Of a stretch of 64,000 nt of DNA, positions 1 through 64,000 are shown piece after piece. Source of the DNA: Isosphaeraceae bacterium EP7. Lineage in GTDB: Bacteria; Planctomycetota; Planctomycetia; Isosphaerales; Isosphaeraceae. The stretch lies in assembly GCA_038400315.1 (NCBI GenBank), contig CP151667.1, positions 6,335,174 through 6,399,173 on the forward strand, read 5' to 3'. Under the pieces are notes generated by a model. The model ran no database searches and had not been told where the DNA came from. It saw only the letters and a list, made by a program, of their open reading frames with translations. The first letter of the stretch is position 1. Every line of letters starts with the position of its first letter. The translations under genes and the position numbers were made by a program.

Positions 1-360
1 CGCCCTGCCCCCGGCGGCGGCCTCGATCTCGTCGCACTCGGCGGCCGTGCGCTGGTCGTTCCAGAGCAGGGCCGGCCGGATGACCTCGCCCGCTTCATCC
101 AGGAAGACCGAACCGTGCATCTGCCCGCTGAGGCCGATGCCCGCGACGTCGGACGGCTTCAGGCCCGCGCCCGACATCACCCGGCTGACCGTGTCCGCGG
201 TCGCCTTCCACCAGAGCTCGGGCTCCTGCTCCGACCACCCCGCCCTGGGGTGGCTGCACGGATATTCGGCCGACGCCGAGGCGAGGATCGCCCCCTTGGC
301 GTCGACGGCGATGGTCTTGGTCCCCGACGTGCCGATGTCGATCCCGAGCGTGACGGCCAA
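1..360 (-). CDS. xylB: Xylulokinase (FGGY kinase), N-terminal part, cut by window edge
   Basis: Only the first 120 residues are inside the window. They carry GIDIGTSGTK (phosphate-binding start of the FGGY fold), GLSGQMHG (sugar-binding segment) and LWNDQRT, a combination typical of xylulokinases, which phosphorylate D-xylulose to xylulose 5-phosphate in the cytoplasm. The start is TTG at 360: no ATG or GTG lies between the preceding in-frame TAG (364-366) and the conserved GIDIGTSG. A GGGGAGGG ribosome binding site (368-375) sits at the right distance and overlaps the end of the upstream hydrolase gene. The two genes are therefore tightly coupled. The catalytic aspartate lies beyond the window edge. 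Family is sure; substrate (xylulose versus a related ketose) is likely. Confidence 0.9.
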   Translation of the reverse strand, partial: MAVTLGIDIGTSGTKTIAVDAKGAILASASAEYPCSHPRAGWSEQEPELWWKATADTVSRVMSGAGLKPSDVAGIGLSGQMHGSVFLDEAGEVIRPALLWNDQRTAAECDEIEAAAGGRA

Positions 361-363
361 GAC

Positions 364-1218
364 CTAACCCTCCCCGGTCAGCACCCAGGCCTCGCCGCAG
401 CGCAACGCCCGGGCCGTCACCCCCGCCGGCAGCGCCCGGGCCAGTTGCCCGAACTCCTCGACGGAGGCCGTGTTGAATGTGAACATTTCATAATGATGAG
501 GCACGACGAACCGGGGCCGCACCGCGGCCGCCAATGCCAGCGCCTCGGCCGACGACATGTTCCCCGGCACGCCCCGCGCCGGGTCCCGGCCGTTGATCGG
601 CAGGAACATCGCGTCGAACGCCCCCGGCCCCAGCGCCCCGACGAGCCCGTCGTAAACGAGCCCGTCGCCGCTGTGGTAGACCCTGATCCCGTCGGCCTCG
701 ATCACGAACCCCAGGTAAAGATGACGCCCCGCCGCATCCGTGTCGAGCCCCTCGTGCGCCGAAGCCAGGGCCCGGACCCGGAACCCCGCCACCTCCACCG
801 ACTCCCCCGCGTCCAGCCCCAGCAGCCGTCCCGCATCCAGGCCCATCCCCGCCGCATGCTCCAGCAGGCTCGCCGGCAGCCCCAGCAACGCCCCCGGAGA
901 CGCCGCCATCAACCCCGGCATCGTCCCCGGGTCCAGATGGTCCGAATGCTTGTGGCTCGCCAGAATAAGGTCCACCCCGGCCAGATCATGCCCCCGAAGC
1001 GGGGCCTCGGTCATCCGCACATGCGGCTTGTCGGTTTCGGCATATTTGGTCGTCAGGTGCTCGGACAGATAAGGGTCGATGACCAGCAGGCCCGTCCGAG
1101 ACTTGATGACGAACCCGCTCTGCCCTAGCCACCAGACGATCAGCGAGCCGGCCTCGGGACTGGCCCCGGCGATCTCCTCGACGAGTTCGGCCCCTTTGCG
1201 AACGGGCTGAATGAGCAT
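364..1218 (-). CDS. MBL-fold metallo-hydrolase, UlaG-like
   Basis: A 284-residue protein of the beta-lactamase-fold superfamily. The metal motif is seen as SHKHSDHLD (HxHxDH), followed by YHSGD and a late PHHYEMF histidine segment that supplies further ligands. Length and layout match UlaG-type L-ascorbate-6-phosphate lactonases and related cytoplasmic hydrolases of unknown substrate. The ATG at 1218 is chosen because conserved sequence (WWLGQSGFVIK) starts about 28 residues later and because reading further upstream would run through the divergent Fic gene. It is transcribed with xylulokinase, whose start lies 3 bp past its stop, so a role in sugar-phosphate or pentose catabolism is a fair inference. 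The exact substrate is unknown. Confidence 0.8.
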   Translation of the reverse strand: MLIQPVRKGAELVEEIAGASPEAGSLIVWWLGQSGFVIKSRTGLLVIDPYLSEHLTTKYAETDKPHVRMTEAPLRGHDLAGVDLILASHKHSDHLDPGTMPGLMAASPGALLGLPASLLEHAAGMGLDAGRLLGLDAGESVEVAGFRVRALASAHEGLDTDAAGRHLYLGFVIEADGIRVYHSGDGLVYDGLVGALGPGAFDAMFLPINGRDPARGVPGNMSSAEALALAAAVRPRFVVPHHYEMFTFNTASVEEFGQLARALPAGVTARALRCGEAWVLTGEG

Positions 1219-1258
1219 CGGATAACACCCCCTGGACTCGCCGCCCTTTGGATTGCCC

Positions 1259-1301
1259 GTGCGGAGCAAATCGCGTATTCTCTCCGCACAACATGCGGAG
1301 A
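1259..1301. promoter_or_regulatory. Triple TGCGGAG operator-like site in divergent promoter region
   Basis: Three copies of TGCGGAG occur in 43 bp: forward at 1260-1266, inverted at 1282-1288, forward at 1294-1300. The last two form a perfect 8-bp inverted repeat (TCTCCGCA, 5-nt spacer, TGCGGAGA), and the first two form another (GTGCGGAG ... CTCCGCAC). The site lies between the start of the hydrolase gene (1218) and the Fic gene (1309). The final GGAG is also the Fic ribosome binding site, so protein binding or RNA folding could block Fic translation or transcription. The regulator is not identified; the C-terminal HTH-like part of Fic itself is a candidate. Confidence 0.5.
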
Positions 1302-1308
1302 AAAAGTC

Positions 1309-2415
1309 GTGTGGATTCACGAGCACCCCGACTGGCCTCATTTCATCTGGGACGCCGCGTCGATCACCGATCGCCTTGCCTCTCTGCGGCACCGCCAGGG
1401 GAGGCTCGTCGGCCGTATGGAAGGCCTCGGCTTCCGCCTGCGCGGCGAGGCCGAGCTTGCCACACTCACCGAGAACGTCCTGCGATCGAGCGAGATCGAG
1501 GGTGACATCCTCGAACCCGAGCAAGTCCGGTCGTCGATCGCGCGTCGACTGGGGATCGACATCGGCGGCCTTCTCCCCGCCGATCGGCGCGTCGAAGGGG
1601 TCGTCGAGATGATGCTCGACGCCGCCCAGAACAGCCAGGCCCCACTCTCCGCCGAACGTCTCTACAACTGGCATGCCGCCCTGTTCCCGACCGGCCGTAG
1701 CGGCCTGGGCCGGATCGTCGTCGGCTCCTGGAGGGACGACGCCAACGGCCCGATGCAGGTCGTCTCGGGACCGATCGGCAAGGAACGGGTCCACTTTCAG
1801 GCGCCGGAGGCCGGTCGTCTCGAAGCCGAGATGACGCACTTCCTCGACAACTTCAACGCCGAAACCGCCATCGATCCGGTCATCAAGGCCGCGATCGCGC
1901 ATCTCTGGTTCGTGACCATCCACCCCTTCGACGACGGCAACGGCCGGATCGCCCGCGCCATCGCCGACCTGGCCCTCGCCCGCTCCGACCGCAGCCCCCA
2001 GCGATTCTACAGCATGTCGGCCCAGATCCAGCTCGAGCGCAAGGCCTATTACGAGATCCTCGAACAGACCCAGAACGGCCCCCTCGACATCACCCTCTGG
2101 CTCGACTGGTTCCTGGCCTGTCTCGACCGCTCGCTCGTCGGCGCAGAGCAGACGTTGACGGCGGTGCTGACAAAAGCCCGGTTCTGGGAGGCCCATTCCG
2201 AGCAACCCTTCAACGACCGCCAGCGCAAGATCATCAACCTTCTGCTCGATGGGTTTGACGGCAAACTCACGTCTTCCAAATGGGCGAAGCTAGGCAAATG
2301 CTCGCAGGACACGGCGCATCGTGACATCGTCGACCTGATGGGCCGCCACATTCTTGCTCAGGAAGGTGTCGGCCGCGGGACGGCGTATTCACTTGTCGAA
2401 ACAGATTCGATGTAA
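1309..2415 (+). CDS. Fic family protein with DUF4172 domain (probable AMPylator)
   Basis: A 368-residue protein starting at GTG, 7 nt after a GGAGA site. Residues 1-80 match the DUF4172 N-terminal domain (opening MWIHEHPDWPHF). Residues 60-65 (SSEIEG) fit the Fic inhibitory-helix motif (S/T)xxxE(G/N), which keeps the enzyme off by obstructing ATP. The catalytic loop HPFDDGNGR is at 205-213 with all key residues (His, Asp, Asn, Arg). The last ~60 residues (from about 305) look like a winged-helix DNA-binding segment. Fic proteins usually transfer AMP from ATP to hydroxyl side chains of a target protein. No antitoxin gene is next to it, which agrees with the inhibitory motif being internal. Target unknown; autoregulation through the upstream TGCGGAG sites is inference. 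Confidence 0.9.
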   Translation: MWIHEHPDWPHFIWDAASITDRLASLRHRQGRLVGRMEGLGFRLRGEAELATLTENVLRSSEIEGDILEPEQVRSSIARRLGIDIGGLLPADRRVEGVVEMMLDAAQNSQAPLSAERLYNWHAALFPTGRSGLGRIVVGSWRDDANGPMQVVSGPIGKERVHFQAPEAGRLEAEMTHFLDNFNAETAIDPVIKAAIAHLWFVTIHPFDDGNGRIARAIADLALARSDRSPQRFYSMSAQIQLERKAYYEILEQTQNGPLDITLWLDWFLACLDRSLVGAEQTLTAVLTKARFWEAHSEQPFNDRQRKIINLLLDGFDGKLTSSKWAKLGKCSQDTAHRDIVDLMGRHILAQEGVGRGTAYSLVETDSM

Positions 2416-2416
2416 G

Positions 2417-2746
2417 CTACGCAAGATCGTCCCTGTCCAACGACTCTGGTTTCCGCTTCCCGCCACGCCTGCCCCGCACGAAGACCACCAATGGGCCAAC
2501 GACGGCGAACGCCGAGGCGGCGAGCAGGAGATTCCTATGGAGCCGGATGGTCTCCCAGGTCCGAAACGACGCATCTTCCCCCGCAGCCGCGACGATGACC
2601 ATGAAGAACATCAGCGAGACACCCAGAACGAAAAAACTCCAGGCGATCCGATCGCTCAGAGGTTTCGACGACGCGCCGGGCTTCCAGAGTCTTGTAAGGA
2701 GCAATGCGAGCAACACGCAGGACAGATAGAGCGGGAAACAACCCAT
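2417..2746 (-). CDS. Small membrane protein, unknown function
   Basis: 109 residues with three hydrophobic stretches (about 3-19, 33-54, 72-90) and a basic, charged C-terminus (RGRRGGKRK). It shares the segment SDRIAWSFFVLG with the next minus-strand gene (SDRIAWSCFFLG), and both end with a hydrophobic segment followed by basic residues, so the two are tandem paralogues. Its stop lies 1 bp beyond the convergent Fic stop. I do not recognise a family. It is likely a real gene because the pair is conserved within the window; the exact start is less sure. Confidence 0.55.
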   Translation of the reverse strand: MGCFPLYLSCVLLALLLTRLWKPGASSKPLSDRIAWSFFVLGVSLMFFMVIVAAAGEDASFRTWETIRLHRNLLLAASAFAVVGPLVVFVRGRRGGKRKPESLDRDDLA

Positions 2747-2810
2747 GAGAGGCCTCCGCGATCATCCGGCTCACGTCAGACTCGCCGAACCCTCGAACTT
2801 GTGAGGAATC

Positions 2811-3176
2811 TCAATTCATCGACGCGAAATCGTTCAAGTCCTCCGACTTCGCGGCAGGTTTCTTACGGAGTCGAGTCACGAAGAACGCTACAAGCGGGCC
2901 GCCCAGAGTGATCGAGATGGCGGCCATACCAAGCCAGAAGGTCTTACGCTTCCGAAGGAACTCCACCTGCAAGGGCTCCGGCCGCACTCCTTCATGCGAA
3001 GGTGTGGAAATAAAGAATAGATCGAGGACCACGCAGAACAAGAACAGACCGAGGAAAAAACAACTCCAGGCGATGCGGTCGGAACGGGATATCCCAGGTG
3101 CACCCGGCCTCCTGGGCGGGGTGAGATGATGGGCGAGCAGGATGAGGACCAACAACACACCAAATGCACATGTCAT
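2811..3176 (-). CDS. Small membrane protein, tandem paralogue of the downstream gene
   Basis: 121 residues with hydrophobic stretches near 4-16, 33-55 and 78-100, and a basic C-terminal tail. The motif SDRIAW followed by a long hydrophobic helix is shared with the gene at 2417-2746, as is the order of helices. This points to a local duplication. It lies 64 bp upstream of its paralogue on the same strand, so the two are probably co-transcribed. No enzyme motif is visible; function unknown. Confidence 0.5.
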   Translation of the reverse strand: MTCAFGVLLVLILLAHHLTPPRRPGAPGISRSDRIAWSCFFLGLFLFCVVLDLFFISTPSHEGVRPEPLQVEFLRKRKTFWLGMAAISITLGGPLVAFFVTRLRKKPAAKSEDLNDFASMN

Positions 3177-3238
3177 GAATTTATAATTTAACGTGCGATA
3201 ATATCAACCATGACCCACCTTGCTAGTCCACCTCGCAG

Positions 3239-4282
3239 TCATGCGGACGCCCCGCCGAGTTCCTGCCGCATAATCCTCGCCCCGTCCGCCAACGCCTTCG
3301 ACTTGGCGACCGCGATGTGGCGGGCCGTCTGCGAGAACCCGCAATCGGGGGTCACGGAAACCCTCGATGCGTCGAGGTGCTTCAAGACCAGGCGAATCCG
3401 CTCGGCGACAAGGTCGGCGGGCTCGACCCAGGTGTTCTTGACGTCGACGAGGCCGACGGCCACGTCCATGGTCTCGGGCAGGTCGGCGAGCAGCTCGACC
3501 TCGGCCATCTCGCGGCTGGCGAACTCGAAGGCCAGCTGGTCCACGCGGGCCCGGCCGATGTGCGGGAAGAGCGGGGCGTAGGAGCGGTGGGCGACGGCCC
3601 TTGCCCGGTAGTTGCCGAAGCACATGTGCATGCTGATGTAGGCGTCGACCCCCTCGACGGTGCGGGCCACCACGTCCAGGAACCGCTCGGGGTCGTCGGG
3701 GTGGCAGGAGAAGCTCGGCTCGTCGAGCTGGATCATGTCGACGCCGGCCGCGACCAGGGCCCGCAGCTCGGCGTTGACGATCGGGATCAGGGCCTCGGTG
3801 ACGGCACTGCGATCGGCGTAGACGTCGCCCCCGCCGATGCAGCCGGCCAGGGTGAACGGGCCCGGGACGGGGACCTTGGCCGGGGCGTCGGTGATCGTGC
3901 GGAACCGGCGATATTCCTCGACCGTGCCCAGGCCGCGAGGGGCCGTGATCGCGGCGACGCAGCGGTACTTGCTGCGCTGGTCGTGCGCCGGGGCACCCCA
4001 GAGGCGGGCCCTCGGCAGGGGGTCCAGCCCTTCCAGATAGTCATAAAAGCCGAGGTTGAAGTCGATCCGTTGCATCTCGCCGTCGGTGATCCGGTCGAGC
4101 CCCGCGCGGATCTGATCGTCGACGGCCAGGCGGACCGCGTCGCGCACGGCCTCCTCGCGGTCGAGCTTGCCGAACTGGTCGGGCTCGGCCGAGACGTCGG
4201 TGATGAACTTCTCGTACCAGCCGGGGAACGACCAGCTGCCGATGACGGTGGCCGGCAGAGGCGGATCTTGCGGTCGGTGCAT
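3239..4282 (-). CDS. Cobalamin-independent methionine synthase (MetE C-terminal) family protein
   Basis: A 347-residue single-domain protein corresponding to the catalytic half of MetE. The zinc ligands follow the MetE pattern: H219-x-C221 (SMHMCFGNY), E253 (AFEFAS) and C314 (PDCGFSQ). VDMIQLDEPSF (about 181-191) is the usual substrate-site strand. Full MetE is about 750 residues; the N-terminal half is absent, as in the short core-MetE enzymes. Proteins of this size transfer methyl or alkyl groups to a zinc-bound thiol (homocysteine, or coenzyme M-type thiols). I infer methyl transfer to homocysteine, but another thiol acceptor cannot be excluded. The ATG at 4282 precedes the conserved TVIGSWSFP start of the barrel. 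Confidence 0.85.
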   Translation of the reverse strand: MHRPQDPPLPATVIGSWSFPGWYEKFITDVSAEPDQFGKLDREEAVRDAVRLAVDDQIRAGLDRITDGEMQRIDFNLGFYDYLEGLDPLPRARLWGAPAHDQRSKYRCVAAITAPRGLGTVEEYRRFRTITDAPAKVPVPGPFTLAGCIGGGDVYADRSAVTEALIPIVNAELRALVAAGVDMIQLDEPSFSCHPDDPERFLDVVARTVEGVDAYISMHMCFGNYRARAVAHRSYAPLFPHIGRARVDQLAFEFASREMAEVELLADLPETMDVAVGLVDVKNTWVEPADLVAERIRLVLKHLDASRVSVTPDCGFSQTARHIAVAKSKALADGARIMRQELGGASA

Positions 4283-4319
4283 GGCTCGTCCGTCCAAGCG
4301 GGTTTGGTTCGGGTGGCGA

Positions 4320-4374
4320 GGGAAAACGGGGACTGACTCCGGAGCAAGGCGCAGGTATCTGTCCCCGTTTTCCC
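4320..4374. repeat. REP-like palindromic repeat with 14-bp arms
   Basis: GGGAAAACGGGGAC (4320-4333) and its exact reverse complement GTCCCCGTTTTCCC (4361-4374) flank a 27-nt centre. It sits in the 95-bp gap between the M1 peptidase gene and the MetE-like gene. A diverged relative with the same right end, GTCCCCATTTTCCCG, lies at 15022-15079. This looks like one member of a dispersed intergenic palindrome family. It could act as a transcript-stabilising or terminating hairpin; no RAYT transposase is in the window. Confidence 0.75.
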
Positions 4375-4377
4375 GGA

Positions 4378-6291
4378 TCAGGACTCGGGGCGCCCGATCA
4401 GCTTGTCGACCGACTCGACGGCGATCGGGTGATAGCCACGCCTGGCCTTCGCGTAGATCGCCCGGGCGCGGGCCAGACCTTCGGGGGTCTTCTTCAGCTC
4501 CGAGTACAGCGGCATCAGGTATTTGCGACGGCCGACGACCGCGAGGAACGCCTCGAGCTTCGCGTCGGCCGGCTTGTATTTGGCGCGGATGGCCATCTGG
4601 AGCCACTCGGCGGCGATCTCCGAGTTGCCCCGGTCGGTCAGCTTGAAGGCGGCATCGAGGTCGGCCATCTTCTCGGGAGAGAGGTCGCGCGGCAGGCCCC
4701 GCAGGAAGCCCAGCCATTCCTGGGTCGACCAGTCGGCCGTTTCGATCCTGGCCAGAGGCATCGACCCATCCACATAACCTTTCACGGCCCGGTCGACCGC
4801 GGCGAGCCGGGGCGAGGTCGGCACGGTGTATTTCTCGTCGAGGCCGGGCTTCTCGATCCAGCCGTCCACGTCGATCGACTCGGCGAGCTTCGGGTCCGAC
4901 GCCAGCAAGGTCTTCTCCAGGTGGTCGCGGAACTCGGCGGTCGTCAGGCTGCGGAAGGCGAACTTGTCGAAGTAGCCTTTGATGAACGCATCGAACTTCT
5001 CTCGGCCGAACGTCTCTTCGAGCGTCTTCAGGAAGAGGGCCCCCTTCTCATATGGGATGCCCGTCACCCCCTCGTCGGGGTCGCGGCCGGCCAGGTCGAT
5101 GTGAAGGATCTGGTCGGCGGGCTTCAGCTCCTTCACCTCGGCCTTCAGCTTGGCCAGGCCCAGGACGTCGTCCATCCGGGCGCGGTCGGCGCCGAAGACA
5201 TCCTCGATGATCCGGCCTTCGATGTAGGTGGTGAACCCCTCATTGAGCCAGAAGTCGCGCCAGGTGGCATTGGTCACCAGGTTGCCCGACCACGAGTGCG
5301 CCAGCTCGTGCGCCACCAGCGAGACCAGGCTGCGGTCGCCGGCCAGGATCGTGGGGGTGGCGAACGTGAGTTTGGGGTTTTCCATGCCGCCATACGGGAA
5401 GCTCGGCGGCAGGACGAGCAGGTCGTACCGGCCCCAGCGATAAGGGCCGTAGCGATCCTCGGCCACCTTCACCATCGTCTCCGTATCGGCGAACTCGAAC
5501 GCGGCGCGGTCCACCAGCGACGGCTCGGCATACACCCCCGTGCGCGGGCCGAGCTGGCGGAAGGCCAGATCGCCCACCCCCAGCGCGATGAGGTACGCGG
5601 GGATCGGCTGCGGCATGGCGAACCGGAAGACCTCGGGCACGTCGCCCGCGGGCAGATGGTCGGCCGACATCACCGCCGTCAGCCCCTTCGGCACCCGAAT
5701 GCTGGCCGTGTACGTCAGGCGGACGCCTGGCGAGTCCTGCACCGGGATCCATGAACGCGCGTGGATCGCCTGCGACTGCGTGAACAGGAACGGATTCTCG
5801 CCGCCAGCCGTCTGCACCGGGTCGAGCCATTGCAGGGCCGTCGCACCCGGCGTCGTCTTGTACGTCACCCGCACGGCGCCCGCGTCGCTGGGCACGTCAA
5901 TCGCCAGGGGAGCCCCCAGGATCGGGTCGGCCTTGCCCAACTCGAACTTCACCCCCTTGAACGGCCCTCCGACCGTCGGGGCCCACTCGACGGAGGCAAT
6001 CTCCAGCGCCCTCGTGTCGAGCACCAGCTTGGCGTCTACAGGGCAGCCGGCCTCGCGGGCCACCGTCAGGACGGCGCTCCCCAGGATCGCCTTGCGCTCG
6101 AAGTCGACCTCCAGGTCGAGATCAACATTCGTGACCCGGATCTGGTCGGGATTGCCGTACGAGTGCGGGTCGCGCTTCGAGTCGGCGGCGAGGCCCGGCG
6201 TGCAGGCGTTCATGAAAGCGGCCCCGGCCAGGACGAGGGAGGCCACCGCGCGGCGGCTCCGTTTCAGGTGGTTCGACATGGAGGTTTTCAT
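4378..6291 (-). CDS. M1 family metallo-aminopeptidase, leukotriene A4 hydrolase-like
   Basis: 637 residues with an N-terminal export signal (hydrophobic 15-27, then a cysteine at 30, so a lipoprotein anchor is possible although the lipobox is poor). The exopeptidase motif GGMEN is at 301-305 and the zinc site HELAH (328-332) is followed 18 residues later by E351 (NEGFTTYIE), the complete gluzincin set. The C-terminal 200 residues resemble the helical C-terminal domain of LTA4H/aminopeptidase B. It should remove N-terminal amino acids from peptides, probably in the periplasm. The M28 peptidase at 6732-8399 is nearby on the same strand, suggesting a shared role in peptide scavenging. Confidence 0.92.
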   Translation of the reverse strand: MKTSMSNHLKRSRRAVASLVLAGAAFMNACTPGLAADSKRDPHSYGNPDQIRVTNVDLDLEVDFERKAILGSAVLTVAREAGCPVDAKLVLDTRALEIASVEWAPTVGGPFKGVKFELGKADPILGAPLAIDVPSDAGAVRVTYKTTPGATALQWLDPVQTAGGENPFLFTQSQAIHARSWIPVQDSPGVRLTYTASIRVPKGLTAVMSADHLPAGDVPEVFRFAMPQPIPAYLIALGVGDLAFRQLGPRTGVYAEPSLVDRAAFEFADTETMVKVAEDRYGPYRWGRYDLLVLPPSFPYGGMENPKLTFATPTILAGDRSLVSLVAHELAHSWSGNLVTNATWRDFWLNEGFTTYIEGRIIEDVFGADRARMDDVLGLAKLKAEVKELKPADQILHIDLAGRDPDEGVTGIPYEKGALFLKTLEETFGREKFDAFIKGYFDKFAFRSLTTAEFRDHLEKTLLASDPKLAESIDVDGWIEKPGLDEKYTVPTSPRLAAVDRAVKGYVDGSMPLARIETADWSTQEWLGFLRGLPRDLSPEKMADLDAAFKLTDRGNSEIAAEWLQMAIRAKYKPADAKLEAFLAVVGRRKYLMPLYSELKKTPEGLARARAIYAKARRGYHPIAVESVDKLIGRPES

Positions 6292-6339
6292 GCAACTTCT
6301 GATTCCCGGAAGACCAGCAGAAATTCAATAGATCAAAAT

Positions 6340-6594
6340 CTACTGACCCAACTGACTGGCCATTGTCAAGAGGTCACGCTTGGCCGTTTCGATCAGTCGC
6401 TCCGCCGCCGATAGCTCGACGAGATAGACCACTGTCTCACCGGGCGGGGGCAACAGTTCGATCTTCAGTTGGCGATCACGATCATCCATGAAAATGGTAA
6501 TCCATAGGTGCTCTCTGCCGACCCAGATTTCGGCCACTGCGAGTCTAGAGTCCGGCCTGTTCGCCCAGACCATATTCAGTTTCGTCGTTGTCAT
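6340..6594 (-). CDS. Small hypothetical protein (84 aa)
   Basis: A short protein with a predicted beta-rich core (AVAEIWVGREHLWITIFMDD, then KIELLPPPGE) and a C-terminal helix (SAAERLIETAKRDLLTMA). No signal peptide, no membrane segment, no family that I recognise. It lies 48 bp upstream of the M1 peptidase start on the same strand and may be its operon partner. Balanced residue usage supports a real gene, but there is no independent proof. Confidence 0.5.
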   Translation of the reverse strand: MTTTKLNMVWANRPDSRLAVAEIWVGREHLWITIFMDDRDRQLKIELLPPPGETVVYLVELSAAERLIETAKRDLLTMASQLGQ

Positions 6595-6679
6595 CTCAGA
6601 CCGACTCGCTCGGCCTTATTGCAAACGCCGGATCGAAGGAGGCAAAGTCCTCCTCGAGGCCCGACCGCCGCCGGGCCGG

Positions 6680-6707
6680 ATTGGCCCCGACTCTATCGGG
6701 GGCCAAT
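6680..6707 (-). terminator. Hairpin after the M28 peptidase gene
   Basis: ATTGGCCCCGA (6680-6690) pairs with TCGGGGGCCAAT (6696-6707) across a 5-nt loop, with one bulged G. It begins 25 bp beyond the peptidase stop codon. There is no U-run, as is common in high-G+C genomes, so termination is inferred from position and stem strength only. Confidence 0.5.
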
Positions 6708-6731
6708 GGCTCGGGCAAGCGCCGGCGACAT

Positions 6732-8399
6732 TCATTTCGGGGCGACCCTGGCCTTGAGCATCGCCTCGCGGCGGGCCTTGAACTCGCTGCCCGGCTTCCA
6801 GGTCGGCAGCTCGGGGGCGTCGGCCACCGCTCGGCCCACGGCGGCGAACAGGTCCATGTCCTGCGCGGCCCCGGCCAGGTCCCAGTCGGGCTTCACCTCG
6901 TCGGTCACCTTGTGATAGTCCACCTGCGTGTACCGGTCTCGGGTCATCTTGCCGTAGTCGGACGGCCTGCCCACGTAGCGAGTGCCCGACTTGGGGTCGA
7001 GCGCCGGCACCCCCTGCTTGGCGAACTCGAAGTGGTCGGAACGGTAGTAATACCCCTTCTCAGGGTCCTCGTCGGGGCTAATCGCCCGTCCCTGCGCCTT
7101 TGCGGCGTCGGCCAGCACCTCGTCCAGGCTCGACAGCCCCGCGCCGATGCTGATCACGTCCTCGGTCTTGCCCCAGAGATTGATGACGTCCAGGTTGACC
7201 ACGGCCGCCGTCGTCTCCAGCGGATAGAGCGGATGACCCGCGTAAAACTTCGAGCCGAGCAGGCCTTTCTCTTCGGCCGTCACGAACAGGAACAGGAGCG
7301 AGCGTCTGGGCCGGGCGGCCTCGGGGCTGAACGTGCGGGCGATCTCCAGCACGCCCGCCACTCCCGAGGCGTTGTCCGCCGCCCCGTTGAAGATCTGGTC
7401 GCCCTTCAGCGTCGTGTCCCGGCCCAGGTGGTCCCAGTGGGCCGTGTACACGACGTGCTCGTCGGCCAGCTTCGGGTCCGAACCTTGCAGCCGACCGATC
7501 ACGTTCCTCGACTTCACCTCGCGGTCGACCTTGGTCACCTCGAAGTTGGCCCTGGCACCCAGCGGCACGGGCTTGAAGTCGGGGCGGCGGGCGGCTTCTT
7601 TCAGCGTGGCGAGGTCTTGGCCGCTCGCTTTGAGGAGCTTCTGCGCCGTCTCCAGGGCGATCCAGGACTCGACCGCGACGCGACCGGCGTTGCCGTCGGC
7701 GGCCGGGATGTCGAAGCCCTCGCCCGTCCAGCTGCCGATGACCACCGAGTAAGGGTAACCGGCCGGGACGGTCTCGTGGATCAGGATCGCGGCGGCGGCC
7801 CCCTTCTCGCTGGCGATCTCGTACTTGTAAGTCCAACGCCCGTAATATGTCATGGCCCGCCCCTTGAAGAAGGCGGGGTCGAGCTTCGAAGGGTCGGCCG
7901 GGTCGGGCACGGGCGGGTCATTCACCAGCATCACGATCGTCTTGCCGCGGACGTCGAGCCCCTTGTAGTCGTCCCAGCCATACTCAGGGGCCACCACGCC
8001 GTAGCCGACGAAGACGACGTCGGAGTTCTCCACCGTCACCCGATCGGCCTTGCGCCTGGAGGTCGCGACCCAGTCGTCGCTGGTCTTCAGCTCGACCTTC
8101 GTCCCGCCCACGTCGAACGAGCCCGACGACGCCTTGACCTTGAACCCGACAAGCGGTACCTCCTGCACATAGCTCCCGTCCGGGTTCCCAGGCGCCAGCC
8201 CCATCCCCCTCAGCTGGCCGACCAGGTAGTCGACGGTTTTGTCCTCGCCTGGCGTCGCCGGCCCTCGCCCTTCGAAGTCATCCGAGGCGAGCGCCTTGAT
8301 ATGCCCGAGCACCGCCTCGGGACTGACCTCGCCCGCGCAAGCCCCCCCTCCTTGCCAGGCCAGAATCAGAACCAGGGCCGCAGTCAACGCCTGACACAT
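6732..8399 (-). CDS. M28 family zinc peptidase with PA domain (secreted)
   Basis: 555 residues. A signal peptide (hydrophobic 6-16, AxA-like end near 22) is followed by an N-terminal segment of the peptidase, an inserted protease-associated (PA) region at about 120-260, and the catalytic domain. The two-zinc ligands and catalytic residues are visible: H321 (HWDHLG), D342 (NGAADNASG), E376/E377 (TAEEKGLLG), D404 (NLDVINLWG) and H456 ([10 protein letters not shown]). Such enzymes are aminopeptidases or carboxypeptidases working outside the cytoplasm. The ATG at 8399 is preceded by GGGAGCG; longer in-frame readings upstream lack a signal peptide. A hairpin follows the stop. Confidence 0.92.
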
Positions 8400-8666
8400 C
8401 GGGGTCGCTCCCGCAGAGATTGCCTCCCCGTCGAAAGCCGGGAGGTTCGAGCCGTCATGATAAACGCAGGCCGAGGGCGTGGCCAACCGGCCGGAGGGTG
8501 CCGAAGCAGGTCGGACGCGGGTCAAGGGGCCAGAAGGGTTTGCCAACCCCCCCAGATTCTCCCCTACCCCTCGCCTGTTCAAGCCGCCGTCCAGGTCGGT
8601 CGATAGACTTCCCATGAGTGGGGGCGTCCGGAGTGGCGCCGTCGAAGGGGGCATGGAGGCCGGGTC

Positions 8667-11624
8667 ATGCAGCGCCGACGTGGCCGGATCATCGCGGAGC
8701 TGGCCGTCCTGGCCCTGGTCCTGGCCTGCCTGGCCGGTGCCCTGGGATCGGTGATGGCGATGCATCGCCGCCAGGCCATCGCCCGCATCGAGGCCGCCGA
8801 CCGCTCACGCACGCCGGCCCCCGTCGCACCCCCCAGCCCCGCGCCGATCATCGTCGCGGCCCCCGAGCCCGAACCTGAACCCGAGCTGGCCCCGGATCCG
8901 ATCCCAACGGGGCCAACGATCGACCCGACGCCGACGATCCTGGCGAAGGTCGACGCCCTGCGTGCCGAGCAGGCCCAGGAGGCGAGCGTGCTCGACCGCC
9001 GCTCGGCGGACTCACTGGCCGCGAAGGCGAAGGCCGAGCAGGAGGCCGATGACTGGCAGAGGCGCGAGGCCATGGCCCGCGCCGAGATCAATGCCGCCAT
9101 CTCACGCGCCGCGGATGCCGAGGCCGAAGCCGACGCGATCGCCCTGGAGCGTGATGCGCTGGCGCAGGATCGCGACGCCGCCAAGGCCGCGGTGTCGTCG
9201 GCCAAGGTCACGTCGAGCCACGCCGTGATGCCCAACAAGGCGGCAAACGGCACCTGGCGGGCCCCCATCGTGCTGGAATGCCACAACGGGATGGTGACCC
9301 TGCGCCCCGGCGGCCAGTCATTCAGCCTGATGGAGCTTTCCGCCTTCGGCCCCAGGTCGCACCCGCTCGTCGCCGCCGTGGCCCGCGAAGCCGCCCGCCT
9401 CCAGGGGGAGTCGCCCGACGGCGCCGAGACGGTCCCCTACCTGTTCTTCCTGGTCCGGCCCGACGGCGTGAGGCCTTACTACGAGGCCCGTGGCCGCCTG
9501 GAAAACCTGGGGATCGCCTTCGGCTACGAGCTGGTCGACGAAGGCTGGACCATCGACACCCCTGACCTTTCCCAGCCCGCCGAGTGGGGCCTCAAGCCCC
9601 GGCTCGCCCGCCCCCTTCATCCCGAAACACCCCTCGCCGCCGCACCTGCTCCTGCCCCTGCCCCTGCCGCCGTGGGCTCGGTCAACCGCGACACGACCGG
9701 CATCGGAGACCTGCCAGCCCCGGTTCGGCGAGTCGGCGGTTCCGCAGGCCGGCCCCCTGCCTCGTTCGGCAGGCCGGTCGCCGGCACTGTCCCCGGCGTC
9801 CCAAATGGGGCCGGTCCAGGCGGAACCGGGATCAGTCCGGTCGCCCGGGCGGGTTCGGAAGATCCAGGCGGCATCGGATCGGGAGTTGGTCATCTCGTCG
9901 GCTCCAATGGTCATGCTGCCGGAGGGGCAGGCGCAGGCGTCATCGGAGCCGGAACGGGCGGAAAGGGGCCCGAAGCCGGTGGCCTGGCTAACGGCAATAG
10001 CGGCGGGCCGGGCGCGAATGGGTCCGGCAGCCTGACCGGTCCGATCGGAAGTGGAACCGGGACCGGCACCGCAGCGGGCGGTACGGGCGGGCAGGGCCCC
10101 GGAACTCCGACCGTCGGAACTCTGGCCGGAGTCGGGACCGGCACCCTTGCGGGGGCCGATGGATCGGGCAACGGCTCGAATCCCGAAGGTGCGAACGACG
10201 CGGCACGCGGGAATGGCCCGGCCGGAACTCTGGCCTCCGGAAACGCATCCCCAGGCGGCGGAACACCTTCGGCCAACAACGACCCATCCAGGAATGGCGC
10301 CTCGGGCACCGGCAATGGCGAGAATTCTTCGCTTGCTGCATCCGGATCAGCGGGCGCCGGCAAGGGTGCGACGGCCGGCGACGCGGCCAAGGGGCCTGCG
10401 GCCTCGAAATTCGTCTGGGGCGGGGCCGGCGGCGCGGGCGGTCACGGCGGCCGTGGCCCGAAGGGGACGGCTAACGTCGCCGACTCGGGGGCCTTCGAAG
10501 GCGAGGAGGGGCAGGGGCCGGCCGGCGGTCGTCCCGGAATCTCCGACCTCGATGAGCTGACCGCCGGCGAAGGCACCGACCTTCCTCGCGGAGGCAAGCC
10601 GGCCGCCCAGGAGGGCCCCCTCGCCGATGCCGTCGGCCGGGCTTTACGCGGCCCGCTTCTGGGCGCCGGCGAAGGTTCCGACACCCGCAAGCCGATCGAG
10701 GGCGGCAGCGCCGACCCCCTGGAACAACCCGACCGCAGCCGCGTTGCCTTCAATGGCTTCGCGCCCAACGGCCGAGGCACGTATCCCGAGCCTGAACAGG
10801 GACAGCCAGGCAACGTCCCCGCGACCGCCAGGCCGGCCGAACTGCATCCCGATCTCGGCCAGGGACGGCTCGGGCCGAAGTCGGGCTCCTACTTCGCGGG
10901 AATGGATGACCTGCCGCGGACAAGCGGCTCCAGCGCCTCCGAAGGGTCCGCCTCGGAAACGAGCGACCGCGCCGACGCGAACGCCACCCCGGGCGACCCG
11001 TCGAACGGCGGAAACCCCGGGAGTTCCGGCAGCGGCGGGAAGGGGAGCGCAAGCTCGAAACCGAAGGGCAAACTCGGCAACGCGACGGGCGCGGGCGGCG
11101 GGGTCAACGTCGGCGGCAAGGCCAGCAGCGGCCAGCCCGGTGGCGGTGCCAGCATCGGCGGCGGCGGTTCCCCGGGTGCGGCCAGTCAGTCGGCCGGCGC
11201 CGGGATCGGCATGCCCTCGATGAACGTCGGCGGTGGCCAGCCCGGCGGCATCCCCCAGGCCGCCGTCGAGGGCATGGACCAGGGCTCACCCGACCTCCCC
11301 GAAGAATCCCTGGAACTCGTCGTCGCCTGCGGGCCGGGCGGGGTCGTCATCCAGCCGGGCGGCTATCGCCTGAGCAACGACGCGATGGCCAGAACCCCCG
11401 ACTCGCTCCGCTCGTTCCTCGTCTCCATCGCCGCCGAGCGCCAGCGGGCCAACATGGGCGTGCTCCTGCGACCGGGCGTCCGCTTCCTCATCGAGGTCGG
11501 CGGCCAGTCCACCTACGCCAAGGCCCGTCAGCAGACCATCCTCTCCGACCTCGACTGGCCCATCAGCCTGCAAGTTGCCGAAGGCAATTCCGGCGTGCTC
11601 CGTTCCAGGAGGCTCTTCGAATGA
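8667..11624 (+). CDS. Membrane-anchored envelope protein with huge Gly/Ala/Pro-rich linker
   Basis: 985 residues. One N-terminal membrane helix (about 9-31) is followed by a Pro/Glu-rich stretch (50-90), a coiled coil rich in Ala/Glu (95-180), a folded domain (198-300), about 570 residues of low-complexity Gly/Ala/Ser/Pro sequence (310-880), and a C-terminal folded domain (882-985). The two folded domains resemble each other: VTLRPGG then [18 protein letters not shown] in the first, VVIQPGGY then [17 protein letters not shown] in the second. This suggests two copies of one module held apart by a flexible spacer in the periplasm. The next gene overlaps by 4 bp (ATGA) and carries a related C-terminal domain. 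Function unknown. The 5' boundary is set by the ATG just before the membrane helix. Confidence 0.75.
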
Positions 11625-12727
11625 GCAAGCCGAATCCCCCAGCTCCAGAACCAGGCCTTCCCTCGACACCGTCCGCCGCCTGGATCGTCGGCCGCCTGGC
11701 CCTCGTCCTCGTCGCGGTCGGAGGCCTCGGAGCCCGCCTTTACTGGCAACCCGCCGCAAAGGCCCCTGCCCCGGCGCCGGTCGCCAGCACGGTCGCCGCT
11801 CCCGCGCCTCCCGTGGTGGTCGTGGCCCCGCCCGCCAAAAAGCCCAGGGTCAAGCCGGGGCCGCTCGTCGGGCCACCCAGGCCGGTCTACCTGGAACCCG
11901 ACAAGGCGAAGATCGCCGCGGCCGAGGCCCTGCTCGACGCCGTCACCCGCGAGCGGGCGATGGCCGAGGCCCGCGCCGTCGACACCGAGACCGACCTCGT
12001 CCGCGCCACCAATCGCGCCCGCCAGGCCGAACGCACGTTCCTCGCCCGCGGCGACCGCACCGCCGAGTTGCAAGAACGCCTCACCCTGGCCAGCCAGCGC
12101 GGGGGGTTCCTGAAGTCCGAGCGCGACCAGATCAAGAGCGAGCTTGCCACCCTGGCCAACATCCCCAGGCCCAAGGGCAAGACCCTCATCGCCAAGAACC
12201 CGGTCTCCCTGCCGGTCGACACCACTGAGGTCCATTTCGAGCTCCGGCGCGACCGGATCGCCCACCTCGACCTCGATCGCCTCATCGACCTGGTCAAGGC
12301 CGACGCCAAGCTCAGGCTCCGCCTGCATGGCTCGCCCAAGCCGATCAACTCCGTCGTCGGGCCCGTCGGCCCCTTCGCGCTCCGCTACCAGATGGGCCCC
12401 GACATGGACACCTCGATCAACTCGATGCTCGAGAACCGAGGCGTCACCTTCCTGCTCCAGGGCTGGGAAGTCGTCCCCGAGGGCGACGTCCGCGGCGAGA
12501 CCTACCCCACCACCCGCCACCCCGCCTCGGGCTACGCCCGCGTCATCAGCCGACACTCGCCCGAGGCCGCCGTCATCACCATGTGGGTCTACCCCGACAG
12601 CTTCCAGCTCTACCGCACCTTGCGAGACGAGCTGCAAGCCCACGGCTTCATGGTCGCAGCCCGCCCCTTGCCCGAGGGCCTGGCCATCCGAGGCAGCCCC
12701 AGCGGCTCCGTCTCCGCGGGCCAGTAA
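11621..12727 (+). CDS. Membrane-anchored coiled-coil protein, partner of the preceding gene
   Basis: 368 residues: one membrane helix (about 20-42), a Pro/Ala-rich linker, a charged coiled coil (about 85-165) and a C-terminal domain (205-355). The segment MWVYPDSFQLYRTLRDEL (about 320-337) aligns with [18 protein letters not shown] of the preceding protein, and both lead into a hydrophobic strand and a turn, so the two genes share a module. The start overlaps the stop of the upstream gene (ATGA), so they are translationally coupled. Architecture (anchor, coiled coil, distal domain) resembles periplasmic scaffold or trans-envelope proteins, but no known family is recognised. Confidence 0.75.
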   Translation: MSKPNPPAPEPGLPSTPSAAWIVGRLALVLVAVGGLGARLYWQPAAKAPAPAPVASTVAAPAPPVVVVAPPAKKPRVKPGPLVGPPRPVYLEPDKAKIAAAEALLDAVTRERAMAEARAVDTETDLVRATNRARQAERTFLARGDRTAELQERLTLASQRGGFLKSERDQIKSELATLANIPRPKGKTLIAKNPVSLPVDTTEVHFELRRDRIAHLDLDRLIDLVKADAKLRLRLHGSPKPINSVVGPVGPFALRYQMGPDMDTSINSMLENRGVTFLLQGWEVVPEGDVRGETYPTTRHPASGYARVISRHSPEAAVITMWVYPDSFQLYRTLRDELQAHGFMVAARPLPEGLAIRGSPSGSVSAGQ

Positions 12728-12865
12728 GCCGCCCTGTAGCTCGCATCAGACCTACCACTTGAGCAGTCGCGCACCTTCCGCCGGAAATCTGCAACCGACT
12801 CCCTCGCCCCCTGCATTACTCTCTGGAAGACCAGAGGGTAACCAGGGGCCGAGGGCGGCATCCAC

Positions 12866-14974
12866 GTGGCGACCGACAATCCGAGATCGGTGCTCAGGCA
12901 GTTCCGCACCCTTTGCGAGGTCGGCGTTGCCCGCGACCTCACCGACGGCCAGCTCCTCGAACGGTACCTCGCCGCCCGCAACACCTCGGGGCATCTTGCG
13001 TTCGAGGCCCTCGTCGAACGCCACGGCCCCCTGGTCTGGCGTGCCTGCCGCTCGCACCTCTCCAACCCCGAAGACGTCCGCGACGCCGTCCAGGCCACCT
13101 TCCTCATCCTCCTGAAGCAGGCCCGATCCCTCTGGGTCAGGGACTCCCTCGGCCCCTGGCTGCACACCGTCGCCCTCCGCACCGCCCGCCGAGCCCACGC
13201 CGAAGCCGCCCGCCGCCGCCAGCTGTACCTACGCGTCGCCGACCACGGCACCCTTCAGTCTCAGACTAGCCCACCGCCTCTCGACGACCTGGAGCAGACC
13301 CTCCACGCCGAGATCGACCGCCTGCCCGAGCATCAGCGGGCCGCCATCATCCTCTGCGACCTCCAGGGCCAGTCCTGCGAGCAGGCCGCCCGCGCGCTCA
13401 ACCGTCCCGTCGGGACCATCAAGAGCTGGCGATCCCGGGCCCGAGACCGCCTCCGAGTCCGCCTCTCCCGGGCCGGCTTCGCCCCCGAAGGCGAGTTGTC
13501 CATCCCCCTCGCCACCGGCCTCGCCGCCCGTGGCCTCGCCGCGGCACAGGCCGACGTCGCCGTTCGCACGCTGACCCATCAAGCCATCATCGGAAACGTG
13601 TCATCCACCGTCCTCGGCCTTGTTCAAGGAGTGACCAGGACCATGCTCATCGCCATCGTCAGGAAGGCCGCCCTCACCGGCGTCGCGCTTCTTACCTGCA
13701 CAGGCGGCCTCGGCGTGATCGCCCGAGTTGCCACGGGTGAGGGCAAGGGCATCGAGACGCACCCGACACTCGTCTCCGCCCCTTCGAGGGAAGTCATCAA
13801 AGTGCCTCCGCTCTTGCAGACGGAGCCCTGGCGTCTGTCTCTCTCCGAGGCGATTCGCATCGGCCTGAGCAAGAAAGAACTGCGGAACGACGTCCGCCCC
13901 CCCGAGGATCACCCCGACGGATCGATCAAGATTGTCGCCGGTCCAAAGGTCGCCCCACATCGGTTCAAGGCCGAGGTCATGGCCTCTGCCCGGTTGATTG
14001 AGCAGCAGTATTGGGCCTTGGCCGAGCAGAAGCTCAAACTCGATGGATTTCGAAGGGCCGTCGAGGAGATCGGACTGGTTCTCAGGCGGGAACAAGTCGG
14101 ACTTGAGGTCGGCCGTGGCAACGTCGCCAATGTCGCAGAGGCCCGCAAGCGGCTTGAGCAAGCTCGCCTCAAGGAGGACAGGGCCTTCTCCGATGTCATC
14201 ACCTCCGATCATCAATTCAGGAACCTGCTCGGCCAGCCGGCCGCCGATGGGCGAAAGATCGTGCAAATCAACGACCCGCCAATCGCGGAGCCGCCCGCGC
14301 CGATCTGGGAGGAGTCTCTGGCCCAGATGCTTGCGTCGCAACCCGATGTGGTCGGAGTGACGGAGGAACTTCGGCTGGCCAAGGCAGATCCGGCAGCGAA
14401 ATCGGAGTTCAAGGTTCTGTCGGAACGACGCCAGCAAGTCATCGACCGGGCAACCCTCTCGCTTTCCCGTCATTTCCAGGAACTCGGCACCAACTTCAGA
14501 TGGCTCCAGGACGCGACGAAACTCAGAACAGCGGCCGGCGTTCGTCTCGATGCTCAGCGTGTTTTCTACGAGCAGGGCCGAATTCCACTCGATCGCTTCT
14601 TCGACGAGATCGACCAACAGGCGGACGCCATTGCCGCCCATGTTCAGGCCAAGACGAATTACAATACGTCGGTTGCCAATCTCGAAGAAGCGAAGGGGAC
14701 CTTACTCGATAAAAATAAGATCGTCATCACATTTTCTCCAAATGCGATTCCGTCACAATCCAAATCATTCGACCAGTCTAACCCCGTCCCCATTCCGCCG
14801 CCGACCACTCCCACCATCGCCTCGGACGACCATCCCGCCGCGACAATCCCTCACCCAGTCGAGACTTCAAACCCCGCCCTTGCCGACCGAACGTACTCGT
14901 TCCACTTCAGCCTCGGTTCCGGTCCCAAGCCGATCGAATTCCGCGGCTCCCTCACCATTCCCCCCAAAAACTGA
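12866..14974 (+). CDS. ECF sigma factor fused to a TolC-like alpha-helical domain
   Basis: 702 residues starting at GTG. Residues 40-115 are sigma region 2 (NPEDVRDAVQATFLILLKQA) and 140-200 are region 4 (RLPEHQRAAIILCDLQGQSC, then GTIKSWRSRARDRLR). A membrane helix follows at about 259-288. Residues 320-620 are clearly homologous to the TolC-family protein encoded at 18671-21094: both have RFKAEVMA, IEQQYWAL, LEVGRG, ANVAEAR, SDVIT and NLEEAKGTLL / ALEEAKGTLL at matching places. The beta-barrel strands of TolC are missing from the fusion. The tail (620-702) is Pro/Ser/Thr-rich. Planctomycete ECF sigma factors often carry membrane-anchored extensions that may sense envelope conditions; a TolC-like one is unusual. 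It lies 138 bp after the envelope-protein pair on the same strand. No anti-sigma gene is adjacent. Confidence 0.9.
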   Translation: MATDNPRSVLRQFRTLCEVGVARDLTDGQLLERYLAARNTSGHLAFEALVERHGPLVWRACRSHLSNPEDVRDAVQATFLILLKQARSLWVRDSLGPWLHTVALRTARRAHAEAARRRQLYLRVADHGTLQSQTSPPPLDDLEQTLHAEIDRLPEHQRAAIILCDLQGQSCEQAARALNRPVGTIKSWRSRARDRLRVRLSRAGFAPEGELSIPLATGLAARGLAAAQADVAVRTLTHQAIIGNVSSTVLGLVQGVTRTMLIAIVRKAALTGVALLTCTGGLGVIARVATGEGKGIETHPTLVSAPSREVIKVPPLLQTEPWRLSLSEAIRIGLSKKELRNDVRPPEDHPDGSIKIVAGPKVAPHRFKAEVMASARLIEQQYWALAEQKLKLDGFRRAVEEIGLVLRREQVGLEVGRGNVANVAEARKRLEQARLKEDRAFSDVITSDHQFRNLLGQPAADGRKIVQINDPPIAEPPAPIWEESLAQMLASQPDVVGVTEELRLAKADPAAKSEFKVLSERRQQVIDRATLSLSRHFQELGTNFRWLQDATKLRTAAGVRLDAQRVFYEQGRIPLDRFFDEIDQQADAIAAHVQAKTNYNTSVANLEEAKGTLLDKNKIVITFSPNAIPSQSKSFDQSNPVPIPPPTTPTIASDDHPAATIPHPVETSNPALADRTYSFHFSLGSGPKPIEFRGSLTIPPKN

Positions 14975-15021
14975 CCCCGCCCCCGAGGGACGCCCATCAG
15001 GCGTTCCACATGCAGGTGACG

Positions 15022-15079
15022 CGGGAACACGGGGGCTGGCGCCGCGTCGAAGCGCTGGTGCCGGTCCCCATTTTCCCGT
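15022..15079. repeat. Diverged copy of the REP-like palindromic repeat
   Basis: The right arm, ending GTCCCCATTTTCCCG (15064-15078), matches the right arm of the 4320-4374 element except for one base. The left arm begins CGGGAACACGGGGGC (15022-15036) and pairs imperfectly with the right one. The element fills most of the 138-bp gap between the convergent sigma-factor and DUF4038 genes, where it could also serve as a bidirectional terminator. Confidence 0.6.
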
Positions 15080-15112
15080 GCAAGCGCCCCTCTCGGGCGA
15101 GATCAGCACACC

Positions 15113-16510
15113 TCAGCCGCCCGGCCCGCGATACCCCTTGGCTTCGTCATCCAAAATCAGCACCCAGTCATTCCCCTTGCCCTCCGTCGGGGGCTTGAAC
15201 TCATGCGTCCCCCCCTTCGTCAACGTGTCGGCCCCCTTCAATTCCCCCGTTCGCGGGTCATACCAGCTCACCTTGATCTTGTCGCCGGAGAGCTTCGTCA
15301 GGTCGACCGTGAACGGCTTGCCCGAGGCCGAGTAGATGAAGGCGTAGCTGCCGTCCTCGCCTCGCGTGGCCCGGACGTGATCGGTCCCCCGCCCCGCGTC
15401 CGACTTCAAGAGGGATTGATCCGGGATGCGCGTGAGGATCGGCCTCGACTCGATCAGGGACCGCGCGAACTTCATCTGGCCGGCCCCGGGCAGGTTGATC
15501 GCCTTGGTCCAGGGGGTACGCGCGGCCGTGATGGCCGGGTGGGCGGGGGATAAGAATTGCCAGATGTCATGGCAACCATAGGTGTGGCCGCAGGCGCCGG
15601 CGAAGAGGGCCCAGTAGGCGAACTTGCGGGCGTCGTAGTCGTCGAGATAGCCGTTCTCCGCCTTGAAGCCCGAGGGGTGATCCTCATAGCCGGGCTCGGC
15701 GTCCAGGCAAGGCTTCGTCGGCTTCAGGGCGTAGTCGGCGGCCACCTTGTTGTAGTTGGCGTTGTTATACGCATGACCCGTCTGCATCATGTTGAAGGCG
15801 AGCCAGTCGTCGTTGTGGAAGTCGGTCGCCGACGTCCGACCGCCCGACGGGTGGAACGTGATCAGATGTCGGCCCTCGTCACCTTTCTTGATCCCGGCGG
15901 CCATCGCCCGGATGACCGCCCGCTGCCCGTCCGACTCGACCGGGCGGTCGCCGCCCAGGATCCAGATGATGGGCTTGTCGCGATACCGGCGGCCGAGGAA
16001 TTCGCCGTAGATCGCGGCGTTCTCGGGGGTGAAGACCTCGGGCCCCTTCCCCCACTTCTTGTTCCACTTGTCGCCCCAGGTCGGCAGCATCCCGACCACC
16101 AGGCCAAGGCCGTCGGCCATCTCCACCACGCGGTCGACGTCCTTGAAGTACGCCTCCGAGGGCTTCGTCGGATCATTCTTCTCCAGCGGCTGGTTGCCGA
16201 ACGCATTCGGCACATTGAGCCCGTCGAACTCGGCCAGCACCACCGCCTGGATCACGGTGAACCCCTTGGCCGCCCGGTCCTTCAGATAAACCTCCGCCTC
16301 CTTCGCGTCGAGCCGATGGAACAGCTCCCAGGCGGTGTCGGCCAGGTAGAAGAACGGCTTCCCCTCCGCATCCAGCAAGAACCGCCGATTCTCGCTCACC
16401 CGGGTCGGAAACCGAGTCTTCCCCCCCGGCCCATCCGCCGCGAACGCGAGCGAGCCCGCCGACCCAGAGACCAGGACCGCAGCCAGCAAGACCAAAGACA
16501 AACGTCTCAT
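15113..16510 (-). CDS. Secreted DUF4038 (apiosidase-like, GH140-type) protein
   Basis: 465 residues with a clean signal peptide (hydrophobic 5-20, cleavage near AFAAD). Residues 35-365 form a TIM-barrel of the DUF4038 type: NRRFLLDAEGKPFFYLADTA at the start, then WGDKWNKKWG, IIWILGGDRP (likely acid/base region), HPSGGRTS and CHDIWQFLSP. Residues 380-455 form the beta-sandwich of the Collagen_bind_2 type (GSYAFIYSASGKPFTVDLTK, SWYDPRTGE). Relatives include GH140 apiosidases acting on plant rhamnogalacturonan II. It probably degrades an extracellular polysaccharide; the substrate is not proven. It is convergent with the sigma-factor gene and has no obvious operon partner. Confidence 0.85.
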   Translation of the reverse strand: MRRLSLVLLAAVLVSGSAGSLAFAADGPGGKTRFPTRVSENRRFLLDAEGKPFFYLADTAWELFHRLDAKEAEVYLKDRAAKGFTVIQAVVLAEFDGLNVPNAFGNQPLEKNDPTKPSEAYFKDVDRVVEMADGLGLVVGMLPTWGDKWNKKWGKGPEVFTPENAAIYGEFLGRRYRDKPIIWILGGDRPVESDGQRAVIRAMAAGIKKGDEGRHLITFHPSGGRTSATDFHNDDWLAFNMMQTGHAYNNANYNKVAADYALKPTKPCLDAEPGYEDHPSGFKAENGYLDDYDARKFAYWALFAGACGHTYGCHDIWQFLSPAHPAITAARTPWTKAINLPGAGQMKFARSLIESRPILTRIPDQSLLKSDAGRGTDHVRATRGEDGSYAFIYSASGKPFTVDLTKLSGDKIKVSWYDPRTGELKGADTLTKGGTHEFKPPTEGKGNDWVLILDDEAKGYRGPGG

Positions 16511-16852
16511 CGTGCCACCCCATCGGCCGGACGGTCGCGAGCAAGCCCCGAGCCCCCGCCCGGGGACCGAGAACCGCCCTTAAATCCATCTCAATCCAAG
16601 GCCTCGCTGCCGCGACCGCGACGCGGCTCATCCTAATCGTGCGGCCGGGCCATGGATACGGTCGGCCAATGGATGCCGAATCCCGGGCGCAGGGTTTCCC
16701 TCGAAGAACGACGGGGACAGGGCGGCACGTTCTCACGTCCCGAAACCGGCCCCCGATTCCGATCGCCAGCGAGGCACGAATGGCCCCGGAAAGGCCGGGA
16801 CCAGAGACGAATCCCGGTTGAGCCGGATACCCGGTACCGAGGAGACTCGCAT
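16511..16852. other. Intergenic region, no gene seen
   Basis: Between the start of the DUF4038 gene and the end of a small minus-strand gene. It should hold the DUF4038 promoter. I see no convincing -35/-10 pair, RNA gene or hairpin. A GACGGGGACAG string near 16709 faintly resembles the arm of the REP-like repeat but has no partner arm. Confidence 0.3.
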
Positions 16853-17110
16853 TCAGTCGTCGGATTTCAGCCGCGAGAATCCGTTCTTCCCCGGCGCCTC
16901 AACGGCCTCGTCAGGCCCGTCCTCCTCGGCTCCGGCCAGACCCAGGGCTTCCTCCTCGGCCGCCGATGCGAGCAGGGCGGCGGTCATCTCCTCGCGCAAC
17001 CCATCGAGCCTCGCCTGGATCTCGGCCCTCGCTGCGTCCGTCAGCTTACTGTTCTTCAGAGCGTCCTCGGCCTTCGTCAACTCGGCCCAGATCACCGGCA
17101 TCGTTCGCAT
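16853..17110 (-). CDS. Small helical protein, unknown function (85 aa)
   Basis: Almost entirely helix-forming and strongly charged (AELTKAEDALKNSKLTDAAR, then RLDGLREEMTAALLASAAEE), ending in an acidic, Gly/Pro-containing tail. It reads like a short soluble coiled-coil protein. No recognised family. It lies 124 bp downstream of the secreted VWA protein gene on the same strand and may be co-transcribed with it. Confidence 0.5.
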   Translation of the reverse strand: MRTMPVIWAELTKAEDALKNSKLTDAARAEIQARLDGLREEMTAALLASAAEEEALGLAGAEEDGPDEAVEAPGKNGFSRLKSDD

Positions 17111-17234
17111 CGTCGTCTAACTCCAACCATCATCTGTCAGGGATTATGCCGGGGGTCACGTTCCGTCGGACTGCGAGATGTCTGGGAATTTTCATGCCGA
17201 GGCGAGGGTCATCCTCGTCGCCCCGACCGATTTC

Positions 17235-18032
17235 TCACTTCGCCACGAACTTCCCGCCCGAATCCTTGGCAATCTGCCTGAGCTGGTCGCCCGCGGTGCC
17301 GCCGGAAAGGTCGATGCAATGGATGGGGATTTTGGCCCGGTTGCGGCCGGCGACCTCGTTGGCGGTCCCCTCGGGATACTCGCCGTCGGAGAGGAGGAAG
17401 ATGGCGTCTGGTCGCAGGGCGACGGCCAGTGAGAGGGCGGGAAGAGGCTCGGTGCCGCCGGAGGGCTCGATGGCGTCGAGCCAGCGGAGGGCGTTGAGCT
17501 TGTGGTTCAGGTCGGCCGAGACGGGGGACGGGCCGGCGGTGTTCACCAGGTCGTCGTTGTAGAGGAGCACCTTGAACCGCTGGGGATATTGCAGCCGCAT
17601 GATGCTCCGACGCAACTCGGACCTGGCACGCACCATCCGCGAGTTGTCGTCCATGCTGCCCGAGCAGTCGACCACGAAGACGAAGACCTTTCCCTTCGCC
17701 TTCACGCCGAAGAACGAGGCCTGATCCCAGGGCTCGACCTTCGACCAGTCGATGACCCCCGGCCCATACCGCTCGTCGGTCCCCCGTAGCGAGTCGGCCA
17801 CCCCCTCGGCGGTCCTGGGCCTGACCAGGATCGGCCCGTCGGCCGCCTTCGACTTTCCGGCCGAGACTGGACGAGCCACGGTCTCGGCCGGCTTGGAGGC
17901 CACCCCGGCCTCTTTGGTTTTGGGGACGATCAACTGACCGGGGGCCTGGGTGGCGGCGAGCAGCATCGCGACCAGGCCCAGAGAGGCCGGCCACCGCGAG
18001 ACAAACCGAGCCCTCGGCCCCATCATGGCCAC
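17235..18032 (-). CDS. Secreted von Willebrand factor A domain protein
   Basis: 265 residues. A signal peptide (hydrophobic 16-27, ending near ATQAPGQ) is followed by a spacer and a VWA domain from about residue 115 to the end. The metal-ion-dependent adhesion site is complete: DCSGSM (DxSxS), the threonine in SGGTEP and the aspartate in LLSDGEYP. VWA domains bind protein partners through a Mg2+ ion; here it acts outside the cytoplasm. ATG codons at residues 1, 3 and 4 are alternatives; the first is used. The small helical protein downstream may be an operon partner. Confidence 0.85.
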   Translation of the reverse strand: MAMMGPRARFVSRWPASLGLVAMLLAATQAPGQLIVPKTKEAGVASKPAETVARPVSAGKSKAADGPILVRPRTAEGVADSLRGTDERYGPGVIDWSKVEPWDQASFFGVKAKGKVFVFVVDCSGSMDDNSRMVRARSELRRSIMRLQYPQRFKVLLYNDDLVNTAGPSPVSADLNHKLNALRWLDAIEPSGGTEPLPALSLAVALRPDAIFLLSDGEYPEGTANEVAGRNRAKIPIHCIDLSGGTAGDQLRQIAKDSGGKFVAK

Positions 18033-18334
18033 CCTCTCGAACGGACCAGGATCGCCACGCCCCGACCCCCATCAGCCTACCCCCCGGATCCCGCCTTCGC
18101 CAGCGCCGGAATGATAACCCCGCCGGGCGTTCGGCCTGGATCGGGACTACGGGAGTGTTGGCACACGGGCCGCGATCGGCGGCAGGTCCGGGAATTTTTT
18201 CAAGAATTGCTGCCGGTTTTCCCCGTGGATTGCAACTGTAGGGGTTGGCCCCTCGTCTCGTTCCATCTGCGTCGAGTCGAGGGGCCCCGACTCTTTGGCA
18301 ATCTGAATCGGGGGCACGCGCCGAGTCATCGGAG
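18033..18334. other. Intergenic region upstream of VWA gene and repeat array
   Basis: It should contain the promoter of the minus-strand VWA gene. A GGGGCCCC palindrome lies near 18278 and a short AT-rich patch (AATTTTTTCAAGAATT) near 18195. Neither forms a recognisable regulatory site. No gene or RNA is seen. Confidence 0.3.
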
Positions 18335-18556
18335 CGAAACGAACCCACTTGCGAGCGACGACCGGCCCATTTCACCGAAACGAACCCACTCTCGGCCCGA
18401 CGCCGACCAGTCCTGACGAAACGAACCCATTCTCGGCCCTGCAAATCCCGCATCCAGGTGAAACGAACCCATTCTCAAGGGCCAAGCGGTCCATTTCTGC
18501 GAAACGAACCCACTTTGAAGGGCCACGAGGCCCCTTTTTGCGAAACGAACCCATTC
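18335..18556. repeat. Six-copy tandem array with 41-bp period, core CGAAACGAACCCAYTY
   Basis: The 16-bp core starts at 18335, 18376, 18417, 18459, 18500 and 18541 (steps 41, 41, 42, 41, 41). Five copies begin CGAAACGAACCCA and one begins TGAAACGAACCCA; the next base is C or T, followed by T, then T or C. The ~25 bp between cores are partly conserved (GGCCC or GGGCCA near the middle, CATTTC / CCTTTTTG before the next core), so this is a degenerate tandem repeat and not a CRISPR. The core is translated in different frames from unit to unit, so it is non-coding. It lies between the VWA gene and the 3' end of the TolC gene. Confidence 0.9.
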
Positions 18557-18603
18557 TGCGCGTTGTTCAACTCGCGACGGCGGTGCCAATGACGAAGGCG
18601 GGC

Positions 18604-18627
18604 CGGGTCGCTTTCGCGCCCGACCCG
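18604..18627 (-). terminator. Hairpin after the TolC-family gene
   Basis: CGGGTCG (18604-18610) pairs with CGACCCG (18621-18627) over a 10-nt loop; further G/C pairs with a bulge extend the stem. It lies about 45 bp past the TolC stop codon (18671) on its strand. No U-run. Confidence 0.45.
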
Positions 18628-18670
18628 CCCTGGTTGGACGAGGTCGTCATGGGGACCGCAGATGGTCAGA

Positions 18671-21094
18671 TCAAGGGGTGGCCGGCAGCGGGGGGAGGTC
18701 GATGGGGACATCCTGGATCGGCGGCTCGACGGCGGCCGGTTCGGGCGGGGCCGCGGCCGGTTCGGCCGGGGCGGGGGTCTCGACCGAGGCGGGCATCACG
18801 CCCGGCTCGGGGGCCGAGGCCGGCAGCTCGGCGAGAGCGGGCGGGGCCGGGGCGGTCGGGTCGGCGACGAGGGCGGGGTCCGCGGCCGGGGCCTCGGCCA
18901 TGGCCGGGGGGAGGGCCGGGAAGTCGGCGGGGGCCGGGGCGGCCTCGGACCGGATGTTGGGCTCGCCGACGGGGATGGTCGGGCCCATCGGGGTCGGCAG
19001 CGGCCCGAGCGGGCCGACGGGGGCCGGCAGCGGCGGGACGGTCCCGGAAGGAACACCTTCAGTCGGCGGGGCCTGAGTCGGCACCGGGTCGGGGATGACG
19101 GGGCCGACGACCGGCTCGGGGGTGTAGGGCCCGTCGCCGGGAACGCTCAGGCGGCGGTGGGCGCCCTGCTGGTCGCGGGCCTGCTGATAGGCACGACGCG
19201 GGTAGGGCCCTTCGGCGACCGCGATGTTGTTGTAGGCCAGGAGCGTTCCCTTGGCCTCTTCGAGGGCGACGATCGAGGTGTTGTAGCTCGTCTTGTACTG
19301 GGCCTCGGTCGCCACGGCGTTGGCATACTGGCTGACCGCGTCGAGGTAGCGGTCGATCAGGATCCGGCCTTCCTCATAGAAGGCACGCTGGGCGTCGAGA
19401 CGCTCGGCGGCCGCCTCTCGGACGTTGCGGGCCGTGCGGAACTGCTTGTAGTTGGCGTCCACTTCCAGGAAGAACCGGGCCAGCGAGTGGGTCGTCTGGT
19501 GGACGATCTGCTGGAGATAGGCCCGCTGACGCAGCAGCGAATACTGGGCCGACCGGGTGTTGGCCAGCGGTCCGCGGAAGCCGAGAGGCATCTGGAAGGT
19601 CAGGCCGACCTGCCAGGTCTCGAAGTTGTTGTAGTTGCCCGGCTGGGCCGGCAGGCCGGCGGCTCGCTGGAGGGCCGAGATCCGCGGGTCGATCGCCTTC
19701 AGGCTCGAGCCGGTCATCACCCCCTCGGACTTGCTGAGCGACTGGCCGAGGCCGTTGAACTGGTAGAGGGCGTTCAGGTTCAGGACCGGCAGGAGCTGGT
19801 TTCGGGCCAGCAGGAGCTGCAGTTCCGAGAGCCTGACGACCAGCTGCTGGGTGACGATGTCGGGCTGGAACGAGATCATCTGGGCCAGGCTCGATTCCCA
19901 GTCGGGCTCGACCCGGGCCTCGTTCGGCGGGGTCACCGGGATGATCCGGCGGTTGTCGGCGGGCGGCAGGCCCAGGATGTTCCTGAGCTGACGCTCGGTG
20001 GTGATGACGTCCGAAGTGGCCGTCACCAGGTTGAGCCGGAACTGCTCGAGCTGCTGGCGAGCCTCGGCGACGTTGGCGATGGTGCCTCGTCCCACTTCCA
20101 GCTCGGCCTGCTCACGCCTGAGGATTTCTTCGCCCAGGGTGACGGCGGCCTCGCGGCTCCAGAGCTGCACATGCTGCTGCGACAGGGCCCAGTACTGCTG
20201 CTCGATCGACCGGACGTGGGCCATGACCTCGGCCTTGAACCGCCAGACCGCCGCGTCGGCATTGAGCCGGGCGATGACGATCGGGGCGCGGTTGGCCTCC
20301 AGGCCGCTGGGGTTCTGGGCCGTGCCGCCGAGCAACGGCTGGGTGATCTGCAGCTGCGTGTTGGTGGTGTAGGCCGACGGATAAACGTTGATCGGGCTGT
20401 TGGTGTAGGCGAAGTTGATGTTGTGCTGGATCTGCAACACCGAGCCGGTCGCGGTCCGCTTCTGGAGCGTGGACTGCAACTGGCCGGTGTCCTGCTGGAA
20501 CAGAATCGGATAGCGGGCCCCGGCGGAGATCGTGCCCGCCGCGATCCCGTTGTTCAACGGCGTGAAGCTCTTGCCGTAGAACAGGTTGGTCGAGAGCTGG
20601 GCGTCGAAGGTCGAGAGCGCCTGGGCGATCTGCGTCTCCTGGATCGCCGGGTCATACACCGTCTGAAGCTGACCGGCGCCCAGCGAGCTGGCGACCCCGG
20701 CCCCGGCCCCGTTGTTCAAGGGGGTGGGCTCGAAGCCGCTGACCGGAATCCCCTGGGCACCCAGCGAGATGACGCGGATGACCTCGGAGTTATCCAGGCC
20801 GATGCGGATGGCCTCCTCCAGCGACATCGGCCAGAGCTCTTCGGCCTCGGGGTCGTTGGTGGTCCTTGGCTTGGCCACCTTCGGCAGGGGCATGGGCAGT
20901 TGGCTGGTGAACGCCGTCGGCTTGAGCAGGCCGTCCCGCTTTACCTCGGCGTCTTCCTCGCGGATCGTGCCGGCCCTGTCATGAGGAACAGTCTTGGCCT
21001 GGTCGATGTAGGGCAGCCGCTGGCAGCCGGGGGCGACGACGCACGCCGTCAGCATCGCCAGGGCCAGCCGTCGTTTAGGAAGGGTCAATCGCAT
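18671..21094 (-). CDS. TolC family outer-membrane efflux protein
   Basis: 807 residues. The N-terminus has a hydrophobic export signal with a cysteine (VVAPGCQRL, C24), so it is probably a lipoprotein as in NodT-type factors. The OEP repeats follow: LSLEEAIRIGL-type opening (seen as MSLEEAIRIGL), a first helical hairpin with FKAEVMAHVRSIEQQYWALS and ANVAEARQQLEQFRL, beta-strand segments, and a second hairpin ending ALEEAKGTLL. The last ~190 residues are Pro/Ala-rich, much longer than in TolC (about 470 aa). It should form the outer-membrane channel of an efflux or type I export system; no pump or adaptor gene is adjacent. ATG at 21094 is chosen just before the signal; 21124 is an in-frame alternative. 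Residues are homologous to the sigma-factor fusion at 12866-14974. Confidence 0.92.
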   Translation of the reverse strand: MRLTLPKRRLALAMLTACVVAPGCQRLPYIDQAKTVPHDRAGTIREEDAEVKRDGLLKPTAFTSQLPMPLPKVAKPRTTNDPEAEELWPMSLEEAIRIGLDNSEVIRVISLGAQGIPVSGFEPTPLNNGAGAGVASSLGAGQLQTVYDPAIQETQIAQALSTFDAQLSTNLFYGKSFTPLNNGIAAGTISAGARYPILFQQDTGQLQSTLQKRTATGSVLQIQHNINFAYTNSPINVYPSAYTTNTQLQITQPLLGGTAQNPSGLEANRAPIVIARLNADAAVWRFKAEVMAHVRSIEQQYWALSQQHVQLWSREAAVTLGEEILRREQAELEVGRGTIANVAEARQQLEQFRLNLVTATSDVITTERQLRNILGLPPADNRRIIPVTPPNEARVEPDWESSLAQMISFQPDIVTQQLVVRLSELQLLLARNQLLPVLNLNALYQFNGLGQSLSKSEGVMTGSSLKAIDPRISALQRAAGLPAQPGNYNNFETWQVGLTFQMPLGFRGPLANTRSAQYSLLRQRAYLQQIVHQTTHSLARFFLEVDANYKQFRTARNVREAAAERLDAQRAFYEEGRILIDRYLDAVSQYANAVATEAQYKTSYNTSIVALEEAKGTLLAYNNIAVAEGPYPRRAYQQARDQQGAHRRLSVPGDGPYTPEPVVGPVIPDPVPTQAPPTEGVPSGTVPPLPAPVGPLGPLPTPMGPTIPVGEPNIRSEAAPAPADFPALPPAMAEAPAADPALVADPTAPAPPALAELPASAPEPGVMPASVETPAPAEPAAAPPEPAAVEPPIQDVPIDLPPLPATP

Positions 21095-21603
21095 GGCCAG
21101 ACCGTCCTTGACTTTGGGCGCCATGTGACGAGCGAGACCGGGTCCGTCGCGTCCGGTCGTCCCCGCTCGGGTGACCACCGGGCTGGAAGAGCCCGATCCG
21201 CGGCCGGCCGCGTCCATACAGCCTGCACCGCATCGGTCGTGATCCATGTCCGCTCCGAACCGATTCCCACGTCACGCGGCCGGGCCGGGCCGGGCCCGGA
21301 CGACCTACGTCTTCGTAAAGGCAACAAACCAGCGACCCGCGAGTCATCGCGAGGCTTCCTGGTTCATCACCGATCGCGTCATGGGGTTGTATCGGACAAA
21401 ACGGATGTGCGTCTTGAGGCGAGCGTGCGGATTATAGGGGGGAATCCGGAATCAATCCACCGCAACCGCCCATTCAACTGGCCGGCCACCCAGTAAGCTT
21501 CGTGACCATTCGAACGGGCAAAGGGCCGGGCCCCGTCTTCGACGGCCCCAGCCCAGTTCCAATCGAAAGACGCCCAGAATCCCGGCAACGACGCCGGCAC
21601 AGG
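21095..21603. other. Intergenic region with candidate TolC promoter
   Basis: 509 bp between the TolC gene and an Mpo1-like gene on the same strand. On the minus strand a perfect TATAAT lies at 21436-21431, the only near-consensus -10 box I found here, but the -35 match 17 bp upstream (TGGATT) is weak and it would leave a 5' leader of about 330 nt. A G/C run (GGCCGGGCCGGGCCGGGC) lies near 21273-21290. No coding sequence or RNA gene is convincing. Confidence 0.3.
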
Positions 21604-21933
21604 TCAGGCCAGGCTTTGCGTCGACTCGGGGACCGCCTTGGGGGCGACCTTGGCGAACGACCTGGCCAGCTTCTTCTTGAACAGGGTCACCTCGCCCGGC
21701 TCACTCCCTTCGATGGCATGTCCGAGGAACTGGATCAAATATCCGCCCACGAAAATGGCCAGCGCGAACAGGAAAATCGCCGGCGAGAGCAGCACGACGA
21801 AGACCGGCAGCAGCAAGCCGCCGAGGATCGTCGCGGGGATCCCCAGCATGTGCAGCCAGAACGAGGCCGGGGCGCGGTGACGTTCCAGCCAGTCGCGGAC
21901 GAAGGGGTGCGGCGGCAAAGGTGGGCAGATCAT
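21604..21933 (-). CDS. DUF962 / Mpo1-like membrane protein
   Basis: 109 residues with two to three hydrophobic stretches (about 28-60 and 62-72). Histidines and acidic residues characteristic of the Mpo1 family are present: H19 (WLERHR), H28 (LHMLGIP) and H72-x-x-E75 (GHAIEG). Yeast Mpo1 is an Fe(II)-dependent dioxygenase in 2-hydroxy fatty acid alpha-oxidation. The bacterial members are short versions like this one. Role in fatty acid turnover is inferred from the family. Confidence 0.75.
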   Translation of the reverse strand: MICPPLPPHPFVRDWLERHRAPASFWLHMLGIPATILGGLLLPVFVVLLSPAIFLFALAIFVGGYLIQFLGHAIEGSEPGEVTLFKKKLARSFAKVAPKAVPESTQSLA

Positions 21934-22072
21934 CCGGGCTCTCCGACGGCAACGATTGCCGGGGCGGGGCGTGTCTCTTGACGCTTGACCAAGGTGTCAC
22001 TTACGCTTCTCGTCCCTAGTATTCCCAGAGTAACGAAAAGCCGACCCGCATCGCAAGACGCTATTCTGCCGG

Positions 22073-23191
22073 ATGTTTCGGCGGGCGACTGGCCAAGACG
22101 AGCCGCGGTCGACGGAGGCCCCCCTGAGCGACCGAACCCCCTGGACAGCCCGCTACCTCCAACTCGTCAGGGGCGAGACCTCCGGGGCCTTGGCCGGCTC
22201 GCTCCGGCTCGGCCTGGCCGCGGCCTCGGTCCCCTATCGACTCGCCATCGCCGGCCGAAACCTGGCCTTCGACCGCGGCTGGAAGCCCGCCGCACGCGCC
22301 GACGTGCCGGTCATCTCCGTGGGGAATCTCACCCTGGGCGGCACCGGCAAGACGCCGATGGTCGAGTGGCTGGCACGCCACTACCGCGCCCGGGGCATCC
22401 GCGTGGCCATCCTCAGCCGCGGATACGGGCAGGACGAGGGCCTCAACGATGAAGGCCGGGTGCTCGAGGAGAATCTGCCCGACGTCCCACACCTGCAAGG
22501 CCCCGACCGCGCCGCGCTGGCCCGGGTGGCCGTCGAGGAGCTTGAGAGCCAGGTCTTGATCCTGGACGACGGGTTCCAGCACCGCAAGCTGGCCCGCGAC
22601 CTGGATGTCGTCCTGATCGACGCGCTCGACCCCTTCGGCGGCGGACACCTGTTCCCGAGAGGCTTGCTCCGCGAGCCGGTCAGCTCATTGCGTCGGGCCG
22701 GGATCGTGGTCCTCTCCAGGGCCGATCAGGTCGACGCGAAGACCCGCGCGGCGATCCGCGCCGAGGCCGAGCGACGGGCCGGGCCGCTCGCCTGGGTCGA
22801 GGTCCGTCACGCCCCGCTCGATCTGATCGACTCGTCGGGCGGCTCCAGTCCGCCGGCCGACCTCGCAGGCAAGCGAGTCGTCGCCTTCTGCGGGATCGGC
22901 AACCCCGAGGCGTTCCGCCGGACCCTTGCCGGGCTCGGGGCCGACCCGGTCTCGTTCCGGGCGTTCGCCGATCACTATCCTTATAGTGCTGCGCAGGACG
23001 TCTCGGATCTCTCGGCCTGGGCCGCCGAGCACGGGGCCGAGCTGGCCTTGACCACCCAGAAGGATTTGGTCAAGTTGCGTACTCCCCGTCTGGGAGCGAC
23101 GCCCCTGCGTGCCCTGCGCATCGGCCTGGAGGTCATCGACGGCCTCGATCGGCTCGAGTCGGCCCTGCACTCGATCTCGGCCTCCCGCTGA
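22073..23191 (+). CDS. lpxK: Tetraacyldisaccharide 4'-kinase
   Basis: 372 residues. The P-loop is unmistakable (SVGNLTLGGTGKTP, about 82-95), followed by AILSRGYG and DDGFQHRKLARDLDVVLIDA, LpxK signatures. The enzyme phosphorylates the 4' position of the lipid A disaccharide at the inner membrane; residues 40-60 form the hydrophobic anchoring segment. It opens a run of envelope genes on the plus strand. The ATG at 22073 lacks a good ribosome binding site, so the true start could be some residues further in. Its presence shows that this organism makes lipid A. Confidence 0.93.
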   Translation: MFRRATGQDEPRSTEAPLSDRTPWTARYLQLVRGETSGALAGSLRLGLAAASVPYRLAIAGRNLAFDRGWKPAARADVPVISVGNLTLGGTGKTPMVEWLARHYRARGIRVAILSRGYGQDEGLNDEGRVLEENLPDVPHLQGPDRAALARVAVEELESQVLILDDGFQHRKLARDLDVVLIDALDPFGGGHLFPRGLLREPVSSLRRAGIVVLSRADQVDAKTRAAIRAEAERRAGPLAWVEVRHAPLDLIDSSGGSSPPADLAGKRVVAFCGIGNPEAFRRTLAGLGADPVSFRAFADHYPYSAAQDVSDLSAWAAEHGAELALTTQKDLVKLRTPRLGATPLRALRIGLEVIDGLDRLESALHSISASR

Positions 23192-23230
23192 CAACGCATG
23201 ACGCGACCGCGCCGAAGGGAAGGATTCCCG

Positions 23231-24229
23231 ATGTTGTCCGATGATCTCGGTCCAATCGACCTGGATGCCTTGCGCTACGAGCCCCTGGCCGGGCGCCCCA
23301 GCAAAGTCACGATCGAAGACCTCGGCCGGCCGCTCGGCCCCAAGGCGTCCCTGGCCGACCTGCTCGGCTCGCTGCCCAGGCCGCTGGCGGGATCGGGCCT
23401 GCGCCGCCTGCGCGACTCGATCGTGCTGGCGAGGACCTGCGGCAAGCCGGTGGCCGCGGCCATCGGCGGGCACGTCATCAAGACGGGCTGCGGCCCCTAC
23501 CTGGTCGACTGGATCGATCGCCGCGTGCTCAACGCCCTGGCGATGAACGGATCGGCGGCCATCCATGACCTGGAGCTGGCCGTGGCCGGCCACACCAGCG
23601 AGGACGTCGGCCCCCGGCTGATGGAGGGGACCTTCGGCTTCGCCCGCGAGACCTCCGACCTCTTCGCCCGCGCCTGCGCCATCGCCCTCGCCTCGGGCTG
23701 CGGCCTCGGCTCGGCCCTGGGACGAGTGGTCGTCGAGCACGGCGGCCCGGGACTCGATTCGAGCGTGCTGGTCGCCGCCTACCGACGCAAGGTCCCGCTG
23801 ACCGTCCACGTCGCCGTGGGCACCGACATCGTCCACATGACCGGCAAGCTCGACGGGGCCGCGCTCGGGCGGGCGACGCTCGACGACTTCCGGACCCTCA
23901 CCGAGGTCGTCGCCCGGATGTCGGGCGGAGTCTGGCTGAACATCGGCAGCGCCGTGGTGCTGCCGGAGGTCTTCCTCAAGGCCGTCGCCATCGTCCGCAA
24001 CCTCGGCAGACCTCTGGACGGCCTGACCACGGCCAACCTCGACTTCCAGCAGCAATACCGCGGCCTCCTGAACGTCCTCCAGCGCCCGGGAGCCGAGGGC
24101 ATCGCCCTGACCGGGCATCACGAGATCATGATCCCATTGCTTCATGCGGCGGTCCTGGAACGCCTGGAAGCCGCCCCGCACTCGGCCCTACCCCACTTCG
24201 ACCTGGCCGGGCGGACGGTGCCCCGGTGA
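23231..24229 (+). CDS. Deoxyhypusine-synthase-like protein in the LPS cluster
   Basis: 332 residues resembling bacterial deoxyhypusine-synthase-fold proteins (NAD-binding, Rossmann-like): AAIGGHVIKTGCGPYLVDW, then NGSAAIHDLELAVAGHTSED and VHVAVGTDIVHMTGKLDG. True deoxyhypusine synthase modifies eIF5A, which bacteria lack, so the substrate here is unknown. Similar genes occur in LPS-core clusters of other bacteria (the GSU2085-type family of Geobacter), next to lpxK and heptosyltransferases exactly as here. The ATG at 23231 follows AAGGGAAGGA at good spacing; an upstream ATG at 23198 is less likely. The stop overlaps the start of the next gene (GTGA). Confidence 0.75.
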   Translation: MLSDDLGPIDLDALRYEPLAGRPSKVTIEDLGRPLGPKASLADLLGSLPRPLAGSGLRRLRDSIVLARTCGKPVAAAIGGHVIKTGCGPYLVDWIDRRVLNALAMNGSAAIHDLELAVAGHTSEDVGPRLMEGTFGFARETSDLFARACAIALASGCGLGSALGRVVVEHGGPGLDSSVLVAAYRRKVPLTVHVAVGTDIVHMTGKLDGAALGRATLDDFRTLTEVVARMSGGVWLNIGSAVVLPEVFLKAVAIVRNLGRPLDGLTTANLDFQQQYRGLLNVLQRPGAEGIALTGHHEIMIPLLHAAVLERLEAAPHSALPHFDLAGRTVPR

Positions 24230-25254
24230 ACGTCATCGTCTTCTGCCCTAACCTCATCGGCGACACCGTCATGGCGACGCCGACCCTCCGCGCGCTCCGG
24301 GCCAGGTTCCCCGACGCCCGGATCGTCGCCGTGGTCAAGCCCGTGGTCGCGCCAACCCTCGACGGCTGTCCCTGGATCGATGCCTTGATCCGTTTCAAGC
24401 CGGGCTCGTCGAATCCTGACGAACGGACCGTCGCGGTGATCCGTTCGATCCGCGCCCTCCGTCCCGACCTCGCCGTGCTGCTGCCCAACTCGTTCCGGTC
24501 GGCCCTGATGGCCTGGCTGGGCGGGGCTCGTCGCCGCGTCGGTTACGTCCGAGGAGGCCGCGGCCCGTTGCTGACTGACGGGCTCAGGCCGCCGCTCGAC
24601 GCCAACGGCAAGTTCAAGATCACGCCCATCGTCGACTACTACCTGGAGCTGGCCCGCCACCTGGGCTGCCCGCGCGAGTCGACGCGGCTGGAACTGTTCA
24701 CCACGCCCAACGACGAGGCCGCGGCCGACGCCGCATGGGCCCGGCTGGGCCTTCCCAAAACCGGCCCGGTGGTCGGCCTGAATACCGGCGGCGCGTTCGG
24801 CCCGGCCAAGTCGTGGCCCGTCGAGCACTTCGCCACGCTGGCCCGCAGGCTCCGCGACGAAGGGCGGCACGTCCTGGTCCTCTGCGGACCGGGCGAGCGC
24901 GAGGCCGCCCGCGCGATCGTCGCCCAGACCGGGCGAGAAGGGGTGGTCAGCCTGGCCGATGAGCCCATGAGCATCGGATTGTCCAAGGCGTGCGTCAGGC
25001 GCCTGAGCCTGCTGGTGACGACTGACTCGGGCCCCAGGCACTTCGCCGCGGCCTTCGGCGTCCCAGTGGTCTCGCTCTTCGGGCCGACCCACATCGCCTG
25101 GACCCGGACGCAACACCCGTCCGCCATCCACATCTTCCACCCCGTCCCCTGCGGGCCATGCCAGAAACCCGTTTGCCCGGAGGGGCATCACCGCTGCATG
25201 CGCGACCTCTCCCCGGACGCCGTCCACGCCGCATCCCGCAAGTTGCTCCGCTGA
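24226..25254 (+). CDS. Lipopolysaccharide heptosyltransferase, GT9 family
   Basis: 342 residues starting at GTG in a 4-bp overlap with the upstream stop. It has the two-Rossmann GT-B layout of WaaF/WaaC: an N-terminal NVIVFCPNLIGDTVMATPTL and a C-terminal nucleotide-sugar site DSGPRHFAAAFGVPVVSLFG followed by GPTHIAWT. A CxxC-containing loop near the end (CGPCQKPVCPEGHHRC) is common in this subfamily. It should transfer heptose from ADP-heptose onto the LPS inner core at the cytoplasmic face. It is closest in pattern to heptosyltransferase II (WaaF), but the donor and acceptor are not proven. Confidence 0.88.
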   Translation: MNVIVFCPNLIGDTVMATPTLRALRARFPDARIVAVVKPVVAPTLDGCPWIDALIRFKPGSSNPDERTVAVIRSIRALRPDLAVLLPNSFRSALMAWLGGARRRVGYVRGGRGPLLTDGLRPPLDANGKFKITPIVDYYLELARHLGCPRESTRLELFTTPNDEAAADAAWARLGLPKTGPVVGLNTGGAFGPAKSWPVEHFATLARRLRDEGRHVLVLCGPGEREAARAIVAQTGREGVVSLADEPMSIGLSKACVRRLSLLVTTDSGPRHFAAAFGVPVVSLFGPTHIAWTRTQHPSAIHIFHPVPCGPCQKPVCPEGHHRCMRDLSPDAVHAASRKLLR

Positions 25255-25309
25255 TCAACCCCGCGCAAGCTCGCCCCTCGCATCAACGATGAACTGGAGT
25301 CTCCCGACG

Positions 25310-26227
25310 ATGGCGGCCTGGCTGGTGACGGGCGGTTCCGGATTCCTCGGCCGCCACCTCCTCGACCTCCTGAAGGCCCGGTGCGCCGCCGACATCGAAC
25401 CGATTGCCCTGGGCCGGCGCCTCCCGCCCGGCTGGCCCGCCGGCGCCTTCATCGTGGCCGACCTCGACGACCCCGGTGCCACAAATCGGGCCATCGCCCT
25501 CGCTCAACCCGAGGTGGTCTTCCACCTGGCGGGCCGGATGGTGCCCGCGACGCCCGAGGAGATGTATCGCGGGAACACACTTGCGACCGTGCATCTTCTG
25601 GACGCCCTGCGAGCCCTCGACCGACCCGTCCGCCTGGTCATCGCGGGCTCCGCGGCCGAACTTGGTCCCGTGCCCGACGGTGACCTGCCCGTTGACGAGA
25701 CCTGGCCGTGCAAGCCGGCGGGCGCGTACGGCCTGAGCAAGCACCTGGCGAGCGTCGCCGGCCTGGCCGCGGGCCCCCCGCTCCAGGTCATCGTCGCCCG
25801 GATCTTCAACCCGATCGGTCCCGGAATGCCCGCCTCGCTGGCCTTCGGCCGCCTTGCCCGCGAGTTGACGGCCAACGGGCCGATCCGCCTGAAGGCCGGC
25901 GGGTTGGAGGTGCGTCGAGACTTCATCGACGCCCGCGACGTGGCGCTCGCCCTGCTCGCCCTGGCCCTGCATGCCACGGCCGACCGGGTCTACCACGTCG
26001 GCACGGGCCAATCCCGGTCGATCGGCGAAGGCCTGAGGCATCTGATCGCACGAAGCGGGCGCGAGGTCGTCGTCGAGCCGGACGGCATGGAGCCCCGGGG
26101 GCCGCTCGACTCTCGGGCGGACATCGGCCGGATCGCGGCTGAGACCGGCTGGCATCCTTCGATCTCCTTCGAGCGGAGCCTCGACGACCTCTGGGGCTCG
26201 CTGTGCGCCGGTCCCGGTTGCGATTGA
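25310..26227 (+). CDS. NAD(P)-dependent epimerase/dehydratase (extended SDR)
   Basis: 305 residues. The Rossmann motif VTGGSGFLGRH lies at the N-terminus and the catalytic tyrosine/lysine pair is YGLSK, with an upstream serine segment IAGSAAELG. ARIFNPIGPGMP resembles the substrate loop of GDP-6-deoxy-D-lyxo-4-hexulose reductase (Rmd) and GDP-mannose dehydratases. It probably makes a nucleotide-activated sugar for the LPS genes around it. ATG at 25310 has a GGAG site 10 nt upstream and places the Rossmann loop at residue 6; an earlier ATG at 25289 has no such site. Confidence 0.82.
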   Translation: MAAWLVTGGSGFLGRHLLDLLKARCAADIEPIALGRRLPPGWPAGAFIVADLDDPGATNRAIALAQPEVVFHLAGRMVPATPEEMYRGNTLATVHLLDALRALDRPVRLVIAGSAAELGPVPDGDLPVDETWPCKPAGAYGLSKHLASVAGLAAGPPLQVIVARIFNPIGPGMPASLAFGRLARELTANGPIRLKAGGLEVRRDFIDARDVALALLALALHATADRVYHVGTGQSRSIGEGLRHLIARSGREVVVEPDGMEPRGPLDSRADIGRIAAETGWHPSISFERSLDDLWGSLCAGPGCD

Positions 26228-26338
26228 CCCCCCGGGGGGGCGGCCGTATGATCCGCCGCGAATCGAGGGGGCCGGGATGGCCCCGGTGGCCGCATTGACG
26301 CGGCCCGATCGATCGGGGTGGGTCAGGGAGGACCCGCG

Positions 26339-27919
26339 ATGTCCGAACGCCGGAATCTGTGGGCGGTGGTGGCCCTGGCCGCCACCCTGCACCTGGCCGG
26401 CATGGCAAGGTCGCCCCTGCCCGCGCAGGACGGCCTGAAGTTCATCCGGGTCGCCCGAGAATTCCAGACAGGGCCCTGGGTCGACGCCGTCCGCGGCTCC
26501 GACGCCCACCCGCTCTACCCCGCCTTGATCGCCCTGGCCGAGCCCGTCGTCAGGCCCTTCACCGGCGCGGGGCCCGACGCCTGGCGCATCGCGGCGCAAG
26601 TCGTCTCGGTCCTCGCGGCACTGGCCGCACTCTTCCCGCTGCACGCGCTGGCCCGTTCGCTCTTCGACGAACGGACGGCCGACGTGGCCACCTTCTTCGC
26701 ATCGGTGGTGCCCATCTGCTCCGAGCTGGGGCACGACACGCTGGCCGACAGCGTCACGCTGCTGGGAGTGCTCTGGTCCGTCTGTCTGGCCGAGCGCGGC
26801 CTGCGCACGGGCTCGATCCGCTGCCTGATTCTGAGCGGCCTTGCCGCGGGCCTCGCCTACCTGGCACGCCCCGAGGCCATCATCGTCCCGCTGGCCATTG
26901 CCTTCGCCGCGGCGATCACGATCGCCGCCCGGGCCTGGCGAGGCCGGGACGAAGGGGCCCCCCGCCCCGCGTTCCTCATGCCGCTCGCCGGCCTGGCGTT
27001 CGCCTTCTTCGCGGTAATCGGCTCGTATGCGGCGGTGAAGGGCGAGGTCTCCGAGAAGCTGGCGATCCGAGGCGCCCTGGGCCTGGCCCCGAGCTACCTG
27101 ACATCGAAGAATGCCGCTCCGCCACTTCCCGCCGGCCTCGACGACGCCCGCTGGGACTTCTCGCCCAAGGAAGAATCGGGCGACGACGCCTACGTCGGCA
27201 GGCCGCTGGCCGCCGCGTCCCAAATCATGGGCCACTGGGCCGACGAGATGGGCTATGCGCTGCTGGCCCTGGGCCTGCTCGGCCTGGTCTTCGCCAGGTC
27301 AGGGCCCGGCTGGGTCCTTGTCGCGTCCACGCTCGTCCTGTTCCTCGCCGCCCTGACCCGACACGCCACCGTCCTCGGATATGTCTCGGGAAGGCATCTG
27401 CTGATTCCCGTTGCACTCGCGCTCCCCTGGACGGGCGCCGGCTATGCCTGGTTCACGCGGTCCTGCGCCATCAAGCTGGGTCTGAACACCGAGAACACCC
27501 CCGGCCGTCGGCGTGTGATGATGGTGATGGGGGTTGCCCTGGCCGTCGCCGTGGCCGCGCTGCGACCCGGGCATGCCAACCGCTGGGGCCACCAGGCCGC
27601 GGGGCACTGGTTGGCTGGCAATGCCGGGTCCGCATCGGCGGTGCTCGACACCCGGGGCTGGGCGGGCTTCGTCTCGGGCCGAGAGGCCTACGATTACTGG
27701 CACGTCCGGCAGGCGCTCGCCGACCCGAAGCTGGACTACCTGGTGGTGGGGGCCGACGAACTGGCCGCCGACAGCCCCAGGGCCGAGACCCTGCGGGCGA
27801 TGGTCGCCCACGGTGCCGAGCCCGCCGCGTCGTTCCCTTCGCGGCGGGGTGGCACATCCGCGGGCGTTCACGTCTACAAATTCCGCAAGCCGGCCTCGTG
27901 GGAGACCCTCCGTCGATGA
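26339..27919 (+). CDS. GT-C type membrane glycosyltransferase (GT39/ArnT-like)
   Basis: 526 residues with about ten hydrophobic helices up to residue 410 and a short soluble C-terminal domain. The first loop after helix 1 (residues 30-55) contains acidic residues (QDGLKFIRVARE, then RGSDAHPLYP) at the place of the catalytic DxD/DE of GT-C enzymes, and the layout matches lipid-phosphate-sugar-dependent transferases of the ArnT/PMT kind. It probably adds a sugar from a polyprenyl carrier on the periplasmic side. GGGAGGACC precedes the ATG. The next gene overlaps by 4 bp. Confidence 0.75.
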   Translation: MSERRNLWAVVALAATLHLAGMARSPLPAQDGLKFIRVAREFQTGPWVDAVRGSDAHPLYPALIALAEPVVRPFTGAGPDAWRIAAQVVSVLAALAALFPLHALARSLFDERTADVATFFASVVPICSELGHDTLADSVTLLGVLWSVCLAERGLRTGSIRCLILSGLAAGLAYLARPEAIIVPLAIAFAAAITIAARAWRGRDEGAPRPAFLMPLAGLAFAFFAVIGSYAAVKGEVSEKLAIRGALGLAPSYLTSKNAAPPLPAGLDDARWDFSPKEESGDDAYVGRPLAAASQIMGHWADEMGYALLALGLLGLVFARSGPGWVLVASTLVLFLAALTRHATVLGYVSGRHLLIPVALALPWTGAGYAWFTRSCAIKLGLNTENTPGRRRVMMVMGVALAVAVAALRPGHANRWGHQAAGHWLAGNAGSASAVLDTRGWAGFVSGREAYDYWHVRQALADPKLDYLVVGADELAADSPRAETLRAMVAHGAEPAASFPSRRGGTSAGVHVYKFRKPASWETLRR

Positions 27920-28788
27920 ACCACGGATCGTTCTTCGCGAGGCTGTTCCGCGGCTCCCGCTGGGCCTGGCAATCCGATCGCCACGTGGCCTCGCTGCCGG
28001 TGGACCTCGATGCGACGGTGATGGGCCTGCAAGCCCGCGACCGCCTGCACGAGAAGCAGGGCCGGTCCACGGCTCGCGTCGTCTTCAGGGCCGATTCGGG
28101 CGAGGCGCTGCCCACCTATCTGAAACGGCACTACTCGCTCCCCTGGCCCGAGCGGCTGAGCGCCCTGCTGAATCCGGCGGGCCGCCACTCGCCCGCCACG
28201 GCCGAGTTCGCGCACCTGGAGCACGCCCGATCGCTGGGCGTGCCCGTGCCCGAGGTCGTCGCGGCCGGCGAACGAATCGGCCCCTGGGGACGGCTGGAGA
28301 GCTACCTGATCGTCGCCGAGCTGACCGGCTCCGACGAGCTGAACCTGATCATCCCCAGGCTCGCGGCGCAGCTCGATCCCGAAACCTTCGCCCGCTCGAA
28401 GCGGCTTATCATCGCCCGCATGGCCGAGCTGACGGCGCGGCTGCACGCGGACCATTGCTTCCATAAAGACCTCTACCTCTGTCACTTCTACCTTGACCCG
28501 GCCACGGCCACCATGGAGCCCCCTGCCCTGTCGGTCATCGACCTGCACCGGATGGGCAGGCATCGGTGGACGGCCTGGCGCTGGCGTACCAAGGACCTGG
28601 CCCAGCTCCTCTTCTCGACCCGCGGGGTCGTCGGGATCAATGGCCGAGACATCCTGAGATTCTGGAAGCATTACAGGGCGTGGGCCGAGCCCCGGCGGCC
28701 GCACTGGCAGGCGGAAATGATCCGACGCAAGGCCGGCCGCTACGAGCGGCACAATGCCGGCCCCGATCGGGTCGGGGGGTCGAATTAG
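27916..28788 (+). CDS. LPS core kinase-like protein (WaaP/InaA, Kdo kinase family)
   Basis: 290 residues of the eukaryotic-like kinase fold. The catalytic loop is HKDLYLCHFYLD and the Mg-binding aspartate is in VIDLHRM; a lysine in TYLKRHYSLPW is the likely ATP-phosphate ligand. These are the hallmarks of the WaaP/KdkA/InaA group, which phosphorylates LPS core heptose or Kdo. Its start overlaps the stop of the GT-C gene (ATGA) and the next gene begins 1 bp after its stop, so it is deep in the operon. Exact acceptor sugar is unknown. Confidence 0.85.
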   Translation: MNHGSFFARLFRGSRWAWQSDRHVASLPVDLDATVMGLQARDRLHEKQGRSTARVVFRADSGEALPTYLKRHYSLPWPERLSALLNPAGRHSPATAEFAHLEHARSLGVPVPEVVAAGERIGPWGRLESYLIVAELTGSDELNLIIPRLAAQLDPETFARSKRLIIARMAELTARLHADHCFHKDLYLCHFYLDPATATMEPPALSVIDLHRMGRHRWTAWRWRTKDLAQLLFSTRGVVGINGRDILRFWKHYRAWAEPRRPHWQAEMIRRKAGRYERHNAGPDRVGGSN

Positions 28789-28789
28789 A

Positions 28790-30034
28790 ATGCGACTTGC
28801 CTTGACCTATCAGAGAGTCGATCCGAGCCGGGGCGGGGCCGAGACCTACGCGGTCGACCTCTGCCACCGCCTGATCCGGGCGGGCCACGACCTGACGCTG
28901 TACGCCGACAGCTGGCGCGACAACGTGCTCCCCCCCGAGGTGCGCACCGTCCGCGTTCCCGCCAGGGGGCCCAACAAGCTGGCGCGGATCTGGAACTTCG
29001 GCGTCGCCAGCGAGGCCGCGCTGATCGCCGCCCACCACGACTGCTCCGTCGGGCTGATCAACACCTGGCACCAGGACGTGATCATTCCCCAGGGTGGCGT
29101 GCATCCCGGCAGCCTCGAGGCCAACGCCCGGCGGTTCGCCCCCGGCTGGAGACGGCGGGCCTACGTCGCGGCCAAGAAGGCCAACCCCAAGTGGTGGGTG
29201 TATCGGGCCATCGAGCAACGTCAATATGATCCCGCGCGTGCCACGCGCATCGTGGCCGTGAGCCGGATGGTCGAGAACCACCTGGAGCGCCACCACCGCG
29301 TCGACCACTCCCGCGTGACGGTCATCCCCAACGCGATCGATCCCGACCGCCTGCTGGTCCCCGATCCCGCCGCCGCACGCCGCGCATTCAGGGCCGAGCA
29401 CGGCATCGCCGAGGGCGACCTGACCTGCCTGTTCCTGGCCCACAACTTCTGGCTGAAGGGCCTGAAGCCGCTGATGGAAGCCCTGGCCTTGCGCAAGCGG
29501 CGCGACCCCGCCGGCCGGCCGATGACGCTCCTCGTCTGCGGTGGCGGCACCATCGCGCCGTTCCGCGCCATGGCCGAGAAGCTCGGCCTGGCCGACTCGG
29601 TGAGGCTGGTCGGGTTCGTCGACGACATCCGCGCCGCCTTCCACGCGGCCGACTTCTTCACGCTCCCGAGCTACTACGACCCCTGCTCGCTCGTCGTCTT
29701 CGAGGCCCTGTCCTGCGGCCTGCCGGTCATCACGACAGGCTGCAACGGGGCCGGCGAGGTGCTGACCGAGGGGCGCGAAGGATTCGTCATCAACACGCCC
29801 GAGGCCGTCGCCCACCTGGCCGATGCCCTCGACGGCATGGTCGACGACCATCGCCGCGCGGCCATGTCCGAGGCGGCCCTGAGACTGGGTCGCGAACAAT
29901 CGATCGGCCGGCATGTGTCCAGGCTCATCGAGGTCTTCGAATCCGTCGCCGCCGACCGCCGGGCCGGGCGGAGGGCGTGCTGCACCCCGCACTCGGCGGC
30001 CAGACTCGGGTCGGGCGTCATACGCGACCATTGA
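28790..30034 (+). CDS. Glycosyltransferase family 4
   Basis: 414 residues with the GT-B fold. The N-terminal MRLALTYQRVDPSRGGAETY supplies the Gly-rich acceptor loop, and the C-terminal ExFGxxxxE equivalent is seen as YDPCSLVVFEALSCGLPVIT with the flanking loop NGAGEVLTEG. It resembles WaaG-type LPS core glucosyltransferases. It should add a hexose from a nucleotide sugar to the growing core oligosaccharide. The last ~30 residues (Arg/Ala-rich) are poorly conserved in appearance. Confidence 0.88.
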   Translation: MRLALTYQRVDPSRGGAETYAVDLCHRLIRAGHDLTLYADSWRDNVLPPEVRTVRVPARGPNKLARIWNFGVASEAALIAAHHDCSVGLINTWHQDVIIPQGGVHPGSLEANARRFAPGWRRRAYVAAKKANPKWWVYRAIEQRQYDPARATRIVAVSRMVENHLERHHRVDHSRVTVIPNAIDPDRLLVPDPAAARRAFRAEHGIAEGDLTCLFLAHNFWLKGLKPLMEALALRKRRDPAGRPMTLLVCGGGTIAPFRAMAEKLGLADSVRLVGFVDDIRAAFHAADFFTLPSYYDPCSLVVFEALSCGLPVITTGCNGAGEVLTEGREGFVINTPEAVAHLADALDGMVDDHRRAAMSEAALRLGREQSIGRHVSRLIEVFESVAADRRAGRRACCTPHSAARLGSGVIRDH

Positions 30035-30098
30035 CGACGGCCGGCCCGACCACCCGTCGGGCCGGGCTGTTCGTCCCATGCAGAAGGAGTTGCGCACG

Positions 30099-30890
30099 AT
30101 GCGATCGATCATCCTGGCCGGCGGAAAAGGGACGAGACTCAGGCCGTTCACCGCGGTCTTCCCCAAGCCCTTGATGCCGCTCGGCGAGCACGACCCCATG
30201 CCCATCATGGAGGTGGTCATCCGCCAGCTCGCGCGCCACGGGCTCGGCGAGATCTCGGTGATCACGGGCTACCTCACCGAGCTCATCGAGGCCTTCTTCG
30301 GCGATGGCCACAAGTTTGGCGCGACCGTGGAGTATCGTCGCGAGGTCACTCCCCTGGGAACCGCCGGCGGCTTGACCCTGCTGGAACGCCCTGCGGAGCC
30401 GGTCCTGGTCATCAACGGAGACATCCTGACCACGCTCGACTTCGGCCGTATGATGAGGTTCCATCGCGAGCGCGGGGCCGCGGCAACAATCGCGTCTTAC
30501 CCGCGCGAGGTGAAGATCGACTTCGGCGTGCTGGAGTTCGGCGACGACCCTCACGTGCTCGCCGGCTACCGGGAAAAACCCGAGTACTCGTTCCAGGTGA
30601 GCATGGGCATCTACATCCTCGACCCATCGGCCTGGGACTATCTGATCCCCGGCGAGCCCCTCGGCATGCCCGACCTGCTCGAACGGATGCGCGGCGACGG
30701 CCGCCCGGTCCATTGCTTCCGCCAGCCCTGCGACTGGCTGGATATCGGCCGGCACGACGACTACGCCACGGCCAACGAGATGTTCGAGGCGCGTCGGGCC
30801 CAGTTCCTCGGCGAGACGCCCACCTCGGCGATTCCCGCGCCACACCTGTCGACGGTCGCCTCGCGGGCCAAGGTAGGGCGCGACCTGTGA
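30099..30890 (+). CDS. Sugar-1-phosphate nucleotidyltransferase
   Basis: 263 residues with the signature LAGGKGTRLRPFT followed by PKPLMPLG, then NGDILTTLDF (metal-binding Asp) and EKPEYSFQVSMGIYI. The size matches short NDP-sugar pyrophosphorylases such as mannose-1-phosphate guanylyltransferase-like and HddC/RfbF-like enzymes. It activates a hexose or heptose phosphate for the transferases of this cluster; the base specificity cannot be read. The ATG at 30099 is 9 nt after AAGGAG (30084-30089); the ATG at 30078 would bury that site. The stop overlaps the next start (GTGA). Confidence 0.88.
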   Translation: MRSIILAGGKGTRLRPFTAVFPKPLMPLGEHDPMPIMEVVIRQLARHGLGEISVITGYLTELIEAFFGDGHKFGATVEYRREVTPLGTAGGLTLLERPAEPVLVINGDILTTLDFGRMMRFHRERGAAATIASYPREVKIDFGVLEFGDDPHVLAGYREKPEYSFQVSMGIYILDPSAWDYLIPGEPLGMPDLLERMRGDGRPVHCFRQPCDWLDIGRHDDYATANEMFEARRAQFLGETPTSAIPAPHLSTVASRAKVGRDL

Positions 30891-32626
30891 ACGGACAAGC
30901 GACGGCAACCGGCCTCGTCCTCGTCGGCTACCTGATCGGCTCGATCCCGTTCGGACTGCTGGTGGCGATGCTGGTGCGCGGGGTGGACATCAGGACGGTG
31001 GGATCGGGGAACATCGGTGCGACGAACGTCGGCCGATTGCTCGGCTTCCGCTACTTCGTTCTCGTCTTCCTGCTCGACGCGCTCAAGGGATTCGCCCCGG
31101 CCTATCTCGCGGCGAAGCTGATGGGACCGACCTGGCCGTCGGTCCCGGTGCTCACCGCGCTGGCGGCGATCCTGGGACATACCTTCCCCATCTACCTGCG
31201 ACTGCGCGGTGGCAAAGGGGTGGCGACGAGCCTGGGCGCGGTCTTCGCGCTCGACCCCGTGGCGGCGGGGTCGGCAGCCTGTGCCTTCATCGTCATCCTG
31301 TCGGCCTGCCGCTACGTCTCGATCTCTTCGCTGCTGGCAGGGCTGGCGTTCGCCCTGGTCCACTTCCAGCGGTCGAAGGCCCCCTGGTCGCCCGAGGAAA
31401 TCGCCATGAGTTCGGTGACACTGGGCCTGCTGGGCCTGCTTGTGGTCAAGCACAGGTCGAACCTGGTCCGGGTCGCCGCCGGGACCGAGCCCAAGGTGAC
31501 GCTGGGACGCAAGCGTGCAAGGCCCAGCGGTCGCGCGGCGGTTTTCGTCGTCCTGGGGCTGGCCGGCCTGGTCGCCTTGGGCTTGCTCGCCTCGCACGCT
31601 TCGAAGGTCGAGGTCCTCGACCTGGGTTCGTGCACGCTCAAGCAGGTGGCACGCGTGGCCACCGGCCATCAGCGTGCCGAGCGCGTGGCCTTCGGCGACG
31701 GCGGCCGGGTCCTGATGGTCACCTGCCCGAGATATAACCGCGTGGTCCTCTACCGCGTGACCGACGATGACTCTCTGGAGCCGATACGCGATGTGGCCCT
31801 GGAAGGTCGGCCGATGGCCCTGGCCGCCGGCGCCGACCGCTTCTATATCCTCCAGCGCCCGCACGGAGACGCCCGGCACATCGAGGAAGCCTGGTGGGAG
31901 ACCTTCGGCTTCGACGGCCTGAAGGTCGGATCGAGGGTCCGGGTCGGCTTCGATCCCGACGACATCGCGCTGGTGGACGAAGGGCGCAAGGCCCTGGTCC
32001 TGACCTCGGGCCGCGCCGAGGGCGAGGCCAATCGACCATCCCCCGCGCTGACGGTGTATGACCTGACCAACGCTGTCCACGCGAGGGTCATCTCCCGGAT
32101 GGAGTTCAACGGGCCGAAGGACGATCCCGAGCGGCTGAGCCTCTCGACCACCGGACAGCGCCTGGCCGTGACCTTACGTGGGACGGAGGAAGTCGCCGCA
32201 ATCGACCTGTCCGACGCCGCCAAGCCGACGATCGTCGGCCGCTGGCCGATCCCGCCGAACGGAATTCCTTATGTGTCGGCGCAAGGCAGTGAGCGGATCG
32301 TGATGCCGATCGACGAGCAAGGTGAGAGCCTCTGGCTGACCCCGGGCGGCGAGGGGGCGGGACCTTATTTCGTGCGGACCGACCCCGTGGACTCGGTGCT
32401 CGAGGTGGTCGACGCCACGCGCCGGGTCAAGCTCGGACGCCTGCCACTGCGGGGGGCGATGAACCTCGGCTCGATCCGGCCGCTGGGCCTGGCCGCATCG
32501 CCCAGGCGAGGCTTGCTCGCCGTGGCCGGCCGCGACGGCGGGGCCGTTCACCTGCTCAAATTCGAGTCGGCCCGCGGCCCTGCACTGGCCGAAGGCACCC
32601 GCAGTGATGTGACATTGGCTCGGTAG
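30887..32626 (+). CDS. plsY: PlsY acyltransferase fused to a predicted beta-propeller domain
   Basis: 579 residues. Residues 1-205 are a complete PlsY: SIPFG near 19, motif 1 GSGNIGATN (39-47), motif 2 GGKGVAT (108-114) and motif 3 HRSNLVRVAAGTE (189-201). PlsY transfers an acyl group from acyl phosphate to glycerol 3-phosphate in the inner membrane. Normal PlsY stops at about 200 residues. Here an extra membrane helix (216-236) leads to ~340 residues of repeating beta-strand blocks (GHQRAERVAFGDGGRVLMVT; LSTTGQRLAVTL; GLAASPRRGLLAVAGRDGGA) that look like a beta-propeller, likely periplasmic. The GTG start overlaps the upstream stop. Confidence 0.88.
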   Translation: MNGQATATGLVLVGYLIGSIPFGLLVAMLVRGVDIRTVGSGNIGATNVGRLLGFRYFVLVFLLDALKGFAPAYLAAKLMGPTWPSVPVLTALAAILGHTFPIYLRLRGGKGVATSLGAVFALDPVAAGSAACAFIVILSACRYVSISSLLAGLAFALVHFQRSKAPWSPEEIAMSSVTLGLLGLLVVKHRSNLVRVAAGTEPKVTLGRKRARPSGRAAVFVVLGLAGLVALGLLASHASKVEVLDLGSCTLKQVARVATGHQRAERVAFGDGGRVLMVTCPRYNRVVLYRVTDDDSLEPIRDVALEGRPMALAAGADRFYILQRPHGDARHIEEAWWETFGFDGLKVGSRVRVGFDPDDIALVDEGRKALVLTSGRAEGEANRPSPALTVYDLTNAVHARVISRMEFNGPKDDPERLSLSTTGQRLAVTLRGTEEVAAIDLSDAAKPTIVGRWPIPPNGIPYVSAQGSERIVMPIDEQGESLWLTPGGEGAGPYFVRTDPVDSVLEVVDATRRVKLGRLPLRGAMNLGSIRPLGLAASPRRGLLAVAGRDGGAVHLLKFESARGPALAEGTRSDVTLAR

Positions 32627-32641
32627 AAACGGCGGTTCTTG

Positions 32642-32674
32642 CGCGAGGGCGGAGCCGTAATTCTCCCCCTCGCG
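32642..32674 (+). terminator. Possible hairpin closing the envelope operon
   Basis: CGCGAGGG (32642-32649) and CCCTCGCG (32667-32674) form a perfect 8-bp stem with a 17-nt loop, 16 bp after the PlsY-fusion stop. No U-run; call rests on position. Confidence 0.4.
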
Positions 32675-32794
32675 TCGCCGTGCGCCTGGCTCGCATCACC
32701 GCCGAGGCTTGGTCCCGGCGGGCGGTGCGATTAGAATGGGACGATGATGCGGCTCCGCTTTCACGCGCGAGACGCCTCGCCCCGAGGCCACACC

Positions 32795-33406
32795 ATGCAC
32801 TCGACCGCCGAAAAGCCACCCTTGTTCTGCCCCCGCTGCCGACGCGCCGCTCGGGACGAGCGAGGGAAGGGCCTTTGCAGCCAGTGCGGAGACTCGCTCC
32901 AGCCTCAGGGTTATTGCGAAGTCTGCGAGAGCTTCTGGCCGCAGGCGGCCGGGTTCGAATGCCCCAAGCATGAGATTGCGCTCGTCGATTCGGCGCCAGG
33001 TCCGCTGATAACCGAGGTCCCTCCGGAGGGGTTGCGGCTCGTCACCGTCGGCGTATACCACATGCCCTACGAGGCCGAGACGCGACGGAGCCGTCTGGAG
33101 GCCGAGGGGGTGCCGACGTTCCTGGAAGGGGCGCGAATGGGGGCCATGAAGCCCTACGGCGGCGCCACGGGTGGGATCAAACTGCAAGTCCCGCTCGCCT
33201 ATCAGGACGAGGCCCGCATCCTCCTGGCGCAGAGCTGGGCCCCCCCGCGCTACCCGGACGACGACCTGGACGACGCCTGGGATGACCTGGAGCCGGACCC
33301 AAACGCCACCCACGACGAGCAGGCCCACTGGATTGCCTGGCCCCTCATCGCAGTCGTCATCTTCACGGCTTTGGTCGTGCTGATGAGGCTTCTGAGGGGG
33401 GCGTGA
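32795..33406 (+). CDS. Zinc-ribbon and DUF2007 domain protein with C-terminal membrane anchor
   Basis: 203 residues. The N-terminus has three CxxC pairs (CPRC, CSQC, CEVC) and a lone CPKH, forming two zinc ribbons in residues 10-60. Residues 80-145 match DUF2007, a small signal-transducer-like domain (VGVYHMPYEAETRRSRLEAE, then AYQDEARILL). One membrane helix ends the protein (about 182-199). Function unknown; DUF2007 proteins are thought to bind ligands or partners. The last 44 bp overlap the 3' end of the convergent cytochrome gene. The ATG at 32795 is used; one at 32744 is possible. Confidence 0.75.
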   Translation: MHSTAEKPPLFCPRCRRAARDERGKGLCSQCGDSLQPQGYCEVCESFWPQAAGFECPKHEIALVDSAPGPLITEVPPEGLRLVTVGVYHMPYEAETRRSRLEAEGVPTFLEGARMGAMKPYGGATGGIKLQVPLAYQDEARILLAQSWAPPRYPDDDLDDAWDDLEPDPNATHDEQAHWIAWPLIAVVIFTALVVLMRLLRGA

Positions 33407-36400
33407 TCCGCCTGTAAATGGGATCGGTCGGGTCGTCGGAGACCGTCCAGACCTTGCCGTTGCGCAAGTACATCCGCCGCTGCTCCTCGCCGCTGAGGGG
33501 CCTGGCCCCGACCCGGCCGAAGACGGCGAGTTGGTTGCCGCTCTCGTCGACCGCGCGGTCCCGGTCCATCCCCTTAGAAACCGCGAGTGCATTGCCGCCT
33601 CGGGGCATCTTGTAGGTGGCCACAAGCTGGGGCGTGGGCCTGGGGGTGAAGCCGTCATTGCCGGGGGTCTCGGGGCCGGTCAACTGCACGATACGCAGGC
33701 CGTTCTTGCCATCGGCCAGGTAGGCGAAGACGCTGACGTAGGTGATGCCCAGCTTCACGTCATTCAGGTCATTGATGGCCCCCGCGGCGTCATAGACCTG
33801 CTCGATGAACGGCCGCTCGGGGTTCTCGACGTCGAGGATGACGAGCCCCTGCTTGCCGGCGGAGACGTAGGCACGCGTTCGCGCGACATAGACGCTTCGG
33901 GCGTCGGCCAGGGGGAGGGAGGCGACGGGCCGGGGATGGGCCAGGTCGGTGACGTCGAGGACTTTGACCCCTTCCGCGTCGCAGGCGAACGCATAGCGGA
34001 ACTGGACCGCGACGGCCTTCGCATGATTCAACGGGACGACCGAAGTGACCCGAGGCTTGGACGGGTCGTCGATCGAGACGACGACAAGGCCGGCGTCGCA
34101 CGAGATGTAGGCGTAGGTCCCGACGATCGTGAGGCCGCGGGCGCCCTTGAGGATGTCGTCGGGGTTGAACGTCACGTCGCGTTTGAGGAAGTTGTTGAGC
34201 GGGTTGCCGTCGAGCAGCGTCGCGGCGCCGACGATAATGAGGCCCTCATACTTATCTGCCACGTAGATCGACCCGTACATCGGGTGCACGCGCCCTTCCT
34301 TGTTCTCGGGAAGATGCGTGCGCGTGGGGTCGGGGACCAGGGTGGAGGGGGCAGCGACGGCGGTGGCGTACATGGTCTTCACGAAGAATTTCTGGCCGAG
34401 CGGCGAGACAGGAGCGGTGGTCGTGCGCTCGGAGAACCCTTTGTTGTCGATGAACGCGACGTCGAAGATGCGCAGGCCCCCCTCGCCGCAGGCGGCGTAG
34501 GCATACTCCCCTCGCATCTGGACGGAGAGGACCTCGGCCTTTTGCAACGGATGGAGCAACGCCTGCGCGACATCGGAACCGCGATGGCGGTGGGCTTCGT
34601 GCAGCTCGCGGCCCTCCTCGACGTGCTTGGCATACCGATCAGGGAACGCGAGCTTGTGCAGGTGGCTGCCGAAGACGGCCTGCGGCTCGTCGCGCTCGGT
34701 GGCCTCGACCGCGAGCAAGCCATGCTCGCCCGACGCGACCCAGGCATAGCGGCCGATGAAGTTGAGGTAGTTGGTCCCCTGCATCAGCAGCTGCGCCATG
34801 ATGGCGTTGTTGTCATTCTTGCCCGAGACGTGGCAGTCGGTGCACATCTTGGTCTCGTGCGCCCCGGCGTCGCGTACGGTATGGGGCACGTTGGTGCTGA
34901 AGGAGAGGCCGCTGAACCCCTCGGCCGAGATCGTCTGCTGCTGGACGTAGATGCTCTCGCGGTTGCCGTTATACGAGCCCACGTGGATGGCGCAGCTCGA
35001 ACGCGCCGGGCCGATGCGGTTGCCGGTCACGTCGCCATCGCGGGCGAGCATATAGACGTCGTCGCGCAAGGTCTGGAAGTTGTAATTGACGTAGTTGCGG
35101 GAGACGTCGCCGCTGTTGTGCAGGTCCGGCATCTTCATGTTCGCCTTCTGCGGCAGGTGGCACCCGTAGCACGACGGATTCCAGCCGGAGTGGCATGAGA
35201 TGCAGCTCATCTGCTCGTCGCGATGGGCACACTGGCTGGCATCGCCGAGCCCATCGACGCTGCGGGGGCGATCGCCCCAGATCAGACGATTCTCGGGCGA
35301 GTTGAGGTCGAACCGGACGGTCTTGGCCAGGTGCGACTTGGCGTTGTAATCGACGTGCCCCGGGGAGACCGAGTCGACCGTCTGCACGACGCGCCACGAC
35401 CGATCCTTCTCGACCATCGAATTCTGGATGATCTCATCCCCTCGTCGCTCGAATCTGCGCCTGCCGAACGGAGTGCGCAATGACGCCAGGTCCATCCCAC
35501 CTTCGGGGGAGGCGGGCCCCGATGACTTGAGATTGGGCCGCTCGCTGGCCGTGCCGTGGCAATCCTTGCAGCCGATCTCGATGGCGTTGCGCACCTCGCC
35601 GTAGAGCTTGCCGTTGCCGTGGGCGCTCACCTGGAAATGGCAGTCAACGCAGTGCATCCCCTTCTCCATGTGGATATCCATCATGTGAAGCGGGATGTCG
35701 GGTCGGGTCTCGTCCTTGCCGTGTTCGACCTCTTGCTTCGTCGGCGGCAGCATCGCGGCCATCAGCTTGGCGGTGGTCACGTCGTCGATGACCGCGCCCT
35801 TGCTGTCGAGGAGCTGTCCCTTGCGATCCTGCTTGAAGACCGACCGGTATACCCAGCCGTGGCCGTGGAAATCGGCGAACTGGGTGTGCTTGAGGTAGGG
35901 ATTCAGCGAGGTGATGTTCTCCAGGAACTTGGGGTCGGACCAGAGGCCGCGGGCCGACGCCTCGTCGGGGTTGGACATCGCCGCGCGGACGATCTCCTCG
36001 GCGGTCGGGTCCTTGGCCTTCTTGGGATACATCAGCTCGCCGTCGGTCTCGTTGTCCCACCACATATAGCCGACATAGCTGTTCATCACGGTCGTGCCGG
36101 GATGGATATGGCAGGTGAGGCACTGGCTGGTTGGCGGGGCGGTGATGAACTTGTGCTCGATGGGGTGGCCCGGCTGATTCTTGGGGATCATCGGGTCGGT
36201 CGAGAAGCTCGTCCCCTTGTTGCCGAACCGATAATAGGACTCGCTGGAATGGACCGGGGATCGGTCGTTGGCATACATGACATGGCAGGCGGTGCAGCCG
36301 CTGGACCGATAATCGCCCGCGTGATCGTTGGTGCCCAGGAAGTTGAGCGTGGGGTCGAGAAGCCGCGTCTTCTGCAGGCCGATGAAGACGGGGTCGGTCC

Positions 36401-37235
36401 GGTTCAGGGTACCGAGGCCGCGATTGCTCAGACGGACGCGAGGACGGCCCGGATCCTCGAAGATGTCGGGAATTCCCGTCTCCGGCCTGCCTCGGCCGCC
36501 GCGTTCGAAGATGCGCAGGACGTTACCGGGCTGGGTGATCTCGAACTGCGGGAGCGGGTCGAGATAGGGAAGAACCCCCTTGCGGTCGATCTCATCCTGC
36601 GTGGGCGGCGGCACCGTCTGGATGCGCTGGGGCACGCCATTCATGCTGTAGCTCTCGCCGAACTGCGCCCGCTTCTTGGGGAATGACCCGTTGTTATATA
36701 GGGCCGCCTCCCAGAGCATGGCCCCGTGGGTCATCATGCTCTTTCGGTTTTGCATCACCTCATTGGGATGACAGCCCGACGTGCCGCAACTGATATGAGC
36801 GACCCGCAGGTCGCCCGGGTTGACGAACCGGATATACTCGGGCGACTCGTGGTTGAGCAGCGTATAAGATCGGACGGGATTGCCCGAGCCGTTTCGCCAG
36901 GCTTCGGGCATGCGCGAGATGGGATGCGCCTCGTTGACGTTCACGGTGGAGGCGTTGCCGCCGTGGCAGTCGGTGCAGCCGAGCCGCACGGTGGCCTTCA
37001 GGTGGGGGTCGTGCGATCCCTGATGGCAACTGACGCACCCGTTGCTCTTGGACGCGAGGGCCACGTCGCTCTGCCTGTTGAGGTCGACCCCGGCCAACCC
37101 GAGAGGCAGCGGGTACGGGTCGGTTCCCGTCGTCTTGCTGTCGTGGAATCCATGCCCCTGACCGTACGCCCAGGATGGGAGAAGGGCGAGACAGAGGGCC
37201 GCCAGGGCGGTCCGGATGCAGGCGCAGGGGGGCAT
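33363..37235 (-). CDS. Secreted multiheme cytochrome c with C-terminal LVIVD repeats
   Basis: 1290 residues with a signal peptide (cleavage near WAYGQ). Nine CxxCH haem sites (67, 87, 314, 372, 529, 556, 678, 689, 798) plus one CX4CH (CGTSGCH, 150-156) give up to ten haems in residues 60-805. Residues ~830-1230 hold at least five LVIVD-type repeats (YAYISCDAGLVVVSIDDP; YAFACDAEGVKVLDVTD; RAYVSAGKQGLVILDVENP), which form a beta-propeller. It should carry electrons in the periplasm or at the cell surface. The upstream gene encodes an outer-membrane barrel, so a porin-cytochrome conduit is inferred. ATG at 37235 follows GGAGG by 10 nt. The stop overlaps the convergent DUF2007 gene. Confidence 0.9.
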   Translation of the reverse strand: MPPCACIRTALAALCLALLPSWAYGQGHGFHDSKTTGTDPYPLPLGLAGVDLNRQSDVALASKSNGCVSCHQGSHDPHLKATVRLGCTDCHGGNASTVNVNEAHPISRMPEAWRNGSGNPVRSYTLLNHESPEYIRFVNPGDLRVAHISCGTSGCHPNEVMQNRKSMMTHGAMLWEAALYNNGSFPKKRAQFGESYSMNGVPQRIQTVPPPTQDEIDRKGVLPYLDPLPQFEITQPGNVLRIFERGGRGRPETGIPDIFEDPGRPRVRLSNRGLGTLNRTDPVFIGLQKTRLLDPTLNFLGTNDHAGDYRSSGCTACHVMYANDRSPVHSSESYYRFGNKGTSFSTDPMIPKNQPGHPIEHKFITAPPTSQCLTCHIHPGTTVMNSYVGYMWWDNETDGELMYPKKAKDPTAEEIVRAAMSNPDEASARGLWSDPKFLENITSLNPYLKHTQFADFHGHGWVYRSVFKQDRKGQLLDSKGAVIDDVTTAKLMAAMLPPTKQEVEHGKDETRPDIPLHMMDIHMEKGMHCVDCHFQVSAHGNGKLYGEVRNAIEIGCKDCHGTASERPNLKSSGPASPEGGMDLASLRTPFGRRRFERRGDEIIQNSMVEKDRSWRVVQTVDSVSPGHVDYNAKSHLAKTVRFDLNSPENRLIWGDRPRSVDGLGDASQCAHRDEQMSCISCHSGWNPSCYGCHLPQKANMKMPDLHNSGDVSRNYVNYNFQTLRDDVYMLARDGDVTGNRIGPARSSCAIHVGSYNGNRESIYVQQQTISAEGFSGLSFSTNVPHTVRDAGAHETKMCTDCHVSGKNDNNAIMAQLLMQGTNYLNFIGRYAWVASGEHGLLAVEATERDEPQAVFGSHLHKLAFPDRYAKHVEEGRELHEAHRHRGSDVAQALLHPLQKAEVLSVQMRGEYAYAACGEGGLRIFDVAFIDNKGFSERTTTAPVSPLGQKFFVKTMYATAVAAPSTLVPDPTRTHLPENKEGRVHPMYGSIYVADKYEGLIIVGAATLLDGNPLNNFLKRDVTFNPDDILKGARGLTIVGTYAYISCDAGLVVVSIDDPSKPRVTSVVPLNHAKAVAVQFRYAFACDAEGVKVLDVTDLAHPRPVASLPLADARSVYVARTRAYVSAGKQGLVILDVENPERPFIEQVYDAAGAINDLNDVKLGITYVSVFAYLADGKNGLRIVQLTGPETPGNDGFTPRPTPQLVATYKMPRGGNALAVSKGMDRDRAVDESGNQLAVFGRVGARPLSGEEQRRMYLRNGKVWTVSDDPTDPIYRRITPPSEASSARPKP

Positions 37236-37354
37236 GTGTGGACGACCTCCGTGTCGACCGTCGGGAGCGGGCGCAGCTTCCCCGCAAGTGCGAGGCGCGG
37301 CAGTGGAGCACAATTAAACCCGTTGGTCAATCGCGACCGTGCCGTCAGGATCGC

Positions 37355-39331
37355 TCAGAAGCTGACCGTCATCGCCGTGAAGCCCGCGAAGAGGGGGTCG
37401 ACCTGCTCTCCGAAGTTGCTGTACAGGTTGCGGAAGCCCAGGCCGGGAAGCAGCGTGGTCACGCCCAGGACGCAGACGAAGTTGTCGCTGAGGAAGGGCC
37501 GATACTCGAATCCGCTGGAAATATCGACGCCAATGCCGCGGTGGATATTCCCCATATAGAGATACTGCTCGAGCACATTCGTGCTGTCGAACCACTCGAA
37601 ATTCATGTTATTGATCATCTTCAGCTTGGGCGTGAGGTCCATGTCCTGGCCCAGATTGAAGAGGATGAGGCCCGGGTTGACGAAGTTGCTCTGCCCCTGA
37701 ATCTTGCTGGCCCGCAGATCTGGCAGGAGGCTGCCGTTGTTCACGAGATTGACACCGAAGAGGGGTAACGCCTGGCGCTGGAGGGTGGCGAAGATGCCGC
37801 CGGCGAAGACCTGGGAGTCGAGGATCGAGTCGAACCCGGTCGCCTTGTTGTTGTTGATGTCCTTGTCGCCCGACGCGTACAGGAACGCGGTACGGAACCG
37901 CATCCAATCGCGATCGTAGGACAGCTCGATGGCGCCCAGCATCGCGCTGATGTTCTGCGGCTTGCCGGCCAGCGGGTTCATGCTGTCGCGACCGAAGGCC
38001 CAGTAGAGGGCATGGTTGACATTGAATCGATTGATGTGGCCGTCGCCCGTCCAACCCAGGTAGGCGACGTCGACCCGGTGGGTCTGGAAGATGCCCACGG
38101 GGTCGGGTCGCACCAGGGTCCTGTTCTTGCTGAAGCGGAAGTATGGGTTGTCATTGTTGAAGTGGAAGCTGAGCTGCGACGTGTAGCCGGGCCAGATGAA
38201 GTCTTGCCTGTAGTAGTTGGCAATGACCACATTCTGGTTGCGATCATAGAACGAGTTCAGGCCGCTGTTGGTGTCCTTCTCGGCCTGCCGGAAGTAGGCC
38301 AGGTTGAACTGGTCTCGGTTGCCGTTGCGGGTGCCGAAGAGGCGGACGGCCCGGTTGACGTCGGCGAAGATCAGGCCGCGGAAGTCGCTGACGAAGAACT
38401 GCGAGCCGACGCGCACCGAGGCGAAGTCGAAGTTCGGGCTCAGGTCGGTCAGCTTCCCCTCCGCGAAATATTCCTGGAGCGCGAAGAAGGTCCGGTTACG
38501 CGACGTGCCTTGCAGCACGTTGGGGCTCACCTGTGCCAGCTCGCTGAACGCGGCGCTGTTCACGTTGAAGACGGGCGTGACCTTAATCTGCCAGTCGACC
38601 GGCTTGAAGGCCGTGTCGCCGTGGAACAGATTGAAGGAGACCTGGCTGAAGTTGGAGAAGCCAAACTGGTTTGGCCGGCCGAAGAAGGGGAACTGGCCCG
38701 CTCGTGCGGTGCTCTCGAACGCACCGGTCTGGGTCGGCGCACGGCGAAACTCAGAGACCATCAGGTTCGTGGCCGTCACATCCAGGAAGGTGTGCTGGCC
38801 GATGATGGGGAAGTCACCCTTGAGCAAATTCTGATTATACGGGTCATACCAGCGACCGACCGTATAGGGGATATCTTCGAGGCTCCCCTTCCCCTTGCCA
38901 TAGCGATCCCAGGCCGGGAAGCCGACGCGCCAGCGGTCTTCCACCGGCACGAAGTCGGCCGTCTCCTGGGCCTCGCGGGGGATGATGCTCGACTTGCCCG
39001 CAAACCCATTGGGCAGGTCAACCGGCGTGCGGAAGGCATCCGGCGGGAGCAGCATCAAGGTCCCGGGCGGGACCACGAGCATCTCGTCGGGCGTGCGAAG
39101 CCCTTCGAGCAGCGGCCCCGGGGCGGGCCGGTCGGGTGCGATCTCGGCTGAGTCGTCCGGGTCAGGCGGAGTCACCGGGAGATCGGGCAGCGGGTCGATG
39201 GCGGGCAGCGAGACGGACGGCGGTATGGGCGCGGCAGCAGGCGCCTGGGCGATCGCCTCCGGAGCCAGGAGCAAGGACAACGCGATGGCTCGCGGCAGGC
39301 TTCGCCAGATCCACCGTGTCCACCGCGCCAT
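37355..39331 (-). CDS. Outer-membrane beta-barrel porin, probable cytochrome partner
   Basis: 658 residues: signal peptide (1-29, ending AIAQA), a Pro/Asp-rich periplasmic segment (30-130), then alternating amphipathic strands rich in Phe, Tyr, Asn and Asp to the end. The last residue is Phe (TAMTVSF), the classic barrel-assembly signal. Repeated strand-turn features include LFHGDTAFKPVDWQIKVTPV and NRFNVNHALYWAFGRDS. It lies 119 bp upstream of the multiheme cytochrome on the same strand, so the two are probably one operon. It could sheath the cytochrome as MtrB does MtrA; sequence similarity to MtrB is not claimed. Confidence 0.75.
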   Translation of the reverse strand: MARWTRWIWRSLPRAIALSLLLAPEAIAQAPAAAPIPPSVSLPAIDPLPDLPVTPPDPDDSAEIAPDRPAPGPLLEGLRTPDEMLVVPPGTLMLLPPDAFRTPVDLPNGFAGKSSIIPREAQETADFVPVEDRWRVGFPAWDRYGKGKGSLEDIPYTVGRWYDPYNQNLLKGDFPIIGQHTFLDVTATNLMVSEFRRAPTQTGAFESTARAGQFPFFGRPNQFGFSNFSQVSFNLFHGDTAFKPVDWQIKVTPVFNVNSAAFSELAQVSPNVLQGTSRNRTFFALQEYFAEGKLTDLSPNFDFASVRVGSQFFVSDFRGLIFADVNRAVRLFGTRNGNRDQFNLAYFRQAEKDTNSGLNSFYDRNQNVVIANYYRQDFIWPGYTSQLSFHFNNDNPYFRFSKNRTLVRPDPVGIFQTHRVDVAYLGWTGDGHINRFNVNHALYWAFGRDSMNPLAGKPQNISAMLGAIELSYDRDWMRFRTAFLYASGDKDINNNKATGFDSILDSQVFAGGIFATLQRQALPLFGVNLVNNGSLLPDLRASKIQGQSNFVNPGLILFNLGQDMDLTPKLKMINNMNFEWFDSTNVLEQYLYMGNIHRGIGVDISSGFEYRPFLSDNFVCVLGVTTLLPGLGFRNLYSNFGEQVDPLFAGFTAMTVSF

Positions 39332-39565
39332 TCATCGCACCCCTGGATCCCGAAATGTCTGCCTTGCTAGGCCGAAGCGCCTGGATGTTCAATCGGACAC
39401 AACGCAGGGAAACTTTGAGGCCTGCGCCGATTCTTGCGATTTTACCGATTCCCGCAGCAGTCGCGGTTATCGCGATTAAGCCAACCCCGGTTCCGGACCG
39501 ATATCGAAAGGGGTCGGGGCATGGACTGCGCCCTGGTCTGGATCCGGGGACGAAGGGGAGGCGTG

Positions 39566-41611
39566 ATGGCTAGCGTCGCATCGAAGCTCGGCATGGGCAG
39601 GATCCGACGCGGCTGCGTCCCTTCGATCGAGGCGTGCGAACAGCGGACGATGCTCAGCGGCGCCAATGCCAGAGGGGCCGCGTCGCGCACCGACCCGGCC
39701 AACCTGAGTGCAACTCTCACCACGATCGAGGTTCAGCAGCTATTGAGCCGGGCGGCGGCGGCCTCTCAGTCCGATGACGCGATCATCGCGGTGGTCGATC
39801 GCGGCGGGCGGGTCCTGGGGGTGCGGTCCGAGGCGGGGGTCTCGACAGCGATCACCGGCGACACCGAGAAGATGGTCTTCGCCGTGGACGGGGCCCTGAG
39901 CCTGGCCAGGACCGCCGCCTTCTTCGGCAATAACCAGTCGCCCCTCACGTCAAGGCTGGTCCAGTTCATCAGCCAGACGACCAACACCCAACGCGTGATC
40001 GAGTCGGACCCGAACATCCAGGACCCGAACTCAACGCTGGCCGGGCCCGGGTTCATCGCCCCGGTGGGCATCAAGGGACACTTCCCGCCCAACGTGCCGT
40101 TCACGCCTCAGGTGGACCTGTTCGCCATCGAATATACGAATCGGGACAGCACGTTCATCGCGGGGGATGACGGGCTGCGCGGGACGGCCGACGACCTGAT
40201 CTTGCCCAACCGATTCAATGTCGCCGACCAAAATATCCCAGCGAATATCTTCACTCCTCCCACCGACACGAGCCCGGGCATCGACCTGCGGCTGGTTCCG
40301 CCCGACTCCTACGGCGTGATCTCAGGGCTGCTGCCTTCGGGGCAGAACCGGGGGATCGCGACGCTGCCCGGGGGGATCCCGATCTTCAAGAATGGCGCCG
40401 CCGTGGGCGGGATTGGTGTCTTCTTCCCGGGGACGACCGGCTTCGCCACGGCCGAGAACTCGATGCTGAACGATTTCGGCTACGACGACCGGAAGCCAGA
40501 CCGGTCGATCGAGGCCGAATTCATCGGCTTCGCGGCGGTCGGCGGCAGCAAGGCCGCGGCGCGTCAGCTCAAGCTCCCGCTGTCCATCGGGACGCTCGGC
40601 GGAGTGCCCGCCCTGCCGGGGTTCGACCTCCCATTCGGCCGGATCGACCTGGTGGGCGTCACGCTCGACGTCATCGGCCCGCATGGCAACCTGGGGCCGG
40701 GCAACCTGCTGCGCTACATCAAACGCATCGGCGTCAAGGCCGGCACCGGCAACCCCAACAGCGGAACCAACCTGCCGGTGACCACCGATCCGGGTGTCAC
40801 CGTCAAGGCCGGCCGCGTCGTGCCGGACGGCTGGCTCGTCACGCCGCATGACTCGAAGGACGGCAGCTTGACGGCCGCCGACGTCGAGACGATCGTCTCG
40901 CAGGGCATCGCACGTGCCAACATGACTCGGTCGGCGATCCGCCTGCCGATCAACAGGCACACGCGGATGGTCTTCGCCGTCACCGACAAGACCGGAGAGG
41001 TCCTCGGCCTGTACCGGATGACCGACTCCGTCGTCTTCTCGTTCGACGTCGCCGTGGCCAAGGCACGCAACGTGTCGTACTACGACGACCCGGCGCAGCT
41101 CCAACCTCAAGATCAGGTTGGCTCCACCGTGCCCGTGGGAACGGCGTTCACGGCCAGGACGATCCGCTACCTGGCCTTGCCCCGGTTCCCCGAGGGGATC
41201 GAGGGCTATCCGCCGGGGCCGTTCTCGATCCTGGAAGACGGCGGCGTGAACACGACCACGGGTCAGACGATCGGCGCCGCCCTGCCCGCCTCGGCGTTCC
41301 AGAGCGTCCAGGGATACGCCGCGTTCCACCCGCAGGCCAATTTTCACGCCCAGACCGACCCCAAGAACCAGAACGGCGTCATCTTCTTCCCAGGCAGCAG
41401 CCCGCTTTACAAGGACGATGGCCACGGCAACAAGGTCATCGTGGGGGGCCTGGGCGTCAGCGGCGACGGCGTGGACCAGGACGACGACGTGACCTTCTCG
41501 GCCTCCCTCGGATACAGGACCCCGGCGACCGTCCCCAGGGCCGATCAGGTCTTCGTCCGTGGGGTCCGTCTGCCATATCAGAAATTCAACCGCAACCCGA
41601 ACGTGGGTTGA
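39566..41611 (+). CDS. Large secreted protein with two GlcG/HbpS (haem-degrading-like) domains
   Basis: 681 residues. Near the N-terminus, PSIEACEQRTMLSG resembles the LExRxxLS motif common at the start of planctomycete exported proteins. Two GlcG/HbpS domains follow: residues ~50-130 (IEVQQLLSRAAAASQ, IAVVDRGGRVLGVRSE) and ~445-540 (TAADVETIVSQGIARA, FAVTDKTGEVLGLYRM). Each is followed by a long insertion rich in Pro and Gly. HbpS-type domains bind haem or iron. It is divergent from the porin-cytochrome operon, which hints at a shared role in haem or extracellular redox chemistry. The ATG at 39566 follows GGGGAGG; an upstream ATG at 39521 is possible. Confidence 0.75.
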   Translation: MASVASKLGMGRIRRGCVPSIEACEQRTMLSGANARGAASRTDPANLSATLTTIEVQQLLSRAAAASQSDDAIIAVVDRGGRVLGVRSEAGVSTAITGDTEKMVFAVDGALSLARTAAFFGNNQSPLTSRLVQFISQTTNTQRVIESDPNIQDPNSTLAGPGFIAPVGIKGHFPPNVPFTPQVDLFAIEYTNRDSTFIAGDDGLRGTADDLILPNRFNVADQNIPANIFTPPTDTSPGIDLRLVPPDSYGVISGLLPSGQNRGIATLPGGIPIFKNGAAVGGIGVFFPGTTGFATAENSMLNDFGYDDRKPDRSIEAEFIGFAAVGGSKAAARQLKLPLSIGTLGGVPALPGFDLPFGRIDLVGVTLDVIGPHGNLGPGNLLRYIKRIGVKAGTGNPNSGTNLPVTTDPGVTVKAGRVVPDGWLVTPHDSKDGSLTAADVETIVSQGIARANMTRSAIRLPINRHTRMVFAVTDKTGEVLGLYRMTDSVVFSFDVAVAKARNVSYYDDPAQLQPQDQVGSTVPVGTAFTARTIRYLALPRFPEGIEGYPPGPFSILEDGGVNTTTGQTIGAALPASAFQSVQGYAAFHPQANFHAQTDPKNQNGVIFFPGSSPLYKDDGHGNKVIVGGLGVSGDGVDQDDDVTFSASLGYRTPATVPRADQVFVRGVRLPYQKFNRNPNVG

Positions 41612-41676
41612 TGCCGATAGCAGAGGGGTCGATCCGAGACGTCGTCGCGCAAGCGATTTCACCCGAGGCCCCGAGC

Positions 41677-42102
41677 ATGCGCCGCCCCCGCCTGGTCCTG
41701 ATCGTGGTGGCCGCCATCGGGGCGATCGCGCTTCGTGCCTCGGCCGATGATGCCCAGCGAGGTCGAGGGCACGTGAAGGCCCCGCGGGTGCAGTCCGAGC
41801 GCGATGCCGGCTACCCCCATTGCGTGTCGCCCCACGCGGCGCCTTCGATCACGCCGAGTTATGGCGGCTATTACGTCGGCGGCGGGTGGCCCCTGCATCG
41901 CCGGGGCAACGCCCCCCGCCCCGACGATGGGACGTTCGGCTGGGACTATACCGGCCGCGGTCTCTTCCGCCCGCGAGTCAACCTGGGCTTCAGCCATCGA
42001 TTCCGCCAGGGCTCGGGCGGGCCGTACGCCACCGAGGGCCCCAAGATTCTGGAGCCCGCCATCGAGAAGGTGCGGGAACACCACGAGCCGGCGGAGCACT
42101 GA
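41677..42102 (+). CDS. Small secreted protein, unknown function
   Basis: 141 residues with a signal peptide (basic RRPR, hydrophobic 6-18, cleavage near RASAD) and a mature part rich in Gly, Pro, Arg and His (SYGGYYVGGGWPLHRRG, GRGLFRPRVNLGFSHRF). No enzyme motif. It follows the GlcG/HbpS gene by 65 bp and may be co-transcribed with it. Family not recognised. Confidence 0.55.
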   Translation: MRRPRLVLIVVAAIGAIALRASADDAQRGRGHVKAPRVQSERDAGYPHCVSPHAAPSITPSYGGYYVGGGWPLHRRGNAPRPDDGTFGWDYTGRGLFRPRVNLGFSHRFRQGSGGPYATEGPKILEPAIEKVREHHEPAEH

Positions 42103-42110
42103 TCGCCGGG

Positions 42111-42209
42111 CGGCACCTCGCCTGGTATCATGCCTTTCTAAAGAGGTGGCCCTCGGGCCGTCGGCGGGGTGCCCACCCCGTCAATCGATGCCTAGCCGCC
42201 GAGGTGCCG
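42111..42209 (+). promoter_or_regulatory. Long-range inverted repeat masking the cyclase ribosome binding site
   Basis: CGGCACCTCG (42111-42120) is the exact complement of CGAGGTGCCG (42200-42209). The right arm contains GAGGTG, the ribosome binding site of the cyclase gene starting at 42214. Pairing would loop out 79 nt and hide the site. The left arm begins 9 bp after the stop of the upstream gene. A role in translational control is inferred. Confidence 0.45.
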
Positions 42210-42213
42210 GTCG

Positions 42214-44049
42214 ATGAAGGACTCGCTGGAGATCCGCGTCTACGACGCCCAGGTCCCCGTCTATCAGGGCGAATTCGTCAAGCCGGTGGAGCTCGGCCGT
42301 CAGGGCGCGGGGGAAGAGGGGCCCTACAGCAAGGTGGGGCGTTCCGGTCGCTACCGGCTCATCGTCGCCGGCCTGGAAGAGTCGAACGTCTCGCGCAGGC
42401 ATGTGCTTCTGGAACCGCTGGGCGACGGATGGGCCCGGCTGACGAACCTGAGCTCGCATGCCCCCTTGCGCATCGAGGGCCGGGGCGACCTGCGGCCCCA
42501 GTCCGCCCCCCTGGATCTGCCCCTCCCGTTCGTCTTCTTCCTGGGCCGCAAGGCGGTGCGGGCACAGGCTCCCGAGGTCGAAGAGGTTGGGGTGATTAAC
42601 GCCCTGGCCGAGGCCACCATGATACCGGGCGGTGGTGCTTCGCCGAGGCCCAAGCCCTCGATCCTGAGCAGGCCCGCGGCCCCATCCAGCGACCTGGAGT
42701 CGATGGTCCGATGGCTCTCGGCCACGATGAACGTGCTGCTCAGCGGCGGCAACGCCGGCGAGTTCTTTCAGCAGGCGGCGCAGGCCATCGTCGACGTCGC
42801 GGGGCTCGACACCGGCCGGGTCCTGCTGCTGGACGACGGCGACTGGAAGACGGTCGCCGTCGGCATCTCGCCGGCCATGCTCCAGGCCAGGCCCGACTTC
42901 CAGCCCAGCCGGTCCGTCACCCGCAAGGTGCTCGCAGAGAAGCGGACCTTCTGGCAGATCCCCGACTCCGACTCCTCGGCCAGCCTTGAGGGGCTCGAGT
43001 CGGTCATCGCCGCCCCGATCCTCGACTGCAACGGCGAGGTCATCGGAATCGTCTACGGCGAGCGCGGGGCATCCTGCTCGTCCGACGACGAAGACGCGAT
43101 CTCCATTTTGGATGCGATGCTGGTCGAGCTGCTGGCCTCGGGCGTGGCCAATAGCCTGGCCAGGCGCGAGCAGGAAGTCGCCGTTGTCGCGGCCCGGGTG
43201 CGGTTCGAGCAGTTTTTCACGCCCGAGCTTTCACGCGAGTTAGAGGCCCACCCCGACCTGCTCAGCGGCCGAGACAGCGAGGTCACCCTCCTCTTCGCCG
43301 ACATCCGCGGCTTCAGCCACCTCAGCGAGCGGCTCGGCCCGACGCGGACCGTCGATCTGATCAACGACGTGATGAGTGCCCTGTCCGACTGCGTCCTCGA
43401 ACACCAGGGGGTGCTGGTTGACTACATCGGCGACGAGCTGATGGCCATGTGGGGGGCACCTTGCGCGCAGCCCGAGCACGCGAAACTCGCCTGCAAGGCG
43501 GCCCTGGACATGCTCGGCCAGCTTCCCGCGATCAACGGGCGCTGGCAAGGAACGGCGGGGATCGACCGCGAAATCGGCCTGGGCATCGGCCTCAACACGG
43601 GCATCGCGCGGGTGGGCAACACCGGATCCACCAAGAAGTTCAAGTACGGCCCGCTGGGCAATACCGTGAACCTCGCCAGCCGCGTTCAGGGGGCCACCAA
43701 GCACCTTCGCACCAGGCTGCTGGTCACCGGCATGACCCAGGCCGGCGTGGGCGACGACTTCGCCGTCCGCCGCCTGGGCAAGGTGCGTGTGGTCAACATC
43801 CAGGCGCCCGTGGATCTCTACGAGATCGACAGTGGGACCACGCCCAACTGGTCGAGGCTGAAGCACGAATACGAGGCGGCCCTGGTCCACTTCGAACGCG
43901 GTGAGCTGGCCCCGGCCGCCCGCATCCTGGGCGCGCTCCAGTTCGAGTTCGCCGGCGACGGCCCCTCGCTGGTGTTGCTCTCGCGGGTGGTCAACGCGAT
44001 GGTCGACCCCAGCAAATACGACCCGATCATGGAACTGCCCGGCAAATGA
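42214..44049 (+). CDS. FHA-GAF-class III nucleotide cyclase
   Basis: 611 residues in three parts: an FHA-like phosphopeptide-binding domain (~1-115, with SNVSRRHVLLEP), a GAF domain (~165-320) and a class III cyclase domain (~345-545). Metal-binding aspartates are present in LLFADIRGF (D363) and YIGDELMAMWG. The usual adenine-specifying lysine two residues before IGD is replaced by Asp (LVDYIGD), and the partner position reads KYGPLGNTVNLASRV, as in a known subgroup with this FHA-GAF layout. It likely makes cAMP (or cGMP) in response to phosphorylated partners and a small ligand. Cytoplasmic; no membrane helix. Confidence 0.9.
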   Translation: MKDSLEIRVYDAQVPVYQGEFVKPVELGRQGAGEEGPYSKVGRSGRYRLIVAGLEESNVSRRHVLLEPLGDGWARLTNLSSHAPLRIEGRGDLRPQSAPLDLPLPFVFFLGRKAVRAQAPEVEEVGVINALAEATMIPGGGASPRPKPSILSRPAAPSSDLESMVRWLSATMNVLLSGGNAGEFFQQAAQAIVDVAGLDTGRVLLLDDGDWKTVAVGISPAMLQARPDFQPSRSVTRKVLAEKRTFWQIPDSDSSASLEGLESVIAAPILDCNGEVIGIVYGERGASCSSDDEDAISILDAMLVELLASGVANSLARREQEVAVVAARVRFEQFFTPELSRELEAHPDLLSGRDSEVTLLFADIRGFSHLSERLGPTRTVDLINDVMSALSDCVLEHQGVLVDYIGDELMAMWGAPCAQPEHAKLACKAALDMLGQLPAINGRWQGTAGIDREIGLGIGLNTGIARVGNTGSTKKFKYGPLGNTVNLASRVQGATKHLRTRLLVTGMTQAGVGDDFAVRRLGKVRVVNIQAPVDLYEIDSGTTPNWSRLKHEYEAALVHFERGELAPAARILGALQFEFAGDGPSLVLLSRVVNAMVDPSKYDPIMELPGK

Positions 44050-44076
44050 CGCGGGACGTGCCGGGCGATGACTTGC

Positions 44077-45219
44077 CTATCGGCCCGTCCGCCGCGTCTT
44101 CCGGCCGTCGACGAAGCTATCCAGCACAACCTTCCCCAGGTCATCCGAGCCGCAGTAGGCGGCCACGCCCTTGGTGACGCGGGCCATCTCCTCGACGAAA
44201 TTCACCAGGCTCGTGTAGAAGTAATCCTCGATCAGGGCGAAGCTCGACACTCGGATTCCCGCGGCGGAACAGCGGCGGGCCTCTTCCAGCGTGGCCCTGG
44301 CGGTCTTTTGCGCGGGGGGGTAGATCAGGACCACATCGCGACCCTCCAGGTGAGCCGTCGGCTCTCCGTCGGTGATAACGATGATCTGCTTGTTCGCGGC
44401 CGCCTGCTTGCCCAGCATGTTGCGGGCGAGCTTCAGGCCGGCATGGATGTTGGTGAAGTGCTGCGGGACCCGCTTGGGTGGCTCGTCCAGGCTGTATCGC
44501 AGGTTCACGCGGCTGTCGTAGATGCTCACCGGCTTGGGCGCCGAGTTCAGCAGCTCACGCTCGGTCATCGGCGTGGCATACGTGTAGAAGCCGATCATCT
44601 TCAGCCAGTCCTGGGCGTACTGCCCGCGTACCATGGCTTGCAGGGCCATGGCCACCTTCTTGGTCATGGCATACTTGCCATACCGGCTCATCGATCCGCT
44701 CATGTCGATGAGCAGGACGGTGGCGCAGCGGGCCTGATACTCCATCTCGTGGACGACGAAATCGTCCTGCTGGAGCCTGATCGGCGCGGTGGCCCCCTGG
44801 CGGGCCATCGCGTTCTTCAGGGTCTCGTGCAGGTTGAGGTTCGCCATGCTGTCGCCGAAGACGTACGGCCGCGAATCCTCGTGGCGGATGCTGCCGTCCC
44901 CCTTCTGCGGGGTCTCGTGCTTGCCGGCGCCGTCCTTGCGGAAGATCTGGAACAGGTGCGTGAGCGACGATTCCTGGATCCGGCGGATTCCCTTGGGGCT
45001 GACCTGCCACTGCCCCTTCTCGTCCTTCTCGATCAACCCTTCCTTGCGGATCAGGTCGAGCATCTCGGGCATGTCGTCGTTGTCGAACTCGTCCAGATTG
45101 CGCAGGACCTGGTCGCCGTACTGGAGCATGTAATCGGCGATCTGGTCGAACGCGGCGTCGGCCGACTGCGACTGGAAATCCTGCGAGCCGTCCCACTGGG
45201 TATATTCATATCGGGGCAT
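44077..45219 (-). CDS. VWA domain protein paired with a MoxR-type ATPase
   Basis: 380 residues, no signal peptide. Residues 1-150 are a mostly helical segment and 165-370 a VWA domain with a complete metal site: DMSGSM (172-177), a downstream threonine, and VITDGEPTA. It is encoded 72 bp after the AAA+ ATPase gene on the same strand. MoxR/VWA pairs act as chaperone systems that insert metals or assemble complexes. The target is unknown here. Confidence 0.85.
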   Translation of the reverse strand: MPRYEYTQWDGSQDFQSQSADAAFDQIADYMLQYGDQVLRNLDEFDNDDMPEMLDLIRKEGLIEKDEKGQWQVSPKGIRRIQESSLTHLFQIFRKDGAGKHETPQKGDGSIRHEDSRPYVFGDSMANLNLHETLKNAMARQGATAPIRLQQDDFVVHEMEYQARCATVLLIDMSGSMSRYGKYAMTKKVAMALQAMVRGQYAQDWLKMIGFYTYATPMTERELLNSAPKPVSIYDSRVNLRYSLDEPPKRVPQHFTNIHAGLKLARNMLGKQAAANKQIIVITDGEPTAHLEGRDVVLIYPPAQKTARATLEEARRCSAAGIRVSSFALIEDYFYTSLVNFVEEMARVTKGVAAYCGSDDLGKVVLDSFVDGRKTRRTGR

Positions 45220-45291
45220 CGCGGGGCGTGTCCTTCCTGCTCAGCTGTCGGACCGGATCGCATCACGCCGCATTCTGACCGCGGTGCCGGC

Positions 45292-46722
<1,431 letters not shown>

Positions 46723-46742
46723 AAGCTTGCAATCTCCGGATG

Positions 46743-46801
46743 CTCGCCCGGCGGCCCCCTTGGACGCGAGAAGGGCCGCCCGCGCCTTCGATTCGGGCGA
46801 G
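46743..46801 (-). promoter_or_regulatory. Nested stem upstream of the MoxR gene
   Basis: CTCGCCCG (46743-46750) pairs with CGGGCGAG (46794-46801), and inside it GGCGGCCC (46750-46757) pairs with GGGCCGCC (46773-46780). The structure would lie in the 5' leader of the ATPase gene, 21-79 nt before its start. It may be a leader hairpin; chance pairing is not excluded in such G/C-rich DNA. Confidence 0.25.
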
Positions 46802-46977
46802 AGCGAGTCACACGGTCATGCTAGGCACCCGTCCAGGGGATGTCAACGAACCCAGGCACCCGCCGATCCGTGCGGAAGGCCGCCAACGGCGCCCGCGGCC
46901 CCCTTCCCACCGGGCGTCCGTCCGCGAATGATTGGGACTTCGACCGAAGACACGACCGACCGCGGAGCTTCTCGCCG

Positions 46978-47298
46978 ATGATCGAATGGCTGGCCATCCC
47001 CGCCGTGCAGGCCCCCAAGCGGACGCTCAAAGACTGGGCGAAGGCGTTCGAGGATCTCGGCCAGTTCGCCGCGATCGTCCCCGAGCCCCCGGGTGCCTCC
47101 TGGCTCGAAATCCCGGCCCTCGGCCTGCGCGGGTTCGCCACCCACGAAGAATCGGGCCTGGAGGCGATCCTGTTCGAGATGAACGCCCAGGACCCGGAAG
47201 TCGCGCTGGCCGCGCTCGCCACGGCCGCCAAGAGCCTCGATTGGGAGATCCACGAGGACGACGACGACGGATCGGACGACGGTTCCGACGACGACTGA
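46978..47298 (+). CDS. Small acidic protein, unknown function (106 aa)
   Basis: A compact mixed alpha/beta protein (MIEWLAIPAVQAPKRTLKDW, LEIPALGLRGFATHEESGLE, DPEVALAALATAAKS) that ends in an Asp/Ser tail of about fifteen residues. No signal peptide or membrane segment. The ATG at 46978 has GGAG 12 nt upstream. It precedes the FG-GAP gene by 100 bp. Not recognised. Confidence 0.55.
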   Translation: MIEWLAIPAVQAPKRTLKDWAKAFEDLGQFAAIVPEPPGASWLEIPALGLRGFATHEESGLEAILFEMNAQDPEVALAALATAAKSLDWEIHEDDDDGSDDGSDDD

Positions 47299-47398
47299 GG
47301 CCCCGCACCGGGCAGGTCCACGCTTGATCCGGGGCCGCCGACCGGGCACCATCGGGAAATCAAACAATCCCGGCGAGCCCGATCGGAGCCCCCGACGC

Positions 47399-48601
47399 AT
47401 GAGACGCGCACTGAGCCTGATGACCCTCGCCGCTGCCGCATTCGCCGGCCCGGCCGACGCCGCCGAGCCCAAGTGGAAGAAGCACGACGTCAACGCCTCC
47501 AGCCCCTACGAGGCCGCGGGCGTCTTCGACGTCGACAATGACGGCAAGCTCGACATCGTCTCGGGCGCCTTCTGGTACAAGGCCCCCGACTGGGCCAAGT
47601 TCCCGGTCCGCGACGTGGCCAAGATGGGCACCTACTACAACTGCTTCTCCACCCTGCCGATGGACGTCAACGGCGACGGCAAGATCGACTTCATCAGCTG
47701 CGCCTACTTCTCCAAGAACGTCGGCTGGGTCGAGAACCCCGGCGAGCCCGGCAAGCCCTGGGCCTATCACGAGATCGACGTACCGGGCCCCAGCGAGGCC
47801 GCCGTCCTCGTCGACCTCACCGGCGACGGCATCCCCGAGATCCTGCCCAACACGGTCAACACCGTCGCCTGGTACCAGCTCGAGACCAAAGGGCCCAGCC
47901 CCAAGTTCCGCAAGTTCGACTTCGGCACCAAGGCCGCCGGCCACGGCGTCGGCTCGGGCGACGTGAACGGCGACGGCCGCGTGGACCTGCTCACTCCCAA
48001 GGGCTGGTTCGAAGCGCCCACCGACCCCGTCAACGCCACCTGGACCTGGCACCCCGAGTGGGAAGCCGGCACCGCGGGGATCCAGATGCTGGCCAAGGAC
48101 GTCGACGGCGACGGTCTCTCAGACGTCGTCTACGGCAACGGCCACGACTTCGGGCTCTTCTGGCTGAAGCAGGGCAAAGGGACAGACGGCGGCCGGACCT
48201 GGACCAAGGCCGTGATCGACCCCAAGCTTTCCTCGGTCCACGTCCTGCAATGGGCCGACCTGAACGGGGACGGCGCCGCCGACGAGTTGATCACCGGCAA
48301 GCGCGTTTACGCCCACGAGATCGAGCCGGGCATCACCGAAGGGTCGGTCGTCGGCTACTACCGCTTCGACAAGGCCACCAGCGCCTGGACCAAGCACGTC
48401 GTCTTCCAGGGCGAGCCGGCCAATAAAGACACGCCCGCCGAGGGGGGCAAGCGCGACGCCCAGAAGGACTTCCCCGCCGGGACCGCCGGGACCGGCCTCC
48501 AGGTCACCGCGGTCGACATCGACAAGGACGGCGACCTCGACCTCGTCTGCCCCGGAAAGAGCGGCCTTTACTACTTCGAGAACCTGGGCGACAAGCCCTG
48601 A
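47399..48601 (+). CDS. Secreted FG-GAP/VCBS repeat protein
   Basis: 400 residues with a signal peptide (MRRALSLMTLAAAAFAGPAD, cleavage near ADAAE). At least seven calcium-binding DxDxDG-like loops are spread evenly: DVDNDGKLD, DVNGDGKID, DLTGDGIPE, DVNGDGRVD, DVDGDGLSD, DLNGDGAAD and DIDKDGDLD. This is a seven-bladed FG-GAP propeller. Such proteins are common in planctomycetes and act extracellularly in binding or adhesion. A strong hairpin follows the stop. Confidence 0.88.
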   Translation: MRRALSLMTLAAAAFAGPADAAEPKWKKHDVNASSPYEAAGVFDVDNDGKLDIVSGAFWYKAPDWAKFPVRDVAKMGTYYNCFSTLPMDVNGDGKIDFISCAYFSKNVGWVENPGEPGKPWAYHEIDVPGPSEAAVLVDLTGDGIPEILPNTVNTVAWYQLETKGPSPKFRKFDFGTKAAGHGVGSGDVNGDGRVDLLTPKGWFEAPTDPVNATWTWHPEWEAGTAGIQMLAKDVDGDGLSDVVYGNGHDFGLFWLKQGKGTDGGRTWTKAVIDPKLSSVHVLQWADLNGDGAADELITGKRVYAHEIEPGITEGSVVGYYRFDKATSAWTKHVVFQGEPANKDTPAEGGKRDAQKDFPAGTAGTGLQVTAVDIDKDGDLDLVCPGKSGLYYFENLGDKP

Positions 48602-48619
48602 TCGGGCTTCGAACTCGAT

Positions 48620-48676
48620 CCGGGACGCCCCTCCAAACCCTCGCCGATCTGCGGGGGCCTGGAACGGGCGTCCCGG
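48620..48676 (+). terminator. Terminator-like hairpin after the FG-GAP gene
   Basis: CCGGGACGCCC (48620-48630) and GGGCGTCCCGG (48666-48676) form a perfect 11-bp stem with a 35-nt loop, followed by CTTTTGT. It separates the FG-GAP gene from sucC. Confidence 0.6.
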
Positions 48677-48771
48677 CTTTTGTATAACGAAGGCCCGACC
48701 GAAGCCCGCATGCCAACGGCCCCGCCGCGCCGCGACGAGACGCACCCGACCCCCGAAGGCCAAAGCTCCCG

Positions 48772-50022
48772 ATGAAAGTCCACGAATATCAGGCGAAGGA
48801 CCTGCTCAAGGCCGCCGGGGTCGCAGTGCCCGACGGCATCGTCGCCACCACGCCCGATGAGGCGGCCGAGGCTTATGACAAGCTCGGCGGCGGCCTGATC
48901 GTCGTCAAGGCGCAGGTCCACGCCGGCGGGCGAGGCAAAGGCGTCGCCATCGACGCCGATGCCGACCACGACAACGCCCTGCTCATCGCCAGCGGCAAGC
49001 TGCCCCGGCCCGACGGCATGGCCAAGGGCGTGCAGCTGGTCAAGACCCGCGACGACGCCAAGAAGGCCGCCGCGGGCCTGCTGGGCAAGACGCTCGTCAC
49101 CTACCAGACCGGCGCAGTCGGCCAGCTCATCTCCAAGGTCCTCATCACGGTCGGCCACGACATCGTGCGTGAGCTCTACCTCGGCCTGGCCGTCGACCGC
49201 GAGACCAAGTCCGCCGTCCTGATGGCCTCCACCGAGGGGGGCGTCGAGATCGAGACCGTCGCCTTCGAGAGCCCCGAGAAGATCCACAAAGAGGCGGTCG
49301 ACATCGGCCTCGGACTGGCCGATTTCCAGGCCCGCAAGGTCAGCCGGTCGCTTGGCCTGAAGGGCGACAGCGCCAAGAAGGGCGAAGTCCTCTTCAAGTC
49401 GTTCGTCAAGTTCTTCCTCGACTCCGACGCGTCGCTCGCCGAGATCAACCCCCTGATCGTCACCGACAAGGGCGACGTCCTGGCCCTCGACGCAAAGCTG
49501 AACTTCGACGACAACGCGTTGTTCCGCCACAAGGACATCGCCGCCCTGCTGGACGTCGCCGAGGAAGACCCCAACGAGCTGCGTGCCGGCAAGTCGGGCC
49601 TCAGCTACGTGAGCCTCGACGGCGACATCGCCTGCCTGGTCAATGGTGCCGGCCTGGCCATGAGCACCATGGACCTGATCAAGCACCACGGCGGAGATCC
49701 CGCCAACTTCCTCGACGTCGGCGGCGGAGCCAACAAGGACCAGGTCCTCGAAGCCTTCCGCATCCTGCTGGGCACCCCGAACGTGAAGGCCGTGCTGGTC
49801 AACATCTTCGGCGGGATCATGAAGTGCGACATCATCGCCGCGGCCCTGCTGGCCGCTTACGATGAGATCGACTTCCGCGTCCCCCTGGTCGTCCGCCTGG
49901 AAGGGACGAACGTGGAGCTGGGCAAGAAGATGCTGGAAGAGAGCGGCCGCAAGATCATCACCGCAACGGGCCTGACCGAGGCCGCGCAGAAGGTTGTGGC
50001 CGCCGCCAAGGGCGCCGCCTGA
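48772..50022 (+). CDS. sucC: Succinyl-CoA ligase, ADP-forming, beta subunit
   Basis: 416 residues, slightly longer than usual (about 390-400). The ATP-grasp domain begins [20 protein letters not shown] and contains [13 protein letters not shown]; the C-terminal CoA-ligase half has NINPL-type Mg site (seen as LAEINPLIV), FLDVGGGA and [13 protein letters not shown]. With sucD it forms the TCA-cycle enzyme that makes ATP from succinyl-CoA in the cytoplasm. It is followed by a hairpin and then sucD, with a gap of 138 bp. Confidence 0.97.
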
Positions 50023-50037
50023 GCCCGAGCCACGCGA

Positions 50038-50070
50038 GGACGCCCCCGGCGAGACCCGCGGGGGGCGTCC
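50038..50070 (+). terminator. Hairpin between sucC and sucD
   Basis: GGACGCCCCC (50038-50047) pairs exactly with GGGGGCGTCC (50061-50070) around a 13-nt loop, 16 bp after sucC. There is no U-run. It may be a partial terminator or an mRNA-stabilising element that sets the SucC:SucD ratio; the core GGACGCCC/GGGCGTCC is shared with the hairpin before sucC. Confidence 0.45.
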
Positions 50071-50160
50071 ATCCAGATCCGGCCCCCGGCCCGAGCCACC
50101 GCATCGCACACCGGACCTACCGACCCAAGTCCCAGACCGGCCCGAGATGAGCACGCCTTC

Positions 50161-51045
50161 ATGAGTATCCTCGTCGACAAGAACACCCGGCTGATCTGCC
50201 AGGGGATCACGGGCAAGGCCGGGGCGTTCCACTCGGAACAGTGCCGCGACTACGGCACGAACCTCGTCGGCGGCGTCACCCCCGGCCGCGGCGGCAACAC
50301 CACCCTGGGCGTCCCCGTCTTCGACGGCTGCGACGAGGCCGTCAAGGCCACCGGCGCCAACGCCACCATGATCTTCGTCCCCCCGCCCGGGGCCGCCGAC
50401 GCGATCCTCGAAGCCGCCGACGCCGGCATCAAGCTCATCGTCGCCATCACCGAGGGCATCCCCGTCCTCGACATGGCCCGCGCCGTCGCCTACCTCAAGG
50501 CCCACCACCCCGACGTCCGCCTGATCGGCCCCAACTGCCCCGGCGTCATCACCCCTGGGCAGTGCAAGATCGGCATCATGCCGGGCTACATCCACAAGCC
50601 GGGCCGCGTTGGCCTGGTCAGCCGGTCGGGCACCCTCACGTATGAAGGTGTCTGGCAGCTCACCAGCCTGGGCATCGGCCAGAGCACCTGCGTCGGCATC
50701 GGCGGAGACCCCATCAACGGGTCGAGCTTCTCCGACATCCTGGAGATGTTCCAGAACGACCCCGACACCGACGCCGTCCTGATGATGGGCGAGATCGGCG
50801 GCAATGCCGAGGAGCAGGCCGCGGGCCTGAAGGCCTCGGGCAAGTTCACCAAGCCGATGGCCGCCTTCATCGCCGGCCAGACCGCCCCCCCCGGCAAGCG
50901 CATGGGCCACGCAGGCGCCATCATCTCCGGCGGGTCGGGCAAGGCGTCCGACAAGATCGACGCCCTCGAGGCCGCCGGCATCCTGGTCGCCAAGAGCCCC
51001 GCCGACATGGGCATCACCCTCCAGGCCGCCCTCAAGGCGGGCTGA
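50161..51045 (+). CDS. sucD: Succinyl-CoA ligase, alpha subunit
   Basis: 294 residues, normal length. The CoA-binding Rossmann part contains [12 protein letters not shown] and [10 protein letters not shown], and the phosphohistidine site is [10 protein letters not shown] (His250). It binds CoA and is phosphorylated during the reaction with SucC. No Shine-Dalgarno is evident; the leader GAGCACGCCTTC just before the ATG is nearly repeated before the downstream NUDIX gene. Confidence 0.97.
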
Positions 51046-51071
51046 GCAAGGTCGTCTCCTCGACCAATCCA

Positions 51072-51108
51072 GGGCCGATTGCTTGGCACCCTCCCGAGCA
51101 ACCGGCCC
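51072..51108 (+). terminator. Hairpin after sucD
   Basis: GGGCCGATTGCT (51072-51083) pairs with AGCAACCGGCCC (51097-51108), one mismatch, 13-nt loop, 26 bp after the sucD stop. No U-run. Confidence 0.45.
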
Positions 51109-51167
51109 GGTCCACATTCCGGGGGTCGACCGCCCTACCCCCCGATCGCCGGCGCGAGCACACCTTC

Positions 51168-51737
51168 ATGTCCACGCCCGACGCCGAGAACCCCTGGACC
51201 ACCCGGTCCAGCCGCCCCATCTACGACAACGCCTGGATCGCCGTCCGCGAAGACCAGGTCACCCGGCCCGACGGCCAGCCCGGCATCTACGGCGTCGTCC
51301 ACTTCAAGCACACGGCCATTGGCGTACTGCCCGTCGACGACCAGGGGCGAGTCTGGCTCGTCGGCCAGCATCGCTACCCGCTGGGCAACTATTCCTGGGA
51401 AATCCCCGAAGGGGGCGCCGACGACGGCGAGACCCCCGAGCAGGCCGCCCGCCGCGAACTCCTGGAAGAGACCGGCCTCGTCGCCGCCCACCTGGAGCCG
51501 ATCGCCACCTCGCACCTCTCCAACTCCGTCAGCGACGAGGTCGCCTACCTCTTCCGCGCCACCGGCCTGACCCTCGGCGAAAGCTCCCCCGAGGGGACCG
51601 AGCGCCTGGAAGTCCGCCAAGTCGAGTGGGACGAGGCCTGGGCAATGGTCAAGGAGGGCCGGATCACCGACTCCATGTCCCTCATCGCCCTGCTGTCCGA
51701 GGCCGTCCGCCGCGGAACTCCGCCGTTGACCGGCTAG
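51168..51737 (+). CDS. NUDIX hydrolase, probable ADP-ribose pyrophosphatase
   Basis: 189 residues. The Nudix box GX5EX7REUXEEXGU is complete at 82-104 (GGADDGETPEQAARRELLEE). Before it, VWLVGQHRYPLGNYSWEIPE matches the ADP-ribose pyrophosphatase subgroup (QYR...WELPAG-like). It hydrolyses a nucleoside-diphosphate derivative, most likely ADP-ribose, in the cytoplasm. Length is typical. It follows sucD by 122 bp with a hairpin between. Confidence 0.9.
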   Translation: MSTPDAENPWTTRSSRPIYDNAWIAVREDQVTRPDGQPGIYGVVHFKHTAIGVLPVDDQGRVWLVGQHRYPLGNYSWEIPEGGADDGETPEQAARRELLEETGLVAAHLEPIATSHLSNSVSDEVAYLFRATGLTLGESSPEGTERLEVRQVEWDEAWAMVKEGRITDSMSLIALLSEAVRRGTPPLTG

Positions 51738-51754
51738 ACCAAACGCGAAGGCCG

Positions 51755-51788
51755 GGCCGAGTCGCCATGCGGGCGTCTCGACTCGGCC
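51755..51788. terminator. Bidirectional hairpin between convergent genes
   Basis: GGCCGAGTCG (51755-51764) and CGACTCGGCC (51779-51788) form a perfect 10-bp stem with a 14-nt loop in the 89-bp gap between the NUDIX and amidase stops, so it can serve both strands. Confidence 0.6.
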
Positions 51789-51826
51789 ATTGGTCGCGGC
51801 TCGGGCTTGAAAAGCAGGCGAGTTGC

Positions 51827-52852
51827 TCAGCGGGAGGCGATGCCGCGGACGCCGAGGATGGATTGCGAGGGGAAGTGCTTGCCGGGGCAAGCGGCCGGGC
51901 TGTCGGACAGGTCGGCGTGGGTGCCGACGTGGTCGGCGGGAATCTTGTAATGGTCGGTCAGGTAGGCGACGAGCGCCTTGGCGGCGGCGATCTGCTTGGG
52001 GGTGGGGGGCTTGTCGTCCAGGTCGCCCACCAGGCAGATGCCGATGCCGTCTTCGTTCATGCGCTGGTCACGGGCGTTGCGGGTGTGCACGCCCCCCTTC
52101 TGGTTCGCCCAGCGGCGGGCGACCTCGATCTGGCCGTCGGGGCTGTCGGTGCCGTTGCCGATGACGAAGTGGTAGCCGCAGCCGTCGAAGCCCAGGGCCT
52201 TGCGGTGTTCGCGGTCGATCTGGTCGAGACCGCCTTCGCTGTGGGCGCTGTGGTGCAGCACGACATACTTCCAGGGCCGGTCGGCCTTGGGCGGGGCGAA
52301 CAGGTCGCCCGGGTCGTTGACCAGCGGGCGGACCACCTCGGCCGGGGTCAGCTTGCGCTGCTTGGCGGCGGTCGTACGCCGCTTCGACGAGCGGGCGGCG
52401 CTGGGGGGGACCAGTTCGGGGCGAGGCTCGTCAATCTTGGGGATCACGTCGTTGTCGCTGGTGCCGCTGCTGGGGGCCACCTTGGCGTCAAGTGACGGCT
52501 CGCCCGTGGAGCCCCCGCGAGACGCGGCCGGCGGCGATTCGGGCACCGCGTTGGCCGGCTCAAGCCCGCCGATCGACGGCTCGACGACCGTGGAGGACTC
52601 CCCGGCGTCGCCCGGCACGACGGTCGTGACGCCCGAAGAGACGCCGACAGGCGAGTCGCCGCAGCCGCCGGGGACGTTGCACGGGGCGGCCACCGCGGCG
52701 GGGGCACCCATATACACCGGACGCATCGAGGCGCGTTTGTGGCTGCATCCCGGGCCGGAGATGATCAGGCAGGCGGCCGCCAGGCCGGCGGGGGCGGACA
52801 TCCAGGTCGGTACGGCGCGCAGGGCGGACGCGGCCATCTGGAAGAGGGCCAT
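51827..52852 (-). CDS. N-acetylmuramoyl-L-alanine amidase (amidase_2/PGRP type)
   Basis: 341 residues. A hydrophobic N-terminus (20-33) ends at C36 (ISGPGC), so it may be a lipoprotein, though the lipobox is weak. A Pro/Ser/Ala-rich linker runs to about 175. The zinc amidase domain (190-335) has YVVLHHSAHS (first ligand), GYHFVIGNG, and THADLSDSPAACPGKHFP (second ligand and the Cys ligand). It cleaves the lactyl-amide bond in peptidoglycan, acting in wall turnover in the periplasm. Its presence agrees with planctomycetes having peptidoglycan. Confidence 0.9.
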   Translation of the reverse strand: MALFQMAASALRAVPTWMSAPAGLAAACLIISGPGCSHKRASMRPVYMGAPAAVAAPCNVPGGCGDSPVGVSSGVTTVVPGDAGESSTVVEPSIGGLEPANAVPESPPAASRGGSTGEPSLDAKVAPSSGTSDNDVIPKIDEPRPELVPPSAARSSKRRTTAAKQRKLTPAEVVRPLVNDPGDLFAPPKADRPWKYVVLHHSAHSEGGLDQIDREHRKALGFDGCGYHFVIGNGTDSPDGQIEVARRWANQKGGVHTRNARDQRMNEDGIGICLVGDLDDKPPTPKQIAAAKALVAYLTDHYKIPADHVGTHADLSDSPAACPGKHFPSQSILGVRGIASR

Positions 52853-53298
52853 GAGGGCATCTCCGGTCGGAACACACGGGGAATTTGTTCGAGAGGCGAC
52901 GACTCTCGCGACGGAACTTCCTAGAGCAATCAGGAGGCCAGCCCCCGACGAAAAACCTTCAAAGTCCGCCGCCAGAATCCTGGATTCGACTGAAGTCTAC
53001 ACCCCGATTGGACGATAGGTCGGCAATCGAAAGAAAATTTTCCGATTCCCCTCAAGACCCAGGCCCCGCCGACCGACGACCCGAAGTCATCTTGACACGC
53101 CCTTCTTGTCAATCGTTCAAACCTGCCGTCCGCCACTCCTCATGACAGGCCGCCACCCGGCGCGTTATCCTGTCCCCTTCCATCGCGCCAACCCCCCGTC
53201 GACCCGGGCGCGACTCACATCGATGACAGCGGAGGAGGCGTCTCGCCCCCGGCGCGCCCCGCGCGACCGGCCCCCGCGCGACGCGAAGGCCTGCACCC
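52853..53298. other. Divergent intergenic region, amidase and leuS promoters
   Basis: 446 bp between the amidase and leuS starts. TTGACA (53092-53097) and TGTCAA (53107-53112) form a short inverted repeat with a 9-nt spacer; TTGACA could be a -35 box but no convincing -10 follows. An AT-rich AAAATTTT patch lies near 53033. No T-box leader, RNA gene or convincing coding sequence. Confidence 0.35.
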
Positions 53299-56202
<2,904 letters not shown>

Positions 56203-56311
56203 CGTTGCCCCCCGCCCTCGGTTCACATCTCCTCCACGGCCAACGAAGCCGGCGCCCCGGCCCTGTCCGCCGGGCGCCCGGCCCGCCCGGCCCCCAGCGC
56301 AGGTCCGACCC

Positions 56312-57289
56312 ATGACGAAGCACCCCATCCTCCGCGAGTTCAAGAACTCGGCCTTCATCATCGCCGGCATCCTCTCGGCGGCCTTCGGCCTCCACGGTTT
56401 TCTGCTCCCCGAAGGCCCGGCGCACGTCGCCGCCCATGGGGCCCCGGTCGAAACCACGAACCCACTCGACACTCACTCCAGGCCGAAGCTCGACGCCGAA
56501 GGCAATTCGCTGGTCAAGGTGGATGATCATGAGATCCACTTCATCGACGGCGGCGTCACCGGCATCTCGATGCTCGTCGCCAAGCTCTTCGGCATCCCCC
56601 TATCGGTGCTCCTGCTCGTCATCAACCTGCCGTTCATCGCGGTGGGATACAAGCAGATCGGCTGGGCCTTCGCCCTGCGCAGCGCCCTGGCCATCGGCGG
56701 GCTGTCGATCTGCCTGGCCACGATCCACTTCCCCGACGTCACGCCGGACAACCTGCTGACGGCCGTCTTCGGCGGCTTCTTCATCGGCGCCGGCATCGGC
56801 CTGGCCATCCGGGGCGGGGCCGTGCTCGACGGCACCGACATCGCGGCGCTGCTCATCAGCAAGAAGAGCTTCGTCCTGAGGGTCGGCGACGTCATCCTCG
56901 GCCTGAACATCGTCATCTTCCTGACGGCCGCCTTCGTCCTGGGCGTCGAGAGCGCCCTCTACTCGATCCTCACCTACGTCTCCGCCTCCAAGACCCTCGA
57001 CTTCATCCTCCACGGCATCGAGGAATACACCGCCATCACGATCATCTCGGAGAAGAGCGAGCCGATCCGCAAGGCGATCATCGAGGTCCTGGGCCGAGGG
57101 GTCACCATCTACAAGGGGCGACGCGGGATGTCCGGGGATGACCAGGACATCCTCTATTGCGTCGTCACCCGCCTGGAAATCGGCAAGGTCAAGATGATCA
57201 TCCAGGACATCGACAAGGCCGCCTTCACCATGGTCTACCCGCTCACCGACGTCACGGGCGGCGTGCTCAAGAAGTCGGGCCTGCACTGA
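56312..57289 (+). CDS. YitT family membrane protein (DUF161-DUF2179)
   Basis: 325 residues with five to six membrane helices (up to residue ~225) and a C-terminal cytoplasmic DUF2179 domain (~230-320; AITIISEKSEPIRKAIIEVL, GVTIYKGRRGMSG). FIDGGVTGIS is the family signature. A ~50-residue hydrophilic insertion (residues ~32-80) precedes it, where most homologues have only a short loop. Function of YitT proteins is poorly known (a transporter-like fold). It lies 109 bp after leuS. Confidence 0.85.
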   Translation: MTKHPILREFKNSAFIIAGILSAAFGLHGFLLPEGPAHVAAHGAPVETTNPLDTHSRPKLDAEGNSLVKVDDHEIHFIDGGVTGISMLVAKLFGIPLSVLLLVINLPFIAVGYKQIGWAFALRSALAIGGLSICLATIHFPDVTPDNLLTAVFGGFFIGAGIGLAIRGGAVLDGTDIAALLISKKSFVLRVGDVILGLNIVIFLTAAFVLGVESALYSILTYVSASKTLDFILHGIEEYTAITIISEKSEPIRKAIIEVLGRGVTIYKGRRGMSGDDQDILYCVVTRLEIGKVKMIIQDIDKAAFTMVYPLTDVTGGVLKKSGLH

Positions 57290-57301
57290 GGCGGAGGCCG
57301 C

Positions 57302-57667
57302 CTACCGCACCGAGGCGGCGTCGAAGTGGGGGTTCTCGACGATCGAGAACGTGTTGCCGAATGGGTCTTCCACCGACGCCACCTTGATTCCTCCCCCCAC
57401 GTCGCGCACCTCTTCGAAGACCCGGGCCCCCAGCTCGACCAGCCGCTTCAGCTCAGCCTCGGCGTCGGGCACGCCCCAGTAGGCCTGCACGCCGTGAGAG
57501 CCGGGGGTGCCATCCGGGACCAGGCCCAGCTCGAACCCGCCCACCGTGTATCCCACATAGAAGGGCTGGTCGAAGTACGGCTCGACGCCCAGCACCGCCC
57601 CATACCAGGCCTTGGCCGCCGCAAGGTCTTTCGCCGGATAGATCGCCGATCGCAAGCCCTGGATCAT
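57302..57667 (-). CDS. VOC (glyoxalase/bleomycin resistance) family protein
   Basis: 121 residues with two beta-alpha-beta-beta-beta modules: IYPAKDLAAAKAWYGAVLGV and VQAYWGVPDAEAELKRLVEL, ending VASVEDPFGNTFSIVENPHF, a typical metal-site strand. The start at 57667 (MIQGLRS) precedes the conserved module. The role (isomerase, dioxygenase or binding protein) cannot be read. Convergent with YitT, divergent from the Hsp70 gene. Confidence 0.85.
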   Translation of the reverse strand: MIQGLRSAIYPAKDLAAAKAWYGAVLGVEPYFDQPFYVGYTVGGFELGLVPDGTPGSHGVQAYWGVPDAEAELKRLVELGARVFEEVRDVGGGIKVASVEDPFGNTFSIVENPHFDAASVR

Positions 57668-57829
57668 CGGATCAACCCTCGTCGCCCCGGTTAGCCCGCG
57701 TCGCCGACGCCCTCGTGGCGATCCGCGTGCCATCTCTCGTCTATACTAATGGACGCGGCGGGCGATGAGACCGGGGCCGCCCCGGGTCGTCGCCCACCGA
57801 CGCTTCGAATCTACGGGACTGGAACGGTT

Positions 57830-60700
57830 ATGGCACGCCCGCGCTACGTCATCGGCATCGACCTGGGGACCACCAACTGCGCCGTCGCCTACGTCGACAC
57901 CAAGGGGAAAGAGCGGCCGACCGCCGACATCCGCCCGTTCGACGTCCCCCAGCTCGTCGCCGCCGGCGAGACCGCCCCCCGCTCGATGCTCCCCTCGTTC
58001 CTCTACTTGCCCGGCACGCATGACCTCCCCCAGGGCGCCGCGGTCCTCCCCTGGCGCGACGACGCCGACCGGATCGTCGGCGAATTCGCCCGGATCCAGG
58101 GGGCACGCGTCCCCTCGCACCTCGTCTCCAGCGCCAAGAGCTGGCTCTGCCACCCGGGCGTCGACCGCGAGGCCGACATCCTCCCCTGGGGAGCCCCCGC
58201 CGAGGCCCGCAAAGTCTCGCCCGTCGAGGCCTCCGCCGACCTCCTGCGCCACATCCGCGACGCCTGGGACGCCACCTTCGCCAAGGGTGACGACACCCGC
58301 AAGTTCGTGTCCCAGGAGATCGTCCTGACCGTCCCCGCCTCCTTCGACGAGGCCGCCCGCGAGCTGACGCTCGAAGCCGCAAAACGCGCGGGAATTCTAA
58401 AGCCGGTCCTGCTGGAAGAGCCGCAGGCCGCCTTCTACTGCTGGATCGTCAGCCACCAGGACGGATGGCAGCGCGAGGTGAAGGCCGGCGAGCGCATCCT
58501 CGTCTGCGACATCGGCGGCGGCACGTCCGACTTCAGCCTCATCACCGTCGTCGAGACCCCCGATGGCCCCGCCTTCCGCCGCGTCGCCGTCGGCGATCAC
58601 CTGCTGCTGGGCGGGGATAATATCGACCTCGCCCTGGCCCACGCCGTCGAAGCCAAGCTCAAAGGGGCCCGACTGGACACCGAGCAGTGGTCGGCCCTGC
58701 GGCTCGCCTGCCGGACCGCCAAGGAGAAGCTGCTTGCCGACGGCGGGCCCGAGCGCTGGCCGGTCACCATCGCTGGCCGGGGCTCGAAGCTGATCGGCGG
58801 CGCGATCCAGTCGGACTTGACCCGCGACGAAGTCCGCAAGGTGGCCCTCGACGGCTTCTTCCCCGCCACCAACGCCGCCGACGAGCCCGGCCGAGGCGCC
58901 CGCGCGGGCCTCCAGGAATTCGGCCTCCCATTCGTCAACGACCCGGCCATCCCCCGCCACCTCTCCGCCTTCCTCCGCCGCCACGCCGCCGACGGCGCCC
59001 CCGAAGGCCAGCCCCACACGGGCAGGCCCGACGCCATCCTCTTCAACGGCGGGGCCCTCACGCCCCCCGTCGTCCGAGAACGCATCGTCCAGGTCATCAC
59101 CGCCTGGTTCGCAGGTTCCGAGCCCGAGTCCGCAACCCCTTACAAACCGCGAGTCCTCACCAACGCCTCGCTCGACCTCGCCGTGGCCAACGGGGCGGCC
59201 TACTACGGGATCGTCCGGCGCGGCGGCGGCATCCGCATCGGCGGCGGCACCGCACGCTCGTTCTACGTCGGCTTCCAGGGCCAGCCAGGCTCCCCCCCCT
59301 GGCTCTGCACCGTCCCGCGCGACGCCCAGGAAGGCGACGAGTTCGCCATCGAGGGTCGCGACTTCGAACTCCTGATGGGCAGGCCCGTCGCCTTCCCGCT
59401 CGCCTCCAGCTCGGTGAGGCCCCAGGACAAGCCCGGCGACCTCGTGCCGGCTGATCCCAATTCCATCCTCGACCTCCCCCCGCTCGTCGGCCTGATGAAG
59501 GTCGGCCGCAAGGCGAAGGCCGAGCAGATTCCCGTGAGCCTCGCCGCCCGCGTCACCGAGGTCGGCACCATCGAGCTCTGGTGCCAGTCCCGCACCGACG
59601 ACCGCCGCTGGCGCCTCCAGGTCCAGCTCCGAGGCCCATCCAATCGGGCTGAACCTGGTGCCGACGTACCCATCGAAGAATCCGAGCGCGTTGTCCTGGA
59701 GCAGTCGTATGTCGACGCCGGGGTCGAGGCCATCCGAGTCGCCTTCGCCGATCCTTCGCCCCCCGAGGATCGAGGGCCGTCGCGCCTGGTGAAAATCCTC
59801 GAAGAAGTCGTCGACCTCCCGCGCGACCAGTGGCCCCCCTCGGCCCTGCGCTCCTTCTGGGAACCCCTGCGCGACGCCGCCGACCGCCGCGCCAAATCCT
59901 CGCGCCACGAGTCCCGCTGGCTCAACCTGGCCGGCTACTGCCTCCGCCCCGGCGTCGGCTACCCGCTCGACGAGCTGCGCATCAAGGCCGCCTGGTCCCT
60001 CTGGCACCAGAGCGTCAAGCACCCCAAGGACCCGCAGTGCTGGGCCGAGTTCTGGATCCTCTGGCGCCGCGTCGCCGCCGGCCTGACCAAGGCCCACCAC
60101 GAGGAAATCCACCGCCGCATCGCCCCGTTCCTCATCCCCCCCAAGGCGGCCGGCGGCCTCGCCGGAGTCGCGAAAAAGGCCAACCGCCCCAAGCCCGAGC
60201 CCCACGAAGTCGCCGAAATCTGGCGAACCGCCGCCGCCCTCGAGCGCATCCCCGCCGCCGCCAAAACCCAGCTCGGCGACGCCCTCGCCGCCGACCTTAC
60301 CCGCCCCGGCCCCCTCGCGCACATCCCCTGGTGCCTCGGCCGCCTGGGAGCCCGCGTCCCCCTCTTCGGCCCCGCCAACACCGTCGTCCCCCCCGACGTC
60401 GCAGCCCGCTGGCTGGCCCCCCTGCTCGCCCGAGAAAACCCCGCCGGCCGAGAAACCGGCGACCTCACCTTCGCCCTCACCCAGCTCGCCCGCCTCTCCG
60501 GAGACCGGGCGAGAGACCTCGACCCCGACCTCCGTCACCAAGTCGCCGCCCGCCTCGCCGAGCTAGGAGCCTCCGAAGAGTCCATCCGCCCCATCCTCGA
60601 ACTCCAGACCCGAAAAGCCGCCGATCAGGCCCAGGCTTTGGGGGATACGCTGCCAACGGGGTTGCGGCTCATCGTCGCGGATGTCGCAGCGATGGCGTGA
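57830..60700 (+). CDS. Large Hsp70-like ATPase (DUF3731-type C-terminus)
   Basis: 956 residues. The N-terminal ~400 residues are an actin-like Hsp70 ATPase: GIDLGTTNCAVAYVD (phosphate 1), LLEEPQAAFYCW, DIGGGTSDFSLI (phosphate 2) and NGGALTPPVVRERI near the adenosine site. It has no classical substrate-binding domain; the rest (from ~500) is beta-rich then helical, like the DUF3731 Hsp70 proteins of planctomycetes. DnaK is about 640 residues. It could be a specialised chaperone. The ATG at 57830 precedes the conserved ARPRYVIGIDLG; an earlier in-frame ATG at 57749 is less likely. Confidence 0.88.
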   Translation: MARPRYVIGIDLGTTNCAVAYVDTKGKERPTADIRPFDVPQLVAAGETAPRSMLPSFLYLPGTHDLPQGAAVLPWRDDADRIVGEFARIQGARVPSHLVSSAKSWLCHPGVDREADILPWGAPAEARKVSPVEASADLLRHIRDAWDATFAKGDDTRKFVSQEIVLTVPASFDEAARELTLEAAKRAGILKPVLLEEPQAAFYCWIVSHQDGWQREVKAGERILVCDIGGGTSDFSLITVVETPDGPAFRRVAVGDHLLLGGDNIDLALAHAVEAKLKGARLDTEQWSALRLACRTAKEKLLADGGPERWPVTIAGRGSKLIGGAIQSDLTRDEVRKVALDGFFPATNAADEPGRGARAGLQEFGLPFVNDPAIPRHLSAFLRRHAADGAPEGQPHTGRPDAILFNGGALTPPVVRERIVQVITAWFAGSEPESATPYKPRVLTNASLDLAVANGAAYYGIVRRGGGIRIGGGTARSFYVGFQGQPGSPPWLCTVPRDAQEGDEFAIEGRDFELLMGRPVAFPLASSSVRPQDKPGDLVPADPNSILDLPPLVGLMKVGRKAKAEQIPVSLAARVTEVGTIELWCQSRTDDRRWRLQVQLRGPSNRAEPGADVPIEESERVVLEQSYVDAGVEAIRVAFADPSPPEDRGPSRLVKILEEVVDLPRDQWPPSALRSFWEPLRDAADRRAKSSRHESRWLNLAGYCLRPGVGYPLDELRIKAAWSLWHQSVKHPKDPQCWAEFWILWRRVAAGLTKAHHEEIHRRIAPFLIPPKAAGGLAGVAKKANRPKPEPHEVAEIWRTAAALERIPAAAKTQLGDALAADLTRPGPLAHIPWCLGRLGARVPLFGPANTVVPPDVAARWLAPLLARENPAGRETGDLTFALTQLARLSGDRARDLDPDLRHQVAARLAELGASEESIRPILELQTRKAADQAQALGDTLPTGLRLIVADVAAMA

Positions 60701-60819
60701 TCACCACGACATCCCAATCGAATGGGCACGATCGAGAACCACGGGTTCCGTCATCCGTCTCGCGCCCGACATTCCCAACGATCGGTCGCGAGAAAATTGA
60801 CGAGAGTACCGTGGACGAC

Positions 60820-61158
60820 TTAACGCTCGCCTTGGGTCTGCGAGTGTTCTGTCAATTCCTGCTCCGTGGAATGATTGACCGTCGTCGTCGGCCGGCGGCT
60901 GACGATCCACCCGATGCCTCCAACTCCGATCATCACCAAGCTGCCGAGCTCACCGAGTGCGAGCAATCCGTCAAAAACCAGGAACACAGGGGTTTTCCTC
61001 AAGGCTCCCCCGAAAGACGCGACCAGCTTGCTTATAAGAAACAGAACTCCGGCAGCACAGAGGCTTCCCAAGCACACAGATTTCCACCAGGATCGCCATC
61101 CCGGCACCGGGCCATCGAGAGGATACGGTGGCGCATACTCATGCGACTTCGTCATCAT
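60820..61158 (-). CDS. Small membrane protein, unknown function (112 aa)
   Basis: Two hydrophobic stretches (about 28-46 and 58-86) between a polar N-terminus and a Thr/Gln/Glu-rich tail. No motif recognised. It is convergent with the Hsp70 gene. Codon pattern is less G/C-rich than in the neighbours, so it may be recently acquired or poorly expressed. Confidence 0.5.
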   Translation of the reverse strand: MMTKSHEYAPPYPLDGPVPGWRSWWKSVCLGSLCAAGVLFLISKLVASFGGALRKTPVFLVFDGLLALGELGSLVMIGVGGIGWIVSRRPTTTVNHSTEQELTEHSQTQGER

Positions 61159-61263
61159 GTTTTCCCAAGTAAATTTCGGCCGGCTCGATTAAGTCAAATG
61201 GACCCGCTCAATCGATTCACCAGGGTGCACGCTTAAAACGAGTGACACGAGCGAACGACCTTG

Positions 61264-61292
61264 GCGGGCCGCGCCAAAGCGGCGCGGCCCGC
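61264..61292 (-). terminator. Strong hairpin after the thioredoxin-NHL gene
   Basis: GCGGGCCGCGCC (61264-61275) pairs exactly with GGCGCGGCCCGC (61281-61292) with a 5-nt loop, starting about 15 bp past the stop at 61307. No U-run, but the 12-bp all-G/C stem is the strongest in the window. Confidence 0.6.
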
Positions 61293-61306
61293 ATCCCATC
61301 AACCGA

Positions 61307-63313
61307 TCACTTCGCCGGCGAAATTGTCACCGTCTCCTCACCGTCTTCCGCAAACTCCACGGGCACGGTCCAGACGTAGCTCTTGGGGATGCACAACCCC
61401 TCGCTGCCGCCTTGCTTGCAGACGAGGGCACCGACGGACAGCTTCAGGGTTAGCGTCTTGCCGACCTCTAGCTCCTCGGTCAGGGGCAGGTCGAGGCTGA
61501 ACTCGCTCTTGGCGGGCTCGATGCGGCCTCCGCTCGTGGTGACTTCGCCCTTCAGGGCGTCTTCGGCGCCGGGGGTCTCGGCCAGGTAGACGACGGGGGC
61601 CTCGGGGCCCAGCTTGAAGCCCTCGGGGATGGGCAGGGTGATGCTAACTTTCAACGACTTGCCGGGCTTCAGCTTCGCCAGGGGAAGGGTGGCCTCGGTT
61701 GGGTTGGCGAAGGAGGGCTTGCGGGGCTTGAGCTTGGGGGCTTCAAGGCCGGCGAGGGCCAGGGTGGTGACTTCCTTGGTGGCCAGGTCGATGGCGCGGA
61801 TCCGGTGGTTGTTGGTGTCGGCCACGTAGAGGATCTTGCCGCCGACGCTCAGGCCGCCCGGCTCGTCGAAGCGCGGCGGGGTGTCGGAGAGGCCGGGCTT
61901 CACGGCTCCCACGAAGGTCTGGACCGACTTGGTCTTGGGGTCGGAGACCTTGATCTTGTTGTTGTAGGTGTCGGCGATGTACAGCTTGCCGTCGGCGTAG
62001 GCCAGGCCCAGGCAGTGCTGGAGGCGGACTTCCTTGCCGATGCCGTCGACGTCGCCGAAGCCGAAGAGGCCCACCCCCGCGATCCGGTCGACCTTGTCCT
62101 TGTTGTCGCCGGCCAGTCCGATCGAGCGGACGCCGGAGACCTCGGAGTCGGCCACGAAGAGGTACTTGCCGTCGGTCGCCAGGCCGCTCGGCTGCGCGAA
62201 CTCGGCACTCTGGACGGGGCCGTCGGCGATGTTCTCGCGGCCGTTGCCCGCCCAGACGCTGACCTCCTCGGTCTTGATGTCATACTTCCAGATCTGGTGC
62301 GGGCCGGCCATCGCCACGGCCAGGGTGTCGGTTCCCGGGATCAGCAGGACGTCCCAGGGGCTGTTCAGGCCGGTCGCGGTGCCGGGGCCCCCGCCTTCGC
62401 GCCGGTTCGACTGCTCGCCGTTGCCCGCCACCGTCTTGACCGACTTGGTTGTCAGGTCAATCGCGCGGATCGCGTGGTTCTCGGTGTCGGCCACGTAGAG
62501 GGTCTCGCCCACCAGGGCCATGCCCTGCGGCCGGTTGAACTTGGCCTCGCCGTACTTGCCGTCCGAGAGCCCTTCCTCGCCCGTTCCGTAGGTGGCGATC
62601 GCCTTGCCTTCGAGGTCCAGCACCACGATCCGGTTGTGGCCCGTGTCGGCGACGAACAGGCGATTGCCGGGCGTGTCGGCCAGCACCTTGCCGGGGTAGA
62701 GCAAGGGCCCGCCGGAGGGCCGGTCGCTCTCGGGCTGGAAGACCAGCTTCGCGTCGCTGAGCTCCCCCGCCTTCTTGTGCTTCTCCGCGAGCTTGCCGAT
62801 CACCTTGTCCAGGACGTCGTAATTGCCCTCGCCGCTGACGTAGCCGACGTACTTGCCGGTGGCGTCGAGCAAGACCAGGGTGGGCCAGCTCTGCACGCCG
62901 AACCGGTTCCAGATCACCTGATTGGCGTCGTTGACAACTGGGTGCTTGATCCGGAACTCGGCCACTTTCTTGCGGATGTTCTCCGTCTCGCGCTCGGCCG
63001 GGAACTTGGCCGTGTGGACGCCGATGACGACCAGCTCGTCGGGGTATTTCGCCTCAAGCCGGGCCAGATCCGGCAGGATGTGGTGGCAGTTAATGCAGCA
63101 ATAAGTCCAGAAGTCCAGGAGCACGATCTTGCCGCGCAGGTCGTCCATGTGGATCGGCCCGCCGACGTTGATCCAGCCGAGTCCCCCCTCCAGCGAGGGC
63201 TTCATCTCCTCCTGCGCCTGCGCCCTGGGTTGTGCCAGGGAGCTGTACACCAGCGACGCCAGCAGCGCCGCGGCGCCCAGAGTCATGCCCGCCCAGGCTC
63301 TCTTCGCGATCAT
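61307..63313 (-). CDS. Thioredoxin-like and NHL-repeat protein (NHLRC2-like)
   Basis: 668 residues. An N-terminal signal/anchor (6-28) precedes a thioredoxin fold (~45-170) with the redox motif CCINC (72-76) in WTYCCINCHH, as in NHLRC2 and TlpA-like proteins. Six or so NHL repeats (~210-540; LFVADTGHNRIVVLDLEG, LYVADTENHAIRAIDL, LYIADTYNNKIKV) form a propeller. The last ~120 residues resemble the DsbD N-terminal domain. It is exported and probably has a thiol-disulphide role outside the cytoplasm. A strong hairpin follows. Confidence 0.88.
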   Translation of the reverse strand: MIAKRAWAGMTLGAAALLASLVYSSLAQPRAQAQEEMKPSLEGGLGWINVGGPIHMDDLRGKIVLLDFWTYCCINCHHILPDLARLEAKYPDELVVIGVHTAKFPAERETENIRKKVAEFRIKHPVVNDANQVIWNRFGVQSWPTLVLLDATGKYVGYVSGEGNYDVLDKVIGKLAEKHKKAGELSDAKLVFQPESDRPSGGPLLYPGKVLADTPGNRLFVADTGHNRIVVLDLEGKAIATYGTGEEGLSDGKYGEAKFNRPQGMALVGETLYVADTENHAIRAIDLTTKSVKTVAGNGEQSNRREGGGPGTATGLNSPWDVLLIPGTDTLAVAMAGPHQIWKYDIKTEEVSVWAGNGRENIADGPVQSAEFAQPSGLATDGKYLFVADSEVSGVRSIGLAGDNKDKVDRIAGVGLFGFGDVDGIGKEVRLQHCLGLAYADGKLYIADTYNNKIKVSDPKTKSVQTFVGAVKPGLSDTPPRFDEPGGLSVGGKILYVADTNNHRIRAIDLATKEVTTLALAGLEAPKLKPRKPSFANPTEATLPLAKLKPGKSLKVSITLPIPEGFKLGPEAPVVYLAETPGAEDALKGEVTTSGGRIEPAKSEFSLDLPLTEELEVGKTLTLKLSVGALVCKQGGSEGLCIPKSYVWTVPVEFAEDGEETVTISPAK

Positions 63314-63646
63314 CGGGGGCCAATCCTTTCCTTCGACGATTCGATCCGGGGTTCGGGTGCGGCCTCGGCGCCGTCCCGCCTCCCCTCAACGTTTCAAGCC
63401 CGCATTGTATTCGCCCGAGGGGCCCGCCTGGTCGCTTTTTCCGGCCGCGTCGCCGCCCGGGCAACGTCCCCCGGACGCGAGATCATCTGGCGGCCCCCCG
63501 ACATGGCGGTTAATCTAGCTGACCTTGAGGCCGGTGGCCCCGACCGCGGGGGCCTCTCATGCCCCGACCCCACGCCCATTGCCCGCCCCAGAACGCCGTC
63601 GCCGCGGCCGCGCCGGACAGGCCCCGTCAGGTGAGCATCCCCCGCA
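63314..63646. other. Divergent intergenic region before prs
   Basis: 333 bp between the thioredoxin-NHL start and the start of the pyrophosphokinase gene. It should hold both promoters. A TTAATCT string near 63510 and ATTGTATTC near 63403 are the only AT-rich spots. No convincing promoter pair, hairpin or gene. Confidence 0.3.
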
Positions 63647-64000
63647 ATGGACCAGTCGCTGATTTGCACCTCCAAGCAGGCCGATCCCTACGGCGAGCTG
63701 AAGATTTTTGCGGGCAAGGCCAGCAAAGACCTGGCCGCAAAAATCTGCGAGTACCTGACCATCTCCTGCGCCAAGTCCGAGGCCATGGTCTTCAGCGAGG
63801 GCAATGTCTTCGTCAGGGTCCTTGAGAACGTGCGCGGCCGCGACGTCTTCATCGTCCAGGGGACCGAGCAGCCGGTCAACGACAACTTCATGGAGCTGCT
63901 CTTCTGGATCGACGCCTTCAAGCGCGCGAGCGCCACCCAGGTCACCGCCGTCATCCCCTTCTTCTCCTACGCCAAGGGGGACAAGAAAGATGAGCCACGC
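63647..64000 (+). CDS. prs: Ribose-phosphate pyrophosphokinase, N-terminal part, cut by window edge
   Basis: 118 residues are visible. LKIFAGKASKDLAAKICEYL is the N-terminal lobe, NVFVRVLENVRGRDVFIVQG the oligomer/ATP region, and PFFSYAKGDKKDEPR replaces the usual PYFGYARQDRK segment that forms the flexible ATP-binding loop. The enzyme makes PRPP from ribose 5-phosphate and ATP for nucleotide synthesis. The metal-binding PRPP loop lies beyond the window. Confidence 0.88.
   Translation, partial: MDQSLICTSKQADPYGELKIFAGKASKDLAAKICEYLTISCAKSEAMVFSEGNVFVRVLENVRGRDVFIVQGTEQPVNDNFMELLFWIDAFKRASATQVTAVIPFFSYAKGDKKDEPR

Follow-up and report, generated by a model that had tools for sequence, protein, structure and literature searches.

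Among ECF sigma factors that carry an extension of their own, IutY has one that is FecR-like. IutY is a sigma factor fused to a membrane-spanning extension, and proteolysis involving Prc and RseP activates it (PMC8999054). In the groups ECF48, ECF52 and ECF53 the extensions are fused anti-sigma (zinc-finger) parts, and members of ECF57 have long C-terminal extensions, WD40 in some, together with a conserved pair of cysteines through which sigma2 and sigma4 may be linked (PMC8999054). In the lower half of TolC, H3-H4 and H7-H8 form two coiled coils, and AcrA was docked into the grooves that they define (PMC8277102).

We analysed a stretch of 64,000 nucleotides (the window) that contains a gene for an ECF sigma factor joined to part of TolC. 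Like ECF57, the product has sigma2 and sigma4, a long C-terminal extension and a conserved cysteine pair, here Cys61 and Cys164 (positions of the ECF57 pair are not given in the section cited); unlike ECF57, it carries TolC hairpins as a putative input domain, and a tail of its own, behind a predicted membrane helix. By the cysteine pair, we provisionally regard the window family as ECF57-like. With IutY and with ECF48, ECF52 and ECF53, as described in PMC8999054, it shares the fusion of a sigma factor to a membrane-spanning extension; unlike the latter three groups, its Pfam scan found no anti-sigma domain. It resembles the TolC/OMF family (PF02321) in the helical hairpins of both OEP repeats (Z about 23) and differs from it in having no barrel segments, a sigma factor in front and its own tail. 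The same bacterial family also has ECF-HlyD fusions, in which the same anchored sigma type is extended by a tripartite pump component, although there it is an adaptor (MFP) and not an outer membrane factor. Anchored or extended ECFs are already known. Among the titles and abstract openings that our literature searches listed, none spoke of an ECF-TolC or ECF-HlyD fusion, so that extensions by TolC hairpins or HlyD did not turn up there; ECF classification papers may mention one.

The anchored ECFs of Isosphaeraceae, about ten to 75 per genome, have extensions that are largely unexplained. In this fusion the extension is a recognisable docking half of a known machine and a neighbouring clade bears the adaptor, which makes the sensing question directly testable. 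We propose, in a judgement evenly poised between acceptance and doubt, that the protein is an ECF57-like sigma factor, anchored in the membrane, with a periplasmic part that mimics the adaptor-docking half of TolC and reads the assembly or occupancy of a pump. If this is true, it would give the cell a way to follow the assembly of export pumps in its envelope that needs no anti-sigma factor.

An ECF sigma factor fused to a TolC region

The features of the two genes are as follows (residues refer to the encoded protein).

12866..14974, + strand: gene of the fusion (ECF sigma factor, membrane helix, TolC part without barrel), GTG start, 702 aa
13010..13213, + strand: sigma-70 region 2 with invariant Cys61, aa 49-116 (Pfam Sigma70_r2, 1.1e-10)
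13298..13453, + strand: sigma-70 region 4 with invariant Cys164, aa 145-196 (Pfam Sigma70_r4_2, 6.4e-13)
13643..13723, + strand: predicted single membrane helix, aa 260-286 (hydropathy)
13955..14230, + strand: coiled-coil hairpin 1, taken as TolC H3/H4, aa 364-455 (AF2; OEP profile 106-187)
14390..14695, + strand: coiled-coil hairpin 2, taken as TolC H7/H8, aa 509-610 (AF2; BLASTP)
14888..14959, + strand: conserved C-terminal tail, predicted beta-hairpin, aa 675-698 (tail model; pLDDT about 90)
18671..21247, - strand: resident full-length TolC-family protein, 858 aa (Pfam OEP, 1.8e-32; BLASTP)
20318..20707, - strand: first strand-bearing region of the resident TolC, aa 181-310, unmatched in all 8 fusions (alignment occupancy)
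19568..19807, - strand: second strand-bearing region of the resident TolC, aa 481-560, for the most part unmatched in the 8 fusions (alignment occupancy)

The fusion gene is one intact ORF, open over all 702 codons. The GC content of codon position 3 exceeds that of the other two positions in 6 of its 7 full 300-nt bins and drops from 0.89 to 0.67 toward the 3' end. Near-full-length homologues in other genomes (aligned over residues 1-700, for example) argue against an assembly join or a frameshift, and with the open frame and the codon-position signal they led us to reject both. Neither a join or frameshift, nor a lack of fused homologues, nor a C-terminal region without an OEP match, the three outcomes that the original prediction had named as speaking against it, was found.

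The N-terminus is the sigma domain, with 41.6 bits for region 2 (curated Pfam cut-off 24) and 48.6 bits for region 4 (cut-off 25.7); by both regions the window protein is an ECF sigma factor, and Pfam confirmed the two regions that had been proposed from the letters. A membrane helix had also been predicted to follow them, in agreement with hydropathy and with a full-length AF2 model that has one helix at 247-285, at low confidence. The suggested search of the C-terminal region with OEP profiles gave a match above cut-off, in two stretches (protein E 1.1e-09, 38.8 bits against 22).

The full-length TolC encoded in the window matches the fusion in two BLASTP blocks, 47% over fusion residues 366-544 (E 7e-38) and 39% over 496-670 (E 1e-30). 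The five short words that had been quoted as common to the two proteins are present in the same order in this TolC. The homology stands, in two blocks and not as one block of 300 residues, with TolC 181-310 and most of 481-560 unmatched. The gene itself had been placed at 18671-21094; it lies on the minus strand and extends to 21247. It encodes the sole protein-search match of the fused region in its own genome at E<=0.001, where the OEP profile detects nine further proteins, and it is matched at E<=1e-60 in all 45 genomes of the family. An Mpo1-like gene lies near it. Next to the window TolC we saw no gene for an adaptor, which counts against docking.

A Pfam scan of six flanking window proteins revealed no anti-sigma domain, consistent with the expectation that the fusion works with no separate anti-sigma factor. 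When the window was compared with six other fusion loci (G017 was left out because its contig ends too near the fusion), no neighbour was conserved beyond the pair G037/G041, a further point against the docking proposal. Two overlapping genes lie upstream of the fusion, at 8667-11624 and 11621-12727 (+); one of the products (985 aa) is very Gly-rich, and neither matched a Pfam family at E<=0.001.

The fused region retains TolC hairpins and lacks the strand-bearing segments

We aligned the 8 fusions identified in this work with 21 TolC proteins (one partial) and scored occupancy in 10-residue bins. Across the 8 fusions, occupancy was 0 in every bin of TolC 181-310 and ranged from 0 to 0.47 in the bins of 481-560 (0.01 at 491-500, 0 at 531-550), and TolC 331-470 and 581-670 were retained. 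The strand-bearing segments of the TolC beta-barrel are therefore missing in 8 of 8 fusions and the hairpin columns are kept. None of the 8 has the two transmembrane beta-strands per TolC repeat that mark the family, and the window fusion has its OEP match and the helical hairpins of both repeats. What remains of TolC in the fusion, as aligned, is the adaptor-facing half; the membrane part is gone, together with the helices leading to it.

An AF2 model of residues 300-702 (24 rows; pLDDT 83.9, pTM 0.73) has no barrel and consists of a pair of long helical hairpins with short strands and a beta-hairpin at the C-terminus; since its input alignment included full TolC rows, it depends in part on TolC itself. 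The full-length model was weaker (pLDDT 70.7). Foldseek returned 44 PDB matches to the fused-domain model at E<=0.001, all of them TolC-family channels, and VIA-align, which compared only chains ranked high by Foldseek, aligned 275 residues to TolC 1ek9 at Z 23.3. The structure prediction that had been called for thus recovers TolC-like hairpins and no TolC barrel.

With the strand-bearing segments absent from every fusion, we do not expect a TolC-type pore. A TolC channel function of the fused part was rejected on the missing segments together with the barrel-free model.

The hairpin tips matched the core consensus at 0.71 and 0.74, compared with 0.68 and 0.69 for hairpin 1 and 0.58 and 0.64 for hairpin 2. 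Tip conservation is not much better than that of hairpin 1, though above that of hairpin 2, and this counts against docking.

Distribution of the fusion and of standalone barrel-deleted copies

Searches were made with the whole protein in 99 genomes, with the C-terminal part in 45 genomes of the host family and with the fusion alignment in 397 genomes of the class. The survey of related genomes that had been suggested found the same architecture in 8 of the 397 (G000, which is the window's own genome, G009, G017, G018, G023, G037, G041 and G042), all among the 45 of the family. The profile search, with a model built from the fusions themselves and the two best candidates scored per genome, found no fusion at E<=1e-80 in the other 352 class genomes. 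Because the GTDB TolC orthologues include those of Singulisphaera acidiphila, Paludisphaera soli, Aquisphaera insulae and Tautonia sociabilis, the 45-genome family is Isosphaeraceae. The Pfam domain matches were repeated in 4 of 4 other fusions scanned, with OEP below cut-off in one (L048).

Seven fusion copies are free of frame breaks over their matched length. In G042 the copy is broken: the start of the sigma part lies in an ORF of 83 aa, and a repeat-like stretch separates this ORF from the remainder of the gene. The patchy presence in 8 of 45 family genomes and the one broken copy count against the docking proposal. At L094:7027-9407 (G042), the repeat-like insertion splits the gene within sigma region 2.

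Barrel-deleted TolC copies with no sigma domain were found in G024, G007, G004, G029, G041 and G037, those of G041 and G037 with their second strand-bearing region still in place; G002, G021, G017, G030 and G043 have copies that are more diverged, longer or partial. Since such copies exist without a sigma domain, loss of the barrel segments is not tied to the sigma factor. In stretches of 3 to 18 kb around the standalone copies, we saw no ECF of the anchored type. By eye, six of these copies (L127, L128, L129, L131, L136 and L137) have a signal-like N-terminus and a fusion-like tail. In L130 and L132 (G002 and G021), the barrel-less TolC region is preceded by an unrelated N-terminal stretch of about 540 residues.

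The sigma and TolC parts of the fusions have different trees

A tree of sigma regions was built from 80 rows, the 8 fusions and 72 other ECFs drawn from the best matches and not from every paralogue. The 8 fusions formed one clade (support 100/96), and the clade nearest to them, of 10 ECFs (100/98), was joined at 93/88 (not starred) under a midpoint root. A tree of TolC helices that held all 8 fusions (one standalone row omitted) rejected a single fusion clade at p-AU 0.00106, as did a second tree with 7 fusions (p-AU 0.0013), which used 24 of 42 cores and omitted the broken fusion and six standalone rows. As aligned here, the sigma and TolC parts of the fusions have different trees.

The G018 fusion clustered with the TolC of G018 itself in both TolC trees (98/91 and 99/91), and the fusions of G023, G037 and G041 clustered together (97/91 and 90/91). 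Those of G009 and G017 had no resolved position among the TolC cores. The position of the window copy was open in the first tree; in the second it joined the standalone copy of G029 weakly (78/88) and did not join its own TolC, which again counts against docking. The tree program flagged long branches in both TolC trees.

We ranked the resident TolC of each genome among 42 TolC cores of the 45 genomes (G041, G032 and G044 missing). The resident core ranked 1 for the fusions of G000 and G018, 2 for G009, 3 for G017, 4 for G023, 6 for G037 and 20 for G042. For G009 and G017, the cores at or above the resident belong to the same genus, and TolC of the same genome or genus stood on top for 4 of the 7 testable fusions. 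The margin of the resident core was small for the window fusion (50.2% vs 45.2%, sd 2.8). Of the 10 standalone copies with a resident core, five had it at rank 1 (in some cases level with that of a congener), two at rank 2 and one each at ranks 9, 10 and 16. For six of the 8 fusions a core TolC came nearer than every other fusion did; G037 and G041 were nearest each other.

A scan for shared DNA tracts covered 15 pairs, and seven tracts were then compared with other cores; the permutation p-values were not diagnostic alone, as those of controls against other cores were also low. Two of the seven were clearly resident-specific. In the G018 fusion, a tract of 32 codons (TolC 589-620) has the same codon as the resident at 28 of 28 identical residues, compared with 76 of 128 outside it (Fisher 3.5e-6, for a tract chosen after scanning), and matches the resident at 95.8% of nucleotides vs 81.2% for the next core; this tract looks like gene conversion. 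The other, in the standalone copy of G004 (380-428), has the same codon as its resident at 41 of 48 identical residues, compared with 74 of 118 outside it (p 0.005), and matches at 93.9% of nucleotides vs 82.3% for the next core. The tract of the standalone copy S_G024 is short and a weaker case, and the remaining tracts were not resident-specific: that of the G023 fusion is nearly equalled by the TolC of another genome (0.931 vs 0.917), and those of the G009 and G017 fusions are likewise near-matched by other TolC. Gene conversion was rejected for the window copy, whose only tract is 8 codons, identical in the TolC of other genomes.

These results bear on three accounts of the conflict between the trees. 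If gene conversion accounts for the resident match seen in some genomes, it would be an unusual way to keep a sensor tuned to its target. In the fullest form of that account, the barrel-less docking face would be matched to the resident TolC by conversion, and the fusions and the neighbouring MFP-bearing lineage would together read tripartite pump assembly, contacting the same hairpin interfaces or competing for them, and would switch genes with no anti-sigma factor. We consider so complete a self-updating sensor improbable, and hold it lower because the resident match extends to only 4 of 7 fusions and the window copy stands apart from its own TolC. A tentative possibility, better in our estimate, is that one sigma lineage repeatedly captured the resident TolC or a standalone barrel-less copy. 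Possible donors occur in several family genomes, the window copy joins one of them, if weakly, and clear resident-specific tracts are confined to one fusion and one standalone copy among the seven. Repeated capture sits poorly with the common tail and the shared set of missing segments in all 8 fusions, and with the codon-for-codon agreement of the G018 tract. We think it rather unlikely that one fusion was inherited vertically throughout and that long branches and fast evolution merely make the trees seem to conflict. The long-branch warnings, the grouping of G023, G037 and G041, and resident ranks of 4, 6 and 20 for G023, G037 and G042 speak for such an artefact; against it stand a p-AU of 0.001 in two data sets, and the association of the G018 fusion with its own TolC in both trees and in its synonymous tract.

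The conserved tail and selection on the fusion

The fusions end in a conserved motif that follows a proline-rich linker. A tail model of 33 positions, built from 6 of the 8 fusions, was run on the 45 family genomes at E<=0.02 and gave 8 matches, exactly the 8 fusions; the standalone copies' tails were not picked up at this threshold. The two matches outside the model-building set were G037 (1.6e-17) and, weakly, G009 (7.3e-4). Invariant tail positions persist across distant fusion copies.

In the one close pair compared, G041/G037, dN/dS was 0.10 for sigma, 0.135 for the tail and 0.47 for the hairpins. In this pair, sigma and tail are under strong purifying selection, and the hairpins evolve faster than sigma, which speaks against docking. 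These values bear on the suggestion that the fusion is decaying or neutral and has no function. Hairpins evolving at this rate, a patchy occurrence with one copy split by a repeat-like insertion, and a codon-position signal that weakens at the 3' end of the window gene would all fit decay; selection on sigma and tail in the pair tested, seven copies unbroken over their matched length and the invariant tail positions in distant copies would not, and we consider decay very improbable.

Anchored ECFs with other extensions and the ECF-HlyD clade

At E<=1e-40 the window's own genome has 20 ECFs of the anchored type, the window protein included, and the seven other fusion-bearing genomes, some of them incomplete, have 11 to 75 each. 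A hydrophobic segment near 230-315 is present in 18 of the 19 others of the own genome. Pfam scans of these 19 detected C-terminal WD40 (strong in L005 and L036, weak in L004), PD40 (L031), HlyD (L040), Poly_export (L006 and L018), DUF1559 (L019), CarboxypepD_reg with a thioredoxin-like C-terminal domain (L033 and L038) and a sub-threshold CBM9 (L020); the remaining eight had no convincing C-terminal match. For L036 the sigma regions lie outside the matches listed, and the frame of L012 extends beyond its locus. To judge by these matches, the anchored ECFs of this genome carry very different C-terminal domains, several of them kin to envelope or export proteins. Every one of the 80 anchored ECFs aligned has Cys61 and Cys164. 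One anchored ECF, L222 (G014:C13, around 48788), lies in an open frame of 2294 aa.

The clade next to the fusions in the sigma tree is the ECF-HlyD clade: HlyD/MFP domains were recognised by eye in 10 of 10 members (some cut by contig ends) and by Pfam in 5 of 5 scanned. L040 (G000:C1:271456-273774, minus) belongs to it and combines an ECF sigma factor, a membrane helix and an HlyD/MFP domain. Among 28 MFP cores its best match is the resident MacA-like MFP (39.4% vs a mean of 33.8%). ECF-HlyD matches cover most of the model in 12 genomes and part of it in 3 to 5 more, all in the host family; in the other 352 class genomes, the two candidates scored for each included none that matched at E<=1e-100. 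At L293:4203-11089, OEP, MFP, ABC ATPase and MacB/FtsX permease genes stand in one row, and this MFP is the parent of ECF-HlyD; by its predicted products, the row is a MacAB-type export arrangement. Across the clade, the resident ranked 1 for 3 of 10 members with a resident core (G000, G004 and G017) and 14 for two, so the resident-match pattern appears weaker for ECF-HlyD than for ECF-TolC. ECF-HlyD occurs in 5 of 8 ECF-TolC genomes vs 10-12 of 37 others (Fisher p 0.09-0.23); co-occurrence in the family genomes is not significant, and this counts against the docking proposal.

A candidate sensor of pump assembly

In the mechanism that we propose, a cytoplasmic ECF sigma domain would be tethered by one membrane helix. 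The part beyond the helix, which we infer to be periplasmic, would be a TolC protomer without its beta-barrel, consisting of hairpins H3/H4 and H7/H8, with which TolC contacts its adaptor, and the conserved tail. An adaptor (MFP) or an assembled pump would occupy the hairpins, as it does with the cell's TolC, and occupancy would change the ability of the sigma domain to engage RNA polymerase. The switch may be a conformational change through the Cys61/Cys164 pair, or proteolytic release, for which the activation of IutY is a precedent; M50 proteases are encoded in the own genome.

The hairpins may instead be a generic coiled-coil module for interaction or oligomerisation, taken from TolC, with an unrelated partner switching the sigma factor, as has been proposed for extensions of the ECF57 and ECF42 type. 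We judge this somewhat unlikely. The 19 further anchored ECFs of the own genome, with such unrelated domains as WD40, HlyD, Poly_export, thioredoxin-like and DUF1559, argue for a generic module, as do the fast evolution of the hairpins and the unremarkable conservation of their tips. Against a generic module, 4 of 7 testable fusions are nearest the TolC of their own genome or genus, and the neighbouring sigma clade bears an adaptor of the same kind of machinery. The original prediction went further, gave the sigma factor a periplasmic domain like an efflux channel and suggested that it could sense the efflux state directly, as it may. The OEP profile match agrees with a channel-like domain, but the strand-bearing segments are absent from all 8 fusions, the AF2 model has no barrel, and a channel is hardly credible; what stays of TolC is its coiled-coil hairpins.
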